Shown: positions 1-64,000 of the stretch, piece after piece
Position numbering within the stretch: the first letter of the stretch is position 1
Layout: each line of letters opens with the position of its first letter
DNA from: Nitrososphaeraceae archaeon
GTDB lineage: Archaea > Thermoproteota > Nitrososphaeria > Nitrososphaerales > Nitrososphaeraceae
Assembly: GCA_021325295.1 (NCBI GenBank)
Contig: JAJPHM010000023.1
Location: 1 to 64,000, forward strand
DNA length: 64,000 bases
Direction of reading: 5' to 3'
Notes under the pieces: generated by a model
What the model saw: only the letters and a program-made list of their open reading frames with translations
What the model was told of the DNA's origin: nothing
Databases searched by the model: none
Made by a program: the position numbers and the translations under genes

Positions 1-2
1 AG

Positions 3-173
3 ATATGTGAGATATTCATAAAGTGGGACGGACTGTGGTGTCCATGCTGTGGCTATAGGTTAAGGACAAAGCCCAGAAACCTAAAGTACAAGGCAAAGCT
101 GAGGGCTAGAAATAGAAAACAGCAGGAACCAAAACCAAAATTGACCAAGCCAATTACAGTTAGGAGCAGGTAG
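3..173 (+). CDS. 3' end of a Cys-rich protein (partial at left edge)
   Basis: An open frame enters from the left edge and ends at TAG 171-173, leaving about 56 codons. It reads through a compact cysteine cluster (LWCPCCGYRLRTKPRN), probably half of a zinc-binding knuckle, and then a very basic Lys/Arg tail. The cluster makes chance coding unlikely. I recall similar CPCC-type tails in thaumarchaeal proteins but cannot assign a function from the tail alone. The hydrophobic open frame on the opposite strand here looks like a shadow. Frame and motif are seen directly; the zinc role is inference. Confidence 0.55.
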   Translation: MCEIFIKWDGLWCPCCGYRLRTKPRNLKYKAKLRARNRKQQEPKPKLTKPITVRSR

Positions 174-272
174 GTAACAACCGCTCGTCCCAAATGAGCG
201 CGCTTGGGCAAGGAACCAAGATGGAGACAAGAACTAGCCAACTGGCTCGCGTTTCCTAAAGCGTGAAGCGAG

Positions 273-665
273 ATGGCTACAGAGCCTGACCGTCCAAGAA
301 CTGTCCAGTCTGAGAGCGGTAGGGTTTTTTTAATTCAACCGCTTTTTTTTCAAAATGGTTGCTTTTTTCTTATATCTGAAGGTCAGAATAGAAGAATAGG
401 CTCAATTTCTATCTCGATAAGCTCTTCAAATAAAGTTAATACGGCCAAGGTCATACCAAGCAAGTTTGATTCGGTTTTTATCAATACTATAACGGAAAAA
501 GTATCTGCAATGATAAACGGCATCTGTCTTGCATCACTATATAGCAAAAGCCAGCTCTCACTGGATGATATGAAAGCAATTATGGGAGAGGTTATGGATA
601 TCGTCAGGGATAGAGGAGATAGCGGAGCTAAGAGAGGAAATGAATTCAACAGCCAGGAAAAATGA
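273..665 (+). CDS. Conserved-looking small protein, unknown function
   Basis: A 130-codon frame just ahead of the UbiD-type gene, whose most upstream ATG overlaps it by 26 nt, suggesting translational coupling. The middle (about residues 40-110) reads like a folded alpha/beta domain: an Ile/Ser-rich strand region, then two amphipathic helices ending in KAIMGEVMDIV. The first 35 residues are less convincing, and a T-rich stretch at about 326-350 could place the real start further in. I do not recognise the family. It could regulate or assist the downstream decarboxylase, but position is the only evidence for that. Confidence 0.5.
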   Translation: MATEPDRPRTVQSESGRVFLIQPLFFQNGCFFLISEGQNRRIGSISISISSSNKVNTAKVIPSKFDSVFINTITEKVSAMINGICLASLYSKSQLSLDDMKAIMGEVMDIVRDRGDSGAKRGNEFNSQEK

Positions 666-2193
666 GACAACCATAAAGACAAAGGCAAGAATGGGGATAA
701 GGGCAAAGTCAAAGTCAGCCAACAGTAATGGCCGGACTAGCGACGTGCTGACAGGTACCGATAGTATTGATTCTGCGGGACTTAGGGGATACTTGGAGAT
801 TTTGGTAAGAGAAAACGAACTTGTATCAATATCCAAGCCTGTCAGGACAGAATTTGAGCTTGCGGCGGTTGTAAGCAAGCTTGATGGCAAGCAGGCAGTG
901 CTTTTCGACAGTGTAATGGGCTCAAATATAGAGAAAAAAGAGGATGACCGACGGATAAGAAAGGTCATAAGCAATTTATGCGGCACTAGAAGAAGGTTTT
1001 ATCTGGCGATCTCGGCCAATGCTGATGCTGACAGATCGCTTGGAAAAAGCTACGCCGGAGAAAAATATCCCATTCATGACAGAGTCATGCAAGCAATTGC
1101 AAACCTTGCCGAACCAGCGGTGTTCGCAGGAGACCCACCTTTTGCGCAAAATAGATCTACAAATCTAAATGCCCTGCCAATTGTCACTCATTTTGAGAAG
1201 GACGCAGGGCCTTTTATCACTTCATCTATAGTCTTTGCAGTGGACCAAGAAATGGGAAACCAGAATTCATCGACACACCGGCTTTTGCTTCTTGACGAAA
1301 GGCATATGGCAATCCGCATGGTCGAAGGCCGGCATCTTCACAAATGCTATACCTATGCAAAGGATCACGGACAAGATTTGCAAGTTGCAATCGCCATAGG
1401 AGTGCATCCTGCCGTCAGCATTGCCGCAGCCTACCAGGCCGCATATGGCCTTGACGAAATGAAGATAGCATGCTCACTTCTTGGCGGCAACCTGGCAATG
1501 AGCAAGGCCGGTCCCAATTCTGATATACTAGTTCCCGCACACGCCGAAATTGTCTTGGAGGGCCGGATTCTCAATGACGCGAGCCATGAGGAATGGATGG
1601 TAGAAATGCTCAGGACCTATGATTTCAAACGCAAGCAACCTGTCTTTGAACTTGACGCAGTCAGGTTCAGAAAAGGAGCAATCTATTATGACATCCTTCC
1701 CGGATTCATGGAGCATAGGCTGCTTATGGGCCTTCCTGTTGAATCAAAAATGCTCTGGGGTGTCAAGAATGTCGTGCCTAGCACACAATCTGTAGTCTTA
1801 ACAGACGGTGGATGCAACTGGCTTCATGCTGTTATACAGATCAAAAAGCGGCTCGAGGGCGAGCCAAAAAATGCCCTTCTTGCTGCCTTTGCAGCGCACC
1901 CTTCACTGAAGATGGCAACTGTAGTGGATGACGATATAGACCCAGAAGACCCTGTTGCGGTAGAGTATGCGATAGCGACGCGCTCCCAAGCAGACAGGTC
2001 ATTTATTATCATTCCGAATGCAAAGGGCTCAAGCCTAGATCCATCAAGCGATCAACAGAATCTGCTTACGACAAAGGTTGGAATTGACGCCACCGCAACA
2101 CTTGCAAAACCAAAGGAAAGATTCGAGATAGCCCGGATCCCTGGCGAAGAAAAGATTAAGCTGCAGGATTACATCCATAGTTGCAAAGAATAG
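640..2193 (+). CDS. UbiD-family decarboxylase (archaeal mevalonate pathway candidate)
   Basis: A 517-residue protein of UbiD length and layout. The first 40 residues are basic and Ser/Lys-rich, so the true start may be the second Met at 691. The UbiD core follows, with recognisable blocks such as NLCGTRRRFYLAI, LNALPIVTHFEKDAGPFIT, a long AVSIAAAYQAAYG segment and VLEGRI. Family members use prenylated FMN and decarboxylate unsaturated acids. In archaea with the modified mevalonate route one member decarboxylates trans-anhydromevalonate 5-phosphate on the way to isopentenyl phosphate, and a thaumarchaeal chromosomal copy most likely does this. No partner dehydratase subunit is visible nearby, so the substrate is inferred from the lineage. 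Family call is secure; substrate is moderate. Confidence 0.8.
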   Translation: MNSTARKNETTIKTKARMGIRAKSKSANSNGRTSDVLTGTDSIDSAGLRGYLEILVRENELVSISKPVRTEFELAAVVSKLDGKQAVLFDSVMGSNIEKKEDDRRIRKVISNLCGTRRRFYLAISANADADRSLGKSYAGEKYPIHDRVMQAIANLAEPAVFAGDPPFAQNRSTNLNALPIVTHFEKDAGPFITSSIVFAVDQEMGNQNSSTHRLLLLDERHMAIRMVEGRHLHKCYTYAKDHGQDLQVAIAIGVHPAVSIAAAYQAAYGLDEMKIACSLLGGNLAMSKAGPNSDILVPAHAEIVLEGRILNDASHEEWMVEMLRTYDFKRKQPVFELDAVRFRKGAIYYDILPGFMEHRLLMGLPVESKMLWGVKNVVPSTQSVVLTDGGCNWLHAVIQIKKRLEGEPKNALLAAFAAHPSLKMATVVDDDIDPEDPVAVEYAIATRSQADRSFIIIPNAKGSSLDPSSDQQNLLTTKVGIDATATLAKPKERFEIARIPGEEKIKLQDYIHSCKE

Positions 2194-2366
2194 CAGTTCC
2201 TTTGGTGTACTTGTGAATTCCAATTCCAAATTCAAATTAAATTCCAAAGATTTGCCGAGTTAGGAAATGCACTGACTTGAAACGACCAAGAAATATGCCT
2301 GTGCAATACTTAGCAAACAAGAGATTAAATATCCTTTACTAGTACAACAATCGAAGGCAATGTATT

Positions 2367-2693
2367 ATGAAGCCCAATAATTTTGCAATGAAAGATTGGC
2401 ATTTGGAACATGTTGAAAAGGTTATTATCCGATTTGTCAAGGGTATTTCCCCTGACGCTTCCTCTTTTGAGAAGCGCAACTTCAAAAAGTATAGCACTGT
2501 CTCAAGCTGCGCCAAACAGATAGAGTACGATATCAAGCACGGCGTAACGATGGATGAGGTTATGTTAGTTATCAAGAGGATAAGGCATGACAAGCCATTT
2601 GCAGAGCTTCGAAAAAATCCCGAGTCAATTCAGAGGCTTGACGAGCTGGAAAGGCAGATATCTGCCCCCAAAAAAATAGCTGCATGGTACTGA
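2367..2693 (+). CDS. Hypothetical helical protein
   Basis: A 108-residue, mainly helical, basic protein starting at ATG 2367. A good archaeal TATA-like box (attaaatatc, 2324-2333) lies about 40 nt upstream, so it has its own promoter and a short leader. It contains a single Cys, no membrane segment, and a C-terminal helix rich in Arg and Glu. The codon pattern and the dedicated promoter argue for a real gene. I do not recognise the family, and neither neighbour suggests a function. Confidence 0.65.
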   Translation: MKPNNFAMKDWHLEHVEKVIIRFVKGISPDASSFEKRNFKKYSTVSSCAKQIEYDIKHGVTMDEVMLVIKRIRHDKPFAELRKNPESIQRLDELERQISAPKKIAAWY

Positions 2694-2844
2694 TGCCCCT
2701 GATTTTCTGCAAATAATTTTTTTATTTTTCTTGCTATTTCCTGTCTTGTCTGGGTCGATGCTTTTGGCGAAGCAAGGTATCAATGACTGGCACCTTTATC
2801 CCGAAGACAGTTTATATTTACCAATAAAATGCAAAGTTTAGCAG

Positions 2845-3405
2845 ATGTCAGAGTACCGCTTTACCTATGGAAACTTGATAGTGCTCTATGCTATATTCAG
2901 GGGCAAGGCATCAGGAGATGATCTCCCTGACTATGTTAAAGAAAGAATCAGGGCTTGCCTTGATATCTACAGAGTAGTAATGAATTCAAAGCCTGACAAG
3001 GAGCGGACCATGGTAATAATAGTTGGAAAAGAACCAGATTCACAAAAAGTAAAGCGTATGTTAGTTGAGGGAGGAGTACAAGAAAGCATAATCGGTATTG
3101 ATTCTGGCTCTGAAAGTGTTGCACAGACCTTTGACCATATTTTGCATCTGATAGGTTCAAAAGCCAATCCGCCATACATTTACTTTGTTGGCTCTGTATG
3201 GCTGCATGACATTTACAATTCTACAGTGATTTCCAAAATGAAAGGCTACAGGACACAGTTCATTGGCGCGCCAGATCACCGGCCTGTTGATGAAGTTGAA
3301 AGAGAAAAGGCTCTGGATGTGCCAAAGAAGGGGAAGGAATACTACAAACAAAAGATAAAAGACAAGGCAGTAGACACTTTGCTAAACATTATATTTCCTG
3401 AATAA
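2845..3405 (+). CDS. DUF218/YdcF-like protein
   Basis: A 186-residue soluble protein. A Rossmann-like order is visible: a strand (MVIIVGKEP), a helix, a strand at IIGIDSGSESVAQTF, then PPYIYFVGSVWLHD, which resembles the DUF218 pattern of an S-x-T/A segment followed by a strand and a reactive loop with His. A TATA-like box (tttatattta, about 2812-2821) sits some 25-30 nt before the ATG, consistent with a nearly leaderless transcript. DUF218 proteins are often tied to envelope or redox chemistry, but this one has no signal peptide. Family call is tentative, from motif spacing only. Confidence 0.5.
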   Translation: MSEYRFTYGNLIVLYAIFRGKASGDDLPDYVKERIRACLDIYRVVMNSKPDKERTMVIIVGKEPDSQKVKRMLVEGGVQESIIGIDSGSESVAQTFDHILHLIGSKANPPYIYFVGSVWLHDIYNSTVISKMKGYRTQFIGAPDHRPVDEVEREKALDVPKKGKEYYKQKIKDKAVDTLLNIIFPE

Positions 3406-3551
3406 AGTAGTTTTGGATTACAGAATCCTGTCCAAAAGGTTCTGAACTCCTGTTGTTTCGTAACCGAAAGATTTACCTATAAATATCGAATGATGTTCGG
3501 CTTATTCTGATGCGGTCATCGTCTAGTTTGGTCTAGGACACTGGCCTTCCA

Positions 3552-3593
3552 AGCATTCACTGAAAGTAAAAGACAGACACTGAATGCGGAGCA
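3552..3593 (+). other. tRNA-Gly intron 1 (canonical 37/38 site)
   Basis: A 42-nt insertion after the anticodon. It forms its own stem from GCATTCA (3553-3559) and TGAATGC (3581-3587), as expected of an archaeal bulge-helix-bulge intron cut by the splicing endonuclease. Boundaries can slide by one or two bases without changing the mature tRNA. Confidence 0.8.
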
Positions 3594-3608
3594 AGCCCGT
3601 AACCCGGG

Positions 3609-3638
3609 ACTCAGTCCGGTAAGCAGACTGAGCGGGAG
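3609..3638 (+). other. tRNA-Gly intron 2 (non-canonical, T-arm)
   Basis: A 30-nt insertion between tRNA positions 53 and 54. It carries an internal stem, CTCAGTC (3610-3616) with GACTGAG (3626-3632), and its removal recreates a perfect five-pair T stem and the TTCAAAT loop. The boundary is equally well placed one base upstream. Confidence 0.78.
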
Positions 3639-3709
3639 TTCAAATCCCGGTGACCGCATCTTTTTCAAACCAAGAAGTATTTATCTGCCTCTGCCAGTAT
3701 TCAACTGTT

Positions 3710-4210
3710 CTAGATTGTCGAGTCAAAAGGTCTGTCAATCTCAGTCAAAGCTGTTGCAATAACTGCATCGCCTGTCACATGCCACCTAATAGAAGATGGA
3801 TCTGCCTGTATCTTGTTAAATATAGAAGCAATTGAATCACTATACTGCAGAGAGAATGAAGATGTCAGGTTCTGTGAACTTGCTGCAAATATAGCAGGCC
3901 TTCCATTGACAGGCACATCTTCATATGACAGGTTGCCATTGCCTACAGGAATATCGTTTGCTGCTACTGCGTAGTTGATGCTTGATGTAGTAACCGACTG
4001 GTTGGTTGGGTTGTCAATTGTAAATGTCACCTGAAGCTGAAGATTCTGGCTCGTCGAGTGTGCAGAGTCAAGCTTGACCGACATAACTCTGACAGTTACC
4101 CTGTTGATGTCAGGTGCAGATAGACTCTGGATATATGGAACAAGGATAATCGCAGCTGCCACAGCAGCTATAGCGCCAATAAGGACGATCTTGCGTGAAC
4201 CAAGAACCAA
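3710..4210 (-). CDS. Membrane-anchored LEA14-like protein
   Basis: A 166-residue protein with one N-terminal hydrophobic segment (about residues 7-27, IVLIGAIAAVAAAIILVPYI) after a short basic start, so the body faces outside. The rest is a beta-rich domain with the pattern LQLQVTFTIDNPTNQSV and a later NLTSSFSLQYSD, resembling the LEA14/WHy fold found in many archaeal surface proteins. Function in archaea is unknown; a stress or cell-wall role is guesswork. It lies convergent to the tRNA-Gly gene and divergent from the next membrane protein. Confidence 0.6.
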   Translation of the reverse strand: MVLGSRKIVLIGAIAAVAAAIILVPYIQSLSAPDINRVTVRVMSVKLDSAHSTSQNLQLQVTFTIDNPTNQSVTTSSINYAVAANDIPVGNGNLSYEDVPVNGRPAIFAASSQNLTSSFSLQYSDSIASIFNKIQADPSSIRWHVTGDAVIATALTEIDRPFDSTI

Positions 4211-4339
4211 TCTATCTTATTCACTTTATGCTAGCTGCAAGGCAGATTGAATTAAAACCTTTCTAGCTTGCATATTGAGGGGCAAATCAAATGGCAGTAG
4301 CAGCAAGTATTATACCTGTGAAAATAACAGTCAGGCTTG

Positions 4340-4837
4340 ATGGCCCTTGTTGACGGCCTTGTAATGTGGTTACATCTGCTGTCTGCAGCAATATGGGTGG
4401 GCGGATCTATTTTTCTTGGAGCCGTCTTGGTGCCAGTGCTCAAGACCACAACCAAGTCCACAGAAGAGCTTGTCAAGCTAATGATAAAAGTTGGTAGAAG
4501 ATTCAACAAGATAGCTATTCCGTCACTTGGAATACTGATAGTGACAGGGCTTTACAATTCCAGACCGTTTCTGGAAAATCCACAAGCTATGTTTCAAACA
4601 ACATACGGCATTATACTTCTTGCCAAGATCATCTTGGTTATAGCCACTATAGTAGCCTATGCCGTTCATGTCAGGTTATTGAATAAAGATACGGAAGAAA
4701 AACTCATGACAGGAAGTGGAGGGGGGCTCTATGTCCAATCTCTGAGGTCAAGAATAATGAATCTGGGCAGAATAGTTGTATTTCTATCAATTGCAATTCT
4801 TCTGCTTGCCGCAATGCTTGCCCGGGGTGGCTTTTAG
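4340..4837 (+). CDS. CopD-like four-helix membrane protein
   Basis: About 165 residues with four strong membrane helices (near residues 5-28, 55-70, 82-105 and 143-163). The first carries WLHLLSAAIWVGGSIF, the His-containing helix pattern of the CopD/DUF2269 group. CopD proteins are linked to copper or haem handling in the membrane, and copper matters in ammonia-oxidising archaea, but the metal here is not shown. The ATG at 4340 directly follows a possible TTG start at 4337; I chose ATG. It stands alone between two oppositely oriented genes. Confidence 0.6.
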   Translation: MALVDGLVMWLHLLSAAIWVGGSIFLGAVLVPVLKTTTKSTEELVKLMIKVGRRFNKIAIPSLGILIVTGLYNSRPFLENPQAMFQTTYGIILLAKIILVIATIVAYAVHVRLLNKDTEEKLMTGSGGGLYVQSLRSRIMNLGRIVVFLSIAILLLAAMLARGGF

Positions 4838-4944
4838 GGTCCGAGTCTTTTGCATCACACTACACCAATCTATTGTATCCTGTCGAAAAGTTCTGTTTTC
4901 CCGCTTAATGCAGAAAGAATGGGATTACCAATCAAGTAACCAAC

Positions 4945-5985
4945 TCAAATGCGGGCTCCTTCAATTTCAACGATATATCCCTTTTCTGCTCTATTTATCT
5001 TGTAACTGCAGCCGACCATCTTGCTGGCAACCACTAGGTTGGTTTCAAGATGTGCAGTGACTCTAGCTACCCTAAACCTTGATCTTCCTTTAGATAGAGC
5101 CAAGGGAATCACCAGCATATCTGAAAGAAATGGGTCAACGGCCATGCCCTCAAGGTGGCTCTCCAGAAATCTCTGCGCAGCTTCTTGACCGACGTCTTCT
5201 GCCCGTTTGCTGATCTCTCCGATTGAATCGCCGCCTATGTAAGGACCAAAATCTGAAACGGAATAAACAAGGGCCGACGAGCCGGGCGAAAGTGAACTTT
5301 CAAAGGATGCAGAGTAGCTGTTGCACTTTACTCCACTCTTTTCCAGCCAAATGAGAGCTGAGGATATCTGTCGCTCAGCAACATGCTTTGGCAAACTGCT
5401 GCAAACACTGGCGACCTTGGGCTCAAGGCTCCTTATATTAAGGAGGTCGACTGTCTCAGGAGATTTGCAGGAAGATATTTCTACCCTTACCAATCCTCCA
5501 CCCTTTGGATAGTAACCCCTTTTTATCACCTCAATGTCAAACCTGATACCAATAATTCTGAAAGCTGCCGCCACCACGTGACGCAGATAATCTATTGTAG
5601 GACTTGCCTTTACATCTGTCCCCCCTGCAATTTCAATATGAACTCCTGTACCAGAGAGCGAAACAGCAGGGATAACAGTCAGAAGAACCATTGGGATGCT
5701 GCCTGCAGTTCCGATGTCTATCTTGGCACTGGCTCCAGAAAATCTTGTAGGGGCAAACCTAATCCAGTCAGATCCTATTTTCAGGTTCTCTACTTTTGCA
5801 GAAAATAGATCCGCTACAGCTTTTACCGCGCTCAGATGTTGGGGCCGCAGGCCTGGGTTTGGACGTCCTGCACGTATATTGACGACTTCAACAGGCAGAC
5901 CCATGATTGCAGAGAAGGAAACTGCACTGCGGAGTATCTGCCCTCCTCCTTCGCCAAGCGAACCATCAATTCGCAAATGCTGCAA
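4945..5985 (-). CDS. rtcA: RNA 3'-terminal phosphate cyclase
   Basis: A 346-residue RtcA-family protein starting at TTG. It opens with the family hallmark IDGSLGEGGGQILRSAVS, followed by RPNPGLRPQHLSAV and TAGSIPMVLLTVIPA. Near the C-terminus VTAHLETN contains the histidine that is adenylylated in the family. Known role: ATP-dependent conversion of RNA 3'-phosphate ends to 2',3'-cyclic phosphates, via an enzyme-AMP intermediate. Length is normal (about 340). Eukaryal-type Rcl1 paralogues lack the catalytic His, so this one should be an active cyclase. The next gene upstream is divergent and shares the intergenic region. Confidence 0.88.
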   Translation of the reverse strand: MQHLRIDGSLGEGGGQILRSAVSFSAIMGLPVEVVNIRAGRPNPGLRPQHLSAVKAVADLFSAKVENLKIGSDWIRFAPTRFSGASAKIDIGTAGSIPMVLLTVIPAVSLSGTGVHIEIAGGTDVKASPTIDYLRHVVAAAFRIIGIRFDIEVIKRGYYPKGGGLVRVEISSCKSPETVDLLNIRSLEPKVASVCSSLPKHVAERQISSALIWLEKSGVKCNSYSASFESSLSPGSSALVYSVSDFGPYIGGDSIGEISKRAEDVGQEAAQRFLESHLEGMAVDPFLSDMLVIPLALSKGRSRFRVARVTAHLETNLVVASKMVGCSYKINRAEKGYIVEIEGARI

Positions 5986-6142
5986 AAATTACAACCCTTG
6001 GTGTCTCGTAGGACTGTTGTAATACAGGTTAATAACGCTTATGAATGAGTTTTGCGTTGCATTCTAATGTTCTGTTATCGAAGCACAACCTAGTCTGCAA
6101 AAGGCTCGTTTGTTTAAATTAAGGTATCATGCACAAGCCATA

Positions 6143-6685
6143 TTGACGACCGGTCTTTTTATCGGAAGGTTTCAACCTTTTCACCTTGGCCACCTTGCTA
6201 CTGTAAGGTTTGCACTAAACCATGTTCGATATCTCGTAATAGTGGTCGGAAGTGCCCAGAAGAGCCATGAAGCTAGGAATCCATTCACGGCTGGCGAACG
6301 TATCCAGATGATCAAGTTGTCGCTGGACAGTGATGCGAAAATAGAAAGTAATAGAGTCTTGATAATACCTGTTCCTGATGCCGATATACACAGGCTCTGG
6401 ACCCATCAAGTCGACATGCTGGTACCAAAATATGATGTGGTGTTCACAAATGATCCTTTTAGCTCTCTTCTATTTCATGAAAGAGGAATAAAGGTAGTCC
6501 AAGCTCCACTGGTCAGACGAAAGGAACTCGCTGCGACAGAAATCAGGAAAAAGATGATTCTTGGAGAAGACTGGAACAAACTTGTACCCAAACAGGTAGC
6601 CGCGGTAATCAAAGAGATCAACGGACTTGAAAGGCTAAGAGAAATAGAAAGAAAAGAGCTGCCTGCAAGAAAAGGCAACCACTAG
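6143..6685 (+). CDS. nadM: Nicotinamide-nucleotide adenylyltransferase
   Basis: Archaeal NadM of about 180 residues. It starts with TTGLFIGRFQPFHLGHLA, the nucleotidyltransferase HxGH motif, and ends the core with AATEIRKKM, matching the S/A-T-x-I-R phosphate-binding motif. It makes NAD+ from NMN and ATP. I set the start at TTG 6143: a TATA-like stretch (tttaaatta, about 6114-6122) lies about 25 nt before it and the alternative TTG at 6110 falls inside that promoter, so the mRNA is probably leaderless. The Lys/Arg-rich C-terminal 20 residues exceed the usual length slightly. Confidence 0.88.
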   Translation: MTTGLFIGRFQPFHLGHLATVRFALNHVRYLVIVVGSAQKSHEARNPFTAGERIQMIKLSLDSDAKIESNRVLIIPVPDADIHRLWTHQVDMLVPKYDVVFTNDPFSSLLFHERGIKVVQAPLVRRKELAATEIRKKMILGEDWNKLVPKQVAAVIKEINGLERLREIERKELPARKGNH

Positions 6686-6761
6686 ATCTTCAATTGCCAT
6701 GCACACTTGCAAAAGGAATAGAAAATGTATTTCTACCCCTTTGTGCTATTGACTATGGCCT

Positions 6762-7163
6762 ATGGCGCGGGGCAACAAGGAAGAAAGAATGAGCGAGATG
6801 CTTGAAGTGGAGCGGATCAAGAGCGAGCCTTGGTATTCTGATCTTTCAAAGCTATCCAATGACGAGCTTATGCGCATGTACAATGTCCTTACCGATGGAA
6901 GATATGAATTTGCCAAGAACGCGTGGTACATACCTATTGGAGGAGACCAGAGGTGTCCGCTGATGGTAGCAAAGGGCTTCAAGTCGCCCAGTACACCGGA
7001 GAAGATGATTCAATTTCAGGATACTGCAAAACAGATGGAACAAGAGTATCGTCACTTTATAGATGCATGGGACTTTGGATATATAACCGAGCAGGACATA
7101 GAAAAGGCAATACTGGCTATACTGGAGTCCCGGAATATCGAGATAATAGAACGCTCCAGCTAG
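6762..7163 (+). CDS. Hypothetical protein
   Basis: A 133-residue acidic protein, largely helical, with a central aromatic turn region (EFAKNAWYIPIGG) and helices at both ends. The start is ATG 6762; a second Met at 6789 is an alternative. No membrane segment and no metal motif. It looks well behaved in codon use and sits alone between nadM and gatD on the same strand, but each gene seems to have its own promoter. Family not recognised. Confidence 0.6.
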   Translation: MARGNKEERMSEMLEVERIKSEPWYSDLSKLSNDELMRMYNVLTDGRYEFAKNAWYIPIGGDQRCPLMVAKGFKSPSTPEKMIQFQDTAKQMEQEYRHFIDAWDFGYITEQDIEKAILAILESRNIEIIERSS

Positions 7164-7321
7164 TTGGCTGGCTGGCTGGCAAGGCTATTCTCTAATGGTT
7201 TGGTACAAGCCTAACCATAATGCTTGTTCTGGTATCTTTATGCCAGTGCTATCGATCGGAACATCAGCTTGCTTTTCCAGATGTATTAATATTTGCCAGC
7301 CATTTGTACAGCATCTAGTCG

Positions 7322-8683
7322 ATGCCAGAATCCAATGGTGGATATAGGGGAGCAAGCTATGAATTGCTTTCAGCCAAAGGAATATCCGTCGGAGACTCTA
7401 TAATCATCAGAACCTCTGATAGCGAAGTTGCAGGCCTGTTGATGCCAAGATACGAGTCAGCAGGTGCAGACCATATTGTAATCAAATTAAAGAGCGGATA
7501 CAATGCTGGATATGAAGTATCAAAAATACGTGAGATAATTAAGGTGCCTGCTCAAGAGGGCCACCAGTACCAGAAGCTCAGTAATCCAATAGTTGCCAGT
7601 CAAGTGAAGGATACTCTGCCGCAGCTGGCTCTGATAAGCACAGGTGGCACAATAGCTAGCAAGGTCGACTACCGGACCGGTGGAGTACGCGCTGCGCTCA
7701 CAGCATCAGAACTATACTCTTCTGTACCTGAACTTGCCAGGTATGCATCTATCGAGCCAGAAATGTTGCTAAACGAATACAGCGAGAATTTGGGGCCCGA
7801 GCAATGGACGTTGATTGCGGACAAGATTGCTGAAAAAGTAAGGTCTGGCAAATATTCCGGCGTACTTGTATCCCACGGCACAGATACCATGCATTATACT
7901 GCGTCGGCACTAAGCTTTGCTCTCCAAAACCTTCCCGTCCCTGTTGTTCTCGTAGGTGCCCAGAGATCATCTGACAGGCCATCCTCTGATGCTGCGCTTA
8001 ATCTTTTGGGTGCAACAATCTTTGCAGCCAGCTCTGGACTGACTGGGGTATTTGTTTCAATGCACGCAGGTACTTCAGATGATGTTATTGCCTGCCATAC
8101 TGGGACAAGAGTCCGCAAGAACCATACAAGTAGACGCGATGCATTTGAATCGATAGACGCATCCCCAGTAGCGCTTATTAGAGGAGATTCAATAGAGGTG
8201 CAAAACCCGCATCCAACAGGGCAGATTGCAGTCAAAAATAAGGCTGCCTATTCGGTTACAGGAGAGAATTTTACGGCGCGCACAAGGTTTGACAAAAGGG
8301 TCGCTTTGATGAAATTTTATCCTGGATTTGATCCTTCGATTATATCGTGGGCTGTGAGTGCAGGATATAGGGGAATAATTTTGGAAGGTACTGGCCTTGG
8401 CCATGTAAGTAGGGCCTGCTTTCCAAGTTTGCAAGCCGCAATTAATTCAGGGGTGCTTGTCTGCATGACTTCACAGTGCATATGGGGCAGAGTAAGAATG
8501 ACAGTATATGACACAGGCAGAGACCTGCTTGACATGGGTGTAATCCCTCTTTCCGATATGATACCAGAGACTGCGGTAGTAAAGGCCATGTGGGCTCTTG
8601 CAAATACCAAAGATCTGAAGGAAGCCAAAGATATAATGCAGAGTAACATTGCAGGCGAAATCTCACGGTCAATTCCTATCTGA
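7322..8683 (+). CDS. gatD: Glu-tRNA(Gln) amidotransferase subunit D
   Basis: A 453-residue GatD. The N-terminal 90 residues form the small beta domain of the family; an L-asparaginase-like catalytic domain follows. The two threonine motifs are clear: ISTGGTIASKVDYRTGG near residue 106 and VSHGTDTMHYTASAL near residue 185. Together with GatE it hydrolyses glutamine and passes ammonia to Glu-tRNA(Gln), replacing a direct GlnRS. gatE follows immediately downstream. The ATG lies about 35 nt after an AT-rich element (attaatattt, about 7285), consistent with a short leader. Length and motifs are typical. Confidence 0.93.
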   Translation: MPESNGGYRGASYELLSAKGISVGDSIIIRTSDSEVAGLLMPRYESAGADHIVIKLKSGYNAGYEVSKIREIIKVPAQEGHQYQKLSNPIVASQVKDTLPQLALISTGGTIASKVDYRTGGVRAALTASELYSSVPELARYASIEPEMLLNEYSENLGPEQWTLIADKIAEKVRSGKYSGVLVSHGTDTMHYTASALSFALQNLPVPVVLVGAQRSSDRPSSDAALNLLGATIFAASSGLTGVFVSMHAGTSDDVIACHTGTRVRKNHTSRRDAFESIDASPVALIRGDSIEVQNPHPTGQIAVKNKAAYSVTGENFTARTRFDKRVALMKFYPGFDPSIISWAVSAGYRGIILEGTGLGHVSRACFPSLQAAINSGVLVCMTSQCIWGRVRMTVYDTGRDLLDMGVIPLSDMIPETAVVKAMWALANTKDLKEAKDIMQSNIAGEISRSIPI

Positions 8684-8713
8684 AAGGTTAAAATAAAAAA
8701 TGCATTACTCTGA

Positions 8714-10654
8714 TTGTGGCTATTGGCAACGCTGGATCTTGCATCTATTGGCCTGAAGGTCGGCTTTGAGATACATCAGCAGCTGGCTACAAAAACCAAG
8801 CTCTTTTGCGAATGCAGTTGCAGTGAAACTGACAAGTATGGCTATGCATTTACAAGAAAACTCAGGCCAACTCAGAGTGAGCTTGGTATCTACGACCCGG
8901 CGGCAGTATTTGAATTCAAAAAGATGCGTACAACAAAATACTACTCTGCGCCAGGCTCAAGCTGCCTGGTTGAAGCTGACGAGGAGCCTCCGCATGAAGT
9001 ATCAAAGGAGGCTCTAGAATCTGCACTTGTTTTTTCTCTTGCCCTGCGCTCTCGGATTGTAGACGAGGTACATGTGATGCGCAAGATCGTAATTGATGGT
9101 TCCAACACAAGCGGGTTTCAGCGCACCATGCTTGTGGCAAATGGCGGATTTGTAGAGATTGCAGATAAGCAAGGAATCAAAAGAGTGGGTGTCCAGACTA
9201 TATGCCTTGAAGAAGATGCAGCCAAGCTAATATCCGACGGTGAAACTGCAAGGGAATATGGGCTGGACAGGCTTGGAGTTCCACTTGTGGAAATTGCACT
9301 TGAGCCTATCAGTGGCACACCAGAAGAAATGGTCCAAGTGGCCTTGACACTAGGTCGGCTACTCAGAGCAAGCAAGAGGGTGGCACGCGGTCTTGGAAGT
9401 ATAAGACAGGATGTCAATGTATCGATACAGAACGGTCCTGTAGTGGAAATAAAAGGTGTACAGCAGCTGGATCAACTTGCAAAGGTGATAGAACATGAAG
9501 CCAAGCGCCAGCATGGCTTGATAATGATAGCAGACAGAATAAAGGCCGCCGGAGTGAGTCTGGAGCAAATTGGAGACAGGTTAGAGGATATAACTAACGT
9601 TTTTTCCCAGTCAGATTCCAGCATGGTAAAGAAGATCTTGTCGGACAAGGGGGCCATCTTTAAAGCAATCAGGATCAGAGGGTTTGCAGGGATAATCGGA
9701 TTTGAACCGTATCTAGGCATACGCCTCGGAAAGGAGCTAGGAGAGCTGGTCAGGTTTTACGGACTTGGCGGCGTGTTCCATTCTGACGAGCTGCCTGGGT
9801 ATGGCATCGATGAAAAGCAGGTCAAGGATGTAAGGGACAGGCTGCAGGCAAGCAGCAGAGATGCATTTGTAATTGTAGGAGGCAGGCAAGAAATAGTAGA
9901 ATATGCAATACAAGCGATAATCCAGAGACTAAAGGCAGCTATGGCTGGCGTTCCTGCCGAGACAAGGGCGGCCACGTCAGACGGTAGAACGGTCTTTAGC
10001 AGACCCCGGCCTGGAGCTGCAAGAATGTACCCCGAGACTGATATTCCTACAATTCCAGTAAGCGAATCTATGCTCGAGCCACTCTATGGTCTTGTTCCAA
10101 AATCGTGGGAGCAGGAAATAAATTTACTTGCTGCAAAGTATGGCTTGAATCGAAAGCTGGCTGAACAGGTATTTGACTCGGACTATTTAGCTTTATTTGA
10201 GGAGATTTGTTCCAGCCAAAAGGCCGACTCCAAAATCCAGCCGACCTTTGTAGCATCAAAGCTTACTGAAGACATTGTCAGTCTAAGGCGACAAAAGCTG
10301 GATGTTTCTTCTCTTACAGAAGATATGATAAGGGAGATTTTCGAAAGGCTCGCAAGAGGTGTCATAACAAAAGAGTCGGTGCCTCTTGTTTTTGAAAAAC
10401 TGATGAAAAAAGAAGTCGGCAGCGTTAATGACGCAATTAGTGCACTTGGTATTTCTGTACTGACTGATGCAGAGCTTGATAAAGCGCTTGACAAGGTAAT
10501 CCGAGACAATATGCCTGCAATAAAGCAGAAAGGTATGGGGTCCATCGGTATGCTTATGGGTAGAAGCATGGCTGCTCTGAAGGGTCGTGCAGACGGCAAT
10601 AGAGTAAATGCGATGTTAAAGGAAAAATTGGAAAAGCTTTTGGCTTCTAGCTAG
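8714..10654 (+). CDS. gatE: Glu-tRNA(Gln) amidotransferase subunit E
   Basis: A 646-residue GatE. The kinase-like GatB/GatE core starts at IGLKVGFEIHQQLATKTKLFC and includes RKIVIDGSNTSGFQRT and RLGVPLVEIALEP; the archaeal GatE insertion domain lies mid-protein, with EETARAAT-type spacing at about residue 420 (AETRAATSDG), and a YqeY-like tail closes it. The subunit phosphorylates Glu-tRNA(Gln) and transamidates it with ammonia supplied by GatD. TTG at 8714 opens the frame, but TTG 8723 fits better with a TATA-like run (ttaaaataaa, 8687-8697). It pairs with gatD 30 nt upstream. Confidence 0.93.
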   Translation: MWLLATLDLASIGLKVGFEIHQQLATKTKLFCECSCSETDKYGYAFTRKLRPTQSELGIYDPAAVFEFKKMRTTKYYSAPGSSCLVEADEEPPHEVSKEALESALVFSLALRSRIVDEVHVMRKIVIDGSNTSGFQRTMLVANGGFVEIADKQGIKRVGVQTICLEEDAAKLISDGETAREYGLDRLGVPLVEIALEPISGTPEEMVQVALTLGRLLRASKRVARGLGSIRQDVNVSIQNGPVVEIKGVQQLDQLAKVIEHEAKRQHGLIMIADRIKAAGVSLEQIGDRLEDITNVFSQSDSSMVKKILSDKGAIFKAIRIRGFAGIIGFEPYLGIRLGKELGELVRFYGLGGVFHSDELPGYGIDEKQVKDVRDRLQASSRDAFVIVGGRQEIVEYAIQAIIQRLKAAMAGVPAETRAATSDGRTVFSRPRPGAARMYPETDIPTIPVSESMLEPLYGLVPKSWEQEINLLAAKYGLNRKLAEQVFDSDYLALFEEICSSQKADSKIQPTFVASKLTEDIVSLRRQKLDVSSLTEDMIREIFERLARGVITKESVPLVFEKLMKKEVGSVNDAISALGISVLTDAELDKALDKVIRDNMPAIKQKGMGSIGMLMGRSMAALKGRADGNRVNAMLKEKLEKLLASS

Positions 10655-10698
10655 CTGTACAGAATTGCACTAAGACTGGCTGCATAAGATTGCAAAAT

Positions 10699-11382
10699 AT
10701 GTCCTTTTTATTACCCAAAGATTCTACAAGACAAGAGCAAGGTCTGTCTGAACACAAGTATACCAACGAAAGGGTAGATTTCAACCCTCGATCATGGCTT
10801 TCAAGGTACCGCAAGACTTCAATTCCTTACTTGTTAAAGATGCTCCTTTTTTATCATGGAATAGGCCTGCTGCTAATGACTGCAGGTACTTTTGCTGTAG
10901 GGCAGCTCGTGCCGGGATACGAGGAACCAAATATCATCCACTCGCTTTTGTCAGTAATATTTGCGGGCCCAACAGAAGAGACTCTCTTCTTTGGCATTCC
11001 CTTCTACTTGTTTGGAAGCCATTATGCTGTACTGATAACAGGAGCAATATGGGCAACATTTCATGTTTTCAATACAAACACCCTTGACATCAGTCATCTG
11101 GCGTTTGGAAACTGGCTCTTTGTTGTTCCATCGCTTTTTTTCAGCCTCAGGACTTGGATAAGTGGAAAAGGATGGTTTGCAATAGTTACCCACTCGGCAT
11201 GGAATGGCATATTCTATATGATTGGGTGTTCAAGTGGCGAAACACGATGCGCGTTACTTGATACCGGCCAAGAAATGACATCTCTGGCATCAGGCGTAGT
11301 TGTTGCTGCAGCGCTGGTGGCAATAACCTACATGCTATACAAAAGACATGAGGAAAAAGAGCGCAAGCGACTTGCCGCCTAA
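10699..11382 (+). CDS. CPBP-family intramembrane protease
   Basis: About 227 residues with six or so hydrophobic segments after a polar 50-residue N-terminus. The glutamic-type intramembrane protease motifs are present in order: PTEETLFFGIP (the EExxxR/F site), WATFHVFN (conserved His) and HSAWNGIFY (second His plus Asn). The family includes CAAX prenyl endopeptidases and bacteriocin-immunity proteins. Substrate unknown here. Five residues after ATG 10699 are shared with a TTG start at 10690. It ends with a charged, Lys/Arg/Glu-rich cytoplasmic tail. No linked substrate gene is seen. Confidence 0.75.
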   Translation: MSFLLPKDSTRQEQGLSEHKYTNERVDFNPRSWLSRYRKTSIPYLLKMLLFYHGIGLLLMTAGTFAVGQLVPGYEEPNIIHSLLSVIFAGPTEETLFFGIPFYLFGSHYAVLITGAIWATFHVFNTNTLDISHLAFGNWLFVVPSLFFSLRTWISGKGWFAIVTHSAWNGIFYMIGCSSGETRCALLDTGQEMTSLASGVVVAAALVAITYMLYKRHEEKERKRLAA

Positions 11383-11579
11383 AAAATATCAGGTGGAATG
11401 CGAATGCGCGGTACTTGCGATAGGTTTACAGGCTCCATTCAGTTGATCATTATTGCTATGAGCACAAAGGAGAATCAATCTAATCTCTGCTTTTTTGGAA
11501 TTCGACAAAGTCACCAAGAGTGCGAGGTTTTTTTTGCGGCACATTTATCAACCTGCATCTTTACTCCGGTGGTATAAGA

Positions 11580-12110
11580 ATGGATAGCACTATTCAAGGT
11601 GAAAACGTACATGTTTCGATAACCGTCGGTGATGTAAGAGTTCAGTTCAGCGGCTCTGCGGATGCAGTGATGACGTCTGTCATTAATTTCGTGTCAAAGC
11701 AGCTTCCTTCGATTGACTTGGCAAAAAGGATCTCGCTGAATTATTCAGTTACAGAGCTAATAGAGACCTATTCAGATCTTGTCAAAATAACACCTGAAGG
11801 TCCTAGAATAATCAATGATACACAAATCAAGCTTTCTGACAAGGAATTGATAGCACTGCAGCTGGTTGCATCCAGAATAGCAAAAGAGCTAGGCAAGATT
11901 GCAGATGACGCATTACAAGTCTCTGACATACAACAGGCTACTGCACTGAACCCAAAATCGGCAAGCTCAAGGATATCAGAGCTTGTAAAGTCTGGTATGG
12001 TCTCGCGGGATAGTAATGAGCAGGGTAAATACCGGATCACAACGTCAGGAATACATTGGCTCAACTCTGTAATAGCCAAAAAACCAAATTCCCAGCGACC
12101 TACAAAGTAG
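11580..12110 (+). CDS. Winged-helix regulator with N-terminal beta domain (A)
   Basis: About 176 residues from ATG 11580; the frame stays open upstream but that part reads poorly and a GGTGG ribosome site precedes this ATG. Residues 1-55 form a beta-rich domain (VHVSITVGDVRVQFSGSADA) ending in a helix, like that of the convergent neighbour at 12100-12606. The C-terminal 70 residues are a winged helix (NPKSASSRISELVKSGMVSR, then a wing). It is probably a transcription factor. The last 11 nt overlap the convergent neighbour. It lies close to nurA-herA and may regulate repair genes, which is inference. Confidence 0.6.
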   Translation: MDSTIQGENVHVSITVGDVRVQFSGSADAVMTSVINFVSKQLPSIDLAKRISLNYSVTELIETYSDLVKITPEGPRIINDTQIKLSDKELIALQLVASRIAKELGKIADDALQVSDIQQATALNPKSASSRISELVKSGMVSRDSNEQGKYRITTSGIHWLNSVIAKKPNSQRPTK

Positions 12111-12606
12111 CAGAATTGTCAGAAGCCGGCCGTTTCTGGATATACCTATAATTTCTCATGCTGCCAAGTCTAGTCAGAATACTCTCCCTGACCATGTCAG
12201 TAAGTGAATGCGAGACCGCAGTTCTATCATAGTTATAGCCTCTTCTTGCCAGTTCTTCATGAACCTGTCCAAGAGACCTTTCTGATCCAAAATATCCTTC
12301 GATCCACAGGGTTTCAAGCAGACCTCTACATGTCTTGCCGCCACCCTTGTCGTTTCCCACTGCAGATTTGAAGCCTACCTCTGTATTATTGGCATGGGGG
12401 GTGGCTAAAATAGCTGATTTTAGTGAATCGATCTCCTGCCTCAGTTCTGCAACCTCGTCTGTGTTTTTGCCAGTGGAGCTAGTGTCAATACTTGATAGAA
12501 CTCGCTCCACTACTTCCTTTACCTTGGATTCAGCACACCGTATTTCTATTTCCCAATCCTTGTGTTTCAGCTTGATAGTGACATCATCGGAACCTGAATC
12601 ACCCAT
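12100..12606 (-). CDS. Winged-helix regulator with N-terminal beta domain (B)
   Basis: A 168-residue protein with the same plan as its convergent neighbour: an N-terminal beta segment (DVTIKLKHKDWEIEIRCAES), a helix that ends in a linker with a Glu/Leu coiled-coil patch (TDEVAELRQEIDSLKSAI), and a C-terminal winged helix (YNYDRTAVSHSLTDMVRESI). It is transcribed away from nurA, sharing an intergenic region of about 100 nt with an imperfect inverted repeat. A role in controlling nurA-herA is plausible by position only. Confidence 0.6.
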   Translation of the reverse strand: MGDSGSDDVTIKLKHKDWEIEIRCAESKVKEVVERVLSSIDTSSTGKNTDEVAELRQEIDSLKSAILATPHANNTEVGFKSAVGNDKGGGKTCRGLLETLWIEGYFGSERSLGQVHEELARRGYNYDRTAVSHSLTDMVRESILTRLGSMRNYRYIQKRPASDNSATL

Positions 12607-12661
12607 CCGTACACGCTTGACGATGCCATCTCATAAACTTGTTGCTGACCATATTGGGCAT

Positions 12662-12708
12662 GTTGCGCAATATTAATAAATAAGGCCAATAATATATTGT
12701 TGAGCAAC
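12662..12708 (+). promoter_or_regulatory. nurA promoter with imperfect inverted repeat
   Basis: The nurA upstream region holds a TATA-like box (taataaataagg, 12672-12683), about 25 nt before the ATG at 12709. It is flanked by GTTGCGCAATATTA on the left and a near mirror, TAATATATTGTTGAGCAAC, ending at 12708. Such a repeat around a TATA box could bind one of the adjacent winged-helix proteins. The repeat is imperfect, so binding is a guess. Confidence 0.45.
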
Positions 12709-13722
12709 ATGGTCACGCAGTTAGGCACATATGACGATTCACTTGACTTTGGTAGTCTCAATCTGGCCAAATCCGTTGGCATCTGCTTGGGATCAAGGCT
12801 CGAAAGGCTTCAGGGAAAGAAAGTAATATTTAGTGACGAGGAGAGGTCCCTCGTTCCGATCGATGGATGGGGAACTAGATCAAGTCCATATTGCGCAACA
12901 ACAATAACAACAATAGCCCCTCTCATGGAAAATACAATCATTGCTTCAGTCGATTCAAGTAGTATTCAAGTAGCGGAAACCGAAGAAGGAGCGTTGTACG
13001 GAGTAAAATGTGGAATTGCTCTGGCTTTTGGGGGGCATTCTTTGATGCATTTCAAGATTGGTCCAATTCTGTTTTATCTAACTGAAGAAGCAGCCAAAGA
13101 CTCAAAGCTAGACAGCAGACTAGCCAAACTTGTTCTGCTTGATGGTGATTATGCGAAGAGGTTATTGAGAGTGCGGGTTGAGCGAGTAGTTCAAACCGAG
13201 CTTTCCGCCCATCTTGTAGGCTCTGTATTACTTGTAGACGGATCCCTGAGATCTTCTATCTTTGAAGATCAAGATAATAGCATGGCAAAGATAGCCGAAA
13301 ACTGCACTCTCTATAGAAATAAGTTGGTGGGAATAAGCAAGAGTACAAAGTTCAAGATCCTTGATAGAATTTCAGCTCCGCTTGCAAAGGTTCCAAGCCC
13401 TGCCTTCATAGAGGTAGGCATGGTCATCAAGAGCCTAGTTAGAAATTCCATAGGATCAAACCTTTTAGTTAAATTTGAGAGGAGCAGCCCAGTTCTCAGG
13501 GCTGATGTTGTCGGCAATTGCGAAGAATCTTTGGGGAGAATACTTGGAAATGATTCTGTAGCGAGGGGATATCCTGAGACACTTCGTTTGGCACACCATA
13601 TCTCCACCTTTACCGCTACAGAAGTTACCTGCCTCAAAAGCCATATTCTGACAAAATATGACGTTACGGAGCTTGCAACAGAGGACATTCGCAGGACCCT
13701 TCTCAGCTCAATATCGGTGTAG
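12709..13722 (+). CDS. nurA: NurA nuclease
   Basis: About 337 residues. The NurA/RNase H-like fold is marked by IIASVDSSSIQVAETEEGA (first acidic residue), LVDGSLRSSIFE (second Asp) and a later GISKSTKFKILDR and a C-terminal HHISTFTATEVTCLK block. NurA is a 5'-3' nuclease that works with HerA, and in many archaea with Mre11-Rad50, to resect DNA ends. No mre11 or rad50 is in the window. The next gene is herA, 9 nt downstream. I chose ATG 12709 because it lies about 25 nt after the TATA box; an upstream TTG at 12697 is less likely. Confidence 0.85.
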   Translation: MVTQLGTYDDSLDFGSLNLAKSVGICLGSRLERLQGKKVIFSDEERSLVPIDGWGTRSSPYCATTITTIAPLMENTIIASVDSSSIQVAETEEGALYGVKCGIALAFGGHSLMHFKIGPILFYLTEEAAKDSKLDSRLAKLVLLDGDYAKRLLRVRVERVVQTELSAHLVGSVLLVDGSLRSSIFEDQDNSMAKIAENCTLYRNKLVGISKSTKFKILDRISAPLAKVPSPAFIEVGMVIKSLVRNSIGSNLLVKFERSSPVLRADVVGNCEESLGRILGNDSVARGYPETLRLAHHISTFTATEVTCLKSHILTKYDVTELATEDIRRTLLSSISV

Positions 13723-13731
13723 TGATAGTTT

Positions 13732-15195
13732 ATGCAGATTCTGTCAAAGACTGGCAATGAACTTGCTCTGCTTGCCCTGAAAAGCGACTTGGCCTCCAAG
13801 GGCGACTATTTGTTAATCGAGGATGAAAAATCAAAAAGAAAAATGATCGTTCAGGTATTTGACGAAGAGTACCTGTCGTCACAGGCACTGCTGGAAGACA
13901 TTGTCAAGGACGAAGTGGTCAATGCATCAAGCAATGAAAATCTTCATGATCCGCTTAACATAGGCATATTGTCAAGGATGATAAGGGATGCAAGGATATT
14001 CAAAGCAAAGATAAGAGCTGCTGTGAACCAATATGGCAAGTTATCAAGCGACATAACGTGGCTTCCCTCACGCGTAGACTCTAGAGTAAGGCTGCTTGGT
14101 ATATCCGAACTCTGCGGATTTCTTGGTAGATCTGGTGTCCTTCCCATACCTGTAGGCAAGTCTGCATCAAAGGGGAGCGAGGAGGACTTTGAGATCTATG
14201 CAGAAGATCTGGATGGCAGGCTAAATATCATTACAGGCAAAAAAGAGTCAGGAAAATCTCATCTTTCAAAGATGCTGGTCAAGACACTAATCAAACATGG
14301 TGCATTTGTCGTAGTCTTTGACCTAAATAATGAGTACAGCGGTCTTGCATGGAACAAAGACGGCTCGCCATCAGACGTGCAAAAAAAGATCATGATCCTC
14401 GAGCCGGGAAAAGGCTTGAGATTCTCCTTGCGCTATTGTGGCAAGGCGGCAATTTCAGATATGCTCAAAAATGCACTTGATATGCCAGCTGCATCTCTGC
14501 GAGAGTTTTTCAGGATTTGGGACTGGCTTGAGAACAAGCAATCCCTGGGAATAGATGCAATAGGCAATGCAATCAACACATGGAATATCAACGAGTTGGT
14601 AAGGGATGCCCTTGTCTCAAGGTACCATGTAATTCAGGCATCAGGATTGTTCGCAGATAACGAAGAGGCTTGCTTTCAATTTGAAAATGCCATCAACCAC
14701 AATAACGGTCTTGCAATAATAATCAACATGGGCAGAGTAGGGCCCACCGTAAGGCGCATGATTGTGGAAATAGTGCTGAGCAAACTTGTAGACTTGCTGG
14801 AGCAAGGCAAGATACATCCCATATTCCTTTTTGCTGAAGAAGCCCATCTTTACATACGGGATACCTATTGGGAAGATATTATAACCCGTATGAGGCATTT
14901 TGGGATTTACACCACATTTATCACAAACCAGCCAGATGCGATAGGAGATGGAGTATACAGGCAGGTCGATAACATATTCCTGTTTAATTTTACAAACGAT
15001 AGTGATCTTGACAAGATCTCACGCGTGTCGCTGGCAGATAACGATACAATTCGCTCAATAGTCAGAACCCTGCCACAGAGGTACTGCTTGGCTATAGGGA
15101 AGGTCGTCTGCGACCTTCCAATAGTGATAAAGGTAGCGCAGTCCGAAGTCTTAACTCTGGGTGAGACCAAGAAATTCTTCAAGAAATCGGCATGA
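13732..15195 (+). CDS. herA: HerA helicase/translocase
   Basis: A 487-residue HerA. The N-terminal HAS-barrel-like domain spans about residues 1-130. The RecA-like ATPase has a Walker A IITGKKESGKSHLSKMLVK, Walker B IFLFAEEAH with the catalytic glutamates, and a later FITNQP sensor and arginine region. HerA forms a hexameric pump that works with NurA. The start codon is 9 nt after the nurA stop, so they form one operon. Walker A reads GKKESGKS, with Glu-Ser in the P-loop, normal for this family. Confidence 0.87.
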   Translation: MQILSKTGNELALLALKSDLASKGDYLLIEDEKSKRKMIVQVFDEEYLSSQALLEDIVKDEVVNASSNENLHDPLNIGILSRMIRDARIFKAKIRAAVNQYGKLSSDITWLPSRVDSRVRLLGISELCGFLGRSGVLPIPVGKSASKGSEEDFEIYAEDLDGRLNIITGKKESGKSHLSKMLVKTLIKHGAFVVVFDLNNEYSGLAWNKDGSPSDVQKKIMILEPGKGLRFSLRYCGKAAISDMLKNALDMPAASLREFFRIWDWLENKQSLGIDAIGNAINTWNINELVRDALVSRYHVIQASGLFADNEEACFQFENAINHNNGLAIIINMGRVGPTVRRMIVEIVLSKLVDLLEQGKIHPIFLFAEEAHLYIRDTYWEDIITRMRHFGIYTTFITNQPDAIGDGVYRQVDNIFLFNFTNDSDLDKISRVSLADNDTIRSIVRTLPQRYCLAIGKVVCDLPIVIKVAQSEVLTLGETKKFFKKSA

Positions 15196-15254
15196 AAAGA
15201 TGTCCAAGTAGCTACAAACAATCAGCCAGGGGCCAAGATATGATATATATTGCT

Positions 15255-15602
15255 CTACTCTATCGCAGTCTGTCCTCTTTTCTTGCTGCCAATATCCACT
15301 GCTTCGGCTACTGTTGAAATGAATATCTTGCCATCGCCAGGAGCTCCTGTGCTTGCAATGTCAAGTATAGCCTTGATTACCTTGTCAACTTCAGAGTCTT
15401 GCACAACTGCAATGACGCTTGCTCTTACTGAGAATTCAGCTGGAAGCCTCCTTGTGCCTCTGCCTGCTTCTATCATCGGCTTTTCACCCTTGCCTCTACC
15501 TTTTGCATCTATGACTGTCAGTCCTCCTATACCTGCTTTTTTCAGAGCATCGTTGACTGCCAGAACCTTTTCACTGGCGATTACCGCCTCTACCCGCTTC
15601 AT
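15255..15602 (-). CDS. PII signalling protein with unusual T-loop
   Basis: A 115-residue PII protein. The second family signature, TGAPGDGKIFISTVAEAVDI, is intact, as is the N-terminal KRVEAVIASEKV. The T-loop (about residues 37-60) is atypical: GRGKGEKPMIEAGRGTRRL, without the tyrosine that bacteria uridylylate. PII senses ATP/ADP and 2-oxoglutarate and binds nitrogen transporters or enzymes. I chose ATG 15602: a TATA-like box (minus strand cttatatc, about 15627-15635) lies about 28 nt upstream. The frame continues further upstream but reads as non-coding there. No amtB is adjacent. Confidence 0.85.
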   Translation of the reverse strand: MKRVEAVIASEKVLAVNDALKKAGIGGLTVIDAKGRGKGEKPMIEAGRGTRRLPAEFSVRASVIAVVQDSEVDKVIKAILDIASTGAPGDGKIFISTVAEAVDIGSKKRGQTAIE

Positions 15603-15773
15603 ATTTTCTAGTGAAATAAAAGTTATGATATAAGGTTTTAAGTGGCTATTAGCCAAACTCATAATATTAAACATAAAAAATTGCTCTGGAACAATTATCA
15701 TAACATCTGTGGTTTATAATACCATGATAAAACCGGATAATCAATCCATAATATTTCTCCGCAGAATTGATAA

Positions 15774-16154
15774 ATGCATCATGTTACAGCTAAGGACGTG
15801 ACAACAAGAATCAGCCAATACTATGAGAACGATGAAAAAAGTCCGGCATTGAAAAATAGGTCCAAGCTGGATATTATTTATGATATTCTTTCCAGTTCCT
15901 CTGCCGGGATTAAAAAGACGCACATCATGTCCAGAGCCAACCTGAGCACAGAGCAGATGAATTTTTACTTTAATACTCTTATCTCGCACAGTCTGCTTGA
16001 TATAGCCAAAGACAGCGACAACAATCTAATATACAGGACAACGCAAAAAGGAGCAAAGTTTCTCCAGTGCTGCGCGCAGATAAGGTCGCTGGTGCACCCG
16101 ACAATAAAAGAAGAAGGATTGGCCGGCGAGACAACTATGTTAATGGTTCTGTAG
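15774..16154 (+). CDS. Winged-helix domain protein
   Basis: A 126-residue protein with a central winged helix (RSKLDIIYDILSSSSAG, then THIMSRANLSTEQMNFYFNTL as recognition region, and LIYRTTQKGAKFL as wing). It resembles the small archaeal DNA-binding proteins of thaumarchaea, which usually regulate transcription. The last 20 nt overlap the convergent gene at 16135-16548. A weak AT-rich element (ataatattt, about 15748) precedes the ATG. Target unknown. Confidence 0.62.
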   Translation: MHHVTAKDVTTRISQYYENDEKSPALKNRSKLDIIYDILSSSSAGIKKTHIMSRANLSTEQMNFYFNTLISHSLLDIAKDSDNNLIYRTTQKGAKFLQCCAQIRSLVHPTIKEEGLAGETTMLMVL

Positions 16155-16548
16155 CGACGTCAGAGATAATACGAGACACCTTTTCATAAGCGTCAATGTA
16201 CCCAAGGCCGGCCTTGGTAATCATAAACATCTGCTCCTGATTGCCCGAAATCACGATTCTGAGAAGAGAAAGGTTTACCAGCGTCATTGTGCAGGCAGCC
16301 AGGTGCTGGCCGGTCATATTTTTCAAAGCTTCCGTGCCGGCCATGTCGGCGAGCGTTGCGCCTTTTTTACCTGTTGCGTTCAGAATGCTAAACGCAATAA
16401 AGTAGTTGTCGTCATTTTGGTCCATCCAAGGTTCGATATATTCAGCAAGACCTAGCTTGCCTTCATCTCGTGCTGCTCTTTCTTCTCTGTCTCTCTTGTC
16501 TTTTCCTATATGCCTGAGCGCTTTGCAGTAATGTCGAATTGAATGCAA
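16135..16548 (-). CDS. Winged-helix-like small protein
   Basis: A 137-residue protein with a charged N-terminus (KDKRDREERAARDEGK), then helices around NYFIAFSILNATGKKGATLADMAGT and a wing-like strand pair (LLRIVISGNQEQMFMITKAG). This matches the layout of the convergent neighbour more loosely. It may be a small DNA-binding protein. It overlaps the neighbour's 3' end by 20 nt, which is unusual for convergent genes and suggests antisense pairing of their mRNA tails. Confidence 0.5.
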   Translation of the reverse strand: MHSIRHYCKALRHIGKDKRDREERAARDEGKLGLAEYIEPWMDQNDDNYFIAFSILNATGKKGATLADMAGTEALKNMTGQHLAACTMTLVNLSLLRIVISGNQEQMFMITKAGLGYIDAYEKVSRIISDVATEPLT

Positions 16549-16801
16549 GGGCTAGCAGTGTCATTTCACATTGCAATTAAAGAATTATGATAATTCAAAG
16601 TGTAGTCTTCCTCCGGCTGCACCCAACGATCCGAAATTTTTGTATAGAAAAAGACAAATGCTGTTGTATACTGGCCAAAAACTAGAGCAAATCTAGACGC
16701 TTTGCGTTCCGACCTGCAGTTTGTATGGGGCATTCTTGCTTGGACCCTGGTCTAGAAGTTTCTTCGCATATCATTAAAGGAAATATATACTCAGGTTATA
16801 C
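16549..16801. other. Intergenic region, promoter only
   Basis: About 250 nt between divergent genes. The right end holds a strong TATA-like box (gaaatatatact, about 16780-16792) for the gene that starts at GTG 16802. I see no RNA gene or repeat. Confidence 0.5.
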
Positions 16802-17152
16802 GTGTCACAACCACAGGCGGGCTCTTCGACCAGATATCCAACCCAGGAAGATGAACTGAGGGCAAAAGAAGCCCAAGCAGAGGGCCTGAAAAGTGAAGCA
16901 GAGGCAAGTTTTTTGTCAACCTTCCAGACTGTCCCCAAGCAGAATGGTGAAAAGCTATCCCGGATCTCGAGGAATATCGTTGAGAGCTTTAACAATATCA
17001 TGATACAATCACGAACAGAACCCTACGAAAAGCAGGAAAATCTGATGGCGGGTCTAAAAAGGCTCATCAGGGAGGAGATTAACGTCATTGAGGCAAGGCG
17101 TTTATACACCCTGAAAATCAACCACGAGACTGCCAGTAGCAGAAACATGTAA
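16802..17152 (+). CDS. Small charged protein, unknown function
   Basis: A 116-residue hydrophilic protein starting with GTG about 12-20 nt after the TATA-like box, so its mRNA is probably leaderless. The sequence is rich in Glu, Ala, Gln and Arg with long predicted helices and a coiled-coil feel; there is no cysteine and no membrane segment. The C-terminus (INHETASSRNM) is polar. I do not recognise it. The following membrane protein is convergent. Confidence 0.5.
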   Translation: MSQPQAGSSTRYPTQEDELRAKEAQAEGLKSEAEASFLSTFQTVPKQNGEKLSRISRNIVESFNNIMIQSRTEPYEKQENLMAGLKRLIREEINVIEARRLYTLKINHETASSRNM

Positions 17153-17194
17153 GAAAAAGACCGCAGTAACAAACAGCCAGGGGCAGAAAGAAGG

Positions 17195-17452
17195 CTATCT
17201 TAGCTTTCTTCCGATGTATACCTCTTTCATGATACTCAGTGCCAGAATTAAAAGCACTACAGTTGTTATTGCAATTGCAGCCTGAGCTGCAGATATGACT
17301 GTTCTGTCTAAGTGGCTGCGTCCCAGCAGGGTGTCTATCTCTGGAACCACAGTGGCAAGAAATGCTGCAACTGCCAGAACCATGAGCCAGACAATAACAA
17401 TAAAGCTTCCAAGCGCAGAGACCTTGGGCTTGGTTGAAGATGGCGATGGCAT
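17195..17452 (-). CDS. Small two-helix membrane protein
   Basis: An 85-residue protein with two membrane helices (about residues 14-36 and 55-75) and a short basic tail (KEVYIGRKLR) that should face the cytoplasm. It lies 59 nt downstream of the phosphotransferase gene on the same strand, so the two may be co-transcribed. No motif is recognisable. Possible accessory subunit of envelope synthesis, by position only. Confidence 0.5.
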   Translation of the reverse strand: MPSPSSTKPKVSALGSFIVIVWLMVLAVAAFLATVVPEIDTLLGRSHLDRTVISAAQAAIAITTVVLLILALSIMKEVYIGRKLR

Positions 17453-17511
17453 CTATTTTTTTATTCCCTTTCCACTTCCAGTTCTCTTTCTTTCCATGTT
17501 CTTTCTCTACT

Positions 17512-18525
17512 CTATCTTATAACATCCTTGAGGAAATAATATTGGATGCCGATAGAAGCAAGCGCCATAATGGCTGCAAAAACTGCCAGCTTGAATATCT
17601 GTATGCCAATCTCCCGCTCGCCAAGCGGTCCGTCTGCCAGAATGAGCCTCACCAGGGTTATCGGCGCACTCTTGTCCTTTGATGCTGCAAGCCTGAAGTC
17701 ACCAAGGAGCGTCACAGGCCGGGCTTTTACCTGCCTGTGCTCTATTATCTTCTTGACACTTGCCAGAAACAAAAATGAATTCATTACAGCAGGAAGCAGG
17801 ACAATTACTCCTATTATTTCAGAGCTGCCTGCAACGGCCAGTGCACCAAACAATGCTCCAAGAAGAACTGTGCCAGAATCACCCGGAAATATTCTGCTTG
17901 GAAACTTGTGATATTTGTAGAATGCAAGAGTTGTGAATAGCAGAGGAAGCGCAGCAAGAAAGGTATCCTGATTTCCAAATATCGCTATGCTGACCAAAAG
18001 AGGTATGGTCGCTATTATGAGAAATCCGCTGGCAACGCCGTTCAGAACATCAATTGAATTGATGGTGTTGCCTGCGATGGGGATGACAATAAAGACAAGC
18101 GGTATGTACAGAAGCGGTATAAAGACTCGACCAAATATCAGGTTAAGGTGGTCAGGGTGTGCGCCCAAGACGATGATGGGAATAGCGGCCAAGAGCAGAG
18201 CGCCGGGCTTGAACCAGCCGGGCATGACCTTCCTGTCGTCAACAAGACCAACTACAAACGCAATTGCTGTTGTAAACAGAATCGCCAGCACTGAACTATC
18301 AAGAGTCAAAATGTAGAGGATGATCTCTGATGCCGCAATTCCTGCCATCAGGGCAGGCCCGGCGGGCCGCGGTACCTTGGGTTTGTCAGGTTTATGGTAA
18401 TCTTGTACCACATGGCCTGAAGCAACAAGGCGCTTTATCATGACCGGCACAAGAAAGTAGACTGCAAAAAAAGAAACTGCCGAAACGATAGCTCCGTACA
18501 GTACAACTGTGATGGCTTGAAGCAA
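17512..18525 (-). CDS. MraY/GPT-like sugar-1-phosphate transferase
   Basis: A 337-residue polytopic protein with about ten membrane segments. The family's catalytic loops are visible: FVVGLVDDRKVMPGWFKP (DD motif), NTINSIDVLNGVASGFLI (N-x-x-N/D region) and SRIFPGDSGTVLLGALF (PGDSG motif, normally FxGDxG). Such enzymes move GlcNAc-1-phosphate or a similar sugar phosphate from UDP-sugar to a lipid phosphate (dolichyl phosphate in archaea), the first step of N-glycosylation. It probably acts in glycosylation of the surface layer. It is followed closely by hel308 on the same strand, which is likely chance. Confidence 0.8.
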   Translation of the reverse strand: MLQAITVVLYGAIVSAVSFFAVYFLVPVMIKRLVASGHVVQDYHKPDKPKVPRPAGPALMAGIAASEIILYILTLDSSVLAILFTTAIAFVVGLVDDRKVMPGWFKPGALLLAAIPIIVLGAHPDHLNLIFGRVFIPLLYIPLVFIVIPIAGNTINSIDVLNGVASGFLIIATIPLLVSIAIFGNQDTFLAALPLLFTTLAFYKYHKFPSRIFPGDSGTVLLGALFGALAVAGSSEIIGVIVLLPAVMNSFLFLASVKKIIEHRQVKARPVTLLGDFRLAASKDKSAPITLVRLILADGPLGEREIGIQIFKLAVFAAIMALASIGIQYYFLKDVIR

Positions 18526-18532
18526 TATGATG

Positions 18533-20725
18533 CTACCGACCCCTTTTCTTCATATCAAGCTGCTCCTTTAACTTAGCTGCCACCGCCGGGCCTATCTTTG
18601 GCACAGAGGCCAGCTTTGACTGCGGAGCGTCGGCCAACTTGGCAACATCAGTAAGGCCTGCATCGTAAAGCGCTCTTGCCCTTGCTCTGCCTATTCCCTC
18701 AAGCGAAACTAGCGGCACAAGCTCTTCTGATATGCCGTACTTTACTCTTGTGCGCAAGGTGTAAAGCTCAGACAGCAGGCCGGTTCTTTTCAAAAGCCTT
18801 GCTACCTCGTACAGGCAAAAAGTCAGCCACTCGCCTACCTCTACCATCCTGTGCATGTCGCCCGGTTCTACTCCGAGTTTTTCATAGAGGTGCCTCTCGC
18901 TTTTTTCTTCAACCCAATCATAGAGAGCCAAGAGGCTTCTTGAGAAATCGTATTCAGAAACTTCGGCAAAGAGCTCATTATGGTGGCTCTGGTAAAGCGC
19001 GCTAGCCAGTTCCATGTCTTTTTTCCTAAGCGACATCTTGGGATAAAAGTCCTGACTATCAGTTATTAGGTGAAGGAATCCCAGAGTATGCATGGTTTTT
19101 TTCAGCCGTCCTCCTGTCCTTTCGCTATTCTCGGCCGCGCTCCAATTCTGCTTTTCAATTTCAATTTCAATTGATTCTATTGCTTTCCTGAATCCTACAG
19201 CAGTCAGCGGGTCAAGATAGAGCTGCGATGCCTTTCTGCCAAATTCTGTAGCGACATACCTTTCATTTCTTGACCTTACCAGGTCCTCGCGCTCTAGAAA
19301 TACAAGTGCAGTATTGATCTTTGACGTTACGGCTTGAATGCCCTGCTGCATTGCAAGCAGGGTTCTTCCAAACAGGTCGTCAATTTCCTTCCTTTTTATC
19401 CCCGGAACTGTGGCGATGACGCTCAGCAGGTGAAACCTTGTGGCCCTGTCGCTTGCAAGCTGCGACTCTAAAGGCTCGGGGCTGCCCAATATATAATGGT
19501 CATAAATTTCGCCGGCACCAGCACTTCCATATTCTCCTGCTACGATTATCGCCTCTCCTTCAGTATCGTACTTGGGCCTGCCGGCTCTGCCGCATAGCTG
19601 CTTGTACTCAAGTACAGTAATGGGGACGCTTGATCCATAATCAAAATCATATCGCAGAATGCTGGCCACGACAACCCTTCTTGCTGGAAGGTTAACACCG
19701 GCAGCAAGGGTAGGCGTTGCTACAAGGAGCCGAATCAAGCCGTCCCTGAAGGCCTTTTCGACTGCTTCCCTGCAGGCTGCATCAAGGCCTGCATGGTGGA
19801 AGGCCACGCCCTTTGATACCATCTGCGCAAGTGTTTTGGTAAGCTCTGTGTCACTTCCCTTGCTTGAAATGGCTGCAGCGGCAGCTCTGGCTGCCTCTCT
19901 TGATTTTCTATCAAGCAGCGTATAGGCGCTGGGGGTTGCCTTTGCTGCAAGCGAAGACGCTCTTTTGCGTGTCTCTGCAAATATCAGCGCCTGCCCACCT
20001 GTACGCACAGAGTCAAGTGCGACATCGATTGCCGGCGTCCCCGACTGCTGTATCTCAAAAATTCTGCCATCATTTAGCCGAACCTGCCCACCTGCATATA
20101 CTCCCTCCACAAGCCTAGTCGGCCTCCAGTTGCTCTCGATGACATCACATCCAAGCCATTGTGCAACTTCGTGCGCATTGGCTACAGTCGCGCTCAGGGC
20201 AAGAATCTGCGAGTCAGGGTAAAGTGTCATGATGCGCGTTAATATCATCTCAAGCGTGGGACCCCTTTCCCTTTCACCTATTATGTGAACTTCGTCGGCG
20301 ACAAACAGGCCTACTTCTGCAAGCCAGGATGCATCATGTCTTATCAGGGCATCCATTTTTTCATTGGTCAGTACTATGATATCAGCTGCCGCCAGACCTT
20401 GACCTGAAGAATCATAGTCGCCGGTTGCAACCATGATCTGCAATTTCCTGCCATCAAGTTTTCTGATAACCTGCAAGTCGTTGTACCTTTCAGCTGCAAG
20501 TGCTCTCAGCGGAGTGAGGTAGACGGCCTTCTGACCGCGCTCTATTGTTTTTGCCATCGCCATCATTGCGATCAGTGTCTTGCCACTGGCCGTAGGTGTA
20601 GTAACAAGCAGGTTCTTGCCTTCAAGGACACCTCTGGAAATGGCAAGCTCCTGAGGAGGGTAAAGGGTAGAATATCCGAGTGAAGAAAGCAACAAGTTTA
20701 TTGTATCATCTTGTAACAATGTCAT
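18533..20725 (-). CDS. hel308: Hel308-type Ski2-like DNA helicase
   Basis: A 730-residue superfamily 2 helicase. Motifs in order: Q-like region YPPQELA, Walker A VTTPTASGKTLIAM near residue 40-55, TPLRALAAER, ADEVHII (DExH box), ALSATV, then ATPTLAAGVNLPARRVV and QLCGRAGR (motif VI). The C-terminal ratchet and a helix-hairpin-helix end (LEGIGRARARALYDAGLTD, then SVPKIGPAVAAKL) are present. Hel308 unwinds stalled or damaged replication forks with 3'-5' polarity. Its promoter on the minus strand (gatttaata, about 20768-20776) lies about 43 nt upstream. Length is normal. Confidence 0.9.
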   Translation of the reverse strand: MTLLQDDTINLLLSSLGYSTLYPPQELAISRGVLEGKNLLVTTPTASGKTLIAMMAMAKTIERGQKAVYLTPLRALAAERYNDLQVIRKLDGRKLQIMVATGDYDSSGQGLAAADIIVLTNEKMDALIRHDASWLAEVGLFVADEVHIIGERERGPTLEMILTRIMTLYPDSQILALSATVANAHEVAQWLGCDVIESNWRPTRLVEGVYAGGQVRLNDGRIFEIQQSGTPAIDVALDSVRTGGQALIFAETRKRASSLAAKATPSAYTLLDRKSREAARAAAAAISSKGSDTELTKTLAQMVSKGVAFHHAGLDAACREAVEKAFRDGLIRLLVATPTLAAGVNLPARRVVVASILRYDFDYGSSVPITVLEYKQLCGRAGRPKYDTEGEAIIVAGEYGSAGAGEIYDHYILGSPEPLESQLASDRATRFHLLSVIATVPGIKRKEIDDLFGRTLLAMQQGIQAVTSKINTALVFLEREDLVRSRNERYVATEFGRKASQLYLDPLTAVGFRKAIESIEIEIEKQNWSAAENSERTGGRLKKTMHTLGFLHLITDSQDFYPKMSLRKKDMELASALYQSHHNELFAEVSEYDFSRSLLALYDWVEEKSERHLYEKLGVEPGDMHRMVEVGEWLTFCLYEVARLLKRTGLLSELYTLRTRVKYGISEELVPLVSLEGIGRARARALYDAGLTDVAKLADAPQSKLASVPKIGPAVAAKLKEQLDMKKRGR

Positions 20726-21102
20726 CCCGCGATGCTTTGTCTGTTATGTGGGAGATGCTGGCTCTATTAAATCTGTGCCTTGAGGATATTGTTGACACTG
20801 GACTGATGCAAATTTGAGATGCGGCCGGGTGGACGTGCAGCCGAGTCCGCTGCTGTCATATCTTGCTCATCTACCGTTCAAGAGCACAGCGCAGCAACTG
20901 CCATAAATCGAGAAAACCTACCTATGCCTGTCCTTCCTCACTTTCATTTGCAGCAAGTCCGGAGAAGGAAGTAGCTGCAATACAATACAATAATATAATA
21001 ATAAGATACAATACAAGCAGCACAAGAGATTTCTTTTTTTATTTTATTATATTCTGTGATTTACTGCAAAATAAAAAACAAGTGCAAGAAATATAACATA
21101 TG
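20726..21102. other. hel308 upstream / mcm downstream region
   Basis: 377 nt between the mcm stop and the hel308 start (both minus strand). It carries the hel308 promoter and, at about 20979-21022, a simple-sequence stretch of AATAC/ATA units. The part next to mcm is A-rich on the plus strand, so the mcm transcript ends in a T-rich tail, which fits an archaeal terminator. A GC-rich patch (about 20820-20850) is unexplained. No gene is evident. Confidence 0.45.
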
Positions 21103-24100
21103 TCAAGCCTTTGCCCAGAAGCCGGGCCTTCTTTCGTAGATCTGGCCTTCGCGCTTGGCCTTGTTAAAATAGTTCTTTGCTTCTTCTTCGGTGAACTTGC
21201 CTGTCTTCAAGAGCTCGCCAATAAAGAGCCTTTCCTCGACATCATTATTTTCATTTCCAGAAAGCGCCTTGAATACATCCATGAACTGCTTTAGCTTTGC
21301 TACTTCGCTATGGGGTTTTCCGTGAAGGACACCAAGGTCCACCTTGCCGGTATTGACGTCTATTCCGGCAGTCTCGAGCATGGTCTGGACAAGGTGGATT
21401 GCTCGCTCGGCGTCGCTTTTGTCGACTCTGTCTTTTAGCAAAAGCCTTGCGCGGGCCGTTGCAAGCCTTACAAGACCTTCAAGCTGTCTTGGAGTGACTG
21501 TGATCATGCCCTCAGACTCGACATTTCTCATTTTCATGTAATAGTTCCTGATTATGTCAATTGCCTCGGGTGTCAGCACCGGGTCTAGCCGCTTTGCATA
21601 CGAAAGGTACTTGCTAAAAATGCCTGTATCGATTGCAGGTTTTGCAGCGTGTTCGGCATCTCTGTGGATTTCTAGAATGTGGCTTGCAATGAGGCTATCT
21701 TTTTCCTTCTCAGGGGTATCGCGAACGACATATATCAAATCAAACCTGGTAAGAAGCGGGATAGGAAGGTTTACGTTCTCTGTGATATTTTTGAAAGGGT
21801 CATACTTGCCGTACATTGGGTTTGCGGCAGAGAGTATCGATGTTCTTGCGTTTAGCGTAGCCACAATCCCGCCCTTTGCTACAGAGCAGGTCTGCTGCTC
21901 CATTACTTCATGCAACGCAGACCTGTCCTCGGGCCTTATCTTGTCAAACTCGTCTATGCACACAAGCCCTTGGTCTCCCAGTACCACCGCACCAGCTTCA
22001 AGCATGTATATTCCTGACTTGTCCTTGACTACAGCGGCAGTCAGGCCTGCTGCAGTTGAGCCCCTGCCAGAAGTGTACAACCCCCTGGGGGCTATCTTGG
22101 CTGCAAACTTGAGCATCTCAGACTTGGCTGTATTGTGAGACACAATTCCATTGGCTATGAATTTGTGAGAGATAGGGATCTCTACATCATACACGTCTTC
22201 CAGCTCATCACGGAATATGATTTTTACAATCTTTTCATGTTCCTCGTCATGGCTTTGATTGCGCCTGATTTCAAGTGCCCACTTGACCAAATCATTCAGT
22301 CTTTGAACTTTCGACTTGGATACAAACCCAATGTGCCTTGCATATCCTGCGATGGCCGGTCCACGTCGTATGACCAAGTTATTGCCTGTCCTGTGTTCTA
22401 TTATTCTAGAGTGTATTCCAAACCTTAGAAGCAACAGCTGAACATCCCTCAACAATTCTATACTGATCGATTTCAGCTGTACTGCTCGTCTGGATCTACC
22501 CTTACAAAATACAGTACCGTCGGCCTCGAATAACCATTTGAGGTAAGCAGCAACTACGCTGTTTGGTGACCGGAATATTTGTGACGGCACTCTTCGCTTG
22601 GGCCGCGCTAGAAATTCAAGCATTGCTGCCATGTTTCTGGAATCATATTCAACATTTGTTACATACATTGTCCTGCATATTTGTCTGCCATCATTCATCA
22701 GCACAACTTGCCCTGCATAACCTTTTTGAGTTAGCCTATGTTTTACGCCAAAAAGTTGATCGCCCATCTGTAACAGCGGTTCTAGCAGCTCTTCTTCTCT
22801 TTGAGAAACGATGAACCCGACCCGATACCCATTTGTCCTGCACCAACCATCACCAGTAAGGAAGCCCATAAATGCTGCCAGTTTCTCGTCTACAAATTCA
22901 GGTATTTTTCCATGGTATGTGGTCAGCGTTACTTTCCTAAAGTCAGTTGGAACATAATTGACGAGTGTGCATGGTATTCTGGAAATAACCTTCAGCTCAT
23001 CACCTATTTGCATTTCATCAAGTCTTTTCCATCCCTTTCTAGTCAGCAGGGGATGATTGTATGTGCCTACGATGCTCTTGCCTGTTTCAGTTATAATCTC
23101 GATAACCTTCTGTTTTTCATATTTGTGAAATGCAGTGGCTACATCATCACCCTCATCATTTTGCATCTTGATTTGTATTTCCTCAAGATGATTCTTACCA
23201 AGAGATCCGAGTTCGACTATTCCTCCATCTTCCAGAATCACTTTTGACGATCCCCTCAGACACCCCGGGTCGCCTACTAAAAGGACATTGATATCGCCTC
23301 TTCTGGTTGAGCCATCTTGGAGCTTCTTTGTTACGGACCCTACTATCAAAAGAAGCGCAGCTTCTTTTATGACTTCGTGGCCGTAGATATGAGGAGCAAA
23401 GGAAGCTACCAGCTTTTCGTATGCATCGGGCCTGCTTGCAATAGACCTGATCTGCTTTTCGTCTTCTGCACTTATTGCAATTCTTTCTGCTGTTCTTTCG
23501 TCCTTGTCGCCTCTGTACCCTCCCAGATACTCGATGTTGTTTCCTTCCATTCTCAGCCTAAACAGGCTTGTCTTTTGCGCCAAGATCTGCTCCTGCTCTA
23601 TTCTGACAATGCCAGTCAAGATTATCCTGTCTCCGGGCCGGCACCTGTCTACAAGGTCGCCCATGACTGTCACTTCAACATAATGCGGCAGCTGCCCAGC
23701 CGGCAGGTCTTCGGGAAGCTCTTGTAGTCTCACCATCTGAAAGTCAGTAAAGACACTGTTCTCGGGATCCATTTCCAATTCTCTGCTTGAGCATGTCCTG
23801 CAGAGCAGGGGCTTTCGCAGGGCAAGGCCTTCCAGTTTGACTTCGTTGTCATGCCCCTGATCGCAGCGGTAGATAACCTTCTTTGCAAGCGGCTTTACTT
23901 CCGAGGTCCTCACAACCATTCCTGAAACGCTTACAAGTTTGTTTATCAGTTCAGCATTGATCTCCCTGAGGCCCTTTGGGACAGTATAGTTGCCTATCCT
24001 GACCTTGATGCTGTCGCTGATTTCTTTTGCATAGTCTGGCTGCGTCTGCTCCAGCTTTTCAAGCACGGCCCTGCGAAATGCAGCAAGAACTTCGTCTGGA

Positions 24101-24294
24101 TTGGTAGTAAGCTCCTTGGCCAGAACGGGATTGAATGTACTAAAATCGATATAATCCACAAGGAGGGAATTTTTGCCCTTGACCATTTCTTTGATCCGTT
24201 CGGAATACTTCAGGTTGCCATCTTTATCCCTGAATGCCCTGAGAAATTCTTTTAGCTCGTCAGCATATGCAGACTCTGTCTTTTGCTCAGCCAA
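21103..24294 (-). CDS. mcm: MCM replicative helicase with an intein
   Basis: A 1063-residue frame: a 686-residue MCM interrupted by a 377-residue intein within the Walker A loop (residues 345-721). The extein halves join as GDPG/TAKSEMLKFAAK. N-terminal domain with zinc cysteines (RCDQGHDN, then LLCRTCSS), Walker B LVCIDEFDKI, NPMYGKYDPF (sensor 1) and LLTRFDLIYVV with the arginine finger, then a C-terminal winged-helix segment. MCM is the hexameric fork helicase. The GINS gene ends just after the mcm start, and the two overlap by 8 nt, a typical archaeal arrangement. Splicing is needed for function. Confidence 0.94.
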   Translation of the reverse strand: MAEQKTESAYADELKEFLRAFRDKDGNLKYSERIKEMVKGKNSLLVDYIDFSTFNPVLAKELTTNPDEVLAAFRRAVLEKLEQTQPDYAKEISDSIKVRIGNYTVPKGLREINAELINKLVSVSGMVVRTSEVKPLAKKVIYRCDQGHDNEVKLEGLALRKPLLCRTCSSRELEMDPENSVFTDFQMVRLQELPEDLPAGQLPHYVEVTVMGDLVDRCRPGDRIILTGIVRIEQEQILAQKTSLFRLRMEGNNIEYLGGYRGDKDERTAERIAISAEDEKQIRSIASRPDAYEKLVASFAPHIYGHEVIKEAALLLIVGSVTKKLQDGSTRRGDINVLLVGDPGCLRGSSKVILEDGGIVELGSLGKNHLEEIQIKMQNDEGDDVATAFHKYEKQKVIEIITETGKSIVGTYNHPLLTRKGWKRLDEMQIGDELKVISRIPCTLVNYVPTDFRKVTLTTYHGKIPEFVDEKLAAFMGFLTGDGWCRTNGYRVGFIVSQREEELLEPLLQMGDQLFGVKHRLTQKGYAGQVVLMNDGRQICRTMYVTNVEYDSRNMAAMLEFLARPKRRVPSQIFRSPNSVVAAYLKWLFEADGTVFCKGRSRRAVQLKSISIELLRDVQLLLLRFGIHSRIIEHRTGNNLVIRRGPAIAGYARHIGFVSKSKVQRLNDLVKWALEIRRNQSHDEEHEKIVKIIFRDELEDVYDVEIPISHKFIANGIVSHNTAKSEMLKFAAKIAPRGLYTSGRGSTAAGLTAAVVKDKSGIYMLEAGAVVLGDQGLVCIDEFDKIRPEDRSALHEVMEQQTCSVAKGGIVATLNARTSILSAANPMYGKYDPFKNITENVNLPIPLLTRFDLIYVVRDTPEKEKDSLIASHILEIHRDAEHAAKPAIDTGIFSKYLSYAKRLDPVLTPEAIDIIRNYYMKMRNVESEGMITVTPRQLEGLVRLATARARLLLKDRVDKSDAERAIHLVQTMLETAGIDVNTGKVDLGVLHGKPHSEVAKLKQFMDVFKALSGNENNDVEERLFIGELLKTGKFTEEEAKNYFNKAKREGQIYERRPGFWAKA
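22132..23262 (-). mobile_element. LAGLIDADG intein in MCM Walker A motif
   Basis: A 377-residue intein. It starts with Cys (CLRGSSKVILEDGG, block A), has block B GTYNHPLLT, LAGLIDADG-type blocks AFMGFLTGDGW and KWLFEADGTV, and ends with DVYDVEIPISHKF, then IVSHN, followed by Thr of the extein. All splicing residues (Cys1, block B His, penultimate His, terminal Asn, +1 Thr) are present. Both acidic residues of the endonuclease appear intact, so it may still be able to home. Insertion at a conserved P-loop is a common intein strategy. Confidence 0.93.
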
Positions 24295-24883
24295 TCTTTT
24301 TCAATACCACCTTGCGAAAATCCGCTACTGCCCTGTTTATCGACATGTACATCTCACGCTCTTCAATAGATAGCCTGCTTTCAAGCTCTGCAGTGAGCGG
24401 CGAAACTGCTGCAAGCTTGGCGATCTTTGAGACCCTGTAATCTACAAATTCATTCAAAGAATTCACAAGGCTCTCCCTCTCTCTCTCCCTCTCTCTCTCC
24501 CTCTCTTTCACTCGCTCCTTGAGGCTTTCGAGGTAGTCGCTGGCCCTTGTGTAAAAGTCTGCATCTACTCCAGACAACTCGTGGGCCTTGGCAATCCTTT
24601 CCCTGCTGATGGCCCGCAAAAGATATGCTGCAAGGTCTTCACTTTGGACCTCGACAGCATCCTGGCCTGCCAGAATCTTTGCGACCCACCTTGGGATCGA
24701 GGACATGTCGCCGGCCTTGGCATCTATAGAGATATTGCCTACAGATATCTTTACGTCACGCCTGAACGCAACCCTAACATCTTCGAGAGCATAGCCCACT
24801 CTGTACGAGTCGTTCAGAACCTCAATTCTGGGCTGTGCGGGTGCGCCATTTGCCATTGTAGGTAGATCGTTTAGCGGCGACAT
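24287..24883 (-). CDS. GINS subunit, Gins23-like
   Basis: A 198-residue protein. The small beta domain comes first (about residues 25-80: VKISVGNISIDAKAGDMSSIPRW fits the B domain, ending in a KILAGQDAVEV strand) and the helical A domain after it, the order of archaeal Gins23. GINS links MCM and Cdc45/GAN. A helix-linker of alternating Glu and Arg at about residues 125-137 is encoded by a CT microsatellite. It lies immediately upstream of and overlaps mcm. The start MSPLND is preferred; a later Met is possible. Confidence 0.75.
   Translation of the reverse strand: MSPLNDLPTMANGAPAQPRIEVLNDSYRVGYALEDVRVAFRRDVKISVGNISIDAKAGDMSSIPRWVAKILAGQDAVEVQSEDLAAYLLRAISRERIAKAHELSGVDADFYTRASDYLESLKERVKERERERERERESLVNSLNEFVDYRVSKIAKLAAVSPLTAELESRLSIEEREMYMSINRAVADFRKVVLKKIG
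24471..24507 (+). repeat. CT-rich microsatellite inside the GINS gene
   Basis: A run of CTCTCC/CTCTCT units over about 37 nt. On the coding (minus) strand it encodes alternating Glu-Arg in the linker of the GINS subunit. Slippage by multiples of six would lengthen or shorten the linker by whole dipeptides and keep the frame; other slips would break it. Confidence 0.8.
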
Positions 24884-25057
24884 CTGTTATATCTTTTATC
24901 AGGACAGCTTTTGTTAAGCTAAAAGCTAGCTTGAGTAGCAGTTCCGATGATTTATCTGACTGTCGAGAGGAAAGGAGAAGCAAGAAATCTATTGATTAAT
25001 AATGCCGACAGGTTACAACCAATCAGATAGAAAAAAAGCAGGTGTTGTGTGAGAAAA

Positions 25058-26074
25058 ATGTCATCTCTAAAAGGCGACCTTGGGGGGCTCATGTGGTCAG
25101 AAAAATACCGGCCGTCAAGGCTTCAGGATGTCGTTGACCAGAAGGAGATAATTACTGCACTGACAAGCCTGATCAGGGGCTCTGACGTACCTCATATGCT
25201 CTTTGCAGGTCCTGCAGGGACCGGCAAGACCACCACTGCTCTTTGCGTCGCCAGGGAACTTTTGGGCGACGATTGGCGCAGAGATACCCTTGACCTCAAC
25301 GCCTCAGACGAAAGGGGAATCAAGATGGTCAGAGAGCGGGTAAAAGAATTTGCATCAGTTATGAAGCTGACGACAGATTCAAGCAAACAACATGACCGTC
25401 CATTTCGAATCATAATTCTCGATGAAGCTGACGAGATGACCCCTGATGCCCAGACAGCCCTGAGGAGGATAATAGAAGATAGCTCAAAGACTACGCGTTT
25501 TATATTCATCTGCAACTACCTGTCGCAGATTATAGAGCCAATACAGAGCAGATGCGCCGTCTTTAGGTTCACTAGGCTTCCTGAGGAAGAGGTCGTCGAT
25601 TACCTGAAGATGATATGTGAAAAAGAGAAGGTCAGGTACGAAGAGAGGGCTCTCTCTCAGATTTACAGCGCCACGATGGGCGACATGCGCCACTCAATTA
25701 ACATACTGCAGACTGCTGCAGGCATGGGCTCTGTCTCTGTTGCAACCGTGGCCTCATCTATCGGGCTATCAGGCAGAGCGCGAGTGGGAGAGGTTATCAG
25801 GATGGCTCTGGCCGGAAGATTCAATGAATCACGCGCCAAGCTGATGGAGCTTGTACAGGTGTACGGTATGTCAGAGACAGACTTTCTCAGATACGCCAAC
25901 CAGGAGGCCTATGAAATGAAACTCGACAGGCCTGACGAATTTGCAGAACTGATGGCAGAATATGACTATAGGCTGGCTTCTGGCGCGCACCCGGAAATCC
26001 AGCTTGCTGCGCTCTTGGCACAGCTTGGAAGGATTGGATTAAAGAGCAGGGAAGCCAAAGCAGAAAAGGCCTGA
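25058..26074 (+). CDS. rfcS: Replication factor C small subunit
   Basis: About 338 residues. The RFC boxes are clear: WSEKYRPSRLQDVVDQ, Walker A MLFAGPAGTGKTTTALCVAR, IIILDEADEMTPDAQTALRR (Walker B) and the SRC motif IQSRCAVFRF. It forms the clamp-loader pentamer with the large subunit and loads PCNA. The large subunit is not next to it. GTG at 25049 is an alternative start; I chose ATG 25058 because the protein then begins close to the conserved W-x-E-K-Y-R-P block. The upstream region is shared with the divergent GINS-mcm operon. Confidence 0.93.
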   Translation: MSSLKGDLGGLMWSEKYRPSRLQDVVDQKEIITALTSLIRGSDVPHMLFAGPAGTGKTTTALCVARELLGDDWRRDTLDLNASDERGIKMVRERVKEFASVMKLTTDSSKQHDRPFRIIILDEADEMTPDAQTALRRIIEDSSKTTRFIFICNYLSQIIEPIQSRCAVFRFTRLPEEEVVDYLKMICEKEKVRYEERALSQIYSATMGDMRHSINILQTAAGMGSVSVATVASSIGLSGRARVGEVIRMALAGRFNESRAKLMELVQVYGMSETDFLRYANQEAYEMKLDRPDEFAELMAEYDYRLASGAHPEIQLAALLAQLGRIGLKSREAKAEKA

Positions 26075-26656
26075 GCACGACCTGTAAGCTAAACTTGAGC
26101 ATCAAGCAAGCAAACGCCAGTTTGTGCTTTTAGACACTTTTTCTTCCCTTTTTGTCACCTGTAATGTCAGTTTTAGACTGCGAAGGGCCCACTTTGAGCC
26201 AAAATGGCGGATTTTGTGACAAATATTATCTATGACGCAAGAGCTGCATGCGTAGACGGTGGCACGACAGCAAGATTTGCAGCGTAATTTCCATGCAAAC
26301 TAGAGCAATTTGAGCCGATCTGACACGTTTTTGCATCGTTTTTTGTATTCTGCCAATGCGTGATACAGGCCACAGAGCAGGTGAGCACCACTATTTTGCA
26401 GCAATTGTCTCTGCCACAAAACTGCACTATCCTGTGCAATCTGGCGTGTTTTACATCTGTTAGCAGATGCTGCTCGGATGGGAACTAATTTTAGGATCGG
26501 TTCGTCGATCCTGGGACTGTTCTTCCTGTACCTGTTATCATACGGCAGACAGACGTATAGGTTTTACTGTCGGCTCTTTTCAGATCTGCCCCTTCCAGCC
26601 AGCCAACCAACCGGGCAATTAACCTGAACTGTAATCTCAACAACTTTTTTTCATTT
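26075..26656. other. Long gap between convergent genes
   Basis: About 580 nt between rfcS and the XTP pyrophosphatase gene, which point at each other. No convincing frame on either strand, no tRNA T-loop and no clear inverted repeat. Thymine-rich stretches (26135-26155, 26330-26345) could end rfcS transcripts. It might hold an RNA gene or a decayed gene, but I have no positive evidence. Confidence 0.4.
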
Positions 26657-27232
26657 TCATTTCCTGTTGCAATACCATGCAGCAAACTTGTCCAGTGCAT
26701 GCCTGCGGTGTGAAAACTCGCTTTTTCTGGCGCCAAGCTGTCCAAAAGTAAGGCTGGAATTTTCAGGGATAAAGACAGGGTCATAGCCCCATCCTTCACC
26801 TGCAGGTTCCATTGCAATCATGCCTTTCGACTGCCCGACAAACACTATGTTTTGCTTTCCATCAGAATATGCAATTGCAGACACAAACGATGCGGCCCTT
26901 GCCTTTCCTTCTGAGCCATCAAGGAGCCTGAGCAATCCCTTGTTTCCTATTGTCCTGAATACATATGACGAATACTGACCCGGAAAGCCTCCGAGGATGT
27001 CTACAAACAACCCATCGTCTTCTACAATTACCTGCCTGGATACTTTTTCAAAAGCACTCTTGGCCTTGTTTGCTGCGATCTCTTCAAGCGACTCTGACTG
27101 TATCTCGACAAGGCTTGCTTTGGCAAATGTTACGGTTATGCCATAGCTTGAGAGAATAGACTGGACTTCACGGAACTTGTCATGGTTGGTGCTAGCAAAG
27201 ACAATTTGCGGCAAATGCGGCCATCGTATCAT
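26657..27232 (-). CDS. XTP/dITP pyrophosphatase (HAM1/RdgB family)
   Basis: A 191-residue protein. Motifs: IVFASTNHDKFREVQSIL (N-terminal nucleotide-binding motif, usually T/S-x-N-x-x-K), EDDGLFVDILGGFPGQYSS, GEGWGYDPVFIPENSS and FSHRRHALDKF. The enzyme hydrolyses non-canonical purine triphosphates (XTP, ITP, dITP) to monophosphates and keeps them out of DNA. It lies downstream of bud32 on the same strand with a gap of about 110 nt; the same gene order occurs in other archaea. The start ATG/Met at 27232 is preceded by a GGC/AT-mixed leader without an obvious box. Confidence 0.87.
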   Translation of the reverse strand: MIRWPHLPQIVFASTNHDKFREVQSILSSYGITVTFAKASLVEIQSESLEEIAANKAKSAFEKVSRQVIVEDDGLFVDILGGFPGQYSSYVFRTIGNKGLLRLLDGSEGKARAASFVSAIAYSDGKQNIVFVGQSKGMIAMEPAGEGWGYDPVFIPENSSLTFGQLGARKSEFSHRRHALDKFAAWYCNRK

Positions 27233-27343
27233 GCGGCGTGGAATAAAAAGTGAAGGTCAAGAAGCTTGGCTGAATCTTGGCTCTGGCGGTAGGTAGTAGA
27301 ATGTCTGGCAAGGAAACAAGAAAGAAAGCAAAACACCTCTGTG

Positions 27344-28000
27344 CTAGACCTGAAATCTGGCATACCTTCCCCTCCTCTCTATTTCTGCAACGTTTTCAAG
27401 AACCTTTTCTGCTTTGCGCTTTCCCATTTCAGCAGCATATCCTGATACAAAGCTGTCAAATGCTTTTTTGAAGATCTGGACATGGGCGCTGCTGAAAACC
27501 TCTTTGATCAGCCTGATGTCAACTGCCATGTCTTCTGTTCTTTCGGAATAATAAGCAAGGCCAAAATCAAGCAGCACCAGCCTGCGGCCGTATACTATAA
27601 AGTTTGAGGTAGTCAGGTCGCCATGAATTATCCCGGCTGCATGCAGCCTGCCGGCATAGGTTCCCATCATTTTGCAGACCTGCAGAGTAATTGCATCTTT
27701 GACGCTCCTGCCGGGCACAAATTCCATGATAATCTCTGCAGCGACAGGGTCGACAAAGTACACAAAGGGCGAGCGTACTCCTGCAAGTTTTGCCTGTGAC
27801 ATTATCTGGGCCTCATGGATGGTCCTATATCTGCGGATCTGATCGTCAAGCAGCTTGTGCCGGTATGCCCTTGGTGTCCTGACCTTGGAGACCGCAGGCT
27901 TGCCATACCAGTCACTAAGGTAAATGTCGGCTTCTGCGCCCCTTCTTAGAACCTGCCCCTGTCTGGTCTGCGTTGACTGCTGCAATAGTAATATACCCAA
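27344..28000 (-). CDS. bud32: Bud32 kinase of the KEOPS complex
   Basis: A 218-residue RIO-like protein kinase. Motifs: LRRGAEADIYLSDW (glycine-poor P-loop), Lys in AVSKVRTPRAYRH, catalytic loop IIHGDLTTSNFIV and DFG-like VLLDFGLAYYS, followed by EDMAVDIRLIKEVFSSAH (Bud32 C-terminal block). Bud32 is an ATPase/kinase that partners Kae1 in making t6A at position 37 of tRNAs reading ANN codons. In some euryarchaea it is fused to Kae1; here it is separate, with a PH-like gene between the two on the opposite strand. The start overlaps nothing. Confidence 0.9.
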   Translation of the reverse strand: MGILLLQQSTQTRQGQVLRRGAEADIYLSDWYGKPAVSKVRTPRAYRHKLLDDQIRRYRTIHEAQIMSQAKLAGVRSPFVYFVDPVAAEIIMEFVPGRSVKDAITLQVCKMMGTYAGRLHAAGIIHGDLTTSNFIVYGRRLVLLDFGLAYYSERTEDMAVDIRLIKEVFSSAHVQIFKKAFDSFVSGYAAEMGKRKAEKVLENVAEIERRGRYARFQV

Positions 28001-28017
28001 GCCCGAAGAATAAAAAC

Positions 28018-28344
28018 GTGAGCGCCTTCAGGCCGGAGCCGGGGGAGAAGAGACTTTTTGACGAAGATTGCTCTGAGGATACCCTAAAGAGCGGCATACT
28101 CGTGCTTACAAACCACCGGATAATATTCCAGGAAACTACAGGCAGGATGGCCACTTTCTCAAAAGAGGAAGGGGAGGTGGTGCTCCAGATCCCCTTGGAC
28201 AGGATATCTGCAGTCAGGTCAGAGGGGTTTTTGGTAAAAAAGCTGGTAATCGAATCAGAAGGCAAGGCATACAAGTTTGGGGTATTTAGCATAGGCAAGT
28301 GGGAAAAAGAGATAAAGGCGCAGATGGCAGCGCGCAAGAGCTGA
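28018..28344 (+). CDS. PH-like (GRAM-type) small protein
   Basis: A 108-residue soluble protein between bud32 and kae1 but on the opposite strand. The order of strands and the final helix fit a PH-like/GRAM fold: SGILVLTNHRIIFQE, then LQIPLDRISAVRSEGF, LVIESEGKAYKFGVF and a C-terminal helix WEKEIKAQMAA. I chose GTG 28018 because it directly follows the expected leader and the upstream frame (to TTG 27973) reads poorly and covers the bud32 start. Function unknown; PH-like proteins in prokaryotes often act in membrane stress. Confidence in the fold is moderate. Confidence 0.6.
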   Translation: MSAFRPEPGEKRLFDEDCSEDTLKSGILVLTNHRIIFQETTGRMATFSKEEGEVVLQIPLDRISAVRSEGFLVKKLVIESEGKAYKFGVFSIGKWEKEIKAQMAARKS

Positions 28345-28414
28345 AGGTCCAAGGGAAGACCAGAAGCAAGAAAGAAGAAAACGAATATTATTTTGTTTTA
28401 TTTTCGCAGGCTGC

Positions 28415-29488
28415 CTACCGCCAGCCAACATCAACCACATCAAGTCGCCAAGATTGGTGCACTGACGACTTTTCAACATCTATCTGCTTTTTTGTAGCGG
28501 CATAATCAAGAAGTGCAGTCCAAGCTATCTGCGCGCCGTTGTCTCCTGCAAACCCTATCGGACAGACGTACAGCTTGGCGTCCTGTCTGGTGCAGGCAAT
28601 GTCAAGCATTGATGCCAGCCTTTTGTTTGCCGCCACGCCACCTACTATCATCATCTCCTTTTTGCTAGTAAAAGATAGTGCCCTCTCTACTGTCTCGGCC
28701 AGCATGGCAAATGAAGTCTCTTGCAGCGAGTAGCAGACGTCGACCAATTTTTCTCCAGACGATGCCGCTCTTATGGCTGCAGTCAGCAAGCCGGAGAACG
28801 AGACATCATTTCCCTTGACAACATATGGCAGCTGCGTGTACCTCCCGTCTGACTGGCCTGCCAGATTCTCTATCCGTCCTCCGCAGGGAGACGCAAAGCC
28901 CATGGCTCTGCCAAACTGGTCAAGCAGTTGCCCTATGGTGATATCAAGTGTCTCGCCAAAGACTCTCCACCTGTGCTGCGCAAACGCAAGTATCATGGTG
29001 TGTCCGCCAGAAACCAAGAGAACCAGCGGGTCTGAAGCACCTGTGAGCATAGTGCCAAGCTCAATGTGGCCCAGCGCGTGGTTCACCGGGACAAGCGGCT
29101 TTTCATAAAAGCCCGAGACTGTCCTTGCAACAACAGCTCCCACTCTAAGGCACGGCCCTAGCCCGGGCCCGGCAGAATAGCCTATTATGTCAATGTCGTC
29201 CATTCTCCTGCCTGCTTCTTTTAGCGACTGTGCCAGAACGGACGAGCAGACCTCTGCGTGGTGCCTTGAAGCTTCGCGCGGATGGATGCCGCTGCCCTCT
29301 GGAGGCTTGTATATTCCCCTGATATCAGAGAGGACCTTGCCCTTTCTCTCGCTGTCCTGATACATCTCTACGACAGAGCAGCCAAAAGTGTGCGCAGTGC
29401 TTTCTATGCCAAGGCAGAGCAGCGCTGCTCCTTTGTTATCTTTATCTCTTGTTCCATTTTGTTTTTGTTTGCCGTTCACCCGGATCAT
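28415..29488 (-). CDS. kae1: Kae1 (TsaD homologue), t6A synthesis
   Basis: A 357-residue ASKHA-fold protein. It opens with LCLGIESTAHTFGCSVV and continues with HPREASRHHAEVCSSVL, YSAGPGLGPCLRVGA, VPVNHALGHIELG (metal-binding histidines), LLVSGGHTMIL and IVGGVAANKRLASML. Kae1 transfers the threonylcarbamoyl group to A37 of tRNAs, with Bud32, Cgi121 and Pcc1 as partners. The N-terminal 20 residues are an extension, so the start may be further in. The first four bases overlap the end of the YchF-like gene, indicating translational coupling. Confidence 0.92.
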   Translation of the reverse strand: MIRVNGKQKQNGTRDKDNKGAALLCLGIESTAHTFGCSVVEMYQDSERKGKVLSDIRGIYKPPEGSGIHPREASRHHAEVCSSVLAQSLKEAGRRMDDIDIIGYSAGPGLGPCLRVGAVVARTVSGFYEKPLVPVNHALGHIELGTMLTGASDPLVLLVSGGHTMILAFAQHRWRVFGETLDITIGQLLDQFGRAMGFASPCGGRIENLAGQSDGRYTQLPYVVKGNDVSFSGLLTAAIRAASSGEKLVDVCYSLQETSFAMLAETVERALSFTSKKEMMIVGGVAANKRLASMLDIACTRQDAKLYVCPIGFAGDNGAQIAWTALLDYAATKKQIDVEKSSVHQSWRLDVVDVGWR

Positions 29489-30687
29489 CCTCTGCTTGTA
29501 GCAGAAACTACCTTGATAACATCGTTATTTTTCAGAACATGATCGGCGCCAACCCTCTGCTTGGTGCGCACGTCCACAGCATACAGAAACCCCTTTGCCA
29601 GATCTGCATGGATAGTGGATGCCAAGTCTTTGGCAGTTGAGCCGGTGGGAAGGAGGCGCGCATCAGGCAGAACGTTGCCCTTTTTGTCTGTCAGCTTCAG
29701 CTCATCCTCAACAGGGTAGACCACTATCTGCCTGAGAAGGTTAAAGCAGGCAAGGTTGATTGCTTCCTGAACCCCTGTCGAGCCGTATCTGGCGATAAGC
29801 GACCTTACTATATCGAGGGCCTTTTTTTGCAGGTCTGTAAGCTGCACGCCGGGCCTGACTTCAAACGACCCGTCTCCAGGCAGGTAGTGCAGCACGCCTT
29901 TCTTTGCAGCCTTTCTGAGCAGCGCTTCCGCCTCTGAAGCACATGGCACTACCTGCCTTCCCGTTTCTCTTATCTTGCGGATGTTGGCCTCTGCAGATGG
30001 AAGGTCTGCCTTGTTTGCTGCAATCAGAAAAGGCTTTGTCCTTGCTCTGATTGCCTTGCAAAATTTCAATATATCATCTTCTGTCCATGTAGTGGGCTTT
30101 TTTGATTCAAGCCCTGCTGCATGTATGGCTCCCGCGATATGCTGCTCGCCAATGGCAAGGCCCGAGAGCCTCTTTGCAAGCATCTGCTCTATTTTATTTC
30201 CCTGGCTTTCTGCTTCCCTTGAGCTTTTTGACCAGTCCCTTCCCATAATGGAGGCAAGCCACATGTCAAACTCTTCTTCTACAAAGCTGATGTCAAAGAG
30301 CGGGTCTCCTGTACCCTCAGGTATGGGCTTGCCTCCGCTGTCAGTAGATCCTGATGCATCGACCACGTGTATAAGGCAGTCAGCCTGCCTTGCGTCGTCC
30401 AGAAACTTGTTGCCGAGGCCCTTGCCTGTGTGGGCTCCGGGCACAAGGCCAGCAACATCGATAAGCTTTACCGGAATGAACCTGTTGCCGTCAACGCACA
30501 TAGAGTGGACGGGGTTGTCCTGAACGCCAAACTCCCTGCATACGCACTTTGTGCGCGCATAGGCAACTCCGATATTGGGATCGATTGTGGTAAATGGATA
30601 GTTTGCGGCCTGCACAGCCAGCTCTGTCGCAGCGTTGAAAAAAGTGGACTTGCCGACATTGGCTTTGCCGATGAGGCCTATCATCAT
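29485..30687 (-). CDS. YchF-like GTPase with C-terminal TGS domain
   Basis: A 400-residue P-loop GTPase. G1 IGLIGKANVGKSTFFNA, a G2-like TTIDPNIG, G3 IDVAGLVPGAHTGKGLGNKFLDD and an N-K-A-D G4 (AANKADLPSAE) give the Obg/YchF class. A TGS domain (STAKDLASTIHADLAKG, then DVRTKQRVGADHVLKN) closes it. In other organisms YchF binds ribosomes. It overlaps kae1 by 4 nt, so they form one transcript, which ties it to translation. Alternative names in the DRG/NOG group cannot be excluded, but the G1-G3 spacing and TGS end favour YchF-like. Confidence 0.85.
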   Translation of the reverse strand: MMIGLIGKANVGKSTFFNAATELAVQAANYPFTTIDPNIGVAYARTKCVCREFGVQDNPVHSMCVDGNRFIPVKLIDVAGLVPGAHTGKGLGNKFLDDARQADCLIHVVDASGSTDSGGKPIPEGTGDPLFDISFVEEEFDMWLASIMGRDWSKSSREAESQGNKIEQMLAKRLSGLAIGEQHIAGAIHAAGLESKKPTTWTEDDILKFCKAIRARTKPFLIAANKADLPSAEANIRKIRETGRQVVPCASEAEALLRKAAKKGVLHYLPGDGSFEVRPGVQLTDLQKKALDIVRSLIARYGSTGVQEAINLACFNLLRQIVVYPVEDELKLTDKKGNVLPDARLLPTGSTAKDLASTIHADLAKGFLYAVDVRTKQRVGADHVLKNNDVIKVVSATSRG

Positions 30688-31374
30688 AAATTAGACTTAC
30701 CGACGTGAAAATGCGACCGATCCGGAATTAATGTCTTTCAACAACAGCTTTCAAGCCCAAGGGGGTTTGAACGCTAAATATTCAGGATTCGAGTACCTTT
30801 GAAAATTGGGTGATTTATATAGTTTAAAGTCGAGAAGACCTCTAGTTTTAACCAGAGGATAAATCGCCACCAACGCAACTACAGGTTCAGGCTGTACCCT
30901 TCACTTTCACATTGCAGGAGCAGCAACTTGTAGAAACATTGGATGGCTGTAGGTGGATATGCATATTGCGGAGCGCCTTCTTTGTAATTAGTAGATTTGA
31001 TCGTCTGTTTTCTTTTTTGAAATGTAGCAATGAAAGGTAAGGTAAATGTCATCCCAGTCCAGAAGATCGATAAACTGTTGTTTGGTTCTGGGTTGATGGG
31101 AACTTTAATCAAATTGGTACATCGCTTCGTCCCGTCTACTATCCAACACCTTCAGCCCAAGCACAATGTCAATCTTCAACACATCAATCTGCTCGCTGCC
31201 GGAAATTGTATAGTTCTTTCTTAAAGTCTTCATTTGGTTTTTTCAATCGTAAAATTTGCAAGTTATGTGAGAAAGGATCAAATGCTTTAATTTTAACCAA
31301 GGTTTCCTGTAGGAAAGCCCCTCTATTTCAGTGGTTTAAAGTTCCAATGTCGCTGTGTTCATGTACATGCCGGG
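30688..31374. other. Intergenic region with a strong unassigned promoter
   Basis: About 690 nt. At 30810-30826 is a very good TATA-like box on the plus strand (gatttatatagtttaaag), followed by a possible hairpin (CCTCT at 30840-30844 with AGAGG at 30855-30859) but no obvious coding start; a short RNA is possible. On the minus strand a 42-codon frame (31105-31233) begins with MKTLRKNYTISGSEQIDVL and could be a tiny gene or remnant. Neither is certain. Confidence 0.4.
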
Positions 31375-31599
31375 TCAATTAGGAATTTCAATAATTATTT
31401 TCTTGTATTTCTTCGCAGCGTCTTCGAGAGTCTCTAGCACAAGCTGAATTGCTTCGGTCATGTTTCTCTTTAATTCTTCTATCGTATCTCCTTCGCTAAT
31501 GGCTCCTGGCAACTCTATGCACTGTCCAGTATATCCACCCTCAGGAGATTCTTGGATTCTAACAGTAAACTTCCGTCCACCAAGATTCTTGGCTGACAC
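31375..31599 (-). CDS. hicB: HicB-family antitoxin
   Basis: A 74-residue HicB. The partial RNase H-like fold shows as KFTVRIQESPEGGYTGQCIELPGA and SEGDTIEELKRNMTEAIQLVL, the family signature. It neutralises the HicA RNase encoded 61 nt upstream on the same strand. This short version lacks a DNA-binding tail, so autoregulation would need another protein. Toxin-first order is the common archaeal one. Intact. Confidence 0.85.
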   Translation of the reverse strand: MSAKNLGGRKFTVRIQESPEGGYTGQCIELPGAISEGDTIEELKRNMTEAIQLVLETLEDAAKKYKKIIIEIPN

Positions 31600-31660
31600 T
31601 CTGGCACTATTATCTTGATCTGATTATAAAAGTGTTCAAGCAGCGCTTGTTTAGTGGCTC

Positions 31661-31876
31661 TCAAAGCTCGGAAAGGAATTCATCTTTGGTTATCCCCGCT
31701 TGGTCAAGGATGGATTTCAATGTTGTCTCTTTTATGGGACTGTGCCTTGGGATGGTGGCGTACCTTCCGTCTGAATGAATCATAATAATATGGCTACCTC
31801 GCTGCCTCTCAGGTTTGAAACCTTTTCTACCGAGAACTTTCATGACATCGCGGTAATCATGGTTTCTAAGGCTCAC
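31661..31876 (-). CDS. hicA: HicA-family mRNA interferase toxin
   Basis: A 71-residue dsRBD-like toxin starting at GTG. The catalytic region RQRGSHIIMIHSDGRYATIP carries the GSH histidine. HicA cleaves mRNA and tRNA and is neutralised by HicB from the next gene. The pair is complete and appears functional. It borders the decayed toxin-antitoxin stretch to the right. A short AT-rich leader on the minus strand precedes it. Confidence 0.85.
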   Translation of the reverse strand: MSLRNHDYRDVMKVLGRKGFKPERQRGSHIIMIHSDGRYATIPRHSPIKETTLKSILDQAGITKDEFLSEL

Positions 31877-32012
31877 TTGGCATATGTCTGAATCTCTTGG
31901 TAATTAGGGTTATTGCCAATGCCGTCAACAACCTAGCCCCTTCAGCTATCGAGTGGCTTGGAATTTGGTTTCTTATTACTAGAAATAGCCGCACCATCAC
32001 CATTTCAATGAC

Positions 32013-32387
32013 ATGCCAGTAAATCCGCGGAACAACGAAAGCGTAGTAAATGTGGAGCTTTACAAGTCGATTTATGCAGAGATATCGAAGCTGGCTTAAA
32101 AGGAAAAGCTGACGATAAAGGACTATGTTAACCAGGTACTGGAATCACACATTTCAACCGTCGACCTTCTTTCCAAGCGGTTTTCAGAGATCTCTCAGGT
32201 GGGCTCAACAGACGATGCCGTACTTGTACAGGACAAAGCCAAGAATAACGTCATTGCATCGATAACCCTTCAGAAGGACGGCAACATGTTCTGCTCTGTC
32301 TGCAAAAGGACTTTCTGCGAGCACATCTTTAGGTCGCTGCTATCGCCGGATTGGGTAAAGATTTTACAGAACCTTAACAAGCGATAA
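32013..32387 (+). pseudogene. Putative antitoxin gene interrupted by an in-frame stop
   Basis: From ATG 32013 a single frame reads VNVELYKSIYAEISKLA, meets TAA at 32097-32099, then continues without another stop as KEKLTIKDYVNQVLESHI and a Cys-containing end (NMFCSVCKRTFCEHIF) to 32387. A change of one base (for example GAA or CAA to TAA) explains this. The N-terminus resembles a ribbon-helix-helix segment. Translation might restart at GTG 32199, giving only the C-terminal 62 residues. A second broken gene follows 33 nt later; the two look like a former antitoxin-toxin pair. Confidence 0.6.
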
Positions 32388-32420
32388 CTAACTGCTAAGC
32401 AAGCCCAAGAGGGTCCGGAA

Positions 32421-32821
32421 GTGCAAGACAACAATACTCCGTTCAAAAGAGACGTTCGCAGGTTAGCCGAGAATGCTGCAGACGTGGCAATAGCCCGTAA
32501 CAAGAAAGACTGTGCTATCAATGGCAAGGTCTTTGGCGTAAATAGACAGGTCCTAGTGCAGATTTTCATCGATTCTTATCAATTGACAGACATATCTGAC
32601 CCTGTGCAAAGAACAGCTTACATTGCTTCAAGAATTGCGGTGGATTTTATCACAAGAAGGCCATTTGCCCACTTTAATCGTAGTACTGCTTTTGATACCT
32701 GGCTGACTATGTGGAGAGCCAAGGTTTTGTGCTTGCCGAAGAAGATAAGAGAAATCTGTATTCTATGCTGAAAGTAGTCCATCAAGGGCGTTGGTTGAAG
32801 CCAATCTTAGGTTGCATCTGA
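32421..32821 (+). pseudogene. Doc/Fic-like gene with a frameshift
   Basis: GTG 32421 opens a frame with a helical N-terminus and a degenerate Fic/Doc-like core (FITRRPFAHFNRSTAFDTWLT, shortened here). At about 32706-32711 the coding signal jumps by -1: the downstream frame reads VESQGFVLAEEDKRNLYSML, a normal Doc-type ending, down to TGA 32819-32821. One lost base explains it. The motif itself is already altered (the catalytic His of HPFxxGN is Arg). The unshifted frame ends at 32771 with a poor tail. Preceded by the interrupted gene at 32013. Family assignment is tentative. Confidence 0.5.
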
Positions 32822-32834
32822 GACCAGAATAAAA

Positions 32835-32852
32835 TAACTAACTAGTTAGTTA
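32835..32852. terminator. Perfect 18-bp palindrome between converging genes
   Basis: TAACTAACTAGTTAGTTA is a perfect palindrome. It lies just after the Doc-like pseudogene and its right end is the stop codon of the small minus-strand gene. It could form a hairpin that ends transcripts from both sides, although archaea depend mostly on U-runs, so a regulatory or protein-binding role is equally possible. Confidence 0.5.
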
Positions 32853-32990
32853 CTCGTCATCCTTGTCATATTCTTGGCCGATAATTCTTCTGTTCTCTTT
32901 GTGCGCTCTTTCTAGGCTTTCTACTGTTGGTATCCAGGGCTTGTCTGGATAGAGCTTTTTCTTTGTTGGCTGCGCAGGTGTGGCAGTCAT
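32850..32990 (-). CDS. 46-residue hydrophilic protein
   Basis: A short gene found by reading the minus strand: ATG at 32988-32990, stop TAA at 32850-32852, 46 residues. It starts MTATPAQPTKKKLYPDKPWI and ends with an acidic tail (QEYDKDDE). A TATA-like box (GCTTAAATAG, minus strand, 33013-33022) lies about 25-30 nt upstream, so it is probably leaderless. A clean promoter, an ordered composition and a proper stop support a real gene. Its function is unknown; it might be a small partner of the neighbouring genes. Confidence 0.6.
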   Translation of the reverse strand: MTATPAQPTKKKLYPDKPWIPTVESLERAHKENRRIIGQEYDKDDE

Positions 32991-33354
32991 GCTTGGGTAT
33001 TGGATGGCCTGCCTATTTAAGCTTCGTCAGGCCGGCTAGCTCAAGTCAACTCTCCATTCCCAGTTGGTTGGGACTAACAGTTAAGTGGAAATTTAATTTC
33101 TGGTTTTTGACAGAAACGGTTTGTTGGCAGCCAATTTCCGCAACTCCTTCGCATGTATAAGCTATAAGGATTGTGCAATCCGTATCAAAATTAACGTGGG
33201 CCCGATGCAGTCCAAACTCTAAACACCAAAAGCAGATCCGCAATATTTGTATCATGAATCTACTCCAAGCCATCCTGCCAAATGGCGTCGGCATAGTTAA
33301 AGTAAGCAAGATTGTTTAATAATGGCCCGGATGCAAGCCGGTTAAAGCTGATAT
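32991..33354. other. Intergenic region upstream of queC
   Basis: About 360 nt. It holds the promoter of the 46-residue gene on the left and an AT-rich element (attgtttaataatgg, about 33311-33325) roughly 35 nt before queC on the right. No riboswitch-like element or other gene is evident. Confidence 0.4.
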
Positions 33355-34104
33355 ATGAGGAACCAAACCAGACAGAGCGCAGTCTGCATAGTCAGCGGCG
33401 GCTTGGACTCTGTATGCACTGCTGCATACCTTGCAAGGGAAAGAAATGCTGACCTGTACGTGCTGACGTTTGCGTACGGCCAGCGCGCAGAGAGGGAGAT
33501 AGGCAGGGCGGCGTACTTTGCCAATGTTTTGAAGGCCAAGGATCACAAGACACTGGATATTGGCTTTATGAAGTCACTTTATGGCACAAGCAATGCTCTG
33601 ACAGACACAAATCAAGAGCTTAGTCAGAACTTTGCCAAAAGCTTGGTTGTACCCGTGAGAAATGCAGTGTTTCTGGTAATTGCCAGCGCATGGGCTTTTA
33701 GCATCAACGCCAAGTTGGTGGCTTATGGCGCGCATTCTGGAGACGTTGTGCATTACCCTGACTGCCGGCCCGAGTTTGCCGAATCGATTGCAAAAACACT
33801 CAATCTGGCAGAATCTGACGGGATTGCATCGGGCTGGAGGCAACCAATACAGGTCTGGTCACCAGCGGCTGCCGGGATGTCCAAGGCAGATCTTCTCAAG
33901 GTTGGGTACAGTATACTTGGAGACAGGCTGTTTGAAGCATGGAGCTGCTATACTAATGGGGTAAAGGCAAAGGTAAGGGCAAAGAGCTCAAAGGCTGCAA
34001 CGTACCTTCACTGCGGCGTCTGCGAATCGTGTATAAATAGGAAGGTAGCATTTACAAGCGCAGGAATAGAGGACAAAACAGATTATGCGATTGGCCGCCA
34101 CTGA
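33355..34104 (+). CDS. queC: 7-cyano-7-deazaguanine synthase
   Basis: A 249-residue QueC. The P-loop AVCIVSGGLDSVCTAAYLAR at the N-terminus and the zinc site near the C-terminus (WSCYTNG, then LHCGVCESCINRK) are intact. QueC converts carboxy-deazaguanine to preQ0 with ATP and ammonia; in archaea preQ0 is placed in tRNA at position 15 by archaeosine TGT. queE overlaps its end by 20 nt and folE follows, so this is one operon. Length normal. Confidence 0.92.
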   Translation: MRNQTRQSAVCIVSGGLDSVCTAAYLARERNADLYVLTFAYGQRAEREIGRAAYFANVLKAKDHKTLDIGFMKSLYGTSNALTDTNQELSQNFAKSLVVPVRNAVFLVIASAWAFSINAKLVAYGAHSGDVVHYPDCRPEFAESIAKTLNLAESDGIASGWRQPIQVWSPAAAGMSKADLLKVGYSILGDRLFEAWSCYTNGVKAKVRAKSSKAATYLHCGVCESCINRKVAFTSAGIEDKTDYAIGRH

Positions 34105-34819
34105 GATAAAGGTAAACCTGAGCGAGATATTTACAAGCATCGAAGGAGAGGGAATCCTTTTTGGCACAAAGACAATGTTTGTGCGGCTTGCAGGGTGTCC
34201 ATTAAAGTGCCACTGGTGCGACACAACCTATGCACTGTCATTTGACAGCGGAACCCAGTACGGGCTTGACGAAGTCAAGGCCATGATATCCACAAGCCTG
34301 CTTCCAAACACCTACAAGGTCAACTTTACTGGAGGCGAGCCACTTGTACAGCACGAAGCGGTAATAGAGATTGCCCGGTTTATTCAGGAAAAGGGAATAA
34401 GGACGTACATCGAATCAGCCTGCTTCGACTCGTCACGATTTGCCAAGGTTCTGCCATATATCGATATTTGCAAAATAGAGTTCAAGATGAAAGACTCGGG
34501 CGCTGTTGACGGAAGGCATTACGACAACTTGGTGAGAAACGAGCTTGAGTGCCTTGAGGCATCGATCAAGGCCAAAAAAGTCACATACATCAAAGTAGTA
34601 GTAACAAACTCGACTGACCCTGAGGAGTTTGCAGGACTTGTGGCAAGGATATTCAAGACAGTGCAGGGCAGCAAGTTAGCAGGATTTATAATACAGCCAA
34701 GCCATAATGTTGATGAGCCATCCTTGGAGAGGCTTTTCAGCTTTTATGATGCAGTCTATCCATTCTACCCCGAGGTAAGGATAGTGCCCCAGATGCACAA
34801 GATGATTGGAGCCAGATAG
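34085..34819 (+). CDS. queE: 7-carboxy-7-deazaguanine synthase (radical SAM)
   Basis: A 244-residue radical SAM enzyme. IFTSIEGEGILFGTKTMFVR and the cluster motif CPLKCHWCDTTYA (C-x3-C-x2-C) are typical of QueE, as is NFTGGEPLVQHEAV (GGEP). It rearranges carboxy-tetrahydropterin to carboxy-deazaguanine. It overlaps queC by 20 nt and is followed 3 nt later by folE. queD, the enzyme between folE and queE in the pathway, is not in the window. Confidence 0.9.
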   Translation: MRLAATEIKVNLSEIFTSIEGEGILFGTKTMFVRLAGCPLKCHWCDTTYALSFDSGTQYGLDEVKAMISTSLLPNTYKVNFTGGEPLVQHEAVIEIARFIQEKGIRTYIESACFDSSRFAKVLPYIDICKIEFKMKDSGAVDGRHYDNLVRNELECLEASIKAKKVTYIKVVVTNSTDPEEFAGLVARIFKTVQGSKLAGFIIQPSHNVDEPSLERLFSFYDAVYPFYPEVRIVPQMHKMIGAR

Positions 34820-34822
34820 CAA

Positions 34823-35491
34823 GTGGGAGATAAGGAAGCTACATCGGGATGGACAATCAAGGGCAAGGTAGCAGTAAACGATATGCATGACAGTGACAGA
34901 TTGAAGAAAATGAACCAAGAAAAGCCGGGCATCAACAAAAAAAAGGTAGAGAAGCTCGTAAGGGAGCTTTTGGTAGAGCTGGGGGAGAACCCTGACCGCG
35001 AAGGGCTTGTAGGCACACCTGCACGCATAGCAGACATGTATGAAGAGATATTTGGCGGCTACAGGATGGATGCGGAACTTGATGTAAGCTTTAGCGAAGA
35101 AACTGACGTTCTGATAGCAAAGGACATCCAGTTTTACAGCATGTGCGAGCACCATATGCTGCCGTTTTTTGGCAGGATCCACATAGCCTACATCCCATCG
35201 GGGAAGGTGTTTGGAGTATCAAAGCTGGTGAGGCTTGTCGAGAAATACTCGCGCAGGCTACAGATTCAGGAGAGGCTGACAAAGCAGATAGCCGACGAGC
35301 TTGCCCGCATGGGTGTCAAGGGTGCGCTGGTTATAGCAGAAGGCGATCACCTGTGCATGAAAATGCGCGGTGTGAGAAACGACAGCTCGATAACCACTGT
35401 AGCCCACAGGGGAGTAATGGAGCAGAAGGACCTCAGAGAGCATACTTTAGCACTAATCTATACGCCAAGAAAAGAGCTCAAGTCAGTTTAG
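34823..35491 (+). CDS. folE: GTP cyclohydrolase I
   Basis: A 222-residue FolE. Zinc and active-site motifs are clear: FYSMCEHHMLPFFGRIHIAY, VFGVSKLVRLVEKYSRRLQ, QERLTKQIADEL and HLCMKMRGVRNDSSITT. It turns GTP into dihydroneopterin triphosphate, the first step toward preQ0 and possibly pterins. Many archaea use an unrelated type IB enzyme; this is the classical IA type. It is the third gene of the queC-queE-folE operon. The first 50 residues are a lysine-rich extension, and a later Met (about 34885 or 34912) might be the true start. Confidence 0.92.
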   Translation: MGDKEATSGWTIKGKVAVNDMHDSDRLKKMNQEKPGINKKKVEKLVRELLVELGENPDREGLVGTPARIADMYEEIFGGYRMDAELDVSFSEETDVLIAKDIQFYSMCEHHMLPFFGRIHIAYIPSGKVFGVSKLVRLVEKYSRRLQIQERLTKQIADELARMGVKGALVIAEGDHLCMKMRGVRNDSSITTVAHRGVMEQKDLREHTLALIYTPRKELKSV

Positions 35492-35561
35492 TAGCATTGT
35501 TATAACTGTCTGTCCTGACGCTTTACTTCACGCCACGGTCTCTAAGGCTGTTTAGCAATAA

Positions 35562-35777
35562 CAGAGCAATTATGATTGCATAATAACAGATGACCAAAAG
35601 TTTATTGATCTAATAGATGGTCTGGGGATCCCATTCTTGACACCATCGGCACTGCTTGTATATCTTGCCAATCAAAAGAAAATATCACTGGAGCAGGCTC
35701 TGCAATATTTAGACAAAATGAAACCTATGATAAGCAAAGAAGAATATATTTTGAGCAAGGAGGAATTGCGTAAATAA
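35562..35777 (+). pseudogene. C-terminal remnant of a PIN-type toxin
   Basis: Without a start codon, the frame reads NYDCIITDDQKFIDLIDGLG, then FLTPSALLVYLAN and a helical end to TAA 35775-35777. This matches the C-terminal half of archaeal PIN nucleases (the ITDD motif holds catalytic Asp). Upstream the frame is closed by TAA at 35559-35561, and traces in another frame (AITEQL) suggest further damage. The last A of its stop is the first base of the next start codon, the coupling expected for a toxin-antitoxin pair, so the toxin half was lost. Confidence 0.6.
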
Positions 35778-36088
35778 TGTCATCTGGTAGTGATACCACT
35801 ATAAAGACAGTCAGAATTCCAAACAACCTTCTCAAAGTCATAAGGCATAGAGCCAAGACTGAAGGAATAGATGAGTCTACTGCTATGAGCCAGCTAATAA
35901 CAATTGGAGCCAGAAATTATGCAGTGGATATGTACAAAAATGGCAAACTAACTCTGAATGATGCAGCTGCACTTGTGGGCATGACTGTTAGGGAAATGAT
36001 AGACCTGTTGCTTGACCGGGGAGTAACCGGTAATGTAAGAATAGATCAGCAGCAAAAATCGATAAAATTTGCGTTAAAACAGCTCTGA
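35777..36088 (+). CDS. RHH plus UPF0175-like antitoxin
   Basis: A 103-residue protein: an N-terminal ribbon-helix-helix (IKTVRIPNNLLKVIRHRAKT) and a C-terminal UPF0175-like helix-turn-helix (KLTLNDAAALVGMTVREMID). In archaea this plan is used by antitoxins encoded beside PIN/DUF3368 toxins. Its partner upstream is only a C-terminal remnant, so it is an orphan antitoxin or autoregulator. Start and stop are sound. Confidence 0.7.
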   Translation: MSSGSDTTIKTVRIPNNLLKVIRHRAKTEGIDESTAMSQLITIGARNYAVDMYKNGKLTLNDAAALVGMTVREMIDLLLDRGVTGNVRIDQQQKSIKFALKQL

Positions 36089-36160
36089 CGGTTTTTATAT
36101 CGTTCTAAATTTTAAGGGCCTACTTTAATTGCACTTTATCTTAGATATTCATGCACCTGG

Positions 36161-36256
36161 GTCAAAGCATCAGTAATAGGAATATCCACAATTACAACTC
36201 AAGGTCAGGCCACCATTTCAAAAAGTAAAGTTGAGGTTGAGATTGAAATCGAGTGA
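36161..36256 (+). pseudogene. AbrB-type antitoxin remnant
   Basis: An open stretch without a start codon reads VIGISTITTQGQATIS, which closely follows the AbrB/SpoVT N-terminal pattern (x-T-T-I-T-x-x-G-Q-x-T-I-P). It then runs into a Val/Glu tail and ends at TGA 36254-36256. A strong TATA-like box (gtttttatatcg, about 36091-36102) lies upstream. It looks like a decayed antitoxin, but it is short, so chance cannot be excluded. The remaining sequence up to 36400 shows nothing further. Confidence 0.4.
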
Positions 36257-36436
36257 TTTTATACAGTATCTGCTGATAGCCGACTGATGTGTAGATAAGG
36301 AAATTTGAATTTAATATGAGTTTGATATAGGAAGAATGGACCTTTGACTGCTGTGATGGGTTAGTGCATTCTGGAGCTATTCGGTATCACCAAAGAAGAC
36401 ATCTATATATATACGTCTGATTATATGATACCGATT

Positions 36437-38185
36437 ATGAATACATCGTCTATTGCAATGTTGCAGGCTTTGAGGGCCGGTGTACTGGATCTAAAGGCTC
36501 TTCAACACAAGATGCACCTGAGCAAAAGCCGATTCTACAGCGTGCTCAAAGACCTGATAGAAGGAGATTATATTGAAAGATCTGGTTCCAAGGTTGCTCT
36601 CAAACAAAATTCCAAAACAATCCTCTTTCGAGATATCGATTCATATTATAATGCCGAAAAACTGCTGCATGATTCAAATGAAAAGGTCTTTCTGCATCTG
36701 ATAGAACCCGTAACGATAAATGAACTCCAACACCTTACCGGATTGTCTATTGCAACTATACAAAGGTCATTGACAGAACTTCAATCTATTGGAGCTATAA
36801 CTAAGGATCAGCTAACTAACAGGTTCTCGGTAAGCAAAAACGATCCAAAAGGTGAAAAGTTGTATTATTTTGCTCAGGTTCTAAAGACTGAAAAACTGAA
36901 GAAAGAAATGATTGAACCATATGTGCAAATAATTTTTCAAAGTAATTCGTTGGTTCTAAAAAAAGTCCCGGCAGGCAAAAAGACAGATGGACAACTCAGT
37001 GGCTTTTCACTTTTTACGGAATATGGAGTAGAATACCATACAACATACGACTATTATGCAAAACAGCAAACAGACCTGACGTTGCAGGATGTATTGCTAC
37101 ATGCAGTTATCTCAGCAGTCAAAGACAAAGACAAAAACGGTATGGTAATGGCTGCAATCTTTTACCTTAAAAATAAGAGCAAGCTTGATCCGCTAAGTAT
37201 AAGGAAAGGCGCAAAAGTCTGGGGAATTGCTAGCGAATGGCTTGACATCGAGAGTTTCATAAGAAACAACGAACCAAGCAATCAAGAATTATTTCCATCG
37301 AGAAAAGAATTTGAAGAAAAAGCAAAGCTGTATGGAATTGGCTCAGATTTATTTGATCTTCCAGCCGGCTACCCGGACCTGTTCAAGGATATGGGTAATA
37401 GGCTGAAGCAGCCAATCGAGGTATTTCTGATTGGCGGAGAGAATATGCGCCTCAAGGGATTGAAAGCACGCACCAAAGATCTCGATATTGTTGTAAAAGA
37501 CGACAAAACACTCAATGACTTGTTCTCTGTCCTTGGGAAGATGGGTTACAAAAGGTTAGGCGATATTTCAAAACTATCAGAGGGTGATATTAGATTGGGT
37601 GCCTTCACGATACTGGAACACCCAACAAGAAGCAGAATAGATGTATTTCATAGGTTCATTGGTAGAAATCAATTCTACCTGTCTGATAGAATGATACAAA
37701 GAGCAGAGATTGAAGTATTTGGAAAACTAAGGCTGGGATTGGTAAGTGTCAGTGACATCTTTCTTCTAAAAGGCATTGCAGCCAGAGAAGGGGACATCGA
37801 TGATATGGCAACAATTGTTCGACAGAGGAAAGATTTCAGCTGGAAAATTGTATGGGATGAGTTGGTAGAGCAGGAAAACGAAACAGGTCTTTTCCTCTCT
37901 GCAATATTTCTTGATGGCATCGATTTTCTGGTTGAGCACAAAAACATCAAGCCTCCATTTTACCAAAAGCTTGTAAGACGAGTTTTGGACAAAGAGATTG
38001 GTAGAGCATTAAGAAATGGAGAAAAACCTCTTAGAGAGGTGGTTCTCTTGCTAGAAGGTAAAGATATCTCTGAAAAAACTATCAGACATAGAATAGATTA
38101 TCTTGAGAAAAAAAAGTATCTGAAAAAAATTACGAGACGAGGAGAAGTATATTTGGTGCCAAAAAAACAGCCGGCTTTTCCTTAA
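36437..38185 (+). CDS. Winged-helix protein with a nucleotidyltransferase domain
   Basis: About 582 residues. Two winged helices come first (residues 10-60: HLSKSRFYSVLKDLIEGDYI; and 85-135: GLSIATIQRSLTELQSIGAI, counted from an upstream Met). A middle region of unknown fold follows, then a polymerase-beta-like nucleotidyltransferase: FLIGGENMRLKGLK and ARTKDLDIVVKD (GG and DxD motifs, about residues 337 and 352), and a C-terminal winged helix (ISEKTIRHRIDYLEKKKYL). The layout recalls AbiEii-like toxins fused to regulators. Start chosen at ATG 36437, downstream of a TATA-like run (tctatatatatacg, about 36402-36415). No partner gene is adjacent. Confidence 0.65.
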   Translation: MNTSSIAMLQALRAGVLDLKALQHKMHLSKSRFYSVLKDLIEGDYIERSGSKVALKQNSKTILFRDIDSYYNAEKLLHDSNEKVFLHLIEPVTINELQHLTGLSIATIQRSLTELQSIGAITKDQLTNRFSVSKNDPKGEKLYYFAQVLKTEKLKKEMIEPYVQIIFQSNSLVLKKVPAGKKTDGQLSGFSLFTEYGVEYHTTYDYYAKQQTDLTLQDVLLHAVISAVKDKDKNGMVMAAIFYLKNKSKLDPLSIRKGAKVWGIASEWLDIESFIRNNEPSNQELFPSRKEFEEKAKLYGIGSDLFDLPAGYPDLFKDMGNRLKQPIEVFLIGGENMRLKGLKARTKDLDIVVKDDKTLNDLFSVLGKMGYKRLGDISKLSEGDIRLGAFTILEHPTRSRIDVFHRFIGRNQFYLSDRMIQRAEIEVFGKLRLGLVSVSDIFLLKGIAAREGDIDDMATIVRQRKDFSWKIVWDELVEQENETGLFLSAIFLDGIDFLVEHKNIKPPFYQKLVRRVLDKEIGRALRNGEKPLREVVLLLEGKDISEKTIRHRIDYLEKKKYLKKITRRGEVYLVPKKQPAFP

Positions 38186-38282
38186 GTGGTGCTATCCTGT
38201 ACATATTGATGAGTAAAGCTACGTAAATCGGCTCTGGCTTCTATCTATATTTTTGTCAGAAATGACAGGATGTATGAAAGAG
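38186..38282. other. Short gap between convergent genes
   Basis: About 100 nt with a weak distant inverted match (ATCCTGT and ACAGGAT). Nothing else. Confidence 0.3.
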
Positions 38283-38533
38283 TCAATATACCTCGCATTC
38301 GCCATCCAGTGTTTTTTTGATGTCTGTTATATTGATTTTCTTTAGCTTTTTGCCTCTGATAGAAAGGAAATCCTTTACAAAACTTTCTGGGTCGGTTTTT
38401 GGTTTTAGGACTGTAGAGTTATTTTTTATCTCAATACTTGCTTTCTTGGCGGGTTTGAAATTAAAGTATTCACGCGGCTTTTTTTGGCAAAACAATCTAA
38501 CCTCTTGTCAATTGTTGTCCGTCCGATTTCCAT
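38283..38533 (-). pseudogene. Small antitoxin-like gene with an A7 frameshift
   Basis: Two frames join across a run of seven A (minus strand; T7 at 38479-38485). The upstream part starts at ATG 38533 and reads MEIGRTTIDKRLDCFAKK; the downstream part continues as PREYFNFKPAKKASIEIKNN and ends TLDGECEVY at 38283. One extra A would give a single 84-residue protein. The ATG lies about 30 nt after a minus-strand TATA-like box (ccttaaatac, about 38560-38570), so it fits a leaderless start. The overall length suggests a small antitoxin. Alternatives: a separate gene starting at TTG 38495, or programmed slippage. Confidence 0.45.
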
Positions 38534-38750
38534 ACCGGTGGCATAAAATACAACCTGATTGTATTTAAGGTTGTAATGCTGCTGTTACTTTGAGGATTAT
38601 AAGACATATACTAAAGCTAGAAGACGCTGTATAACCCAGCATTCATTGTTATAGCATAGATTGGCTCTCTTTGATTTGAGCTCGCATTTTTGCAATAGCA
38701 TTTGCACATTTCTGCTCAGGTCAAAGCTCTATCGGGACAGACTATAGCCT
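38534..38750. other. AT-rich stretch, possible decayed toxin
   Basis: About 215 nt. On the minus strand one frame after the broken antitoxin reads NQREPIYAITMN, faintly like the end of a PIN nuclease, but it is too short to call. Nothing else seen. Confidence 0.25.
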
Positions 38751-38990
38751 CTAGTCAAACTTCCTCATATTGAAATTTTTCCTCAGCTCTGTCTTGGCCT
38801 TTTTGGTATTGCTGGCAAAGTCCTCTGGAAACTGAAGGGTTTTCAAAATTGACAAAATATGATCAGCACTCCCGTGACCTCCAAATTCTCTTAGTATGAG
38901 ATCTGTAAATGATTCACCATGCCTTTTCCTTCTTTTTAGTGCCTGATATGCTTCCTCTGATAATGTGATTGTCCTGTAAGGCGTGTACCA
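38751..38990 (-). pseudogene. VapB-type antitoxin lacking an in-frame start
   Basis: A frame of 80 codons ends at TAG 38751-38753 and reads YRTITLSEEAYQALKRRKRH, then GESFTDLILREFGG and a Lys-rich end. This is the pattern of the DUF217/UPF0330 group of archaeal VapB antitoxins. In this frame no ATG, GTG or TTG exists upstream, while ATG codons at 38991 and 39000 sit in a different frame; deletion of one G after ATG 38991 would give a proper protein. A TATA-like stretch (taaatatatt, minus strand, about 39004-39013) precedes it. Probably inactivated by a one-base change. Confidence 0.55.
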
Positions 38991-39279
38991 TGATATGCAT
39001 ATAATATATTTAAAATCTCAGATTGCTTGTCGGCGGCCTTCAATAGTCAAGATTTTGATCAGTCATGAAATCACATAACATTTAGAAAAATCGCTCTTGC
39101 AAATGCGAGTGATTTTGAACCAATGTGTCTAGTAGTGTGCCTTCCAATTTTTCTGATATATCGTTTGATCCTTCTTGGCTTGCCAGATAACCACACAATT
39201 ATGACCTCTGAAAGCTAAGTTGAGAAAATAACATAGAAAAATACTTAAGATATGGAAATCCACATTCCTAGCGAATAAT

Positions 39280-40767
39280 TTGAACTCAAAGGAAGTGCCG
39301 GCATGGCCTCCAGAGGGTTCGGCCAACACCAGGAGAATCAAAACGGTTACTGCCAAGAAAGTCACTGAACAGCAAAGAAATGCAGCCATTTTGGAAATAA
39401 TTGGACTTTTACAAGAGAGCCGAAGGGACCAAGAATGGGTAGCAGAGCAGCTAAGGTTGAAACGCCAAAAGGTGCCAGTCAACCCTGCCATGACACTTGT
39501 CGACCTCCTGATGTCATGTGATCATGATTTTATTTTCTATCTGCGTGACCTGCTCAGGGCAAAAGAGCATGTCATTGATGCTCCGCCTGCACTGACCAGG
39601 ACCTATCACTGGTTCTTTACCGATATTGTAGGCTCGTCTGATCCGAATATGGCCGCAAACGAGCAGGTAAGCAAGATAATTGCACTCAACAAGATAGTCG
39701 AAAGGACTGAAACTTTCAGGCAGCGTGACCCTGAAACTACAATTGTTCTTCCGACAGGAGACGGCATGGCGATTGGCTTTGCAGACAGCGCCGAAAAGCC
39801 TTTCATGCTTGCATTTGAAGTCCACAGGGCGCTCTATGATCTTAACAAGGGCAGGAAGGAAAAGGACAGGATAGAGATAAGGATAGGCCTTGACATGGGG
39901 CCTGTGTATCTCATAAAAGACATTAACGGCAATGAAAACGTATTTGGCCCCGGAATAGTAATGGCCAGGCGTGTCATGGACCTTGCAAGGGAGATGAATA
40001 TCCTTGCGACTTCAAGATTTGCCACCGATGTAAAGAACCTCAGGCCGGAGTACAGAGCATACATGCATGAAGTGGGCGATTATGAGATAAAACACGGAGA
40101 AAAAGTCTTTATCTACAACATCTATGATGGAAAAAAGGTGGGAAGCAAAAAGGTCCCTGACCCAGACAGGAAGCAAAAAAAGGGTTCTGACAACTTCGAG
40201 CCAGCAGCAAGCAGGTTCCTATTTACCCACATTGGCCTTGAGCTTGAGGTCAAAGATGTCAGGACAATGCTGACGCACCATGTCTATGACTGGAGTGTAA
40301 TCAACGTCTCAGACAAGCCGATAGAGCGCATATTCTATTACATTGATGGCGACGTGCCAAGAAGCTTCCCTGACTTGAATGTGACAGTAAAAGACGAGAA
40401 TGGCAAAGAGCTTGAAATTTTGAGTCTGAATGTGAACAAGCCATACCACAAAGAGTTTTTCGTCAGGGCAAGCAGACCCATAAAACCAAAAGAGAAGGGA
40501 AGGGCGTTGAGAATGGAATTTGACTGGGAAGAGCCAGATAGGCATTTTGTATATACGTTTGCCTCGAATTGCAAAAAGTTCGACTATCTGCTCAAAGCAC
40601 CAAAGGGAATGGAGATGAATCAAAAAGTTGTGAAAATAGATAAGATGTCAGGAGATATGGTTCTGGCTAGCAGCCCTCCCACAGTTCAGTATCTGCCAGA
40701 CAAAACCATTGTTACATGGTCGGCCAAGAATCTGAGGACTTTTGACACTTACAGGTTTGGCTGGTAA
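39280..40767 (+). CDS. Class III nucleotidyl cyclase with an unassigned C-terminal domain
   Basis: A 495-residue protein starting at TTG. Residues about 105-285 form a class III cyclase domain: WFFTDIVGSSDPN (metal Asp115), LPTGDGMAIGFADS (metal Asp161) and FGPGIVMARRVMDLA, where the usual catalytic Asn is replaced but the Arg remains. The N-terminal 100 residues are helical. Residues 300-495 are beta-rich and unassigned, perhaps a sensor domain. Cyclases are rare in archaea. A TATA-like element (aaatacttaag, about 39238-39249) lies about 30 nt ahead. No effector is adjacent on the same strand. Product nucleotide unknown. Confidence 0.72.
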   Translation: MNSKEVPAWPPEGSANTRRIKTVTAKKVTEQQRNAAILEIIGLLQESRRDQEWVAEQLRLKRQKVPVNPAMTLVDLLMSCDHDFIFYLRDLLRAKEHVIDAPPALTRTYHWFFTDIVGSSDPNMAANEQVSKIIALNKIVERTETFRQRDPETTIVLPTGDGMAIGFADSAEKPFMLAFEVHRALYDLNKGRKEKDRIEIRIGLDMGPVYLIKDINGNENVFGPGIVMARRVMDLAREMNILATSRFATDVKNLRPEYRAYMHEVGDYEIKHGEKVFIYNIYDGKKVGSKKVPDPDRKQKKGSDNFEPAASRFLFTHIGLELEVKDVRTMLTHHVYDWSVINVSDKPIERIFYYIDGDVPRSFPDLNVTVKDENGKELEILSLNVNKPYHKEFFVRASRPIKPKEKGRALRMEFDWEEPDRHFVYTFASNCKKFDYLLKAPKGMEMNQKVVKIDKMSGDMVLASSPPTVQYLPDKTIVTWSAKNLRTFDTYRFGW

Positions 40768-40900
40768 GACAGTTTTTTTGAAAGACCAGCAGTTCATTGT
40801 CATGCATTGCTACTTTTGAAATCTGCTCTGTCAGATAATTTACATTGTCTATAAACGAAAATAAAAGAAAGAGGAGAAAAAGAAAATCCGGTTCTTTGTA

Positions 40901-43900
40901 TTACCTGTTTGAGAACCATGAATTTCTATTGTGTCTTGCAGCGATTATCGTTCCGACTATGGCTATTGCAAGCATTATAGACACGATTGCACTTGCCCCG
41001 AACTCGGGTACTATGTGAGTACCTACTATTTCTATTGTCTGCGTGCCTTGGTCGAAGTTAATGTATATCGTCCTCTGAGTGCTGTCACTTCCTGATTCGT
41101 TATAGTTTGCAGTAGGAACGCCATCAGCAAATATCACGAAATCATCATCAGTGCCGTTTGCAGTCTTTGAGTCCAGAACGTTTCTTGGAATCTTTAGCGC
41201 AAGTGTTCCACTAGATGTTGAAGTTATGCTTGCCTTTAGCGAGACTGCACCAGTGTCAGCAGAGATACTGCTTATTGTTCCTCCCGCGGATATAGCGTAT
41301 TGTATTTGATAGCTTGCTCCGTTTACCTGAACAGTGACTATATGCCACGGCCCTGGTGAAGGGGGGATTGTATTTGTATTCGTATAGCTAAAGGTCGTCT
41401 GCGCCTTCTGGTTATTGTAGTACACAACAACAGTGTATGTCCCAGATGGGCCCAGCCTGCCTCCGATCTTCATGTCATAGCTGTAAGTGCCGTCAGAAGC
41501 AGGTGTAATAGTATCTGCCCTGTATAGTACGCCATTAGGATTGAACACCTCAATCAATAACGCCTGACCGGCCACTGGAGTGACTCCACCTGAAATTACT
41601 ATTGTTTCGCTTCCACTGTAGCTTTGCTTATTTGTTGAAACAGTTAAAGGCTGACCCGGTAGACTTCCACAATTGGCACTATATGTTATGTTACCTTGGT
41701 TTACACAATAGGCCCCAAGTATCATCTTGGGATAATAGTGAAGATTTTTCAGATTAAGAATAGTATATGTCGAATTACCTGTAACTCCATTGCTGATATG
41801 CTCTGGTGTTCCTTCATATTCAACTCCGTTAAATCCTGTTGCGAGGGATCTCGGGACATACAGTGTAACATCTCCTTGGCCTACGAAACGAAGGCTAATC
41901 CTTTTGTTTGTAGGATCGATTGTGAAAGTGTCCGCCAAGGAGGTAATACTGCTCGAATTGCCTTTTATCGTATAGGTACCGGATGATGTTTGTGAAGTGA
42001 TTGTGAATGTTTTGTCCTTATAGGGTTTGTCAAGTTCAATTTTTTCTTCTGCAATATTGTTGTCCATGAAAGGCAAAATGGCATTCTCACCTAGTGGATT
42101 GAATAGATCATTCCTCACTGCGCCTCCATGATAGCCATCCATGTACGAGCGAACTAGTAGCATCTTGTTCAAAGCTGTCTGGACATCATCTTGCTGCAAA
42201 AGAGTTGCAACACTTTTTGTAACGTTGTCTTTGATATAATAATTTGTGGCTGGATTTCCAAATAGCTCATTCTGAAAGTCTTGCTTGACCAAAGACGGAA
42301 CTACGGATTTACCATTGACAGTTCCATTTGCAAAATAATGGATGTTAAGAGTTTGTACAAGGTAATTGAGTGTATTGATTCCTGAAACACGCATTGCTCG
42401 CAGGTCTTTGAGGTCAAATTCAGTCAATCCGTTGCCTTGACCATTGGAAAAAGTAGCCGAGTTAGCACTTCTAAAGCTGTAGATGAGATTTGACCAGTCA
42501 TTTGCACCGGGTAGAGTCGTTGCAGTGCCAAGGTTTGCTTGTATGTTGTTGCACGGGTAGAGGTTCTGACTGACGTCCGGTATGTTGTACGGAGGGCTTG
42601 TTACCCATGGTTCCTGTGTTGAGGAATCTGCATCATTAGTGTTCAAACCAGATCCGTCGTTGTCCCAGTCAATATACTCCGGATTCTTTGAAATTCCGCT
42701 GTATAGTTCCAGCTGTCCATTCTGAACTCCCCAAGTAATGTTGCCATTTGATTGTGCAGAGGTAGTTAACTGGAGGCCCGCAGACTCACCAAGATTGGTC
42801 AAGTCCAGAGAACCGGGGCTCATGGGGTCGTCTGAATAGTTCAAAGTATTGTTAGCAAATGCGTTAGTGAATTGTCTTGGATAACTCATAACACTGAGAT
42901 AATTTGGTTTGCAATTGATAGTGGGGTTGACACTTGCCAAGGCATCTGGACCGCCATGATTCAATCCAAGGTTGTGTCCAAGCTCGTGCATGAGAGTGCC
43001 TTGTTGCTGATCTACACTTCCGACTCCATTGTAGTAGCTGCCAAGAGATACGATGAAGTCGTTACCTGTTATCTCTGCGTTTCCTGAAGATTGAGAATCC
43101 TGAGCTTGATACGGGACAAACAAACCGTAATGATATACTTGTTTTTTTGCTTGGAGTTTGTTGCTCCAACCAGCAGTCCAGCTTGTAGTCTGTTCTGCAG
43201 ATGTGCCAAAATTCCAGAACTTCAAAGTATCGAATGAAAGACAACCTGATGTGCCACCAGTCCAGCAAGATCCAGTAGCGTTGCCCCATACAAGTACCTT
43301 GGTATAATCATATGATCCGCCGATGTGGCTATTTTGGGAGATGTCTTCTCCTACTTCGAGATGCAATCTGATATTGCCGACCGGAGAAGTGCTGAATGCA
43401 TTCTTTACGTTAGTAAGCGCATTGGAGTTTGGCTTATTACTGCCATAATAATCAATTTCTACGTAAATATCCTTCTTGGTTGTATCCGGGCAGGTTGGGT
43501 CGCATGATTCTGGAAAAGAGTTATAGGCTCCGCCAGCTGGATATGGAACCTTCAATGGTTGACCGCCTGGCTTCCAGTAATTGCATATTCCGTCATTAGT
43601 GGTATTTTTCCCGTAGGTATCGCATGGTATTTCAGATGTCCCTCCGGAAGGAACTTGATTTCCCGGAGTTGGTGTAAAACCGGATCCGCCTTGACCAGAC
43701 GAGGCGCTAGACAAGGTTCCTACGTACCGAAGAGCGGAATGCACGTTAACAGTACCCTGCAAAAGTCCAGAAGGTCCACTTCCAGTGGTCGGGCGAAAAT
43801 CGCCGGTAACTCTTATCGTTGTGTCTCCTGTTGAAGCAATTCTGATGCTTGACTCGCGAGGAATTGGATTATTGCCGTCTGGAGCTGTGGTATTAAAGGA

Positions 43901-45253
43901 AAGGAAATAGCTGCTGGCAAATATTCCTGTATTGGGGCCGGTTTCTCGCATGGCCATAACCATATTGTCTATCACCTTTCCTCCTTGGTTAGAGGTAATA
44001 CGAACTTGTGCGGTGTCAACCTTTGTAGGATCGGTGTTCAAAGACGAATCATTCAGTTTTATTACTGCTCTGTCGTCTGCATAGTACACATCTCTGTCGA
44101 ATGATATTCCTGTGCTTGGAAGGACTGCTGCAGTTGCAGAAGCTCCACGAAATGTGGCAGTCAACATATCTCCACTGGGATTAACCACTATGTTCCCCGG
44201 AGGAATTGGTGTGTTGGCTGTCGTTGTCTTCAAAATCTTGAAGCTTGCAGAATACGCACATAAGTTAACACCCTGACCAGTGGGTGGACTTAATGCTTGA
44301 AAAGCAAATGATTGGAACACTTGATTTGCTTTATTCAAAACCGATACACTTCCTGACTGCAGATTCGGGCAGTTGCCTGACGAACCTGACGAATCCACAA
44401 TTTTGATCGAACCCTGATCGTTTCCACTATGGGTCGGGGAAGTCTCTATGCCATATACCGGATGGTCAAAACTTATCGAATACTGACTTGAGGATGCAAT
44501 CGCAGAAGCAGCTGATGTGCCAGCAATAGGTGATCCATTGCATTGAACAGGAGAAAATGATGCCATCATGCGAAATTGTGAGGGATTCTCAGCATTGAAT
44601 ATTTGAGAATCTGGCGGGATTACCGGCGAGTCAGCTTTCAACTGAGATCGCAATTGTGACAATAAATCGGTAATTTTCATGGTTCCCTTGAAAAGCTTGG
44701 TATTTGTGTCATCAAGAGACAGAGGAACTTTTATCGAAGCCAAAGGATTGGTGAATCCCGTCTGATAAAATGCTAGTTGGATCATAACAATGTTGCCAGT
44801 GTTGTAATTGCATACCAGATGATTTCCTTCAAGCGTTATGAAGGCAGTGTCATACATTCCGTATGAAGCCTTATCGAAATGTAATGTGGGTACGGGCGGC
44901 TGATAGGCTGGATCCATTACAACTATTACGATTGTAATTTGTGGTTGGGGCTGATTGCTTGTTGAAGCTGGTTGCGAAAAGGTAACGCCATAAGTTGTTT
45001 CTGTTCCTCCAGCAGATCCAGCGGGAGGGCTCCAGCTAAATACTCCTGATGAAAGACTAGCGCCAAGGGGTAAATCTGTGCTGTTTGTCCATCCCGTGCC
45101 TACAGGTATCGAAATAGGCTGGTTCTCTTGGACATAGTAGATATTTCCGTCAGCAGCAGGTGATGCTTGCGCAAATGCTGCCTGAAAGATCCATTCGTGA
45201 CTCAGTAAAGGAAGTCCCGAGATAATTCCACAAACAAGTATTACTGCTGTACG
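40901..45253 (-). CDS. Large surface metallopeptidase with PEFG anchor, start missing
   Basis: A coding frame of about 1450 residues; only the last 1338 follow an ATG (44917). Upstream it remains coding for about 110 residues, including an export signal (VILVCGIISGLPLLS, then AAFAQA), but no start codon is reached before a TGA: it is 5'-truncated. Later features are beta-rich repeats, a metzincin site THELGH-type (MHELGHNLGLNHGG, with SVMSYP as Met-turn, near residue 642 of the ATG numbering) and a C-terminal module ending VPEFGASAIVSIMLAIAIV, the PEFG-CTERM anchor. It is probably a secreted, wall-anchored protease. Functional only if a start is recovered. Confidence 0.75.
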   Translation of the reverse strand, partial: RTAVILVCGIISGLPLLSHEWIFQAAFAQASPAADGNIYYVQENQPISIPVGTGWTNSTDLPLGASLSSGVFSWSPPAGSAGGTETTYGVTFSQPASTSNQPQPQITIVIVVMDPAYQPPVPTLHFDKASYGMYDTAFITLEGNHLVCNYNTGNIVMIQLAFYQTGFTNPLASIKVPLSLDDTNTKLFKGTMKITDLLSQLRSQLKADSPVIPPDSQIFNAENPSQFRMMASFSPVQCNGSPIAGTSAASAIASSSQYSISFDHPVYGIETSPTHSGNDQGSIKIVDSSGSSGNCPNLQSGSVSVLNKANQVFQSFAFQALSPPTGQGVNLCAYSASFKILKTTTANTPIPPGNIVVNPSGDMLTATFRGASATAAVLPSTGISFDRDVYYADDRAVIKLNDSSLNTDPTKVDTAQVRITSNQGGKVIDNMVMAMRETGPNTGIFASSYFLSFNTTAPDGNNPIPRESSIRIASTGDTTIRVTGDFRPTTGSGPSGLLQGTVNVHSALRYVGTLSSASSGQGGSGFTPTPGNQVPSGGTSEIPCDTYGKNTTNDGICNYWKPGGQPLKVPYPAGGAYNSFPESCDPTCPDTTKKDIYVEIDYYGSNKPNSNALTNVKNAFSTSPVGNIRLHLEVGEDISQNSHIGGSYDYTKVLVWGNATGSCWTGGTSGCLSFDTLKFWNFGTSAEQTTSWTAGWSNKLQAKKQVYHYGLFVPYQAQDSQSSGNAEITGNDFIVSLGSYYNGVGSVDQQQGTLMHELGHNLGLNHGGPDALASVNPTINCKPNYLSVMSYPRQFTNAFANNTLNYSDDPMSPGSLDLTNLGESAGLQLTTSAQSNGNITWGVQNGQLELYSGISKNPEYIDWDNDGSGLNTNDADSSTQEPWVTSPPYNIPDVSQNLYPCNNIQANLGTATTLPGANDWSNLIYSFRSANSATFSNGQGNGLTEFDLKDLRAMRVSGINTLNYLVQTLNIHYFANGTVNGKSVVPSLVKQDFQNELFGNPATNYYIKDNVTKSVATLLQQDDVQTALNKMLLVRSYMDGYHGGAVRNDLFNPLGENAILPFMDNNIAEEKIELDKPYKDKTFTITSQTSSGTYTIKGNSSSITSLADTFTIDPTNKRISLRFVGQGDVTLYVPRSLATGFNGVEYEGTPEHISNGVTGNSTYTILNLKNLHYYPKMILGAYCVNQGNITYSANCGSLPGQPLTVSTNKQSYSGSETIVISGGVTPVAGQALLIEVFNPNGVLYRADTITPASDGTYSYDMKIGGRLGPSGTYTVVVYYNNQKAQTTFSYTNTNTIPPSPGPWHIVTVQVNGASYQIQYAISAGGTISSISADTGAVSLKASITSTSSGTLALKIPRNVLDSKTANGTDDDFVIFADGVPTANYNESGSDSTQRTIYINFDQGTQTIEIVGTHIVPEFGASAIVSIMLAIAIVGTIIAARHNRNSWFSNR

Positions 45254-45265
45254 ATCTTCTTGACG
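45250..45265. other. Junction where two opposing genes both lose their starts
   Basis: The coding signal of the minus-strand peptidase begins immediately left of this point and that of the plus-strand propeller protein immediately right of it. Neither has a start codon in its frame. The simplest reading is a deletion or rearrangement breakpoint that removed a divergent promoter region and both starts; an assembly error is possible. Confidence 0.55.
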
Positions 45266-48200
45266 TGGGATGCACCATTTGGAGGTTCAAATTTACAAAT
45301 CCTGTTTGCAAGAAGTACAGACAATGGCAAAACCTTCAGCACTCCAATTGCTCTGAGCAGCATTACTGAGTCGTTTACTGACCTTGGAATCGCAGGGTAT
45401 GGCAGCAATGTCTATGCCGTCTGGGACGATGATACACATACACCCGGAGTACCAGATATTTATTTCGCCAAAAGCAACAACAATGGAAGCTCATTTGGCA
45501 ATCCTATCAATATTAGCAATAATGCGGGCACATCATTAGTACCACAGATCGTAGTTTCTGCTGTCGGAAATATCTATATCACATGGCAGGATGATACACC
45601 AAATCCAGGATCCGAATCAGATGTCTTCTTTTCATCAAGCACCAATGGCGGAACGAGCTTTTCTAATCCTGTCATAGTCGGCACATCTGGCGGATCTGCC
45701 CAAACACCTAAAATTGTGACATCTGGAAAAAGCAGCGTCTATCTTGTGTGGAACGACTTTAGTGGAAATTCAGATGTCTTCTTTGCCAAAAGCAACAACA
45801 ATGGAAGCTTATTTGGTAGCCCTGTTAACATTAGCAATAACCCAAGTACGTCGACGCTTCCTCAGTTAGCTGTCTCTCTGGGCGGGACTATTTACGTGTC
45901 ATGGGTGGATTATGCTGTAGGTAATGGCGATATTTTTGTATCAAAGAGCACTGACGGAGGACAGACCTTCCAGAGTGCAATAGACATTAGCAATAATCCG
46001 ATAATGGCAACAAATCCCAGGGTATCCGTATCCGATAATAATCACATATACACGGTGTGGGAAGGAGACCCGGGATCAGGCGCTAATGACATATACTTTT
46101 CATACAGCTCAAACAACGGCACTACCTTTAGCAATCCTGTTGATATAAGTAACAACCCCGGATATTCTACATTACCTGTTCTGGCGTCTTTCGGAAATTC
46201 TTCATTTGTGGCATGGCAGGATTCGACATCGGGCAATCCACAAATTTTCTTTAGAACCATTCAAGAAACAGGACCTGCTTCAATAAGTATCGAATCAATC
46301 AACAATTCGGATCCTCTGTGGGGTCTGGATCAAGTTGCAGTAAGCGGAGTTGTGAATGCCAATACCACTGACAGCATCAACCTGGATTGGGGGGACGGCC
46401 AGTCCAGTTCACTTTCAATTAGCGGCACCGCTTGGGGGCCTGTTTCCCATACTTACAGTTCACAGCATGTTGGTGCCAACTTAATTACTGCAACTCTCAA
46501 AGATGCAAATGGCACCATTATTGCAACAAGTTCAAGTCATACAATCAATGTCCAGAAACACTCAACTGCACTTACCTTGAACTCAATTGGCAGTGTGATC
46601 CAATCCTCTAGTATTGTAGTTTCAGGTAGTTTAACTGATGTTTCTACCAATCCACCAGCTCAATTGCAGAACAAGCAGATAACATTCAATGGGACAGGTG
46701 CAGCCGGACTTGCCCCCGTCTTTACCATGGCCAACGGCTCCTATGCTGGCTCAGGTGTATCTCCAAACCTTGCGGCTGATCTTCTGGAAGTACAGGCACA
46801 TTTTGAAGGCGATGGACAGTATCTGGGCGCTAACAGCACGATTAGTACATATGACACTGTGGCAAATGGCGCAGCAAATTTCAATGTTCCTGCCGGAACG
46901 CCTTCACATGTCAATCTTGTCGGCTTTGGGGGCTCGATCGATTTTGACAAGGTGCAAAATGGGGGAAAGGTGTTTGTTTCCTCATGCAATTCTCCAGCGA
47001 GCCCAAGGTATACCACAGCAAATGAGTGTATAGAGATATCCCCCACCTTTGATGTAAGCCAAGGGTATGCACACATCCATCTATCTTTCAACAACCTTAC
47101 GCTGCCCCAAGGTTATACTTCAAATGATGTCGATATTTTCCATGACGACCTGTCTGGCATAGTGGATATTACGGAATCTCGGAATCTGACCAGTGAGGTT
47201 GTAACGGGAAGAACCATGGGCTTCAGCAAGTTTATTGTAGCCCCTGCGATCCATAGCGCTATTCTATCAGGCGCTGCAAGGCAACAATTGTTTGTAGGAA
47301 ATGATACATTGTTGTTTAATTTCAATGAAACACGACAGATTTCCTTGGATCAGACTTCTTATTCCATCGGTAGTACTCCAGTTATTACTGTTGTTGATCC
47401 AAATGCAGGTAGTTCATCTGTACACGAAATAAGTGCCACAGTAAGCTCATCCAGTGATCCACAGGGCATCATTGTTCCACTAAATGAAACGAGTCCGAAT
47501 AGCAATACCTTTACCGGTTCCTTTACTCTTGTATCTGGAGCCTCATCGTCTCACAATAAGATGCTACATGTTCAATCGGGAGATTCACTGAAAGCATCAT
47601 ATAATGCCGTCAATATGGCGCCCCTGAGTGTTGTCATAAGCGGCGTATCCGAAGCAGGACTTCTTGAGGTTTCTAACTACACTGCTCCTTCCGGGCTCTT
47701 CCCTATTGGTGATGGTCATAACGTTAGCCTTGTGGATGCCGCATTGACATCCAATGCTAACATTACTATTACAATGTCTTATGCTAACGTTTTGAGCACA
47801 AATTTCGATCCTGACGCAATGTCGATGTTACTGATGAAAGGTTCTATATGCGAGAACGATATAACTCTCAGGAACTCAACTGGATATCCGATAGGGCTGG
47901 ACAAAGCTGCAAAGACATTGACAGGGGAGACCCATAAATTAGGACAGTTTACATTGGCGTTTGCACCAATTTCGGGGCCCGGAGGAAATTGTCCGGGTTC
48001 AGGAGGCGGTGGAGGAGGTCTTTCGAGACCTGGCGCTGGAATAGTCCTTGATTCTGTGGCCTCTATTATCGCAGAACAGTCGGGAGGAGTTTGCATGTCT
48101 GGATGTTTCGCAGGTTCAAGCGGCGGCAGTTCTGGCTCTGCTCCAACTCAGCCACCATCCCCATCAAACCCATTACCACCTGCGCCTTCAATTTCTTCAC

Positions 48201-49192
48201 CACGAATTCCCTCTGGAACAGGAGTAGAGATCAATGTAACTATTCCAAATACAGGATCTACCCAGTCAGGTCCAGTCAACCAGCTGGGAGGCGCCGGCTC
48301 ACCACCCAATTCAAATGTCCAGCCCGGTCCACAAAATCCATCGTCACCACAAGTTTCCTTGGTGTTTGAAAAAGTGACATCTGGCGGGCTTGTCACGGTC
48401 AAGGAATACTCTCCGCTCCAACTTGCCAACCTGTTCTCTTCAGAGAACACAGTTTCAGGAACAGTCGATCTGCATAACAATATCTATTCGACAGCAGGCA
48501 CTCTGATTGATATATCTCCCATTACAAATGTCTCGCCCAGCCTGAACTTTACTGGCACTGTCGATGTAACTATTCCCTACAACCTGACTCTTGTCCATTC
48601 GCTTTCAACTGGTGGAAAGAACTTTACAGAATCTGACACAAGATTCCTGCACTACAACGGCTCTGCTTGGGAAGACGCAACAATATACGTAAACACTACA
48701 GCCAAGACTGTCACAGGAAGAGTATCTTCGCTGTCCCCTATGGTCGCGGCTGTTGTCAACGATGGAACATACGGCTCGGAATACTTTGATCTGCATCCTT
48801 TGAGCAAGGTGATGGTAGTAGTCAATTCAACCACAAGCCAGCAAAATGCAACATCTGCCGTCACCAATCCCGTTTTATTGCCTGCACCATCCGGCTCTAC
48901 CGCAGAGGTCAGGGCAGGACAGCAGGTAACGATTGGATTTATGCTGAAGAACCAGCAGCAGGCAAAGCAGCCCTACACAGCAATAATTGAAGTACTAGAC
49001 CAGAACGGCTATACTTCAAACGTCAACATCATCGGAGGAACGCTTGACACAGGCCAGACGATACCGGTAAATAGCACCTGGGTTGCACAAGACCCCGGCC
49101 AGTATACTGTAAAGGTGGTCATAGTCAGCAGCCTTTCCAGCGATACGCAGCTTCTCTCAGGACTGTCAACTGGCATATTGGATGTTCATTAA
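45260..49192 (+). CDS. Large secreted propeller/PKD protein, N-terminus missing
   Basis: A frame of 1310 codons from a weak TTG. It begins in the middle of a repeat (TWDAPFGGSNLQ) with no signal peptide. Residues 1-330 hold six sialidase-like repeats of about 50 residues (for example IYFAKSNNNGSSFGNPINIS), so the beta-propeller has probably lost a blade. A PKD domain follows (INLDWGDGQSSSL), then further beta domains and a Gly/Ser/Pro linker (about 905-1010). No CTERM anchor or membrane helix is visible at the end. Probably a secreted binding or adhesion protein. As it stands the gene may not be expressed properly. Confidence 0.72.
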   Translation: MTWDAPFGGSNLQILFARSTDNGKTFSTPIALSSITESFTDLGIAGYGSNVYAVWDDDTHTPGVPDIYFAKSNNNGSSFGNPINISNNAGTSLVPQIVVSAVGNIYITWQDDTPNPGSESDVFFSSSTNGGTSFSNPVIVGTSGGSAQTPKIVTSGKSSVYLVWNDFSGNSDVFFAKSNNNGSLFGSPVNISNNPSTSTLPQLAVSLGGTIYVSWVDYAVGNGDIFVSKSTDGGQTFQSAIDISNNPIMATNPRVSVSDNNHIYTVWEGDPGSGANDIYFSYSSNNGTTFSNPVDISNNPGYSTLPVLASFGNSSFVAWQDSTSGNPQIFFRTIQETGPASISIESINNSDPLWGLDQVAVSGVVNANTTDSINLDWGDGQSSSLSISGTAWGPVSHTYSSQHVGANLITATLKDANGTIIATSSSHTINVQKHSTALTLNSIGSVIQSSSIVVSGSLTDVSTNPPAQLQNKQITFNGTGAAGLAPVFTMANGSYAGSGVSPNLAADLLEVQAHFEGDGQYLGANSTISTYDTVANGAANFNVPAGTPSHVNLVGFGGSIDFDKVQNGGKVFVSSCNSPASPRYTTANECIEISPTFDVSQGYAHIHLSFNNLTLPQGYTSNDVDIFHDDLSGIVDITESRNLTSEVVTGRTMGFSKFIVAPAIHSAILSGAARQQLFVGNDTLLFNFNETRQISLDQTSYSIGSTPVITVVDPNAGSSSVHEISATVSSSSDPQGIIVPLNETSPNSNTFTGSFTLVSGASSSHNKMLHVQSGDSLKASYNAVNMAPLSVVISGVSEAGLLEVSNYTAPSGLFPIGDGHNVSLVDAALTSNANITITMSYANVLSTNFDPDAMSMLLMKGSICENDITLRNSTGYPIGLDKAAKTLTGETHKLGQFTLAFAPISGPGGNCPGSGGGGGGLSRPGAGIVLDSVASIIAEQSGGVCMSGCFAGSSGGSSGSAPTQPPSPSNPLPPAPSISSPRIPSGTGVEINVTIPNTGSTQSGPVNQLGGAGSPPNSNVQPGPQNPSSPQVSLVFEKVTSGGLVTVKEYSPLQLANLFSSENTVSGTVDLHNNIYSTAGTLIDISPITNVSPSLNFTGTVDVTIPYNLTLVHSLSTGGKNFTESDTRFLHYNGSAWEDATIYVNTTAKTVTGRVSSLSPMVAAVVNDGTYGSEYFDLHPLSKVMVVVNSTTSQQNATSAVTNPVLLPAPSGSTAEVRAGQQVTIGFMLKNQQQAKQPYTAIIEVLDQNGYTSNVNIIGGTLDTGQTIPVNSTWVAQDPGQYTVKVVIVSSLSSDTQLLSGLSTGILDVH

Positions 49193-49274
49193 CTGGTTAT
49201 TCTTGGAAGCTATTTTTCGGACACCTTATATGAGAATGCATAGCAATAGTATTACTTATAAGTTAAGATAAGAA

Positions 49275-49583
49275 ATGTATTACATGACAATGGATGTAGG
49301 AAATGTCACAGATAAAGGTCAAGTTACCATACCAAAACATCTTCGCAAAAAGTACAAGATTGATGATAAGGTCCTGTTTGTTGATACGGGAGACGGTGTT
49401 CTGGTAAGACAGGTACCGAAACTTTCAGAACTGAAAGGGATCTTGAAGGACTCGGTGGACCTTGACCGAATTAACCAGCAAGAGAAAAGACTTGAAGTAA
49501 CACGGCAGGAACGTCTCATGGCTGTGATTGAGCAGGCCAAAAATAAGAGAGAAAAGAGACTGGCAGATTGGCAAAGAAAATAG
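49275..49583 (+). CDS. vapB: AbrB-type antitoxin
   Basis: A 102-residue protein. The N-terminal swapped-hairpin is clear: GNVTDKGQVTIPKHLRKKYK. The rest is a helical toxin-binding part rich in Arg, Lys and Glu. The last 16 nt overlap the PIN gene, so it is coupled to it. An AT-rich element (ttacttataagttaag, about 49252-49267) lies closely upstream, so the start may be at a later Met (49284 or 49290). Intact pair with VapC. Confidence 0.8.
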   Translation: MYYMTMDVGNVTDKGQVTIPKHLRKKYKIDDKVLFVDTGDGVLVRQVPKLSELKGILKDSVDLDRINQQEKRLEVTRQERLMAVIEQAKNKREKRLADWQRK

Positions 49584-49987
49584 CAGTAGTGTTTGATAGC
49601 CAATCTCTGTTTTCTTTTTTCATGGGACAAGAGGGATCGGCTGAGGTTCAGGGTTTGTTGAGACAGATTGAGGCTGGAACGTGCGAAGGGTACATCAACA
49701 TCGTAAATCTGATAGAATTGCGTTACGTCCCTGCCCGAGCAGGAAAGGATTTCCTTGAGCAAAGCATAACCCGTTCTGGCATAAAAATTGTTCCGCTTGT
49801 AGTTGGGAATGTCTTGTGGAAAATTGCGGCCGAATTGAAGGCCAATTATGCCATCTCACTTGCAGATGCGTGTGCGGCTGCTACAGCAATATGGTTTGAT
49901 TGCGAGCTAGTGGCAGGCGCTGACCCAGAATTCAATCAATTACAAGATGCTGGCCTTATGAAAATACTGACCATTGGAAAGCTATAA
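49568..49987 (+). CDS. vapC: PIN-domain ribonuclease toxin
   Basis: A 139-residue PIN protein starting at TTG. The first catalytic Asp is in AVVFDSQSLFSFF, the second acid in NIVNLIELRYVPAR (Glu), and ISLADACAAATAIW and LVAGADPEF give the remaining acids. VapC toxins cleave tRNA or rRNA; the upstream AbrB-type protein is the antitoxin. The start overlaps vapB by 16 nt. All acids seem present, so it should be active. Confidence 0.83.
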   Translation: MAKKIAVVFDSQSLFSFFMGQEGSAEVQGLLRQIEAGTCEGYINIVNLIELRYVPARAGKDFLEQSITRSGIKIVPLVVGNVLWKIAAELKANYAISLADACAAATAIWFDCELVAGADPEFNQLQDAGLMKILTIGKL

Positions 49988-50135
49988 TCACACCTGATTT
50001 ATCACATTTTGGCCAATGAATTATGAATGAGCATAGTCTGAGGATAGTTTGCCATAATTGCCATGTGGTTTTCATGACTCACGTCAGGAGCGCAGACTGG
50101 AAACATCCAGTCTAAAAGCAGATGCCTTCTTGGGC

Positions 50136-50417
50136 TCAATATCGTGCATGTATTGTACGTAAAAAGTTTTCAGTCCGTCTTGACAGATCTCCGCCTGTGA
50201 TAGCATATTTGCCATCTGTGGCTAATTGCTGAGCTCTTTTTGCAGCTTCCATTCTGTAATTACTATCGCACGAGGACAAAGTTCTCCTTAGATATTGAGT
50301 AACAAGCCAATCGACTTGACTATTTTGTACGTCTTCTAAAAAATTAAACGTATGGGAAGCAGTTGCAAGGACGTTCAATAAGAACCTTTGAATTCGGGAT
50401 GTAGCGGAGGTATTCAT
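50136..50417 (-). CDS. Hypothetical helical protein
   Basis: About 93 residues from ATG 50417 (the frame extends to 50477 and overlaps the ZIP gene). It is mainly helical and basic, with VLATASHTFNFLEDVQ and YRMEAAKRAQQLATDGK segments. It lies directly downstream of the ZIP gene on the same strand. I do not recognise it. The coherent amphipathic helices favour a real gene, but it has no strong supporting motif. Confidence 0.45.
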   Translation of the reverse strand: MNTSATSRIQRFLLNVLATASHTFNFLEDVQNSQVDWLVTQYLRRTLSSCDSNYRMEAAKRAQQLATDGKYAITGGDLSRRTENFLRTIHARY

Positions 50418-50466
50418 GATAAGCCGGTTAACAGATATTCCGTATCTAGGCGGGATCTGCTCATTT

Positions 50467-51387
50467 TTACGCTCCACCCAATGTCACTATCAAATCCGTG
50501 ATAAACCCGATGCACATGCCGACAAATATTCCTGTCATGATTACAGCATTTGTAGTCTGCCTTCTCCCAGAGTTGTACATGAGCATCGAGACATAGATCA
50601 GTGCCCCGCCTGCAATTGACAGAAACAGTATATACGCTATAGTCGAGATCCACAGGCTTCCGACTATGGTTCCCACAAATGTAGGGCCACCACCAACAAG
50701 GCCTGCCATGACAAGGAAACGGACATTTGGCTTTTTCACAAGCGATGTCAGAGGACCTGCAATGCCAAAGCCTTCGGTGGCATTGTGAGACCCAAAGCCC
50801 ACTATCAGCACAATAGCCAGACCTATTGCGCCTGTAGCATATGACTGACCTATCGCCAAGCCTTCGCTAAAGTTGTGCGCTCCTATGCCTATTGCAATCA
50901 TCATTGCCAGCTTGTAGGCAATCCTTGTCTGGATCAGCTGCTGTTGTTGTTGAAGCTGAGAACTGGAATTCGAAGAGCCCGGATTGCTGACCTGGCCGGG
51001 CTTGACAGAATCCAGATTGATGCTGGGATTGTTTTTCTTGGGAATGTTTTCTGCAAATGATGGCATTATGGGCTTGGGCATGTATCTTGACTCGTACCAC
51101 ACCAGACCAAGAAGGCTTATGGCAAGCCCTCCGAACATGGCGGCATAATCGAAAATGGCGTCATTGACAGAGGATTTGCCGGCAAGGGCATTGGTCGCAG
51201 CATCTGATGCAGATTCCCATGCGTGGCTGAAAACGTCGATTATGAGGAAAATCAGGATGCCAATTGCAAAAGCATTCAAAAACCCTTTTTTCTTTGCAGA
51301 TACATTCTGGAGAACTGCCAGAGGCAGGCCCAGGAATATGGTAAAGCCGGCAATTGCGCCAAGCAAAACAAGTTGCCAAAAGTCCAT
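50467..51387 (-). CDS. ZIP-family divalent metal transporter
   Basis: A 306-residue protein with eight membrane helices. The metal site helices are clear: GIGAHNFSEGLAIGQS (helix IV, H-N-x-x-E-G) and GFGSHNATEGFGIAG (helix V). A Gln/Ser-rich cytoplasmic loop separates helices III and IV. ZIP proteins import Zn, Fe or Mn. The start ATG is 3 nt from a 28-bp palindrome, and a TATA-like box (minus strand gtttaaatac, 51424-51433) lies further upstream, so transcription is probably repressed by a metal sensor. Substrate most likely Fe or Mn, judged from the operator. Confidence 0.85.
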   Translation of the reverse strand: MDFWQLVLLGAIAGFTIFLGLPLAVLQNVSAKKKGFLNAFAIGILIFLIIDVFSHAWESASDAATNALAGKSSVNDAIFDYAAMFGGLAISLLGLVWYESRYMPKPIMPSFAENIPKKNNPSINLDSVKPGQVSNPGSSNSSSQLQQQQQLIQTRIAYKLAMMIAIGIGAHNFSEGLAIGQSYATGAIGLAIVLIVGFGSHNATEGFGIAGPLTSLVKKPNVRFLVMAGLVGGGPTFVGTIVGSLWISTIAYILFLSIAGGALIYVSMLMYNSGRRQTTNAVIMTGIFVGMCIGFITDLIVTLGGA

Positions 51388-51390
51388 CAG

Positions 51391-51418
51391 TTAGGTTTAC
51401 CTAATTAGGCAAACCTAA
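51391..51418 (-). promoter_or_regulatory. DtxR/MntR-like palindromic operator of the ZIP gene
   Basis: An almost perfect 28-bp inverted repeat: TTAGGTTT at the left end mirrored by AAACCTAA at the right, with a CCTAATTAGG core, so two overlapping TTAGG/CCTAA units are present. The pattern resembles binding sites of DtxR/IdeR/MntR-type metal repressors, which archaea also have. It sits between the TATA box and the start codon, where a bound protein would block initiation. Confidence 0.75.
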
Positions 51419-51628
51419 TAACAGTATTTAAACAATCCTGTCCATTGCTACGATCCGTTAGACATATCGGCTCCTGCAAGCCTATTGTTGTACGACCGTG
51501 AATTTGCAAGAGATAAGATAAATCTTTAACCACTGACTGGGGAATACCCTAACCATAACCTCAGAGTGTAGCACTGTATAGCTAGCTTTATTTGGCACGG
51601 CACCAAGGTATTATTAGGAATTAAACAC

Positions 51629-51823
51629 ATGCAATATCCTGGTTCTGCTCGAAGGGTCATTCACTTCAAGGATAGGGACTCGGAAATGAATGGATTCTAT
51701 ATTCTTCTTAGAGCAAAGATGCCTATCAGGAGTGCTGGAGAGGACAGGTACTTGATTTCAGAGGAACAATGCAAACTCTTGAGCGATAACAAGATTGAAT
51801 ATGTGCTGGATAAGAAACTATAA
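51629..51823 (+). CDS. Small hypothetical protein
   Basis: A 64-residue soluble protein. It starts MQYPGSARRVIHFKDRDSEM and includes a strand pair and an EEQCKLLSDNKIEYV end. It lies 3 nt ahead of the next gene on the same strand, so they look like a two-gene operon, possibly a toxin-antitoxin-like or phage-type pair. Family not recognised. Confidence 0.5.
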   Translation: MQYPGSARRVIHFKDRDSEMNGFYILLRAKMPIRSAGEDRYLISEEQCKLLSDNKIEYVLDKKL

Positions 51824-51826
51824 CTA

Positions 51827-52171
51827 TTGCGATCTGTCCGCTTTGACATCTACCTTCCAATTTACTACAATGAAAGAGACGCTGCTGGAAATAGGATTGA
51901 AGTTGAGAAAGCCAAGCTTCTAGATACATTTAAGGAGCTTAGAAATCGCTTTGGTGGCATATCCGCTGAAGAACACCGTATAATTGGCAGCTGGCTGGAT
52001 GACGCTGGCATAGTTAACGATGATGAAAATACTGTATATCATATTGTTTGTGACTTGACCAGAGAAAATATGCAATGGCTCAGCAACTACCAAGACCTAC
52101 TAACAGATAGGTTCAGGCAAAAAGAGATTTTCATGTATTATATTCATGTCTACAGGCTCAAATCGCATTAA
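51827..52171 (+). CDS. Hypothetical protein, partner of the preceding gene
   Basis: A 114-residue protein starting at TTG. The first half reads VRFDIYLPIYYNERDAAGNR and TFKELRNRFGG, the second is helical with an RFRQKEIFMYYIHVYRL end; a beta-alpha mixture. It overlaps nothing and follows the 64-residue gene within 3 nt. I do not recognise the family; small size and tight coupling suggest a two-component accessory module. Confidence 0.5.
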   Translation: MRSVRFDIYLPIYYNERDAAGNRIEVEKAKLLDTFKELRNRFGGISAEEHRIIGSWLDDAGIVNDDENTVYHIVCDLTRENMQWLSNYQDLLTDRFRQKEIFMYYIHVYRLKSH

Positions 52172-52339
52172 TGTTGAAAATCACGAAAAAGATCGACATC
52201 CCGCAGACAGAATACCTGTTCTTCTTCATGCCAAAGCTTTTCCTTTTATCTTTCTTAGATGTAGTAGAATAGATTGTTGTCGATCTTTGATGCCTTGTAT
52301 TTTACAGTTGCCTTTTTCCTTTTAGGATGACAGCGGTTT

Positions 52340-52603
52340 TCAGATTGGATAATATTTGTACCTGGGACGTAATCGCTTGACACCAATCAAATATCGCGCT
52401 TCTAGGTCATGCAATATGTCAAAAAGCGCCGTGTCATTGATTCTTGCAAATCCCTGTTCACCATTGATAATTCCTACAGACCATTGAATCTCTTCAGATT
52501 CACAAAAGCTATGACCTCGAATATACTCAAGAACTCTACGCGCAAGCTCATCTAACTCATTGGCCAAGTTAGAATCTCGGTCGTTTGGTTCCTGATCACT
52601 CAT
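52340..52603 (-). CDS. Small winged-helix-like protein
   Basis: An 87-residue acidic protein with helices (ELDELARRVLEYIRGH and TALFDILHDLEARYLIG) and a basic C-terminal wing (VKRLRPRYKYYPI). It may be a small DNA-binding or anti-repressor protein. It is the last of three small genes on the minus strand (52340-53129). Not recognised. Confidence 0.45.
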   Translation of the reverse strand: MSDQEPNDRDSNLANELDELARRVLEYIRGHSFCESEEIQWSVGIINGEQGFARINDTALFDILHDLEARYLIGVKRLRPRYKYYPI

Positions 52604-52651
52604 TTTAGATCATTTTTCCAATGGCTTGCGAAACAAATCTATATCTATCTG

Positions 52652-52855
52652 TCAATGCATTGCCATTGAAGTAAATGCTCTTAAATCGATTCCCAGCTCC
52701 TTACAAATTCTATCTTGTACATAATATGATGGAAATGTCTTGGAATCCTCTATGATTAATTTATAGCCGTCAGGGCTAACATAGTATCTGTTCTCGTTTG
52801 AAATGGCCAAAAGATCGTAATTCATTATGCGCAGTACTCTTTCTACTTGCCGCAA
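52652..52855 (-). CDS. HicA-like protein lacking the catalytic His
   Basis: A 67-residue protein from TTG. The order helix (VERVLRIMNYDLL), strand (NENRYYVSPDG), strand (YKLIIED) and helix (SYYVQDRICKELGI) copies the HicA dsRBD-like fold, but the GSH site is replaced by an NRY sequence. It lies 67 nt downstream of a HicB-like gene. It may be an inactive HicA or a different small partner. Call rests on fold order only. Confidence 0.4.
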   Translation of the reverse strand: MRQVERVLRIMNYDLLAISNENRYYVSPDGYKLIIEDSKTFPSYYVQDRICKELGIDLRAFTSMAMH

Positions 52856-52922
52856 AGTAAGAATCGACTAACTTTTTATCATAGGACAGGATTGGCTATC
52901 CTAAAAAGATTAGTCAACCGGG

Positions 52923-53129
52923 TTACGCGGTGACCTGTACTCTGTCGTCTCTGAATACATCAAGATACCCTGTAATGGCTTTGACCAACTTGCGGTTGAG
53001 TTCTGGTAAAGTTTTTCCATAAACGCCAACTTCAGGTATTTCTTTACAGATAGCAATATAGCCTTCGGGGTAGCGTTTCAGGCTATAGTGATATTTTGTG
53101 CCATTGACCTCTACCTTGCGCACGGCCAT
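52923..53129 (-). CDS. HicB-like antitoxin
   Basis: A 68-residue protein with the HicB fold: KYHYSLKRYPEGYIAICKEI, then VGVYGKTLPELNRKLVKAI. A minus-strand AT-rich element (gaataagacttatta, about 53151-53165) lies about 30 nt before the ATG. Its partner is the HicA-like gene downstream. Order is antitoxin first, opposite to the complete hicA-hicB pair at 31.4-31.9 kb. Confidence 0.55.
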   Translation of the reverse strand: MAVRKVEVNGTKYHYSLKRYPEGYIAICKEIPEVGVYGKTLPELNRKLVKAITGYLDVFRDDRVQVTA

Positions 53130-53431
53130 ACATGTATCCTATCCTGTTGTAGATAATAAGTCTTATTCAAAAGTGTGCCTAACACTTCAATTGCTTATTA
53201 ATGACCTTTCTGGGTTTTTCTATCAGTCGCGCTGCTTGGTTCGCTCATTATTTAAAGTCGATTCTGAACGCTTGACCTGACATCTGCCAATCTCATAATG
53301 CCTTTGCATATCCAGCGTGGTCACCAGTTGCAAGAATGCTTACTCGGCTCAACACTTTCAGTGCGGGCAAGACAAGAAGGCTTATAAAAAAGGAGACTTT
53401 CTATAGGTAGAAAGAAAGATAGGTAGTCAAA
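53130..53431. other. Intergenic region with two promoters
   Basis: About 300 nt with the HicB-like gene's promoter on the left and, at about 53379-53388, a strong plus-strand TATA-like box (cttataaaaa) for the zinc-ribbon gene. A plus-strand frame of 60 codons in between looks accidental. No RNA gene seen. Confidence 0.45.
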
Positions 53432-53704
53432 TTGGCAAATACCACCTTCAGAGTGCAGTCGCATAAATTCAGCCAGGACAATATCCAGACAACCCTTGTA
53501 TGCTCAAAGTGCGACGAAGTCTTTTCCAAAGAATTTCCGCTTGACCTTGAAGGCCAGACCATAGAGTTCAAGTGCCCAGTCTGCGGCGCTCTGGGCGAAG
53601 CGGACCTGCCATACAAGAGCGCAGAAGAAAGAGAAGAATTCGAAGAGGATTTTGAAGAGGTTGAAGAAGAGGAATCCGGAGAAGAATTCGAGGAAGATTT
53701 CTAG
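53432..53704 (+). CDS. Zinc-ribbon protein with an acidic tail
   Basis: A 90-residue protein starting at TTG. Two cysteine pairs (LVCSKCDEVF and FKCPVCGALG) form a zinc ribbon; after residue 60 the chain is almost only Glu, Asp and Phe (EEFEEDFEEVEEEESGEE), an extended acidic tail. This layout recalls small archaeal zinc-ribbon factors that bind basic proteins or nucleic-acid machinery. The TATA-like box (53379-53388) gives a leader of about 25 nt. Function unknown; not a full TFIIS or RpoM. Confidence 0.65.
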   Translation: MANTTFRVQSHKFSQDNIQTTLVCSKCDEVFSKEFPLDLEGQTIEFKCPVCGALGEADLPYKSAEEREEFEEDFEEVEEEESGEEFEEDF

Positions 53705-53753
53705 CTCGTGTAATTACCTGCCTCCTCTAGCAAGTTAATGAACTGACGAAATT

Positions 53754-54788
53754 CTAATGGACTTGGGTCAGGTATTCCTTTATCCATCTGTCGGTATAGC
53801 GCCTGTTATTCTGCAAGACAACTATTCTAGAGATTTCGCTTTCGTCCATTATGCTAAAGCCATGCAGTCTGCTGCAGAGTTTGTTTGCAAACTCTCTCAC
53901 TTCATGCATCTCCAGCATATTGTCCTGCTCAAGCCTCTTTGTTGACATGCCGATGTGCATATAGGACTTTAGCTCGATAAAGTGAGGGTTGCCCTGAGCC
54001 ATCAAATCTGCCAGTTCGCCAAAGTCGGGGTTGTCATTGTATTCTCTTATTAGCGTCATCCTCAATACGGTCCTTGTGTCGACGGTGGCAAGAAACCTCA
54101 GACTTGTATGCCATCTTTCCCATGCATCCCTGTGCCTTGGCCGGTTTATCTGGTAAAACATCTTTTTGTTTGAAGCGTTTGTCGACAGATAAATCTGGGT
54201 GGGAAGCGCCTCTTCTGCAGCAAGCCTCTGCAACATTTCCGGCTCCTGTCCATTTGTAACAAGGAATATCGATTTTGTGGCCTTGAGGCCTTTCAGATAT
54301 TTTATGAGCTGCGGCAGTTTCGGATACATTGTAGGCTCGCCGGAGAGCGATATGGCATAGTGAGCAGGGAGAAGCGATTCGTCAAGTTTTCCCTTGTCTG
54401 TGCGCTTGCTGCCATAAAAGCCCATGATCAATTTCCTGCGCTCTTCCATCAGCTGGTGGACTATGGCATCCGGCTCGTCAACAAGCTCTGCCGGCATTTC
54501 AAGCGTGTCATAAAACTCGGTAGGCCGCCAGCAGTAAACACACCTGTTTTCGCAGTTCATGGCGGTGGGTGTCATCTCCATGCACCTGTGGGTAGAGATT
54601 CCGTAGAACTTGTGCTTGTAGCAGTCGCCTTCGTTTGAGAAGGATTTTTTTGTCCAGTGGCAGAGCTCCACTGCAGAGTGGTTGAAGACTCCGTATTTGG
54701 CTTTTTGCAGCCTGGATTTTAGCTGCGGGGTTATCTGGATAAGATTATTTTCAGTGGAATGCGAAACATGTTCACCGGAGCAGCTCAT
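53754..54788 (-). CDS. taw1: Taw1 (tRNA 4-demethylwyosine synthase)
   Basis: A 344-residue radical SAM protein. The cluster motif CENRCVYCWRPTEF, an upstream cysteine (GISTHRCMEMTP), ISLSGEPTMYPKLPQLI (GEP) and LYKLD-type segments (IYLSTNAS) fit archaeal Taw1. It condenses pyruvate carbon with N1-methylguanosine-37 of tRNA-Phe to make the tricyclic base of wyosine. The archaeal enzyme lacks the flavodoxin domain of eukaryotic TYW1, as here. Length normal; own promoter region shared with the divergent NIF3-like gene. Confidence 0.9.
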   Translation of the reverse strand: MSCSGEHVSHSTENNLIQITPQLKSRLQKAKYGVFNHSAVELCHWTKKSFSNEGDCYKHKFYGISTHRCMEMTPTAMNCENRCVYCWRPTEFYDTLEMPAELVDEPDAIVHQLMEERRKLIMGFYGSKRTDKGKLDESLLPAHYAISLSGEPTMYPKLPQLIKYLKGLKATKSIFLVTNGQEPEMLQRLAAEEALPTQIYLSTNASNKKMFYQINRPRHRDAWERWHTSLRFLATVDTRTVLRMTLIREYNDNPDFGELADLMAQGNPHFIELKSYMHIGMSTKRLEQDNMLEMHEVREFANKLCSRLHGFSIMDESEISRIVVLQNNRRYTDRWIKEYLTQVH

Positions 54789-54905
54789 TTTATTTGTTCA
54801 ACTAGAACATGCCTGCAGCAGATTTTTTAAGTTTTGCACTCAGCAGGTTTGCGCTATTGCATGGCATGTACATTTTTAGCCACCATCACAGGATACCACA
54901 CAAGA

Positions 54906-55727
54906 ATGACGGTTGACACTGAAAGGATAATGAAAATCGGTCTGGATCTTGCAGGATGGAAAAAGCTGCCTGCTGACAGCGCGGTCCATGTCAGGGGAAG
55001 AGGGATAAGGAAGGTGCTGATGGCAATCGATGTCAGCGCAGCAGAGATAGCTTTGGCAAAGAGCCTTGGGTGCGATGCGGTCATTGCACACCACCCGATA
55101 GGAGTGGCTGCCATAAACTTTTACAGAGTTTTTGACAGGCACATCGAGTTTATGATAGAGCACAGCGTCCCCAGAGACATCGCCAAGATGGCCGTCAAGA
55201 AACTTCAGGAAAGAGTTGAGACTAGGAGCCATGCAGACATTTACAGCCAGACGGTAGAATCAGCCAGACTCATGAAGATGCCCCTGGTCAATATCCACCA
55301 GCCCTGCGACGAATACATGAGGCAGGTGATTCTTGAAAGCATTCAATCATCCAAAAAGGTAGAATATGTCACAGATATCGTAAAGTCTGTCGGCAGAATC
55401 CCCGAGTTCAAAAATGCCAAGACAAAGGTAAAGGTTGTCCTGGGAAGCGAAAAGAACAGGGCCGGGCACTGGGCGCTGGTAGTTGCAGCAGGAACCAACG
55501 GCGGCTACCATATCGCAAAGGCGTACTATACACACAAAGTCTCGACTCTCATTTACCTGCATGTCGATTATGGCGATCTGGTCAAGATGCGTGAGGAAAA
55601 ACTTGATGGCAACCTTGTCATACTTGGGCACCTTGCAGGGGACTCGATCGGGATGAACGGCCTTGCAGCAAGGCTTGAGAAGGAAGGAGTCGATACTGTC
55701 AGGCTAGGAATACTGCCGGGAAGATGA
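54906..55727 (+). CDS. NIF3-like dinuclear metal protein
   Basis: About 273 residues from ATG 54906 (the frame extends to 54834, but the extension is Cys/Thr-rich and poor). The NIF3/DUF34 features are present: DAVIAHHPIGVAA (metal histidines), a mid-region GYHIAKAYYTHKVSTLIYLH, and a C-terminal LVILGHLAGDSIGMNG with the second metal site. The family binds two metals and has been linked to GTP cyclohydrolase-like or nucleotide hydrolysis, but its role is unsettled. It stands alone before the tRNA genes. Confidence 0.82.
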   Translation: MTVDTERIMKIGLDLAGWKKLPADSAVHVRGRGIRKVLMAIDVSAAEIALAKSLGCDAVIAHHPIGVAAINFYRVFDRHIEFMIEHSVPRDIAKMAVKKLQERVETRSHADIYSQTVESARLMKMPLVNIHQPCDEYMRQVILESIQSSKKVEYVTDIVKSVGRIPEFKNAKTKVKVVLGSEKNRAGHWALVVAAGTNGGYHIAKAYYTHKVSTLIYLHVDYGDLVKMREEKLDGNLVILGHLAGDSIGMNGLAARLEKEGVDTVRLGILPGR

Positions 55728-55790
55728 TGCGCTTGCAGAAGCGGGCCATCTAACAATTATATACAGTTGTGCTAAAATCCGTGTCTGCTT

Positions 55791-55894
55791 GGCCTTCGTA
55801 GTATAGCCTGGTTAGTATAGGCGGCTGTGGACGATTTCTCGCAAGGGTTATCGAAAGAGACCGCTTGAGGAGGGTTCAAATCCCTCCGAAGGCC
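55791..55894 (+). tRNA. tRNA-His(GUG) with one intron
   Basis: Acceptor GCCTTCG (55792-55798) pairs with CGAAGGC (55887-55893), and a G precedes it at 55791, the extra G-1 expected of tRNA-His. Anticodon GTG is 55827-55829. Removing 55831-55859 (29 nt, canonical site after position 37) closes the anticodon stem GGCGG/CCGCT and leaves a normal variable loop and T arm (GAGGG, TTCAAAT, CCCTC). The intron has a short stem (CGATTTCTC region with GAAAGAG). A TATA-like box (aattatatac, about 55754-55763) precedes it. No CCA encoded. Confidence 0.92.
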
Positions 55895-55927
55895 CGTTTC
55901 ACTTTAGTCTTAAAAGAAAGATTTAAG

Positions 55928-56014
55928 CGCCGGGGATGGGATTCGAACCCGTGTAGGGCGGCAAACCACAGTGGCTCATCAGGCCACCGCACTTCCGGAC
56001 TGTGCGACCCCGGC
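55928..56014 (-). tRNA. tRNA-Ser(UGA)
   Basis: On the minus strand, GCCGGGG (56014-56008) pairs with CCCCGGC (55935-55929). The anticodon stem GTGGC with loop CTGATGA and GCCAC gives anticodon UGA, serine, and a long variable arm follows, as expected of the serine class. The T arm has one C-A mismatch next to the loop stem. It is convergent with tRNA-His. No intron. Confidence 0.88.
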
Positions 56015-56193
56015 ACTTTTGTCGGAGGTTTTGTTTTTCCCGACACTTACACTTCTTCACTTCAATTCTTGGATTCAATTGAATTTGTCTGGTCTTGTCT
56101 TGTTTTATTGTTATCGAGATCTCTGCAGGCAGATGGTTATCACTGGATCGTGAAATAACTAACAAAAAGGAAGAAAAAAGGAAAAAAATCCTT

Positions 56194-57015
56194 TTACTTT
56201 GGCAGGAAAGTTAGTCCTCTGTTGTGCCTTGACGTGGTGACAACTACTGCAACTATGGCTATTGCAAGCACAATGGCAGCAACTGCTCCAGCGCCAAACT
56301 CTGGCACTACATGAATTACGGTACCAACTACCTCAATTGTCTGAGTTCCCTGGTCAAAGTTGATTGATACTGTTCTGTCCGAGGCTGTTGCTGTCTGGTT
56401 GACGTCGCTGGTTGGGACATCGTCGGCAAAGACGACAAAGTCATCGTCTGCTCCTGTGTCTGTCTTGGCATCAAGCACGGTTCTTGGTATCTTTAATTGC
56501 AGTGTTCCGCTAGAGGTAGATGTGATGTATGCCTTGAGTGAGGTGAATGTGGTGTCTGCAGTGATATTGTTGAGTGTTCCGCCAGTTATCATGTACTGAA
56601 CTGTAAAGCCCTGGCCGTTGTATGTCTGCCATCCTCCTCCTCCTGGTCCTGTTGTGATATTGTTTGTAAAGCTGAATGTTGTCTGGGCCTTTTGCTGGTT
56701 ATATGTGACCACTACGGTATAAGTTCCTGTTGGGCCTAGCTTGCCTCCAATCTTCAAGTTATAGTTGTACGAGCCATCTGCAGCAGGCACAATGGTGTCT
56801 GCCCTGTACAAAGCATTGCTTGGATTAAAGACTTCAATCAATAAAGCCTGGCCAGCCACTGGAGTGACTTTTCCCGAAACTACAATGGTGTCTCCTGATT
56901 GGTAGCTTGTCTTGTCTGTCTGCACGGTCGGGGCAGATGCGGCGTATGCGTTAGAACCTACCACGACGCCTGATGCTATCAGTATTGCTAATAGTGCATA
57001 TCCTTTATAGTACAT
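56194..57015 (-). CDS. PEFG-CTERM surface protein
   Basis: A 273-residue exported protein. Signal peptide about residues 1-26 (LLAILIASGVVVGSNAYAAS), then an Ig-like module with TDKTSYQSGDTIVVSGKVTP and TYTVVVTYNQQKAQTTFSF, a second beta domain (LQLKIPRTVLDAKTDTGAD), and the sorting end VVPEFGAGAVAAIVLAIAI followed by a basic tail. Nearly the same sequence makes up the last 250 residues of the large peptidase at 40901. A minus-strand TATA-like box (ggataaatagtaa, about 57049-57061) precedes it. Probably a structural surface protein. Confidence 0.82.
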   Translation of the reverse strand: MYYKGYALLAILIASGVVVGSNAYAASAPTVQTDKTSYQSGDTIVVSGKVTPVAGQALLIEVFNPSNALYRADTIVPAADGSYNYNLKIGGKLGPTGTYTVVVTYNQQKAQTTFSFTNNITTGPGGGGWQTYNGQGFTVQYMITGGTLNNITADTTFTSLKAYITSTSSGTLQLKIPRTVLDAKTDTGADDDFVVFADDVPTSDVNQTATASDRTVSINFDQGTQTIEVVGTVIHVVPEFGAGAVAAIVLAIAIVAVVVTTSRHNRGLTFLPK

Positions 57016-57302
57016 TATCCCTCATGCACACCTACCGTGCTATATTTGCATTACTATTTATCCTTTTGGTGTAGAAATTTGACTGTACAAGCTAATTTTG
57101 GATAACAGATGAATTCTATTTCTCAAATTCAAAGAAAGAGAATATTCGATTTGATTTGATTTCATTTATTTTTCTCAATCTCAAATCAAGAGAAGTCAAA
57201 ATACTTATATGAGATTCTTTACGTATTCTACGAGTTTGGTCTTGGCAGCATTTCTTTACCTATTTTATTCTGTGTCTGAAAGAGAAGAGAGGGGAGCAAC
57301 TA
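57016..57302. other. Divergent promoter region of the PEFG gene and the RNA polymerase operon
   Basis: About 290 nt. The left end carries the PEFG promoter, the right side a plus-strand TATA-like element (aatacttatatg, about 57200-57211), giving the polymerase operon a leader of about 90 nt. Between them lie AT-rich imperfect direct repeats of the type TTTCTCAA-x-CAAA (57119-57135, 57170-57185), of unknown meaning. Confidence 0.45.
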
Positions 57303-57551
57303 GTGTCTGAGAAAAAAGTGATCAGGATCACAAACCACGTGTACCAGCCAAAGCACGAAATACTTCCCAAAAAGGAGGCAGAAGAAGTCCTCAAAAAATA
57401 CAACGCAAAACCCGGCCAGCTTCCATACATCATGATGAGCGACAAGGCAATAGAGGAACTTGATGTACGCCCAGGAGATATCATAAAAATTACACGAAAG
57501 AGCCCTACAGCGGGTGAAAGTGTATATTACCGGTACGTAGTAGAAGGTTGA
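57303..57551 (+). CDS. rpoH: RNA polymerase subunit H
   Basis: An 82-residue Rpb5 C-terminal homologue starting at GTG. Family features: NHVYQPKHEILPKKEAEEVL, QLPYIMMSDKAIEELDVRPG and IKITRKSPTAGESVYYRYV. It forms the jaw of the enzyme. In the usual archaeal order it precedes rpoB, here 10 nt ahead. Length normal for archaea, lacking the eukaryotic N-terminal domain. Confidence 0.95.
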   Translation: MSEKKVIRITNHVYQPKHEILPKKEAEEVLKKYNAKPGQLPYIMMSDKAIEELDVRPGDIIKITRKSPTAGESVYYRYVVEG

Positions 57552-57561
57552 GTAGATAGAC

Positions 57562-60500
57562 GTGCTTGTAGAGAATTCTATTGATATGTGGCCTATTATT
57601 AACGACATTTTGAGAAGAGAAGGCGTAGCCAGGCAGCACCTCAATTCATACAACGAGTTTATGGAGCGTGGACTTCAGAGCATAATCGACGAAGTCGGCG
57701 AGATTGAAGTTGAGACTGCCGAGTATCCATACAAGATCAAGCTCGGCAAGATAAAGCTGCAGCAGCCAAGGATAATGGAGCTTGACGGCTCTATCACCCA
57801 TGTGGCTCCGATGGAAGCCAGGCTGCGGAACCTGACATACGCATCCCCTGTCATGCTAGAGTGCAGCGTTGTAGAAGACGGCAAGATACTTGAATCGAGA
57901 TTTATCCACATAGGCGACATGCCTGTTATGGTCAAGTCAAATACCTGCATACTGCATAACCTTCCAGAGTCCAAACTGATAGAATTTGGAGAGGACCCAA
58001 AAGACCCTGGAGGATATTTTGTCATTAACGGGTCAGAGAGGGTCATTGTCGGGCTGGAAGATCTATCATACAACAAGATAATCGTAGATACAGAGGAGAC
58101 GACTGGCACCCTCCTCTATAAGGCAAAGGTATACTCTTCAATTGTAGGTTATAGGGCAAAGCTTGAGCTTATCATGAGGCCAGATGGCTCTATTGTAACC
58201 AAGATCCCCGGCTCACCTGTCGATATACCGCTTATCACCCTGATAAGGGCACTCGGGCTTGAATCCGACAAAGATATTGCCGATGCAGTCTCACTGAACG
58301 AGGCAATACAGGACGAGCTTGAGCCGTCTTTTGAGAAGGCCGGAGACGTTGCATCAAGTCGTGATGCCATCGTCTATATCAGCAAAAGAATTGCCCCGGG
58401 TATGCTTGAAGAATTCCAGATAAAGAGGGCGGAGACCCTGCTTGACTGGGGCCTGCTTCCGCACATCGGCAAAAACCCTGATAACCGCCACGAGAAAGCG
58501 CTGTTTCTGGGCGAAGCCGCTTCCAAGCTGGTCGAGCTCAAGCTGGGCTGGATAGACTCTGACGACAAGGACCACTATGGCAACAAGGTCATCAAGTTTG
58601 CCGGCCAGATGCTTGCAGACCTTTTCAGGACGGCTTTCCGCAACCTGATAAGGGACATGAAATACCAGCTTGAAAGGTCGGGCCAGAAGAGGGGCATCAA
58701 TGCAGTAGCTGCCGCAGTCCGGCCAGGCATTGTCTCTGACAAGCTGAACAACGCGATCGCCACAGGAAACTGGGGGCGTGGCCGTGTGGGTGTCACGCAG
58801 CTCCTTGACAGGACAAACTACATGTCGACTATAAGCCACCTGCGCAGGATCCAGTCCCCGCTGAGCAGAAGCCAGCCAAACTTTGAAGCACGCGACCTGC
58901 ACGCTACACACTTTGGAAGGATATGTCCCGCTGAAACCCCGGAGGGCTCCAACTGCGGACTGGTCAAAAACCTCGCCCTTTCTGCTATAATTTCAGTAAG
59001 CGTCCCTTACGCCGAGATCATCGAAAAGCTCTACGAGCTTGGCGTCCAGCATGTCGACGAAGTTGGCACAGAGCTGCGCAGAACCGGAAGCAGAGTCTTT
59101 GTTGACGGGCGGCTGATAGGATACGCCCAGAACGGACAGCAGCTAGCTGATTCGCTCAGGTCAATGAGAAGGTCGGGCAAGATCCACCCTCATGTGGGCA
59201 TTTACCTGTACTCGTCCATGAACGAAAATGCCACCAAGAGACTCTATATCAGCTGCAACGCCGGCAGGGTGCTGAGGCCGCTTGTGGTCTTTAAAGATGG
59301 CAGGCCACTTGTCACCCATGAAGTCATTGAAAAAGTCTCAAAAAAGTTCCTCTCGTGGACAGACCTGCTATACATGGGCGTAATTGAGCTTGTAGATGCA
59401 AACGAAGAAGAGAATTGCTATGTGGCAATCGATCCAAAAGGCATTGACGCCAAGCACACCCACATGGAGATATTCCCGTCTGCCATACTGGGGGTAGGAG
59501 CATCGATAATACCATACCCCGAGCACAACCAGTCGCCGAGGAACACATACGAAAGCGCAATGGCAAAACAGAGCCTCGGGTTCTCTACTCCGCTCATGAA
59601 CGCAAGCACATATGTCAGACAGCACTTTATGCTCTACCCGCAGACGCCGGTCGTCAGCACAAAGGCAATAGGTCTTTTGGGGCTTGAGGAAAGGCCAACA
59701 GGACAGAACTGCGTTGTAGCTGTTCTTCCGTTTGAAGGTTACAATATTGAAGACGCAGTTGTCTTTAACAAGTCCTCTGTAGACAGGGGACTGGGAAGGA
59801 CATTCTTTTACAGGGTATACGAAGCAGAGGCAAAGCAGTATCCCGGAGGCATGAAGGATAACTTTGAGCTTCCACAGGCTGATGCCAACATACGCGGATA
59901 CAGGGGCGAAAAGGCCTACAGGCTGCTAGAGCAGGATGGCGCCATCATGCACGAGGCAGTAGTTTCCGGAGGGGATATTCTGATCGGCAGGACGTCTCCG
60001 CCCAGATTTATGGAAGAATACAAAGAATTTGAGGTTAAAGGCCCATACAGGAGAGACACGTCAGTTGGCGTCAGACCTTCTGAGAACGGAGTTGTCGACA
60101 GCGTCATTATGACACAGTCAGTCGAAGGAGGCAAGATGTACAAGATCAGGGTCAGGGACATGAGGATCCCGGAGATAGGCGACAAATTTGCTTCGCGCCA
60201 TGGACAGAAAGGAGTCGTAGGGATGCTTGTCAACCAGGAAGACCTTCCATACACAGAGGACGGCATAGTGCCGGATGTCATGATAAATCCCCACGCTTTT
60301 CCATCAAGAATGACTGTCGGGCAGTTTATGGAGTCGCTTGGCGGCAAGGCAGCTTCGCTGAGGGGCAAGATAGTTGACGGCTCTGCATTCCTTGGCGAGA
60401 AGCTTGACCAGATAAAAGGAGTCATGGAGTCATATGGCTTCAAGTATACAGGAAAGGAAGTAATGTATGATGGCAGGACAGGCAAGAGGTTCCCTGCTGA

Positions 60501-60915
60501 TGTATATGTTGGCGTAGTGTACTACCAGAAGCTTCACCACATGGTCGCAGACAAGATACACAGCAGGGCCAGGGGCCAGGTCCAGATGCTCACCAAGCAG
60601 CCAACCGAAGGAAGGGCACGCGGAGGGGGACTTCGGTTCGGAGAGATGGAGCGCGACTGCCTGATAGCATACGGCGCATCAATGATGCTCAAGGACAGAT
60701 TGCTTGAAGAGTCAGACAAGGCTGAGGTCAACATCTGCGAGCGCTGCGGCCTTTTGGCTTACTATGATGTCAAGCAGCGCAGGTATATCTGCCGAGTCTG
60801 CGGCGAAAAGGCCAAGATATCTTCAGTGGTGATCGCATATGCATTCAAGCTACTACTGCAGGAGATGATGAGCCTCAATGTTGCGCCAAGGCTTTTGGTA
60901 AAGGAGAAGGTGTGA
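57562..60915 (+). CDS. rpoB: RNA polymerase subunit B, unsplit
   Basis: A 1117-residue second-largest subunit in one piece (many methanogens split it). Landmarks: GTG start, GGYFVINGSERVIVGLED, CPAETPEGSNCGLVKNLALS, MAKQSLGFSTPLMNA, a hybrid-binding region GYNIEDAVVFNKSS, MEWGD-like and FRFGEMERDCLIAYGAS switch, and the C-terminal zinc ribbon (NICERCGLLAYYDVK, then YICRVCGEK). It forms half of the active cleft. The second Met (57586) is a possible start. It is followed by rpoA. Confidence 0.97.
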   Translation: MLVENSIDMWPIINDILRREGVARQHLNSYNEFMERGLQSIIDEVGEIEVETAEYPYKIKLGKIKLQQPRIMELDGSITHVAPMEARLRNLTYASPVMLECSVVEDGKILESRFIHIGDMPVMVKSNTCILHNLPESKLIEFGEDPKDPGGYFVINGSERVIVGLEDLSYNKIIVDTEETTGTLLYKAKVYSSIVGYRAKLELIMRPDGSIVTKIPGSPVDIPLITLIRALGLESDKDIADAVSLNEAIQDELEPSFEKAGDVASSRDAIVYISKRIAPGMLEEFQIKRAETLLDWGLLPHIGKNPDNRHEKALFLGEAASKLVELKLGWIDSDDKDHYGNKVIKFAGQMLADLFRTAFRNLIRDMKYQLERSGQKRGINAVAAAVRPGIVSDKLNNAIATGNWGRGRVGVTQLLDRTNYMSTISHLRRIQSPLSRSQPNFEARDLHATHFGRICPAETPEGSNCGLVKNLALSAIISVSVPYAEIIEKLYELGVQHVDEVGTELRRTGSRVFVDGRLIGYAQNGQQLADSLRSMRRSGKIHPHVGIYLYSSMNENATKRLYISCNAGRVLRPLVVFKDGRPLVTHEVIEKVSKKFLSWTDLLYMGVIELVDANEEENCYVAIDPKGIDAKHTHMEIFPSAILGVGASIIPYPEHNQSPRNTYESAMAKQSLGFSTPLMNASTYVRQHFMLYPQTPVVSTKAIGLLGLEERPTGQNCVVAVLPFEGYNIEDAVVFNKSSVDRGLGRTFFYRVYEAEAKQYPGGMKDNFELPQADANIRGYRGEKAYRLLEQDGAIMHEAVVSGGDILIGRTSPPRFMEEYKEFEVKGPYRRDTSVGVRPSENGVVDSVIMTQSVEGGKMYKIRVRDMRIPEIGDKFASRHGQKGVVGMLVNQEDLPYTEDGIVPDVMINPHAFPSRMTVGQFMESLGGKAASLRGKIVDGSAFLGEKLDQIKGVMESYGFKYTGKEVMYDGRTGKRFPADVYVGVVYYQKLHHMVADKIHSRARGQVQMLTKQPTEGRARGGGLRFGEMERDCLIAYGASMMLKDRLLEESDKAEVNICERCGLLAYYDVKQRRYICRVCGEKAKISSVVIAYAFKLLLQEMMSLNVAPRLLVKEKV

Positions 60916-61048
60916 GGAGAGCAGAGGAGAAAAGAAGGGAAGAGAAGAAAATGGAAGGCAGAATGAAAATGATAGTAAAAATGGAAAGCAATGTTGTGAA
61001 AAAAGGGATTGAAACAAAAACAGCACACACAGGAGGCTGGAACTGAGT

Positions 61049-64000
61049 ATGGAAGAATCTGCAAAAATACTGGGCGGCATCAAGTTTAGCGTCTGGTCGC
61101 CAACTGAAGTGCGCAAGTTCACTGTTGCCGAAATTACTGCGCCAGAGACCTATGATGAGGATGGCATGCCGGTGCAGGGAGGGCTGATGGATAACCGCCT
61201 GGGAACGCTTGAGCCGGGACAGAAATGCGCTACATGCGGCAATACCTCTGCAAAGTGCCCCGGTCACTTTGGGCACATCGAGCTTGCAGAGCCGGTGCTG
61301 CACATCGCATTTGTAGACGATGTACACAAACTTTTGCTCATTACATGCAGGTCATGCAACAGGATCAAGCTTGACCCGGAAGACCTGGCAAAATACAAGG
61401 CCATAAGGGACAGCAAGGCTGCATACGCAGTCATTACTCTTGAAAACATCAAAGACGAAATCATTGAAAAGGCCAAAAAAGTCAAAGTCTGCCCACACTG
61501 CCAGAAAGAGCAGTACGACCTGATATTCACAAAGCCAACCATATTTGTGGAAAAAACCGATGCAGGGGAAAACAGGCTTTTACCAATTACAATCAGAGAA
61601 AGACTTGCGCATGTCCCGGACGAAGACCTTGTTCTTCTCGGATATGACCCCAAGACTGCAAGGCCAGAGTGGTTTGTACTGCAGGTTCTGCCTGTGCCGC
61701 CGGTAACCGTGAGGCCTTCTATCATACTTGAAACAGGCATAAGGTCAGAAGACGACCTGACGCACAAGCTGGTCGATATTATCAGAGTAAACCAGAGGCT
61801 CAAAGAAAGCAAGGAAGCCGGGACTCCTCCGCTTATCGTGCAGGACCTGGTCGACCTTTTGCAATATCATGTCACTACATACTTTGATAACGAAGTCTCC
61901 GGTATCCCTCAGGCGCACCACCGCTCCGGCAGGCCGCTCAAGACACTCACGCAGAGGCTGAAAGGCAAAGAGGGAAGGTTCAGAGGCTCGCTTTCAGGCA
62001 AGCGAGTCGACTTTTCAAGCAGGACTGTAATCTCACCTGATCCAAACCTAGCCATATCAAACGTCGGCGTACCTGTAGACGTGGCCAAAAAGCTCACCAT
62101 TCCGGAAACTGTTTCGCAATGGAATATTGAAAGGCTCAAAGAGCTGATAGCAAATGGGCCAAACACTTACCCTGGCGCTAACTATATCATCAGGCCGGAT
62201 GGTGTCAAGATAAGACTTGACTATGTGAGCGACAGAAAGACAATTGCAGACTCGCTTGCCGCCGGCTATATTGTAGAGCGACACCTGTCAGACGGCGATA
62301 TTGTGATCTTTAACAGGCAGCCATCTCTTCACCGGATGTCAATCATGGCCCACACTGTCAGGGTGCTTCCATACAGGACATTCAGGCTCCATCCTGCAGT
62401 CTGCCCACCATATAACGCAGACTTTGATGGAGATGAAATGAACCTGCATGTGCCGCAGAGTGAAGAGGCCAGGGCAGAGGCAGCACTTCTGATGAAGGTC
62501 CAGGACCAGCTGATATCACCAAGGTATGGCGGGCCTATCATTGGAGGGATTCGGGACTTTATCACAGGCGCATTTATGCTGACAAAGGACCAGACCACCT
62601 TGACAAGAGAAGAGTTTGCAAACATGGCGCTTACCGGTGGCTACAAGGGCCCGTTGCCGGAGCCGGCGATAACCAAGGACGGAATCAAACTATACTCAGG
62701 CAAGCAGCTCTTTTCGCTCTTTCTGCCCAAGGACTTTAACTTTATCATAACGTCAAAGTGGAACAAGGCAGCCAAAGGAGAGGGCAAGGATGTGGTCATA
62801 AAAAGTGGCGAGCTTGTCAGCGGCGTAATAGACAAAGCCTCCATCGGCGCCGAAGAGCCAGACAGCGTCCTTCACAGGATTGCCAAGGATTATGGCAACG
62901 ATGCGGCCAAGAAATTCCTCGACTCTATACTGATAATGCTCAAGACCTATATCACACACAGAGGGTTTACCTACGGCTACTCTGACCTGTGGCTGAGCCA
63001 GGAGACAAGGCAAGAGATTGCCGATATTATCCAAAAGACCTACGATAAAGTCTACGAGCTTATCCAGCAGTACAAGGACGGCACGCTTCCGCTGACAAGG
63101 GGCCTTGCAGCAGAAGAGGCCCTGGAGCTGTACGTAGTCAACGAGCTATCCCGCGCAAGGGATAGAGCCGGCAGGACAGCCGACAGGGCGTTTCCTGATG
63201 AGAACTCGGGCGTGATAATGGCATCTACGGGCGCCAGAGGCTCGACTCTGAACATCGGCCAGATGACTGCCGCCCTTGGCCAGCAGTCAATCAGGGGCAA
63301 GAGGATAGAGAAAGGATACCACAACAGGGCCCTTTCCCATTTCAGGCCAAACGACACCAACCCTGATGCGAAGGGATTTGTCAAGTCAAACTATAGAGAC
63401 GGCCTCAACCCGCTTGAATTCTTTTTCCATGCAATGGGGGGAAGAGAAGGCCTTGTGGACACTGCAGTCAGGACTCAGCAGTCCGGCTACATGCAGAGGA
63501 GGCTGATAAATGCCCTAGAGCACCTGAAGATAGAGTACGACCAGACCGTGCGCGACCCGCATGGCAATATCGTCCAGTTCACATACGGCGAGGACGGAGT
63601 AGACCCTGCAAAGAGCGACCATGGCGAAGCTATCAACATAACCCGGCTTATCGAGTCAGAGTCCATAGTTGACGAAGGCAGAAAGGCCACCGAGCACGAC
63701 ATCAAAAATATAGTTGCAAAATATGCAGACGAAGAAAACCTCAACCCGCGCCTCAAGAACAACCTCGAAGCGGCATTGCTTGCAAACAGACTGAGCAAGG
63801 AAGGTGTCGAAAAGGTAATGAAAAAGACCCTTGACCTGATTGAAAGGGCAATGGCAGAGCCTGGCGAAGCGGTCGGGGTGGTAACTGCCCAGTCAATAGG
63901 CGAGCCGGGAACGCAGATGACGCTCAGGACTTTTCACTTTGCAGGAGTAAAAGAGCGAAACGTCACTCTGGGACTTCCAAGACTTATCGAGCTTGTGGAT
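61049..64000 (+). CDS. rpoA: RNA polymerase largest subunit, A' continuing into A'' (partial)
   Basis: At least 984 residues, cut by the window edge. It starts at ATG 61049 after a good ribosome site (AGGAGG). Landmarks: zinc region CATCGNTSAKCPGHFGH, LSGKRVDFSSRTVISPD, the magnesium triad YNADFDGDEMNLHVP and a bridge-helix region (ASTGARGSTLNIGQM). The frame does not stop where A' normally ends but runs on through YGEDGVDPAKSDHGEA into AEPGEAVGVVTAQSIGEPG and TLRTFHFAGV, which belong to A''. So rpoA is a single gene, as known for thaumarchaea. Confidence 0.95.
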   Translation, partial: MEESAKILGGIKFSVWSPTEVRKFTVAEITAPETYDEDGMPVQGGLMDNRLGTLEPGQKCATCGNTSAKCPGHFGHIELAEPVLHIAFVDDVHKLLLITCRSCNRIKLDPEDLAKYKAIRDSKAAYAVITLENIKDEIIEKAKKVKVCPHCQKEQYDLIFTKPTIFVEKTDAGENRLLPITIRERLAHVPDEDLVLLGYDPKTARPEWFVLQVLPVPPVTVRPSIILETGIRSEDDLTHKLVDIIRVNQRLKESKEAGTPPLIVQDLVDLLQYHVTTYFDNEVSGIPQAHHRSGRPLKTLTQRLKGKEGRFRGSLSGKRVDFSSRTVISPDPNLAISNVGVPVDVAKKLTIPETVSQWNIERLKELIANGPNTYPGANYIIRPDGVKIRLDYVSDRKTIADSLAAGYIVERHLSDGDIVIFNRQPSLHRMSIMAHTVRVLPYRTFRLHPAVCPPYNADFDGDEMNLHVPQSEEARAEAALLMKVQDQLISPRYGGPIIGGIRDFITGAFMLTKDQTTLTREEFANMALTGGYKGPLPEPAITKDGIKLYSGKQLFSLFLPKDFNFIITSKWNKAAKGEGKDVVIKSGELVSGVIDKASIGAEEPDSVLHRIAKDYGNDAAKKFLDSILIMLKTYITHRGFTYGYSDLWLSQETRQEIADIIQKTYDKVYELIQQYKDGTLPLTRGLAAEEALELYVVNELSRARDRAGRTADRAFPDENSGVIMASTGARGSTLNIGQMTAALGQQSIRGKRIEKGYHNRALSHFRPNDTNPDAKGFVKSNYRDGLNPLEFFFHAMGGREGLVDTAVRTQQSGYMQRRLINALEHLKIEYDQTVRDPHGNIVQFTYGEDGVDPAKSDHGEAINITRLIESESIVDEGRKATEHDIKNIVAKYADEENLNPRLKNNLEAALLANRLSKEGVEKVMKKTLDLIERAMAEPGEAVGVVTAQSIGEPGTQMTLRTFHFAGVKERNVTLGLPRLIELVD

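Follow-up and report, generated by a model that had tools for sequence, protein, structure and literature searches.

Two long genes for secreted proteins, called here gene A (minus strand) and gene B (plus strand), both lack their proper starts at one point in the genome of a soil-type ammonia-oxidising archaeon of the Nitrososphaeraceae, with their bodies still open, and a single recent deletion of about 0.4 kb in a divergent gene pair, real in the cell, is the probable cause (probability about 0.76). Specifically, the two genes would once have stood head to head around a common AT-rich intergenic promoter region, and one recent deletion of roughly 0.4 kb would have removed this region, the first 4-5 codons of gene A and about 75 codons of gene B, the latter encoding the signal peptide and the strands before IFLTW, so that the two bodies would have been joined nose to nose at 45251-45256. 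The window, that is, the whole stretch of 64,000 nucleotides analysed, comprises bases 1-64000 of contig C38 (80,805 bp) of a fragmented short-read assembly (79 contigs, 2.69 Mb, 99.7% complete) that its nearest relatives place in the Nitrososphaeraceae, and literature searches found no published account of the locus.

The junction and the two open frames

No spacer separates the coding sequences of gene A and gene B at the junction (Table 1), and the two frames are otherwise open over about 4.4 and 3.9 kb. The point of loss that the sequence-only reading had set at about 45,253 is indeed shared by both genes, although it is better described as the interval 45251-45256 with an overlap of about 6 nt. 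An automatic gene finder would begin gene A at the ATG at 44917 and gene B at the TTG at 45260, and automatic callers would in this way report two intact but signal-less proteins, which is a warning for annotation.

Table 1. Positions of the features at and around the junction within the 64,000-nt window.
Feature	Position	Strand	Basis
Gene A, 5'-truncated secreted protein of ~1451 codons	40901..45256	-	translation, domain matches, ortholog with intact start in L346
First in-frame ATG of gene A, past the signal peptide	44915..44917	-	
Inverted pair, left arm, 19 nt (18/19)	45138..45156	+	repeat search
Gene A signal-peptide remnant RTAVILVCGIISGLPLLSHEWIFQAAFAQA	45164..45253	-	without start and first 4-5 codons
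Junction of gene A and gene B coding sequences, ACGATC/GATCGT, possible 6-nt overlap	45251..45256		
Gene B, 5'-truncated propeller, seven W-repeats (~45254-46290), then a long extracellular-type C-terminal part	45254..49192	+	
TTG likely taken as gene B start by an automatic gene finder	45260..45262	+	
In-frame TGA upstream of gene A, antisense within the first blade of gene B	45287..45289	-	
Inverted pair, right arm, 19 nt (18/19)	45558..45576	-	repeat search

The open frame of gene A runs from 45286 down to 40904 (1461 codons, with the residues ..QEDRTAVILVCGIISGLPLLSHEWIFQAAFAQA.. in its translation), and its first ATG, GTG or TTG is codon 123. This start-free gap is the largest in the window, all other open frames of at least 200 codons in the 64 kb having gaps of 29 codons or fewer, and a run of 123 start-free codons has a probability of ~0.007 under the codon usage of gene A itself; the earlier observation of a minus-strand frame that reads a signal peptide but meets no start before a TGA is thus borne out. 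The signal-peptide remnant aligns to MHTEKRSLLSSFLMAIL... of the ortholog described below. Moreover, gene A encodes a metzincin-type HExxHxxGxxH motif (HELGHNLGLNH), with weak reprolysin matches, and an MG2-like C-terminal region that ends in VPEFG and a hydrophobic tail. Although this tail reads VPEFGASAIVSIMLAIAIVGTIIAARHNR, gene A has no NCBIfam match to the curated PEFG-CTERM model, and the tail is therefore called only PEFG-like. A small secreted protein at 56194-57015 of the window, beside rpoH, is 60% identical to the C-terminal region of gene A, including the PEFG-like tail, and represents a free-standing paralog of the gene A C-terminus. A scan of genome contigs with gene A gave no relative.

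The open frame of gene B spans 45209-49189 (gene B itself counting 1312 codons), and its propeller homology starts at the ATC codon at 45254 (IFLTW, versus VYVVW in relatives), which falls at strand B of the first blade; the W-repeats number seven and recur every 51-55 aa. Gene B carries no signal peptide, and this agrees with the earlier description of a plus-strand frame that begins inside a propeller repeat without one. The missing part comprises about 75 N-terminal codons, those of the signal peptide included, in agreement with the about 65-80 residues that precede the equivalent of IFLTW in other propeller relatives. The residues before IFLTW are absent from the first repeat, and the last one ends early; loss of a ring-closing N-terminal segment would be expected to give this register. 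In a Foldseek search, the single-sequence model of gene B, of modest quality (pLDDT 57), matched sialidase-type propellers with E-values down to 5e-8, and the Pfam BNR_4 match fell below the cut-off; a PDB sequence search with gene B gave no match. Gene B thus has both the seven repeats and the propeller fold of a seven-bladed sialidase/BNR-type propeller. A toxin-antitoxin-like pair, a MazE-type antitoxin and a PIN toxin, lies directly 3' of gene B (window 49275-49987).

An intact divergent pair in a relative

If a deletion had removed the shared promoter and both starts, a relative could be expected to keep the two genes head to head, with their starts and intergenic DNA. Such a pair was then found, so that the single-deletion model, which had been proposed from the sequence, is well supported. 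When 70 genomes of the family were searched with the N-terminal 351 residues of gene A, one further genome, G076 of the Nitrososphaera group, was found to carry this N-terminus. Its contig C29 (L346) encodes a collinear gene A ortholog (26% identity over gene A residues 81-749, E=2e-43), a 1552-aa open frame in the search, that starts with an ATG at L346:558 and encodes the signal peptide MHTEKRSLLSSFLMAILTISVIST. Directly upstream stands a divergent propeller gene that encodes a signal peptide of its own, KGRLFFGFVVAFLIAMSMYTFDIGYA, and matches gene B residues 1-57 in register, its first blade being aligned to the first remaining residue of gene B. The comparison with relatives for the missing starts therefore yielded a divergent pair that keeps both starts and its intergenic region.

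The codons that abut in the window are 395 bp apart in G076, a distance made up of ~15 bp of the gene A ortholog, 155 bp of intergenic DNA (~21% GC) and ~225 bp from the propeller gene, the last value assuming that the start is the GTG at L346:402. Gene order, orientation and domain register are the same as in the window and the gene A ortholog is collinear, whereas the G076 pair differs in having starts, signal peptides and the 155-bp AT-rich intergenic region, with a protein identity of only about 26%. The intact pair is seen in this one relative, and, since the G076 propeller gene is cut by the contig end, its orthology to gene B is judged from about 57-85 residues and from its position. 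Propeller genes are only a handful in the whole G076 genome, so that a chance placement of a divergent propeller gene beside the gene A ortholog is unlikely. The pair is hence most simply older than the junction in the window, which lacks exactly its middle. In two further relatives, weakly matching homologs of the gene A metallopeptidase follow a propeller-like region within one protein (L086:2939-7387 in G019 and L087:3426-6521 in G031); these fusion-like homologs give a faint hint that propeller and peptidase may work together.

Alternative origins of the junction

The loss could lie in the assembly, with an intact divergent pair in the cells and an assembler or a chimeric read that left out the intergenic DNA together with the starts, a possibility that we consider unlikely but deserving of some weight. 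DNA of ~21% GC, the composition of the G076 intergenic region, is prone to low short-read coverage; such a coverage dip, however, would not account for the ~225 bp of ordinary gene B coding sequence that an artefact must also drop. Metagenome misassembly is common, one estimate being 3-12% of contigs (PMC10174551), but the junction bears none of the marks that were looked for. Contig ends in this genome overlap by 106-107 nt, and the last 107 nt are common to another end in 100 of the 152 unmasked ends, which indicates a k=107 de Bruijn assembly. In this graph the junction sits mid-contig, with no N bases; no 13-mer is common to 45101-45420 and any unmasked contig end; and the junction 17-mer occurs once in the genome, even when two mismatches are allowed. 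All contig-end comparisons cover the unmasked ends, the short contigs C7, C8 and C27 being masked, and among these ends neither leftover start fragments of gene A or gene B nor a repeat, shared k-mer or matching loose end was found; a minor intact allele on a short unbinned contig would escape these comparisons. Composition does not change across the join: the codon usage of gene A and gene B is near-identical (cosine 0.955) and their tetranucleotide distance (0.175) is below that of every pair among the sixteen fixed 4-kb blocks of the window, which places both genes in one genome. An assembly join, which the sequence-only reading had listed as an alternative, is accordingly disfavoured, with neither a branch nor a repeat at the junction. 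The missing starts, the abrupt junction and the intact divergent pair of a relative can be read directly from the sequences; that the loss took place in the cell, how large it was exactly and that function went with it are inferred.

The genes might be undamaged, with near-cognate starts (for example ATC or ATA for gene A and the TTG at 45260 for gene B) or with an indel error that hides the start of gene A, which is extremely improbable. The TTG is among the permitted start codons, and an ATG on the minus strand (MVHPTSRRS..), one base out of frame, lies before a signal-peptide-like stretch; this ATG, however, sits antisense inside conserved gene B sequence, gene B would still be without its signal peptide and its propeller-closing strands, no promoter region is left for either gene, and the relative G076 has normal starts. 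A promoter scan of the bacterial type, which does not apply to archaea, stayed at chance level.

Phase variation by inversion of a surface-gene segment, of which the assembly would show one orientation, had also been suggested, and it is hardly credible. On either side of the junction, 401 nt apart, lie the arms of a 19-nt inverted pair (18/19). No other pair of this kind (gap 50-600) is present in the window, and 40 simulated windows produced none. Surface genes with an inverted repeat near the junction recall the phase-variable invertible promoters and surface genes of the Bacteroides type (PMC5903667), but here there is no productive orientation, no sign of both orientations and, among the neighbours scanned, no recombinase. 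Specifically, the junction lies inside the segment, so that flipping it leaves both frames startless, and no start codon for the gene A or gene B frame occurs in either orientation. The two arms encode similar GNIY peptides of gene A and gene B, ADGNIYYV and AVGNIYIT; the assembly graph has no branch; and no invertase, integrase or site-specific recombinase is present among the neighbours scanned against Pfam and NCBIfam. A real inversion does exist in the window, with breakpoints elsewhere. It covers 27.6 kb (~26.1-53.7 kb) when compared with a gene order reconstructed from Nitrososphaera G011, G019, G025 and G031, spans Ham1 to a zinc-ribbon gene (znr), including a YchF-type GTPase, queC, queE and folE, and its breakpoints (26074-26657 and 53705-53753) each fall between convergent gene 3' ends, far from the junction. 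Another inversion or translocation that broke both genes and carried their starts elsewhere in the genome is very unlikely. The 27.6-kb inversion surrounds the locus, and the folE-znr region (35.5-53.4 kb) has no syntenic counterpart in stretches from the four Nitrososphaera genomes, but that inversion broke at 26.07-26.66 and 53.70-53.75 kb, no start fragments were found where a junction-sized inversion would have left them at its other end, and the divergent order is already present in G076, so that no inversion is needed.

Age, consequences and genomic surroundings

Under the single-deletion reading, gene A and gene B, deprived of starts and promoter, would probably be unexpressed or not secreted, and would thus be fresh pseudogenes. 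Stop codons would be created by 4.1% of single substitutions in gene A and 3.5% in gene B, and no stop occurs within about 8.3 kb of their coding sequence, from which the loss is estimated to be younger than about 1% neutral divergence (95% level, indels ignored). The locus does not differ in kind from divergent-promoter deletion pseudogenes, in which likewise both starts and the shared promoter go with a single lost segment, the coding bodies remain open and a relative keeps the intact divergent pair; it stands out only in its near-zero spacer and in its long (1451 and 1312 codons), undecayed bodies. As a relative still has the missing stretch, it is most probably a case of ordinary recent gene loss and not a switch. 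It is a long shot that deleted and intact alleles occur together in the population, the deletion serving to silence two co-regulated surface proteins in one step, for example under virus or grazer pressure, and that the flanking inverted pair helped to produce the deletion. The case suggests that a single small deletion can take out two large secreted proteins together in an ammonia-oxidising archaeon, and it draws attention to a conserved neighbour pair, a propeller protein and an extracellular metallopeptidase.

About 18 kb of the window between folE and znr (35.6-53.3 kb), which carries both genes, is nearly without counterpart in the stretches compared from four relatives and is apparently a lineage-specific island. 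Other origins of the junction were considered and rejected. The reversed queC-queE-folE order had pointed to an inversion ending at the junction, which was rejected because start fragments are missing at 30.7-33.3 kb and full synteny gives breakpoints at 26.1-26.7 and 53.7 kb; a tandem-to-divergent inversion, suggested by the one-strand homologs in G019, was dropped, as only domains are common there. A second broken propeller gene is present in the genome (L017, G000:C35:69590-69868), with a signal peptide and about two blades before a terminal TAG; it was rejected as the lost start of gene B, given that the blades are already inside it and a stop is at its end. Lastly, a HicA/HicB toxin-antitoxin-like pair lies to the left of queC, at 31375-31876 of the window.

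Follow-up and report, generated by a model that had tools for sequence, protein, structure and literature searches.

Results

A double palindrome lies between the TATA box and the start codon of a ZIP gene

The window, i.e. the whole stretch of 64,000 nucleotides that was analysed, carries a gene for a ZIP-family metal transporter (Table 1). Against Pfam Zip the protein scored 51.2 bits (cut-off 35.1), and it matched solved ZIP structures weakly (E 4e-4). Moreover, HNxxEG motifs were found in two helices and were invariant in all seven aligned orthologues (H171, N172, E175 and H201, N202, E205), which together with the Pfam match places the protein among the ZIP transporters. The orthologues in named records belong to Thaumarchaeota/Nitrososphaeria, which assigns the archaeon to this group. 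Two adjoining genes for a MazE-like and a PIN-domain protein, likely a toxin-antitoxin pair, run convergent with ZIP (49275-49987, plus strand). Upstream of ZIP and on the same strand lies an 87-aa ORF (52340-52603, minus strand) with a faint PadR-like winged-helix match (E 0.089).

Direct reading of the plus strand at 51391-51418 gave TTAGGTTTACCTAATTAGGCAAACCTAA, a 28-bp palindrome in which 13 of 14 pairs are complementary. It is composed of two head-to-tail 14-mers, both exact copies of TTAGGN4CCTAA, so that each presumptive dimer site has the paired CCTAA half sites of a DtxR/IdeR operator. This confirmed a palindrome with paired TTAGG/CCTAA units between TATA box and ATG, as described in the original prediction, with two corrections. 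The units had been taken to overlap each other, but they abut, and the operator had been said to overlap the start of ZIP, but it leaves the ATG (51385-51387) uncovered and stops three bases short of it. On the other side six bases separate the 28-mer from the TATA box, whose first T is 14 bases ahead of the operator. With the usual archaeal TATA spacing, transcription would start at about 51400-51405 and thus inside the operator. The two dimer sites are offset by 14 bp and do not show the canonical 19-bp interlaced arrangement with its 5-bp offset.

Table 1. Features of the ZIP promoter region (positions in the window) and DtxR-family proteins encoded in the same genome
Feature	Position	Strand	Basis
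ZIP-family metal transporter, 306 aa, predicted controlled gene	50467..51387	-	Pfam Zip PF02535
Operator unit on the side of the ZIP start codon, TTAGGTTTACCTAA	51391..51404	.	sequence; exact match, of which the genome has just two
Operator unit on the side of the TATA box, TTAGGCAAACCTAA	51405..51418	.	sequence; the other exact place
TATA box of the ZIP promoter, TTTAAATA	51425..51432	-	sequence and geometry script
L016, DtxR-family protein, 154 aa	G000:C30:76071-76532 (locus L016:1483-1947)	-	PF01325 and PF02742
L017, MntR-type DtxR-family protein	G000:C59		NF003025 passed

The exact double site is unique in its genome

The genome comprises 2.69 Mb (2,691,817 bases) in 79 contigs, the window being contig C38. 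Exact TTAGGN4CCTAA was found only at the two adjacent places of the operator. By arithmetic, an exact 28-mer with its 20 fixed bases has a uniform expectation of about 2e-6 per genome. Weaker matches behaved differently: 18 other places differ from the 14-mer by one mismatch, and with up to one mismatch the pattern had 20 places as compared to 84 for the reversed control pattern. The relaxed double pattern (up to three mismatches) occurred at 4 places versus 20 for its control, and the other three places offered nothing better than three mismatches. In the window alone, the 14-mer with up to two mismatches was found 8 times where 24.7 were expected. Since the 14-mer with mismatches is not enriched in the window, the case stands on the exact double site. 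Thirteen of the 18 one-mismatch places were examined, seven of them inside long ORFs and six outside, and an ORF start was near only three (L013, L014, L015). Because so few have an ORF start nearby, we do not claim an own-genome regulon from these places. Accordingly, the scan for more TTAGG/CCTAA sites that had been proposed as a check found no second site of full strength in this genome, and hence no regulon there.

The site is conserved upstream of ZIP orthologues

We fetched 46 ZIP orthologues from genome contigs and used the rest of the same loci as comparison sequence. In 32 of the 46, at least one 14-mer (up to one mismatch) lay within 300 bases upstream. Altogether, 62 such 14-mers (29 exact) were present in 13.7 kb of upstream sequence versus 15 (4 exact) in 394 kb elsewhere. 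Three of these four exact sites elsewhere fall on the first codons of a pentapeptide-repeat gene directly preceding ZIP (L054, L056, L092). Among the 14 orthologues without a 14-mer within 300 bases, three have one heading the ZIP operon at the pentapeptide gene, so that 11 of 46 have a 14-mer neither at the gene itself nor at the operon. Among these 11 are the three loci of Nitrosopumilus/Nitrosarchaeum and a set of MAGs with the label Bathyarchaeota. The double site is the arrangement of Nitrososphaeraceae (e.g. L019, L024, L048, L049, L051, L063, L089). In Nitrosotalea-type genomes two single 14-mers are found, one following the TATA box of ZIP and one following that of a divergent gene. 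The N4 spacers vary among the orthologues and the half sites are constant, which is what a protein-binding site would show; L018 and L023 were left out of this comparison.

Three further features were noticed at these loci. In several relatives (L021/L022/L051, L024, L019) a short ORF of about 13 to 47 codons, judged by eye, begins immediately behind the operator and terminates ahead of ZIP; in the window this place is taken by the start of ZIP. Another palindrome-rich element, TTATGACATAAGTTATAACATGGG, precedes ZIP and is not accompanied by a 14-mer in seven MAGs labelled Bathyarchaeota or Crenarchaeota (L062, L066, L071, L074, L080, L083, L085); it probably belongs to another regulator. Besides, a second palindrome, TTCTAAN4TTAGAA, lies between the divergent promoters at a Nitrosotalea ZIP gene (L070:4937-4952) and also near 14-mers at a sufB gene and a pentapeptide gene (L106 and L103, around 1440-1480).

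Double sites precede ZIP, iron-uptake and other genes in Nitrososphaerales

Among 250 genomes of the order, 93 contained the double 14-mer with up to three mismatches. It had 156 places in total versus 26 for the reversed pattern. The count of 93 mixes two kinds of site because it includes Nitrosopumilus TTAGN6CTAA pairs located upstream of the TATA box. Similar sites are therefore found elsewhere in the order, although not at full strength a second time in the genome of the window. Within the family, 47 of 70 genomes had such a double site. Of 398 genomes sampled from the phylum, 21 had it with up to two mismatches, and only three of these belong to the 324 outside the order. At 44 of 70 loci, a TATA-like element was located no more than 20 bases from the operator, compared with 6.5% of random positions, and usually 8 to 15 bases ahead of it.

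The strict set (up to one mismatch) comprised at least 34 genomes among the matches listed, 28 of them family members and 6 others, and loci were examined for 26 of these. The first gene behind the site was ZIP at seven loci, a small winged-helix gene at eight, FTR1 at two and feoB at two, where Pfam confirmed FTR1 at L109 and FeoB at L113 and the others of these classes were assigned by eye from sequence likeness. At the remaining loci it was an FTR1 fragment followed by dtxR (one), a gene for a secreted helical protein with no Pfam match (four) or unclear (two). Single exact 14-mers in six Nitrosotalea-type genomes were found at a multicopper oxidase gene (L098), at pentapeptide genes (L099, L103) and upstream of a sufB-like gene (L106).

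In family f2 a double site lies at the start of a TFB-like gene (L115, L116, L118). Its product has about 215 aa with a TFIIB repeat and no zinc ribbon was seen in it; a metal-linked general transcription factor is possible.

The weaker TTAGN6CTAA pairs of Nitrosopumilus (two to three mismatches) were rejected as the same operator on account of their position upstream of the TATA box, and they are probably sites of another factor. In Nitrosopumilaceae (L224-L236) we also observed TTAGN6CTAA 14-mers that directly adjoin one another in arrays of three or four units, with a length of up to 56 bp. Such arrays occurred in 13 of 250 genomes (G142, G154, G162, G168, G170, G184, G204, G230, G233, G239, G241, G243, G247) and in none with the control. 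They usually end about 40 bases ahead of the ATG, upstream of the TATA box, and are followed by genes for a 92-aa membrane protein or a zinc-ribbon protein of about 57 aa. This position suggests an activator or another factor.

Two DtxR-family proteins are encoded in the same genome

A DtxR homologue had been named as a further check, and two DtxR-family proteins, L016 and L017, are encoded in the genome. L016 matched the N-terminal winged-helix domain PF01325 with 56.3 bits (cut-off 26) and the metal-binding and dimerisation domain PF02742 with 72.3 bits (cut-off 27). It reached no curated DtxR or MntR equivalog cut-off, scoring 60.1 bits for MntR (NF003025, cut-off 138) and 55.8 bits for actinobacterial DtxR (NF053665, cut-off 290). 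L017 scored 153.1 for NF003025 and thus lies above the cut-off of 138. In the alignment to Corynebacterium diphtheriae DtxR, which provides the residue numbering, L016 has the primary metal site of an iron-type DtxR/IdeR protein (Met10, Cys102, Glu105, His106). These four residues as well as Glu83 and Pro39 were kept in 30 of 30 L016 orthologues, and Gln43 in 28 of 30. At the DNA-contacting positions 37, 39, 40 and 43, as given in PMC8464063, L016 has Thr, Pro, Ser and Gln where DtxR has Ser, Pro, Thr and Gln. In L017, the recognition helix has Lys at position 43, where DtxR has Gln. The ancillary metal site of L016 is incomplete, with Thr/Ser for His79, no His98 and only Glu83 kept, and an SH3 domain is missing.

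We compared the occurrence of the operator with that of IdeR-type dtxR in the 250 genomes. Both were present in 83, only the operator in 10, only dtxR in 67 and neither in 90. The co-occurrence was highly significant over all genomes (Fisher p 4e-14) and not significant within the family (p 0.20), and since the genomes are related and not independent these values are only indicative. The 67 dtxR-only genomes are mostly Nitrosopumilaceae with no double site, and seven of the ten operator-only genomes are family members of 66-87% completeness. In five relatives (G019, G024, G020, G001, G043) ZIP, operator and dtxR are found within about 3 kb, with the order dtxR, operator, ZIP in G019 and G024. 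Moreover, G021 has the operator upstream of dtxR, G112 has it in front of an FTR1 fragment and dtxR, and in G006 a winged-helix-dtxR gene pair is preceded by two exact 14-mers that lie three bases apart. In the genome of the window, dtxR (L016) has no such site upstream and does not adjoin ZIP.

Discussion

We interpret the 28-bp element as a double operator for an iron-activated repressor of the DtxR/IdeR type, a reading that we consider likely. With sufficient cytoplasmic Fe(II), metal-loaded L016 dimers would occupy the two abutting 14-mers. As the operator begins directly behind the TATA box, bound repressor would cover the expected transcription start, and initiation of the nearly leaderless ZIP mRNA would be blocked. 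When iron falls the repressor would leave, and ZIP would be made and import divalent metal, most likely iron. Since iron-uptake genes of many related archaea have this site in front of them as well, ZIP is probably switched on when iron is short. The original prediction of a metal-dependent operator is thus supported. It had compared the element with DtxR, IdeR and MntR sites, and TTAGGN4CCTAA is indeed the published consensus for a single IdeR dimer. Its two dimers are likewise backed by the recurring 14-bp spacing, with a predicted side-by-side docking.

Iron or manganese had been left as a choice. Iron is the more likely metal and manganese is less favoured, for two reasons. Of the two DtxR proteins, one has Met10 and Cys102 and the other is of the MntR type, and the site is also found at iron-uptake genes. 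Manganese control, in which L017 would read the site and ZIP would be a manganese importer, is quite unlikely in our view, even though a full MntR-type protein is present and ZIP transporters can carry manganese. The recognition helix of L017 with its lysine argues against it, as do the shared targets FTR1 and FeoB, which are iron systems, and the dtxR that travels with the operator, which is of the Met10/Cys102 type. Known MntR boxes, too, differ from TTAGGN4CCTAA. Met10 and Cys102 are described to favour iron over manganese (PMC10317159). In favour of manganese import, Nitrosopumilus is described to depend on carriers of the Tro and ZIP types for its divalent cations (PMC6776035). The site might instead be read by the small winged-helix protein (TrmB/ArsR-like, about 110 aa), DtxR being only a neighbour. 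In many relatives the operator precedes the gene of this protein, as at the eight loci mentioned above. The gene is also divergent from ZIP in Nitrosotalea devanaterra and precedes dtxR behind the two exact 14-mers of G006. Nevertheless, we regard this protein as an unlikely reader of the site. The genome G112 has two double sites (up to one and two mismatches, respectively) and dtxR but no match to the winged-helix profile, and therefore we take the small protein as a second-tier regulator. In addition, G104 and G078 gave only weak profile matches, and the genome of the window has only a distant paralogue (E 6e-18 versus 1e-49 to 1e-53 in g6). The Nitrosotalea protein contains neither Cys nor His, which would be odd in a metal sensor, and the 14-mer equals the IdeR consensus.

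A role in copper limitation, with ZIP and multicopper oxidases in one regulon, appears very unlikely. It would be suited by G073, where a 14-mer marks the beginning of a multicopper oxidase gene, and by G070, where one marks the beginning of a pentapeptide gene with a multicopper oxidase gene behind it. The sites at FTR1, feoB and next to sufB, however, point to iron, and multicopper oxidases can be ferroxidases such as Fet3p (cited via PMC7785015). In Nitrososphaera viennensis, ZIP permeases (about 2.5-fold) and MCO1 were reported to rise under copper limitation (PMC7785015). The promoter motif of that study (TTCSGSMTTTGWACYANT) is likewise a metal-related element in the same archaeal family, but it is unrelated to ours and differs in sequence and position; its main text does not contain TTAGG, and ZIP is not among the genes it reports with the motif (PMC7785015). 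A palindrome that arose by chance and has no function could account for the single copy in the genome of the window. However, this explanation is contradicted by the double site being conserved at orthologous ZIP genes while its N4 spacers vary freely, and the strong enrichment over the control in the 250 genomes also makes it extremely improbable.

Iron-activated repression of ZIP would belong to a kind of control that is already known, since DtxR-family metal regulons have been described, archaea included; what differs from the interlaced 19-mer is the abutting of two 14-bp units. Archaeal DtxR-family regulons were reportedly surveyed by Leyn and Rodionov in 2015, and what is said to emerge there, namely that DtxR-family proteins control FeoB, ZIP and further genes for metal uptake, would be shared with our system. 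In Actinobacteria, one IdeR dimer binds the 14-bp TTAGGNNNNCCTAA and the full 19-mer is bound by two dimers on opposite faces (PMC8464063). The canonical 19-mer TTAGGTTAGSCTAACCTAA overlaps the promoter or the start of the repressed genes (PMC10317159), and repression is explained by covering the promoter (PMC7762939; PMC10317159). With these boxes, which hold four CCTAA repeats for two dimers, the archaeal element shares the CCTAA half sites and one TTAGGN4CCTAA per dimer as well as a target in metal uptake. Its place between TATA box and ATG would also put it next to the core promoter and over the transcription start, as in those boxes. In contrast, the dimer sites are interlaced with a 5-bp offset there and abut with a 14-bp offset here, and the regulator here, unlike actinobacterial DtxR/IdeR, lacks an SH3 domain and keeps only part of the ancillary metal site. 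The single-dimer IdeR half site of Saccharopolyspora erythraea has the same 14-bp consensus, whereas in our archaeal promoter this consensus occurs twice, one copy next to the other.

Iron sensing and import by ammonia-oxidising archaea are poorly known. The available text of an iron study of Nitrosopumilus maritimus contains no mention of DtxR, and its authors found no iron-specific importer and proposed generalist ZIP/Tro carriers (PMC6776035). In the open papers that we searched there was no description of this regulator or site in the lineage, which is not proof of absence in print. The operator, its likely regulator and the shared targets (ZIP, FTR1, FeoB, the small regulator and possibly multicopper oxidases) form a set that is testable in cultured relatives. 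Some metal genes that have been discussed under copper may be controlled by iron. More tentatively, the site could mark an iron regulon of the whole Nitrososphaerales lineage, with a new DtxR arrangement of two dimers end to end on abutting 14-mers that couples ZIP, multicopper oxidases and pentapeptide-repeat surface proteins, the oxidases acting as ferroxidases in a Fet3/Ftr1-like iron import of ammonia-oxidising archaea. We consider this wider scheme conceivable but doubtful. If it is true, multicopper oxidases, which have so far been read as copper-uptake factors, would serve iron import.
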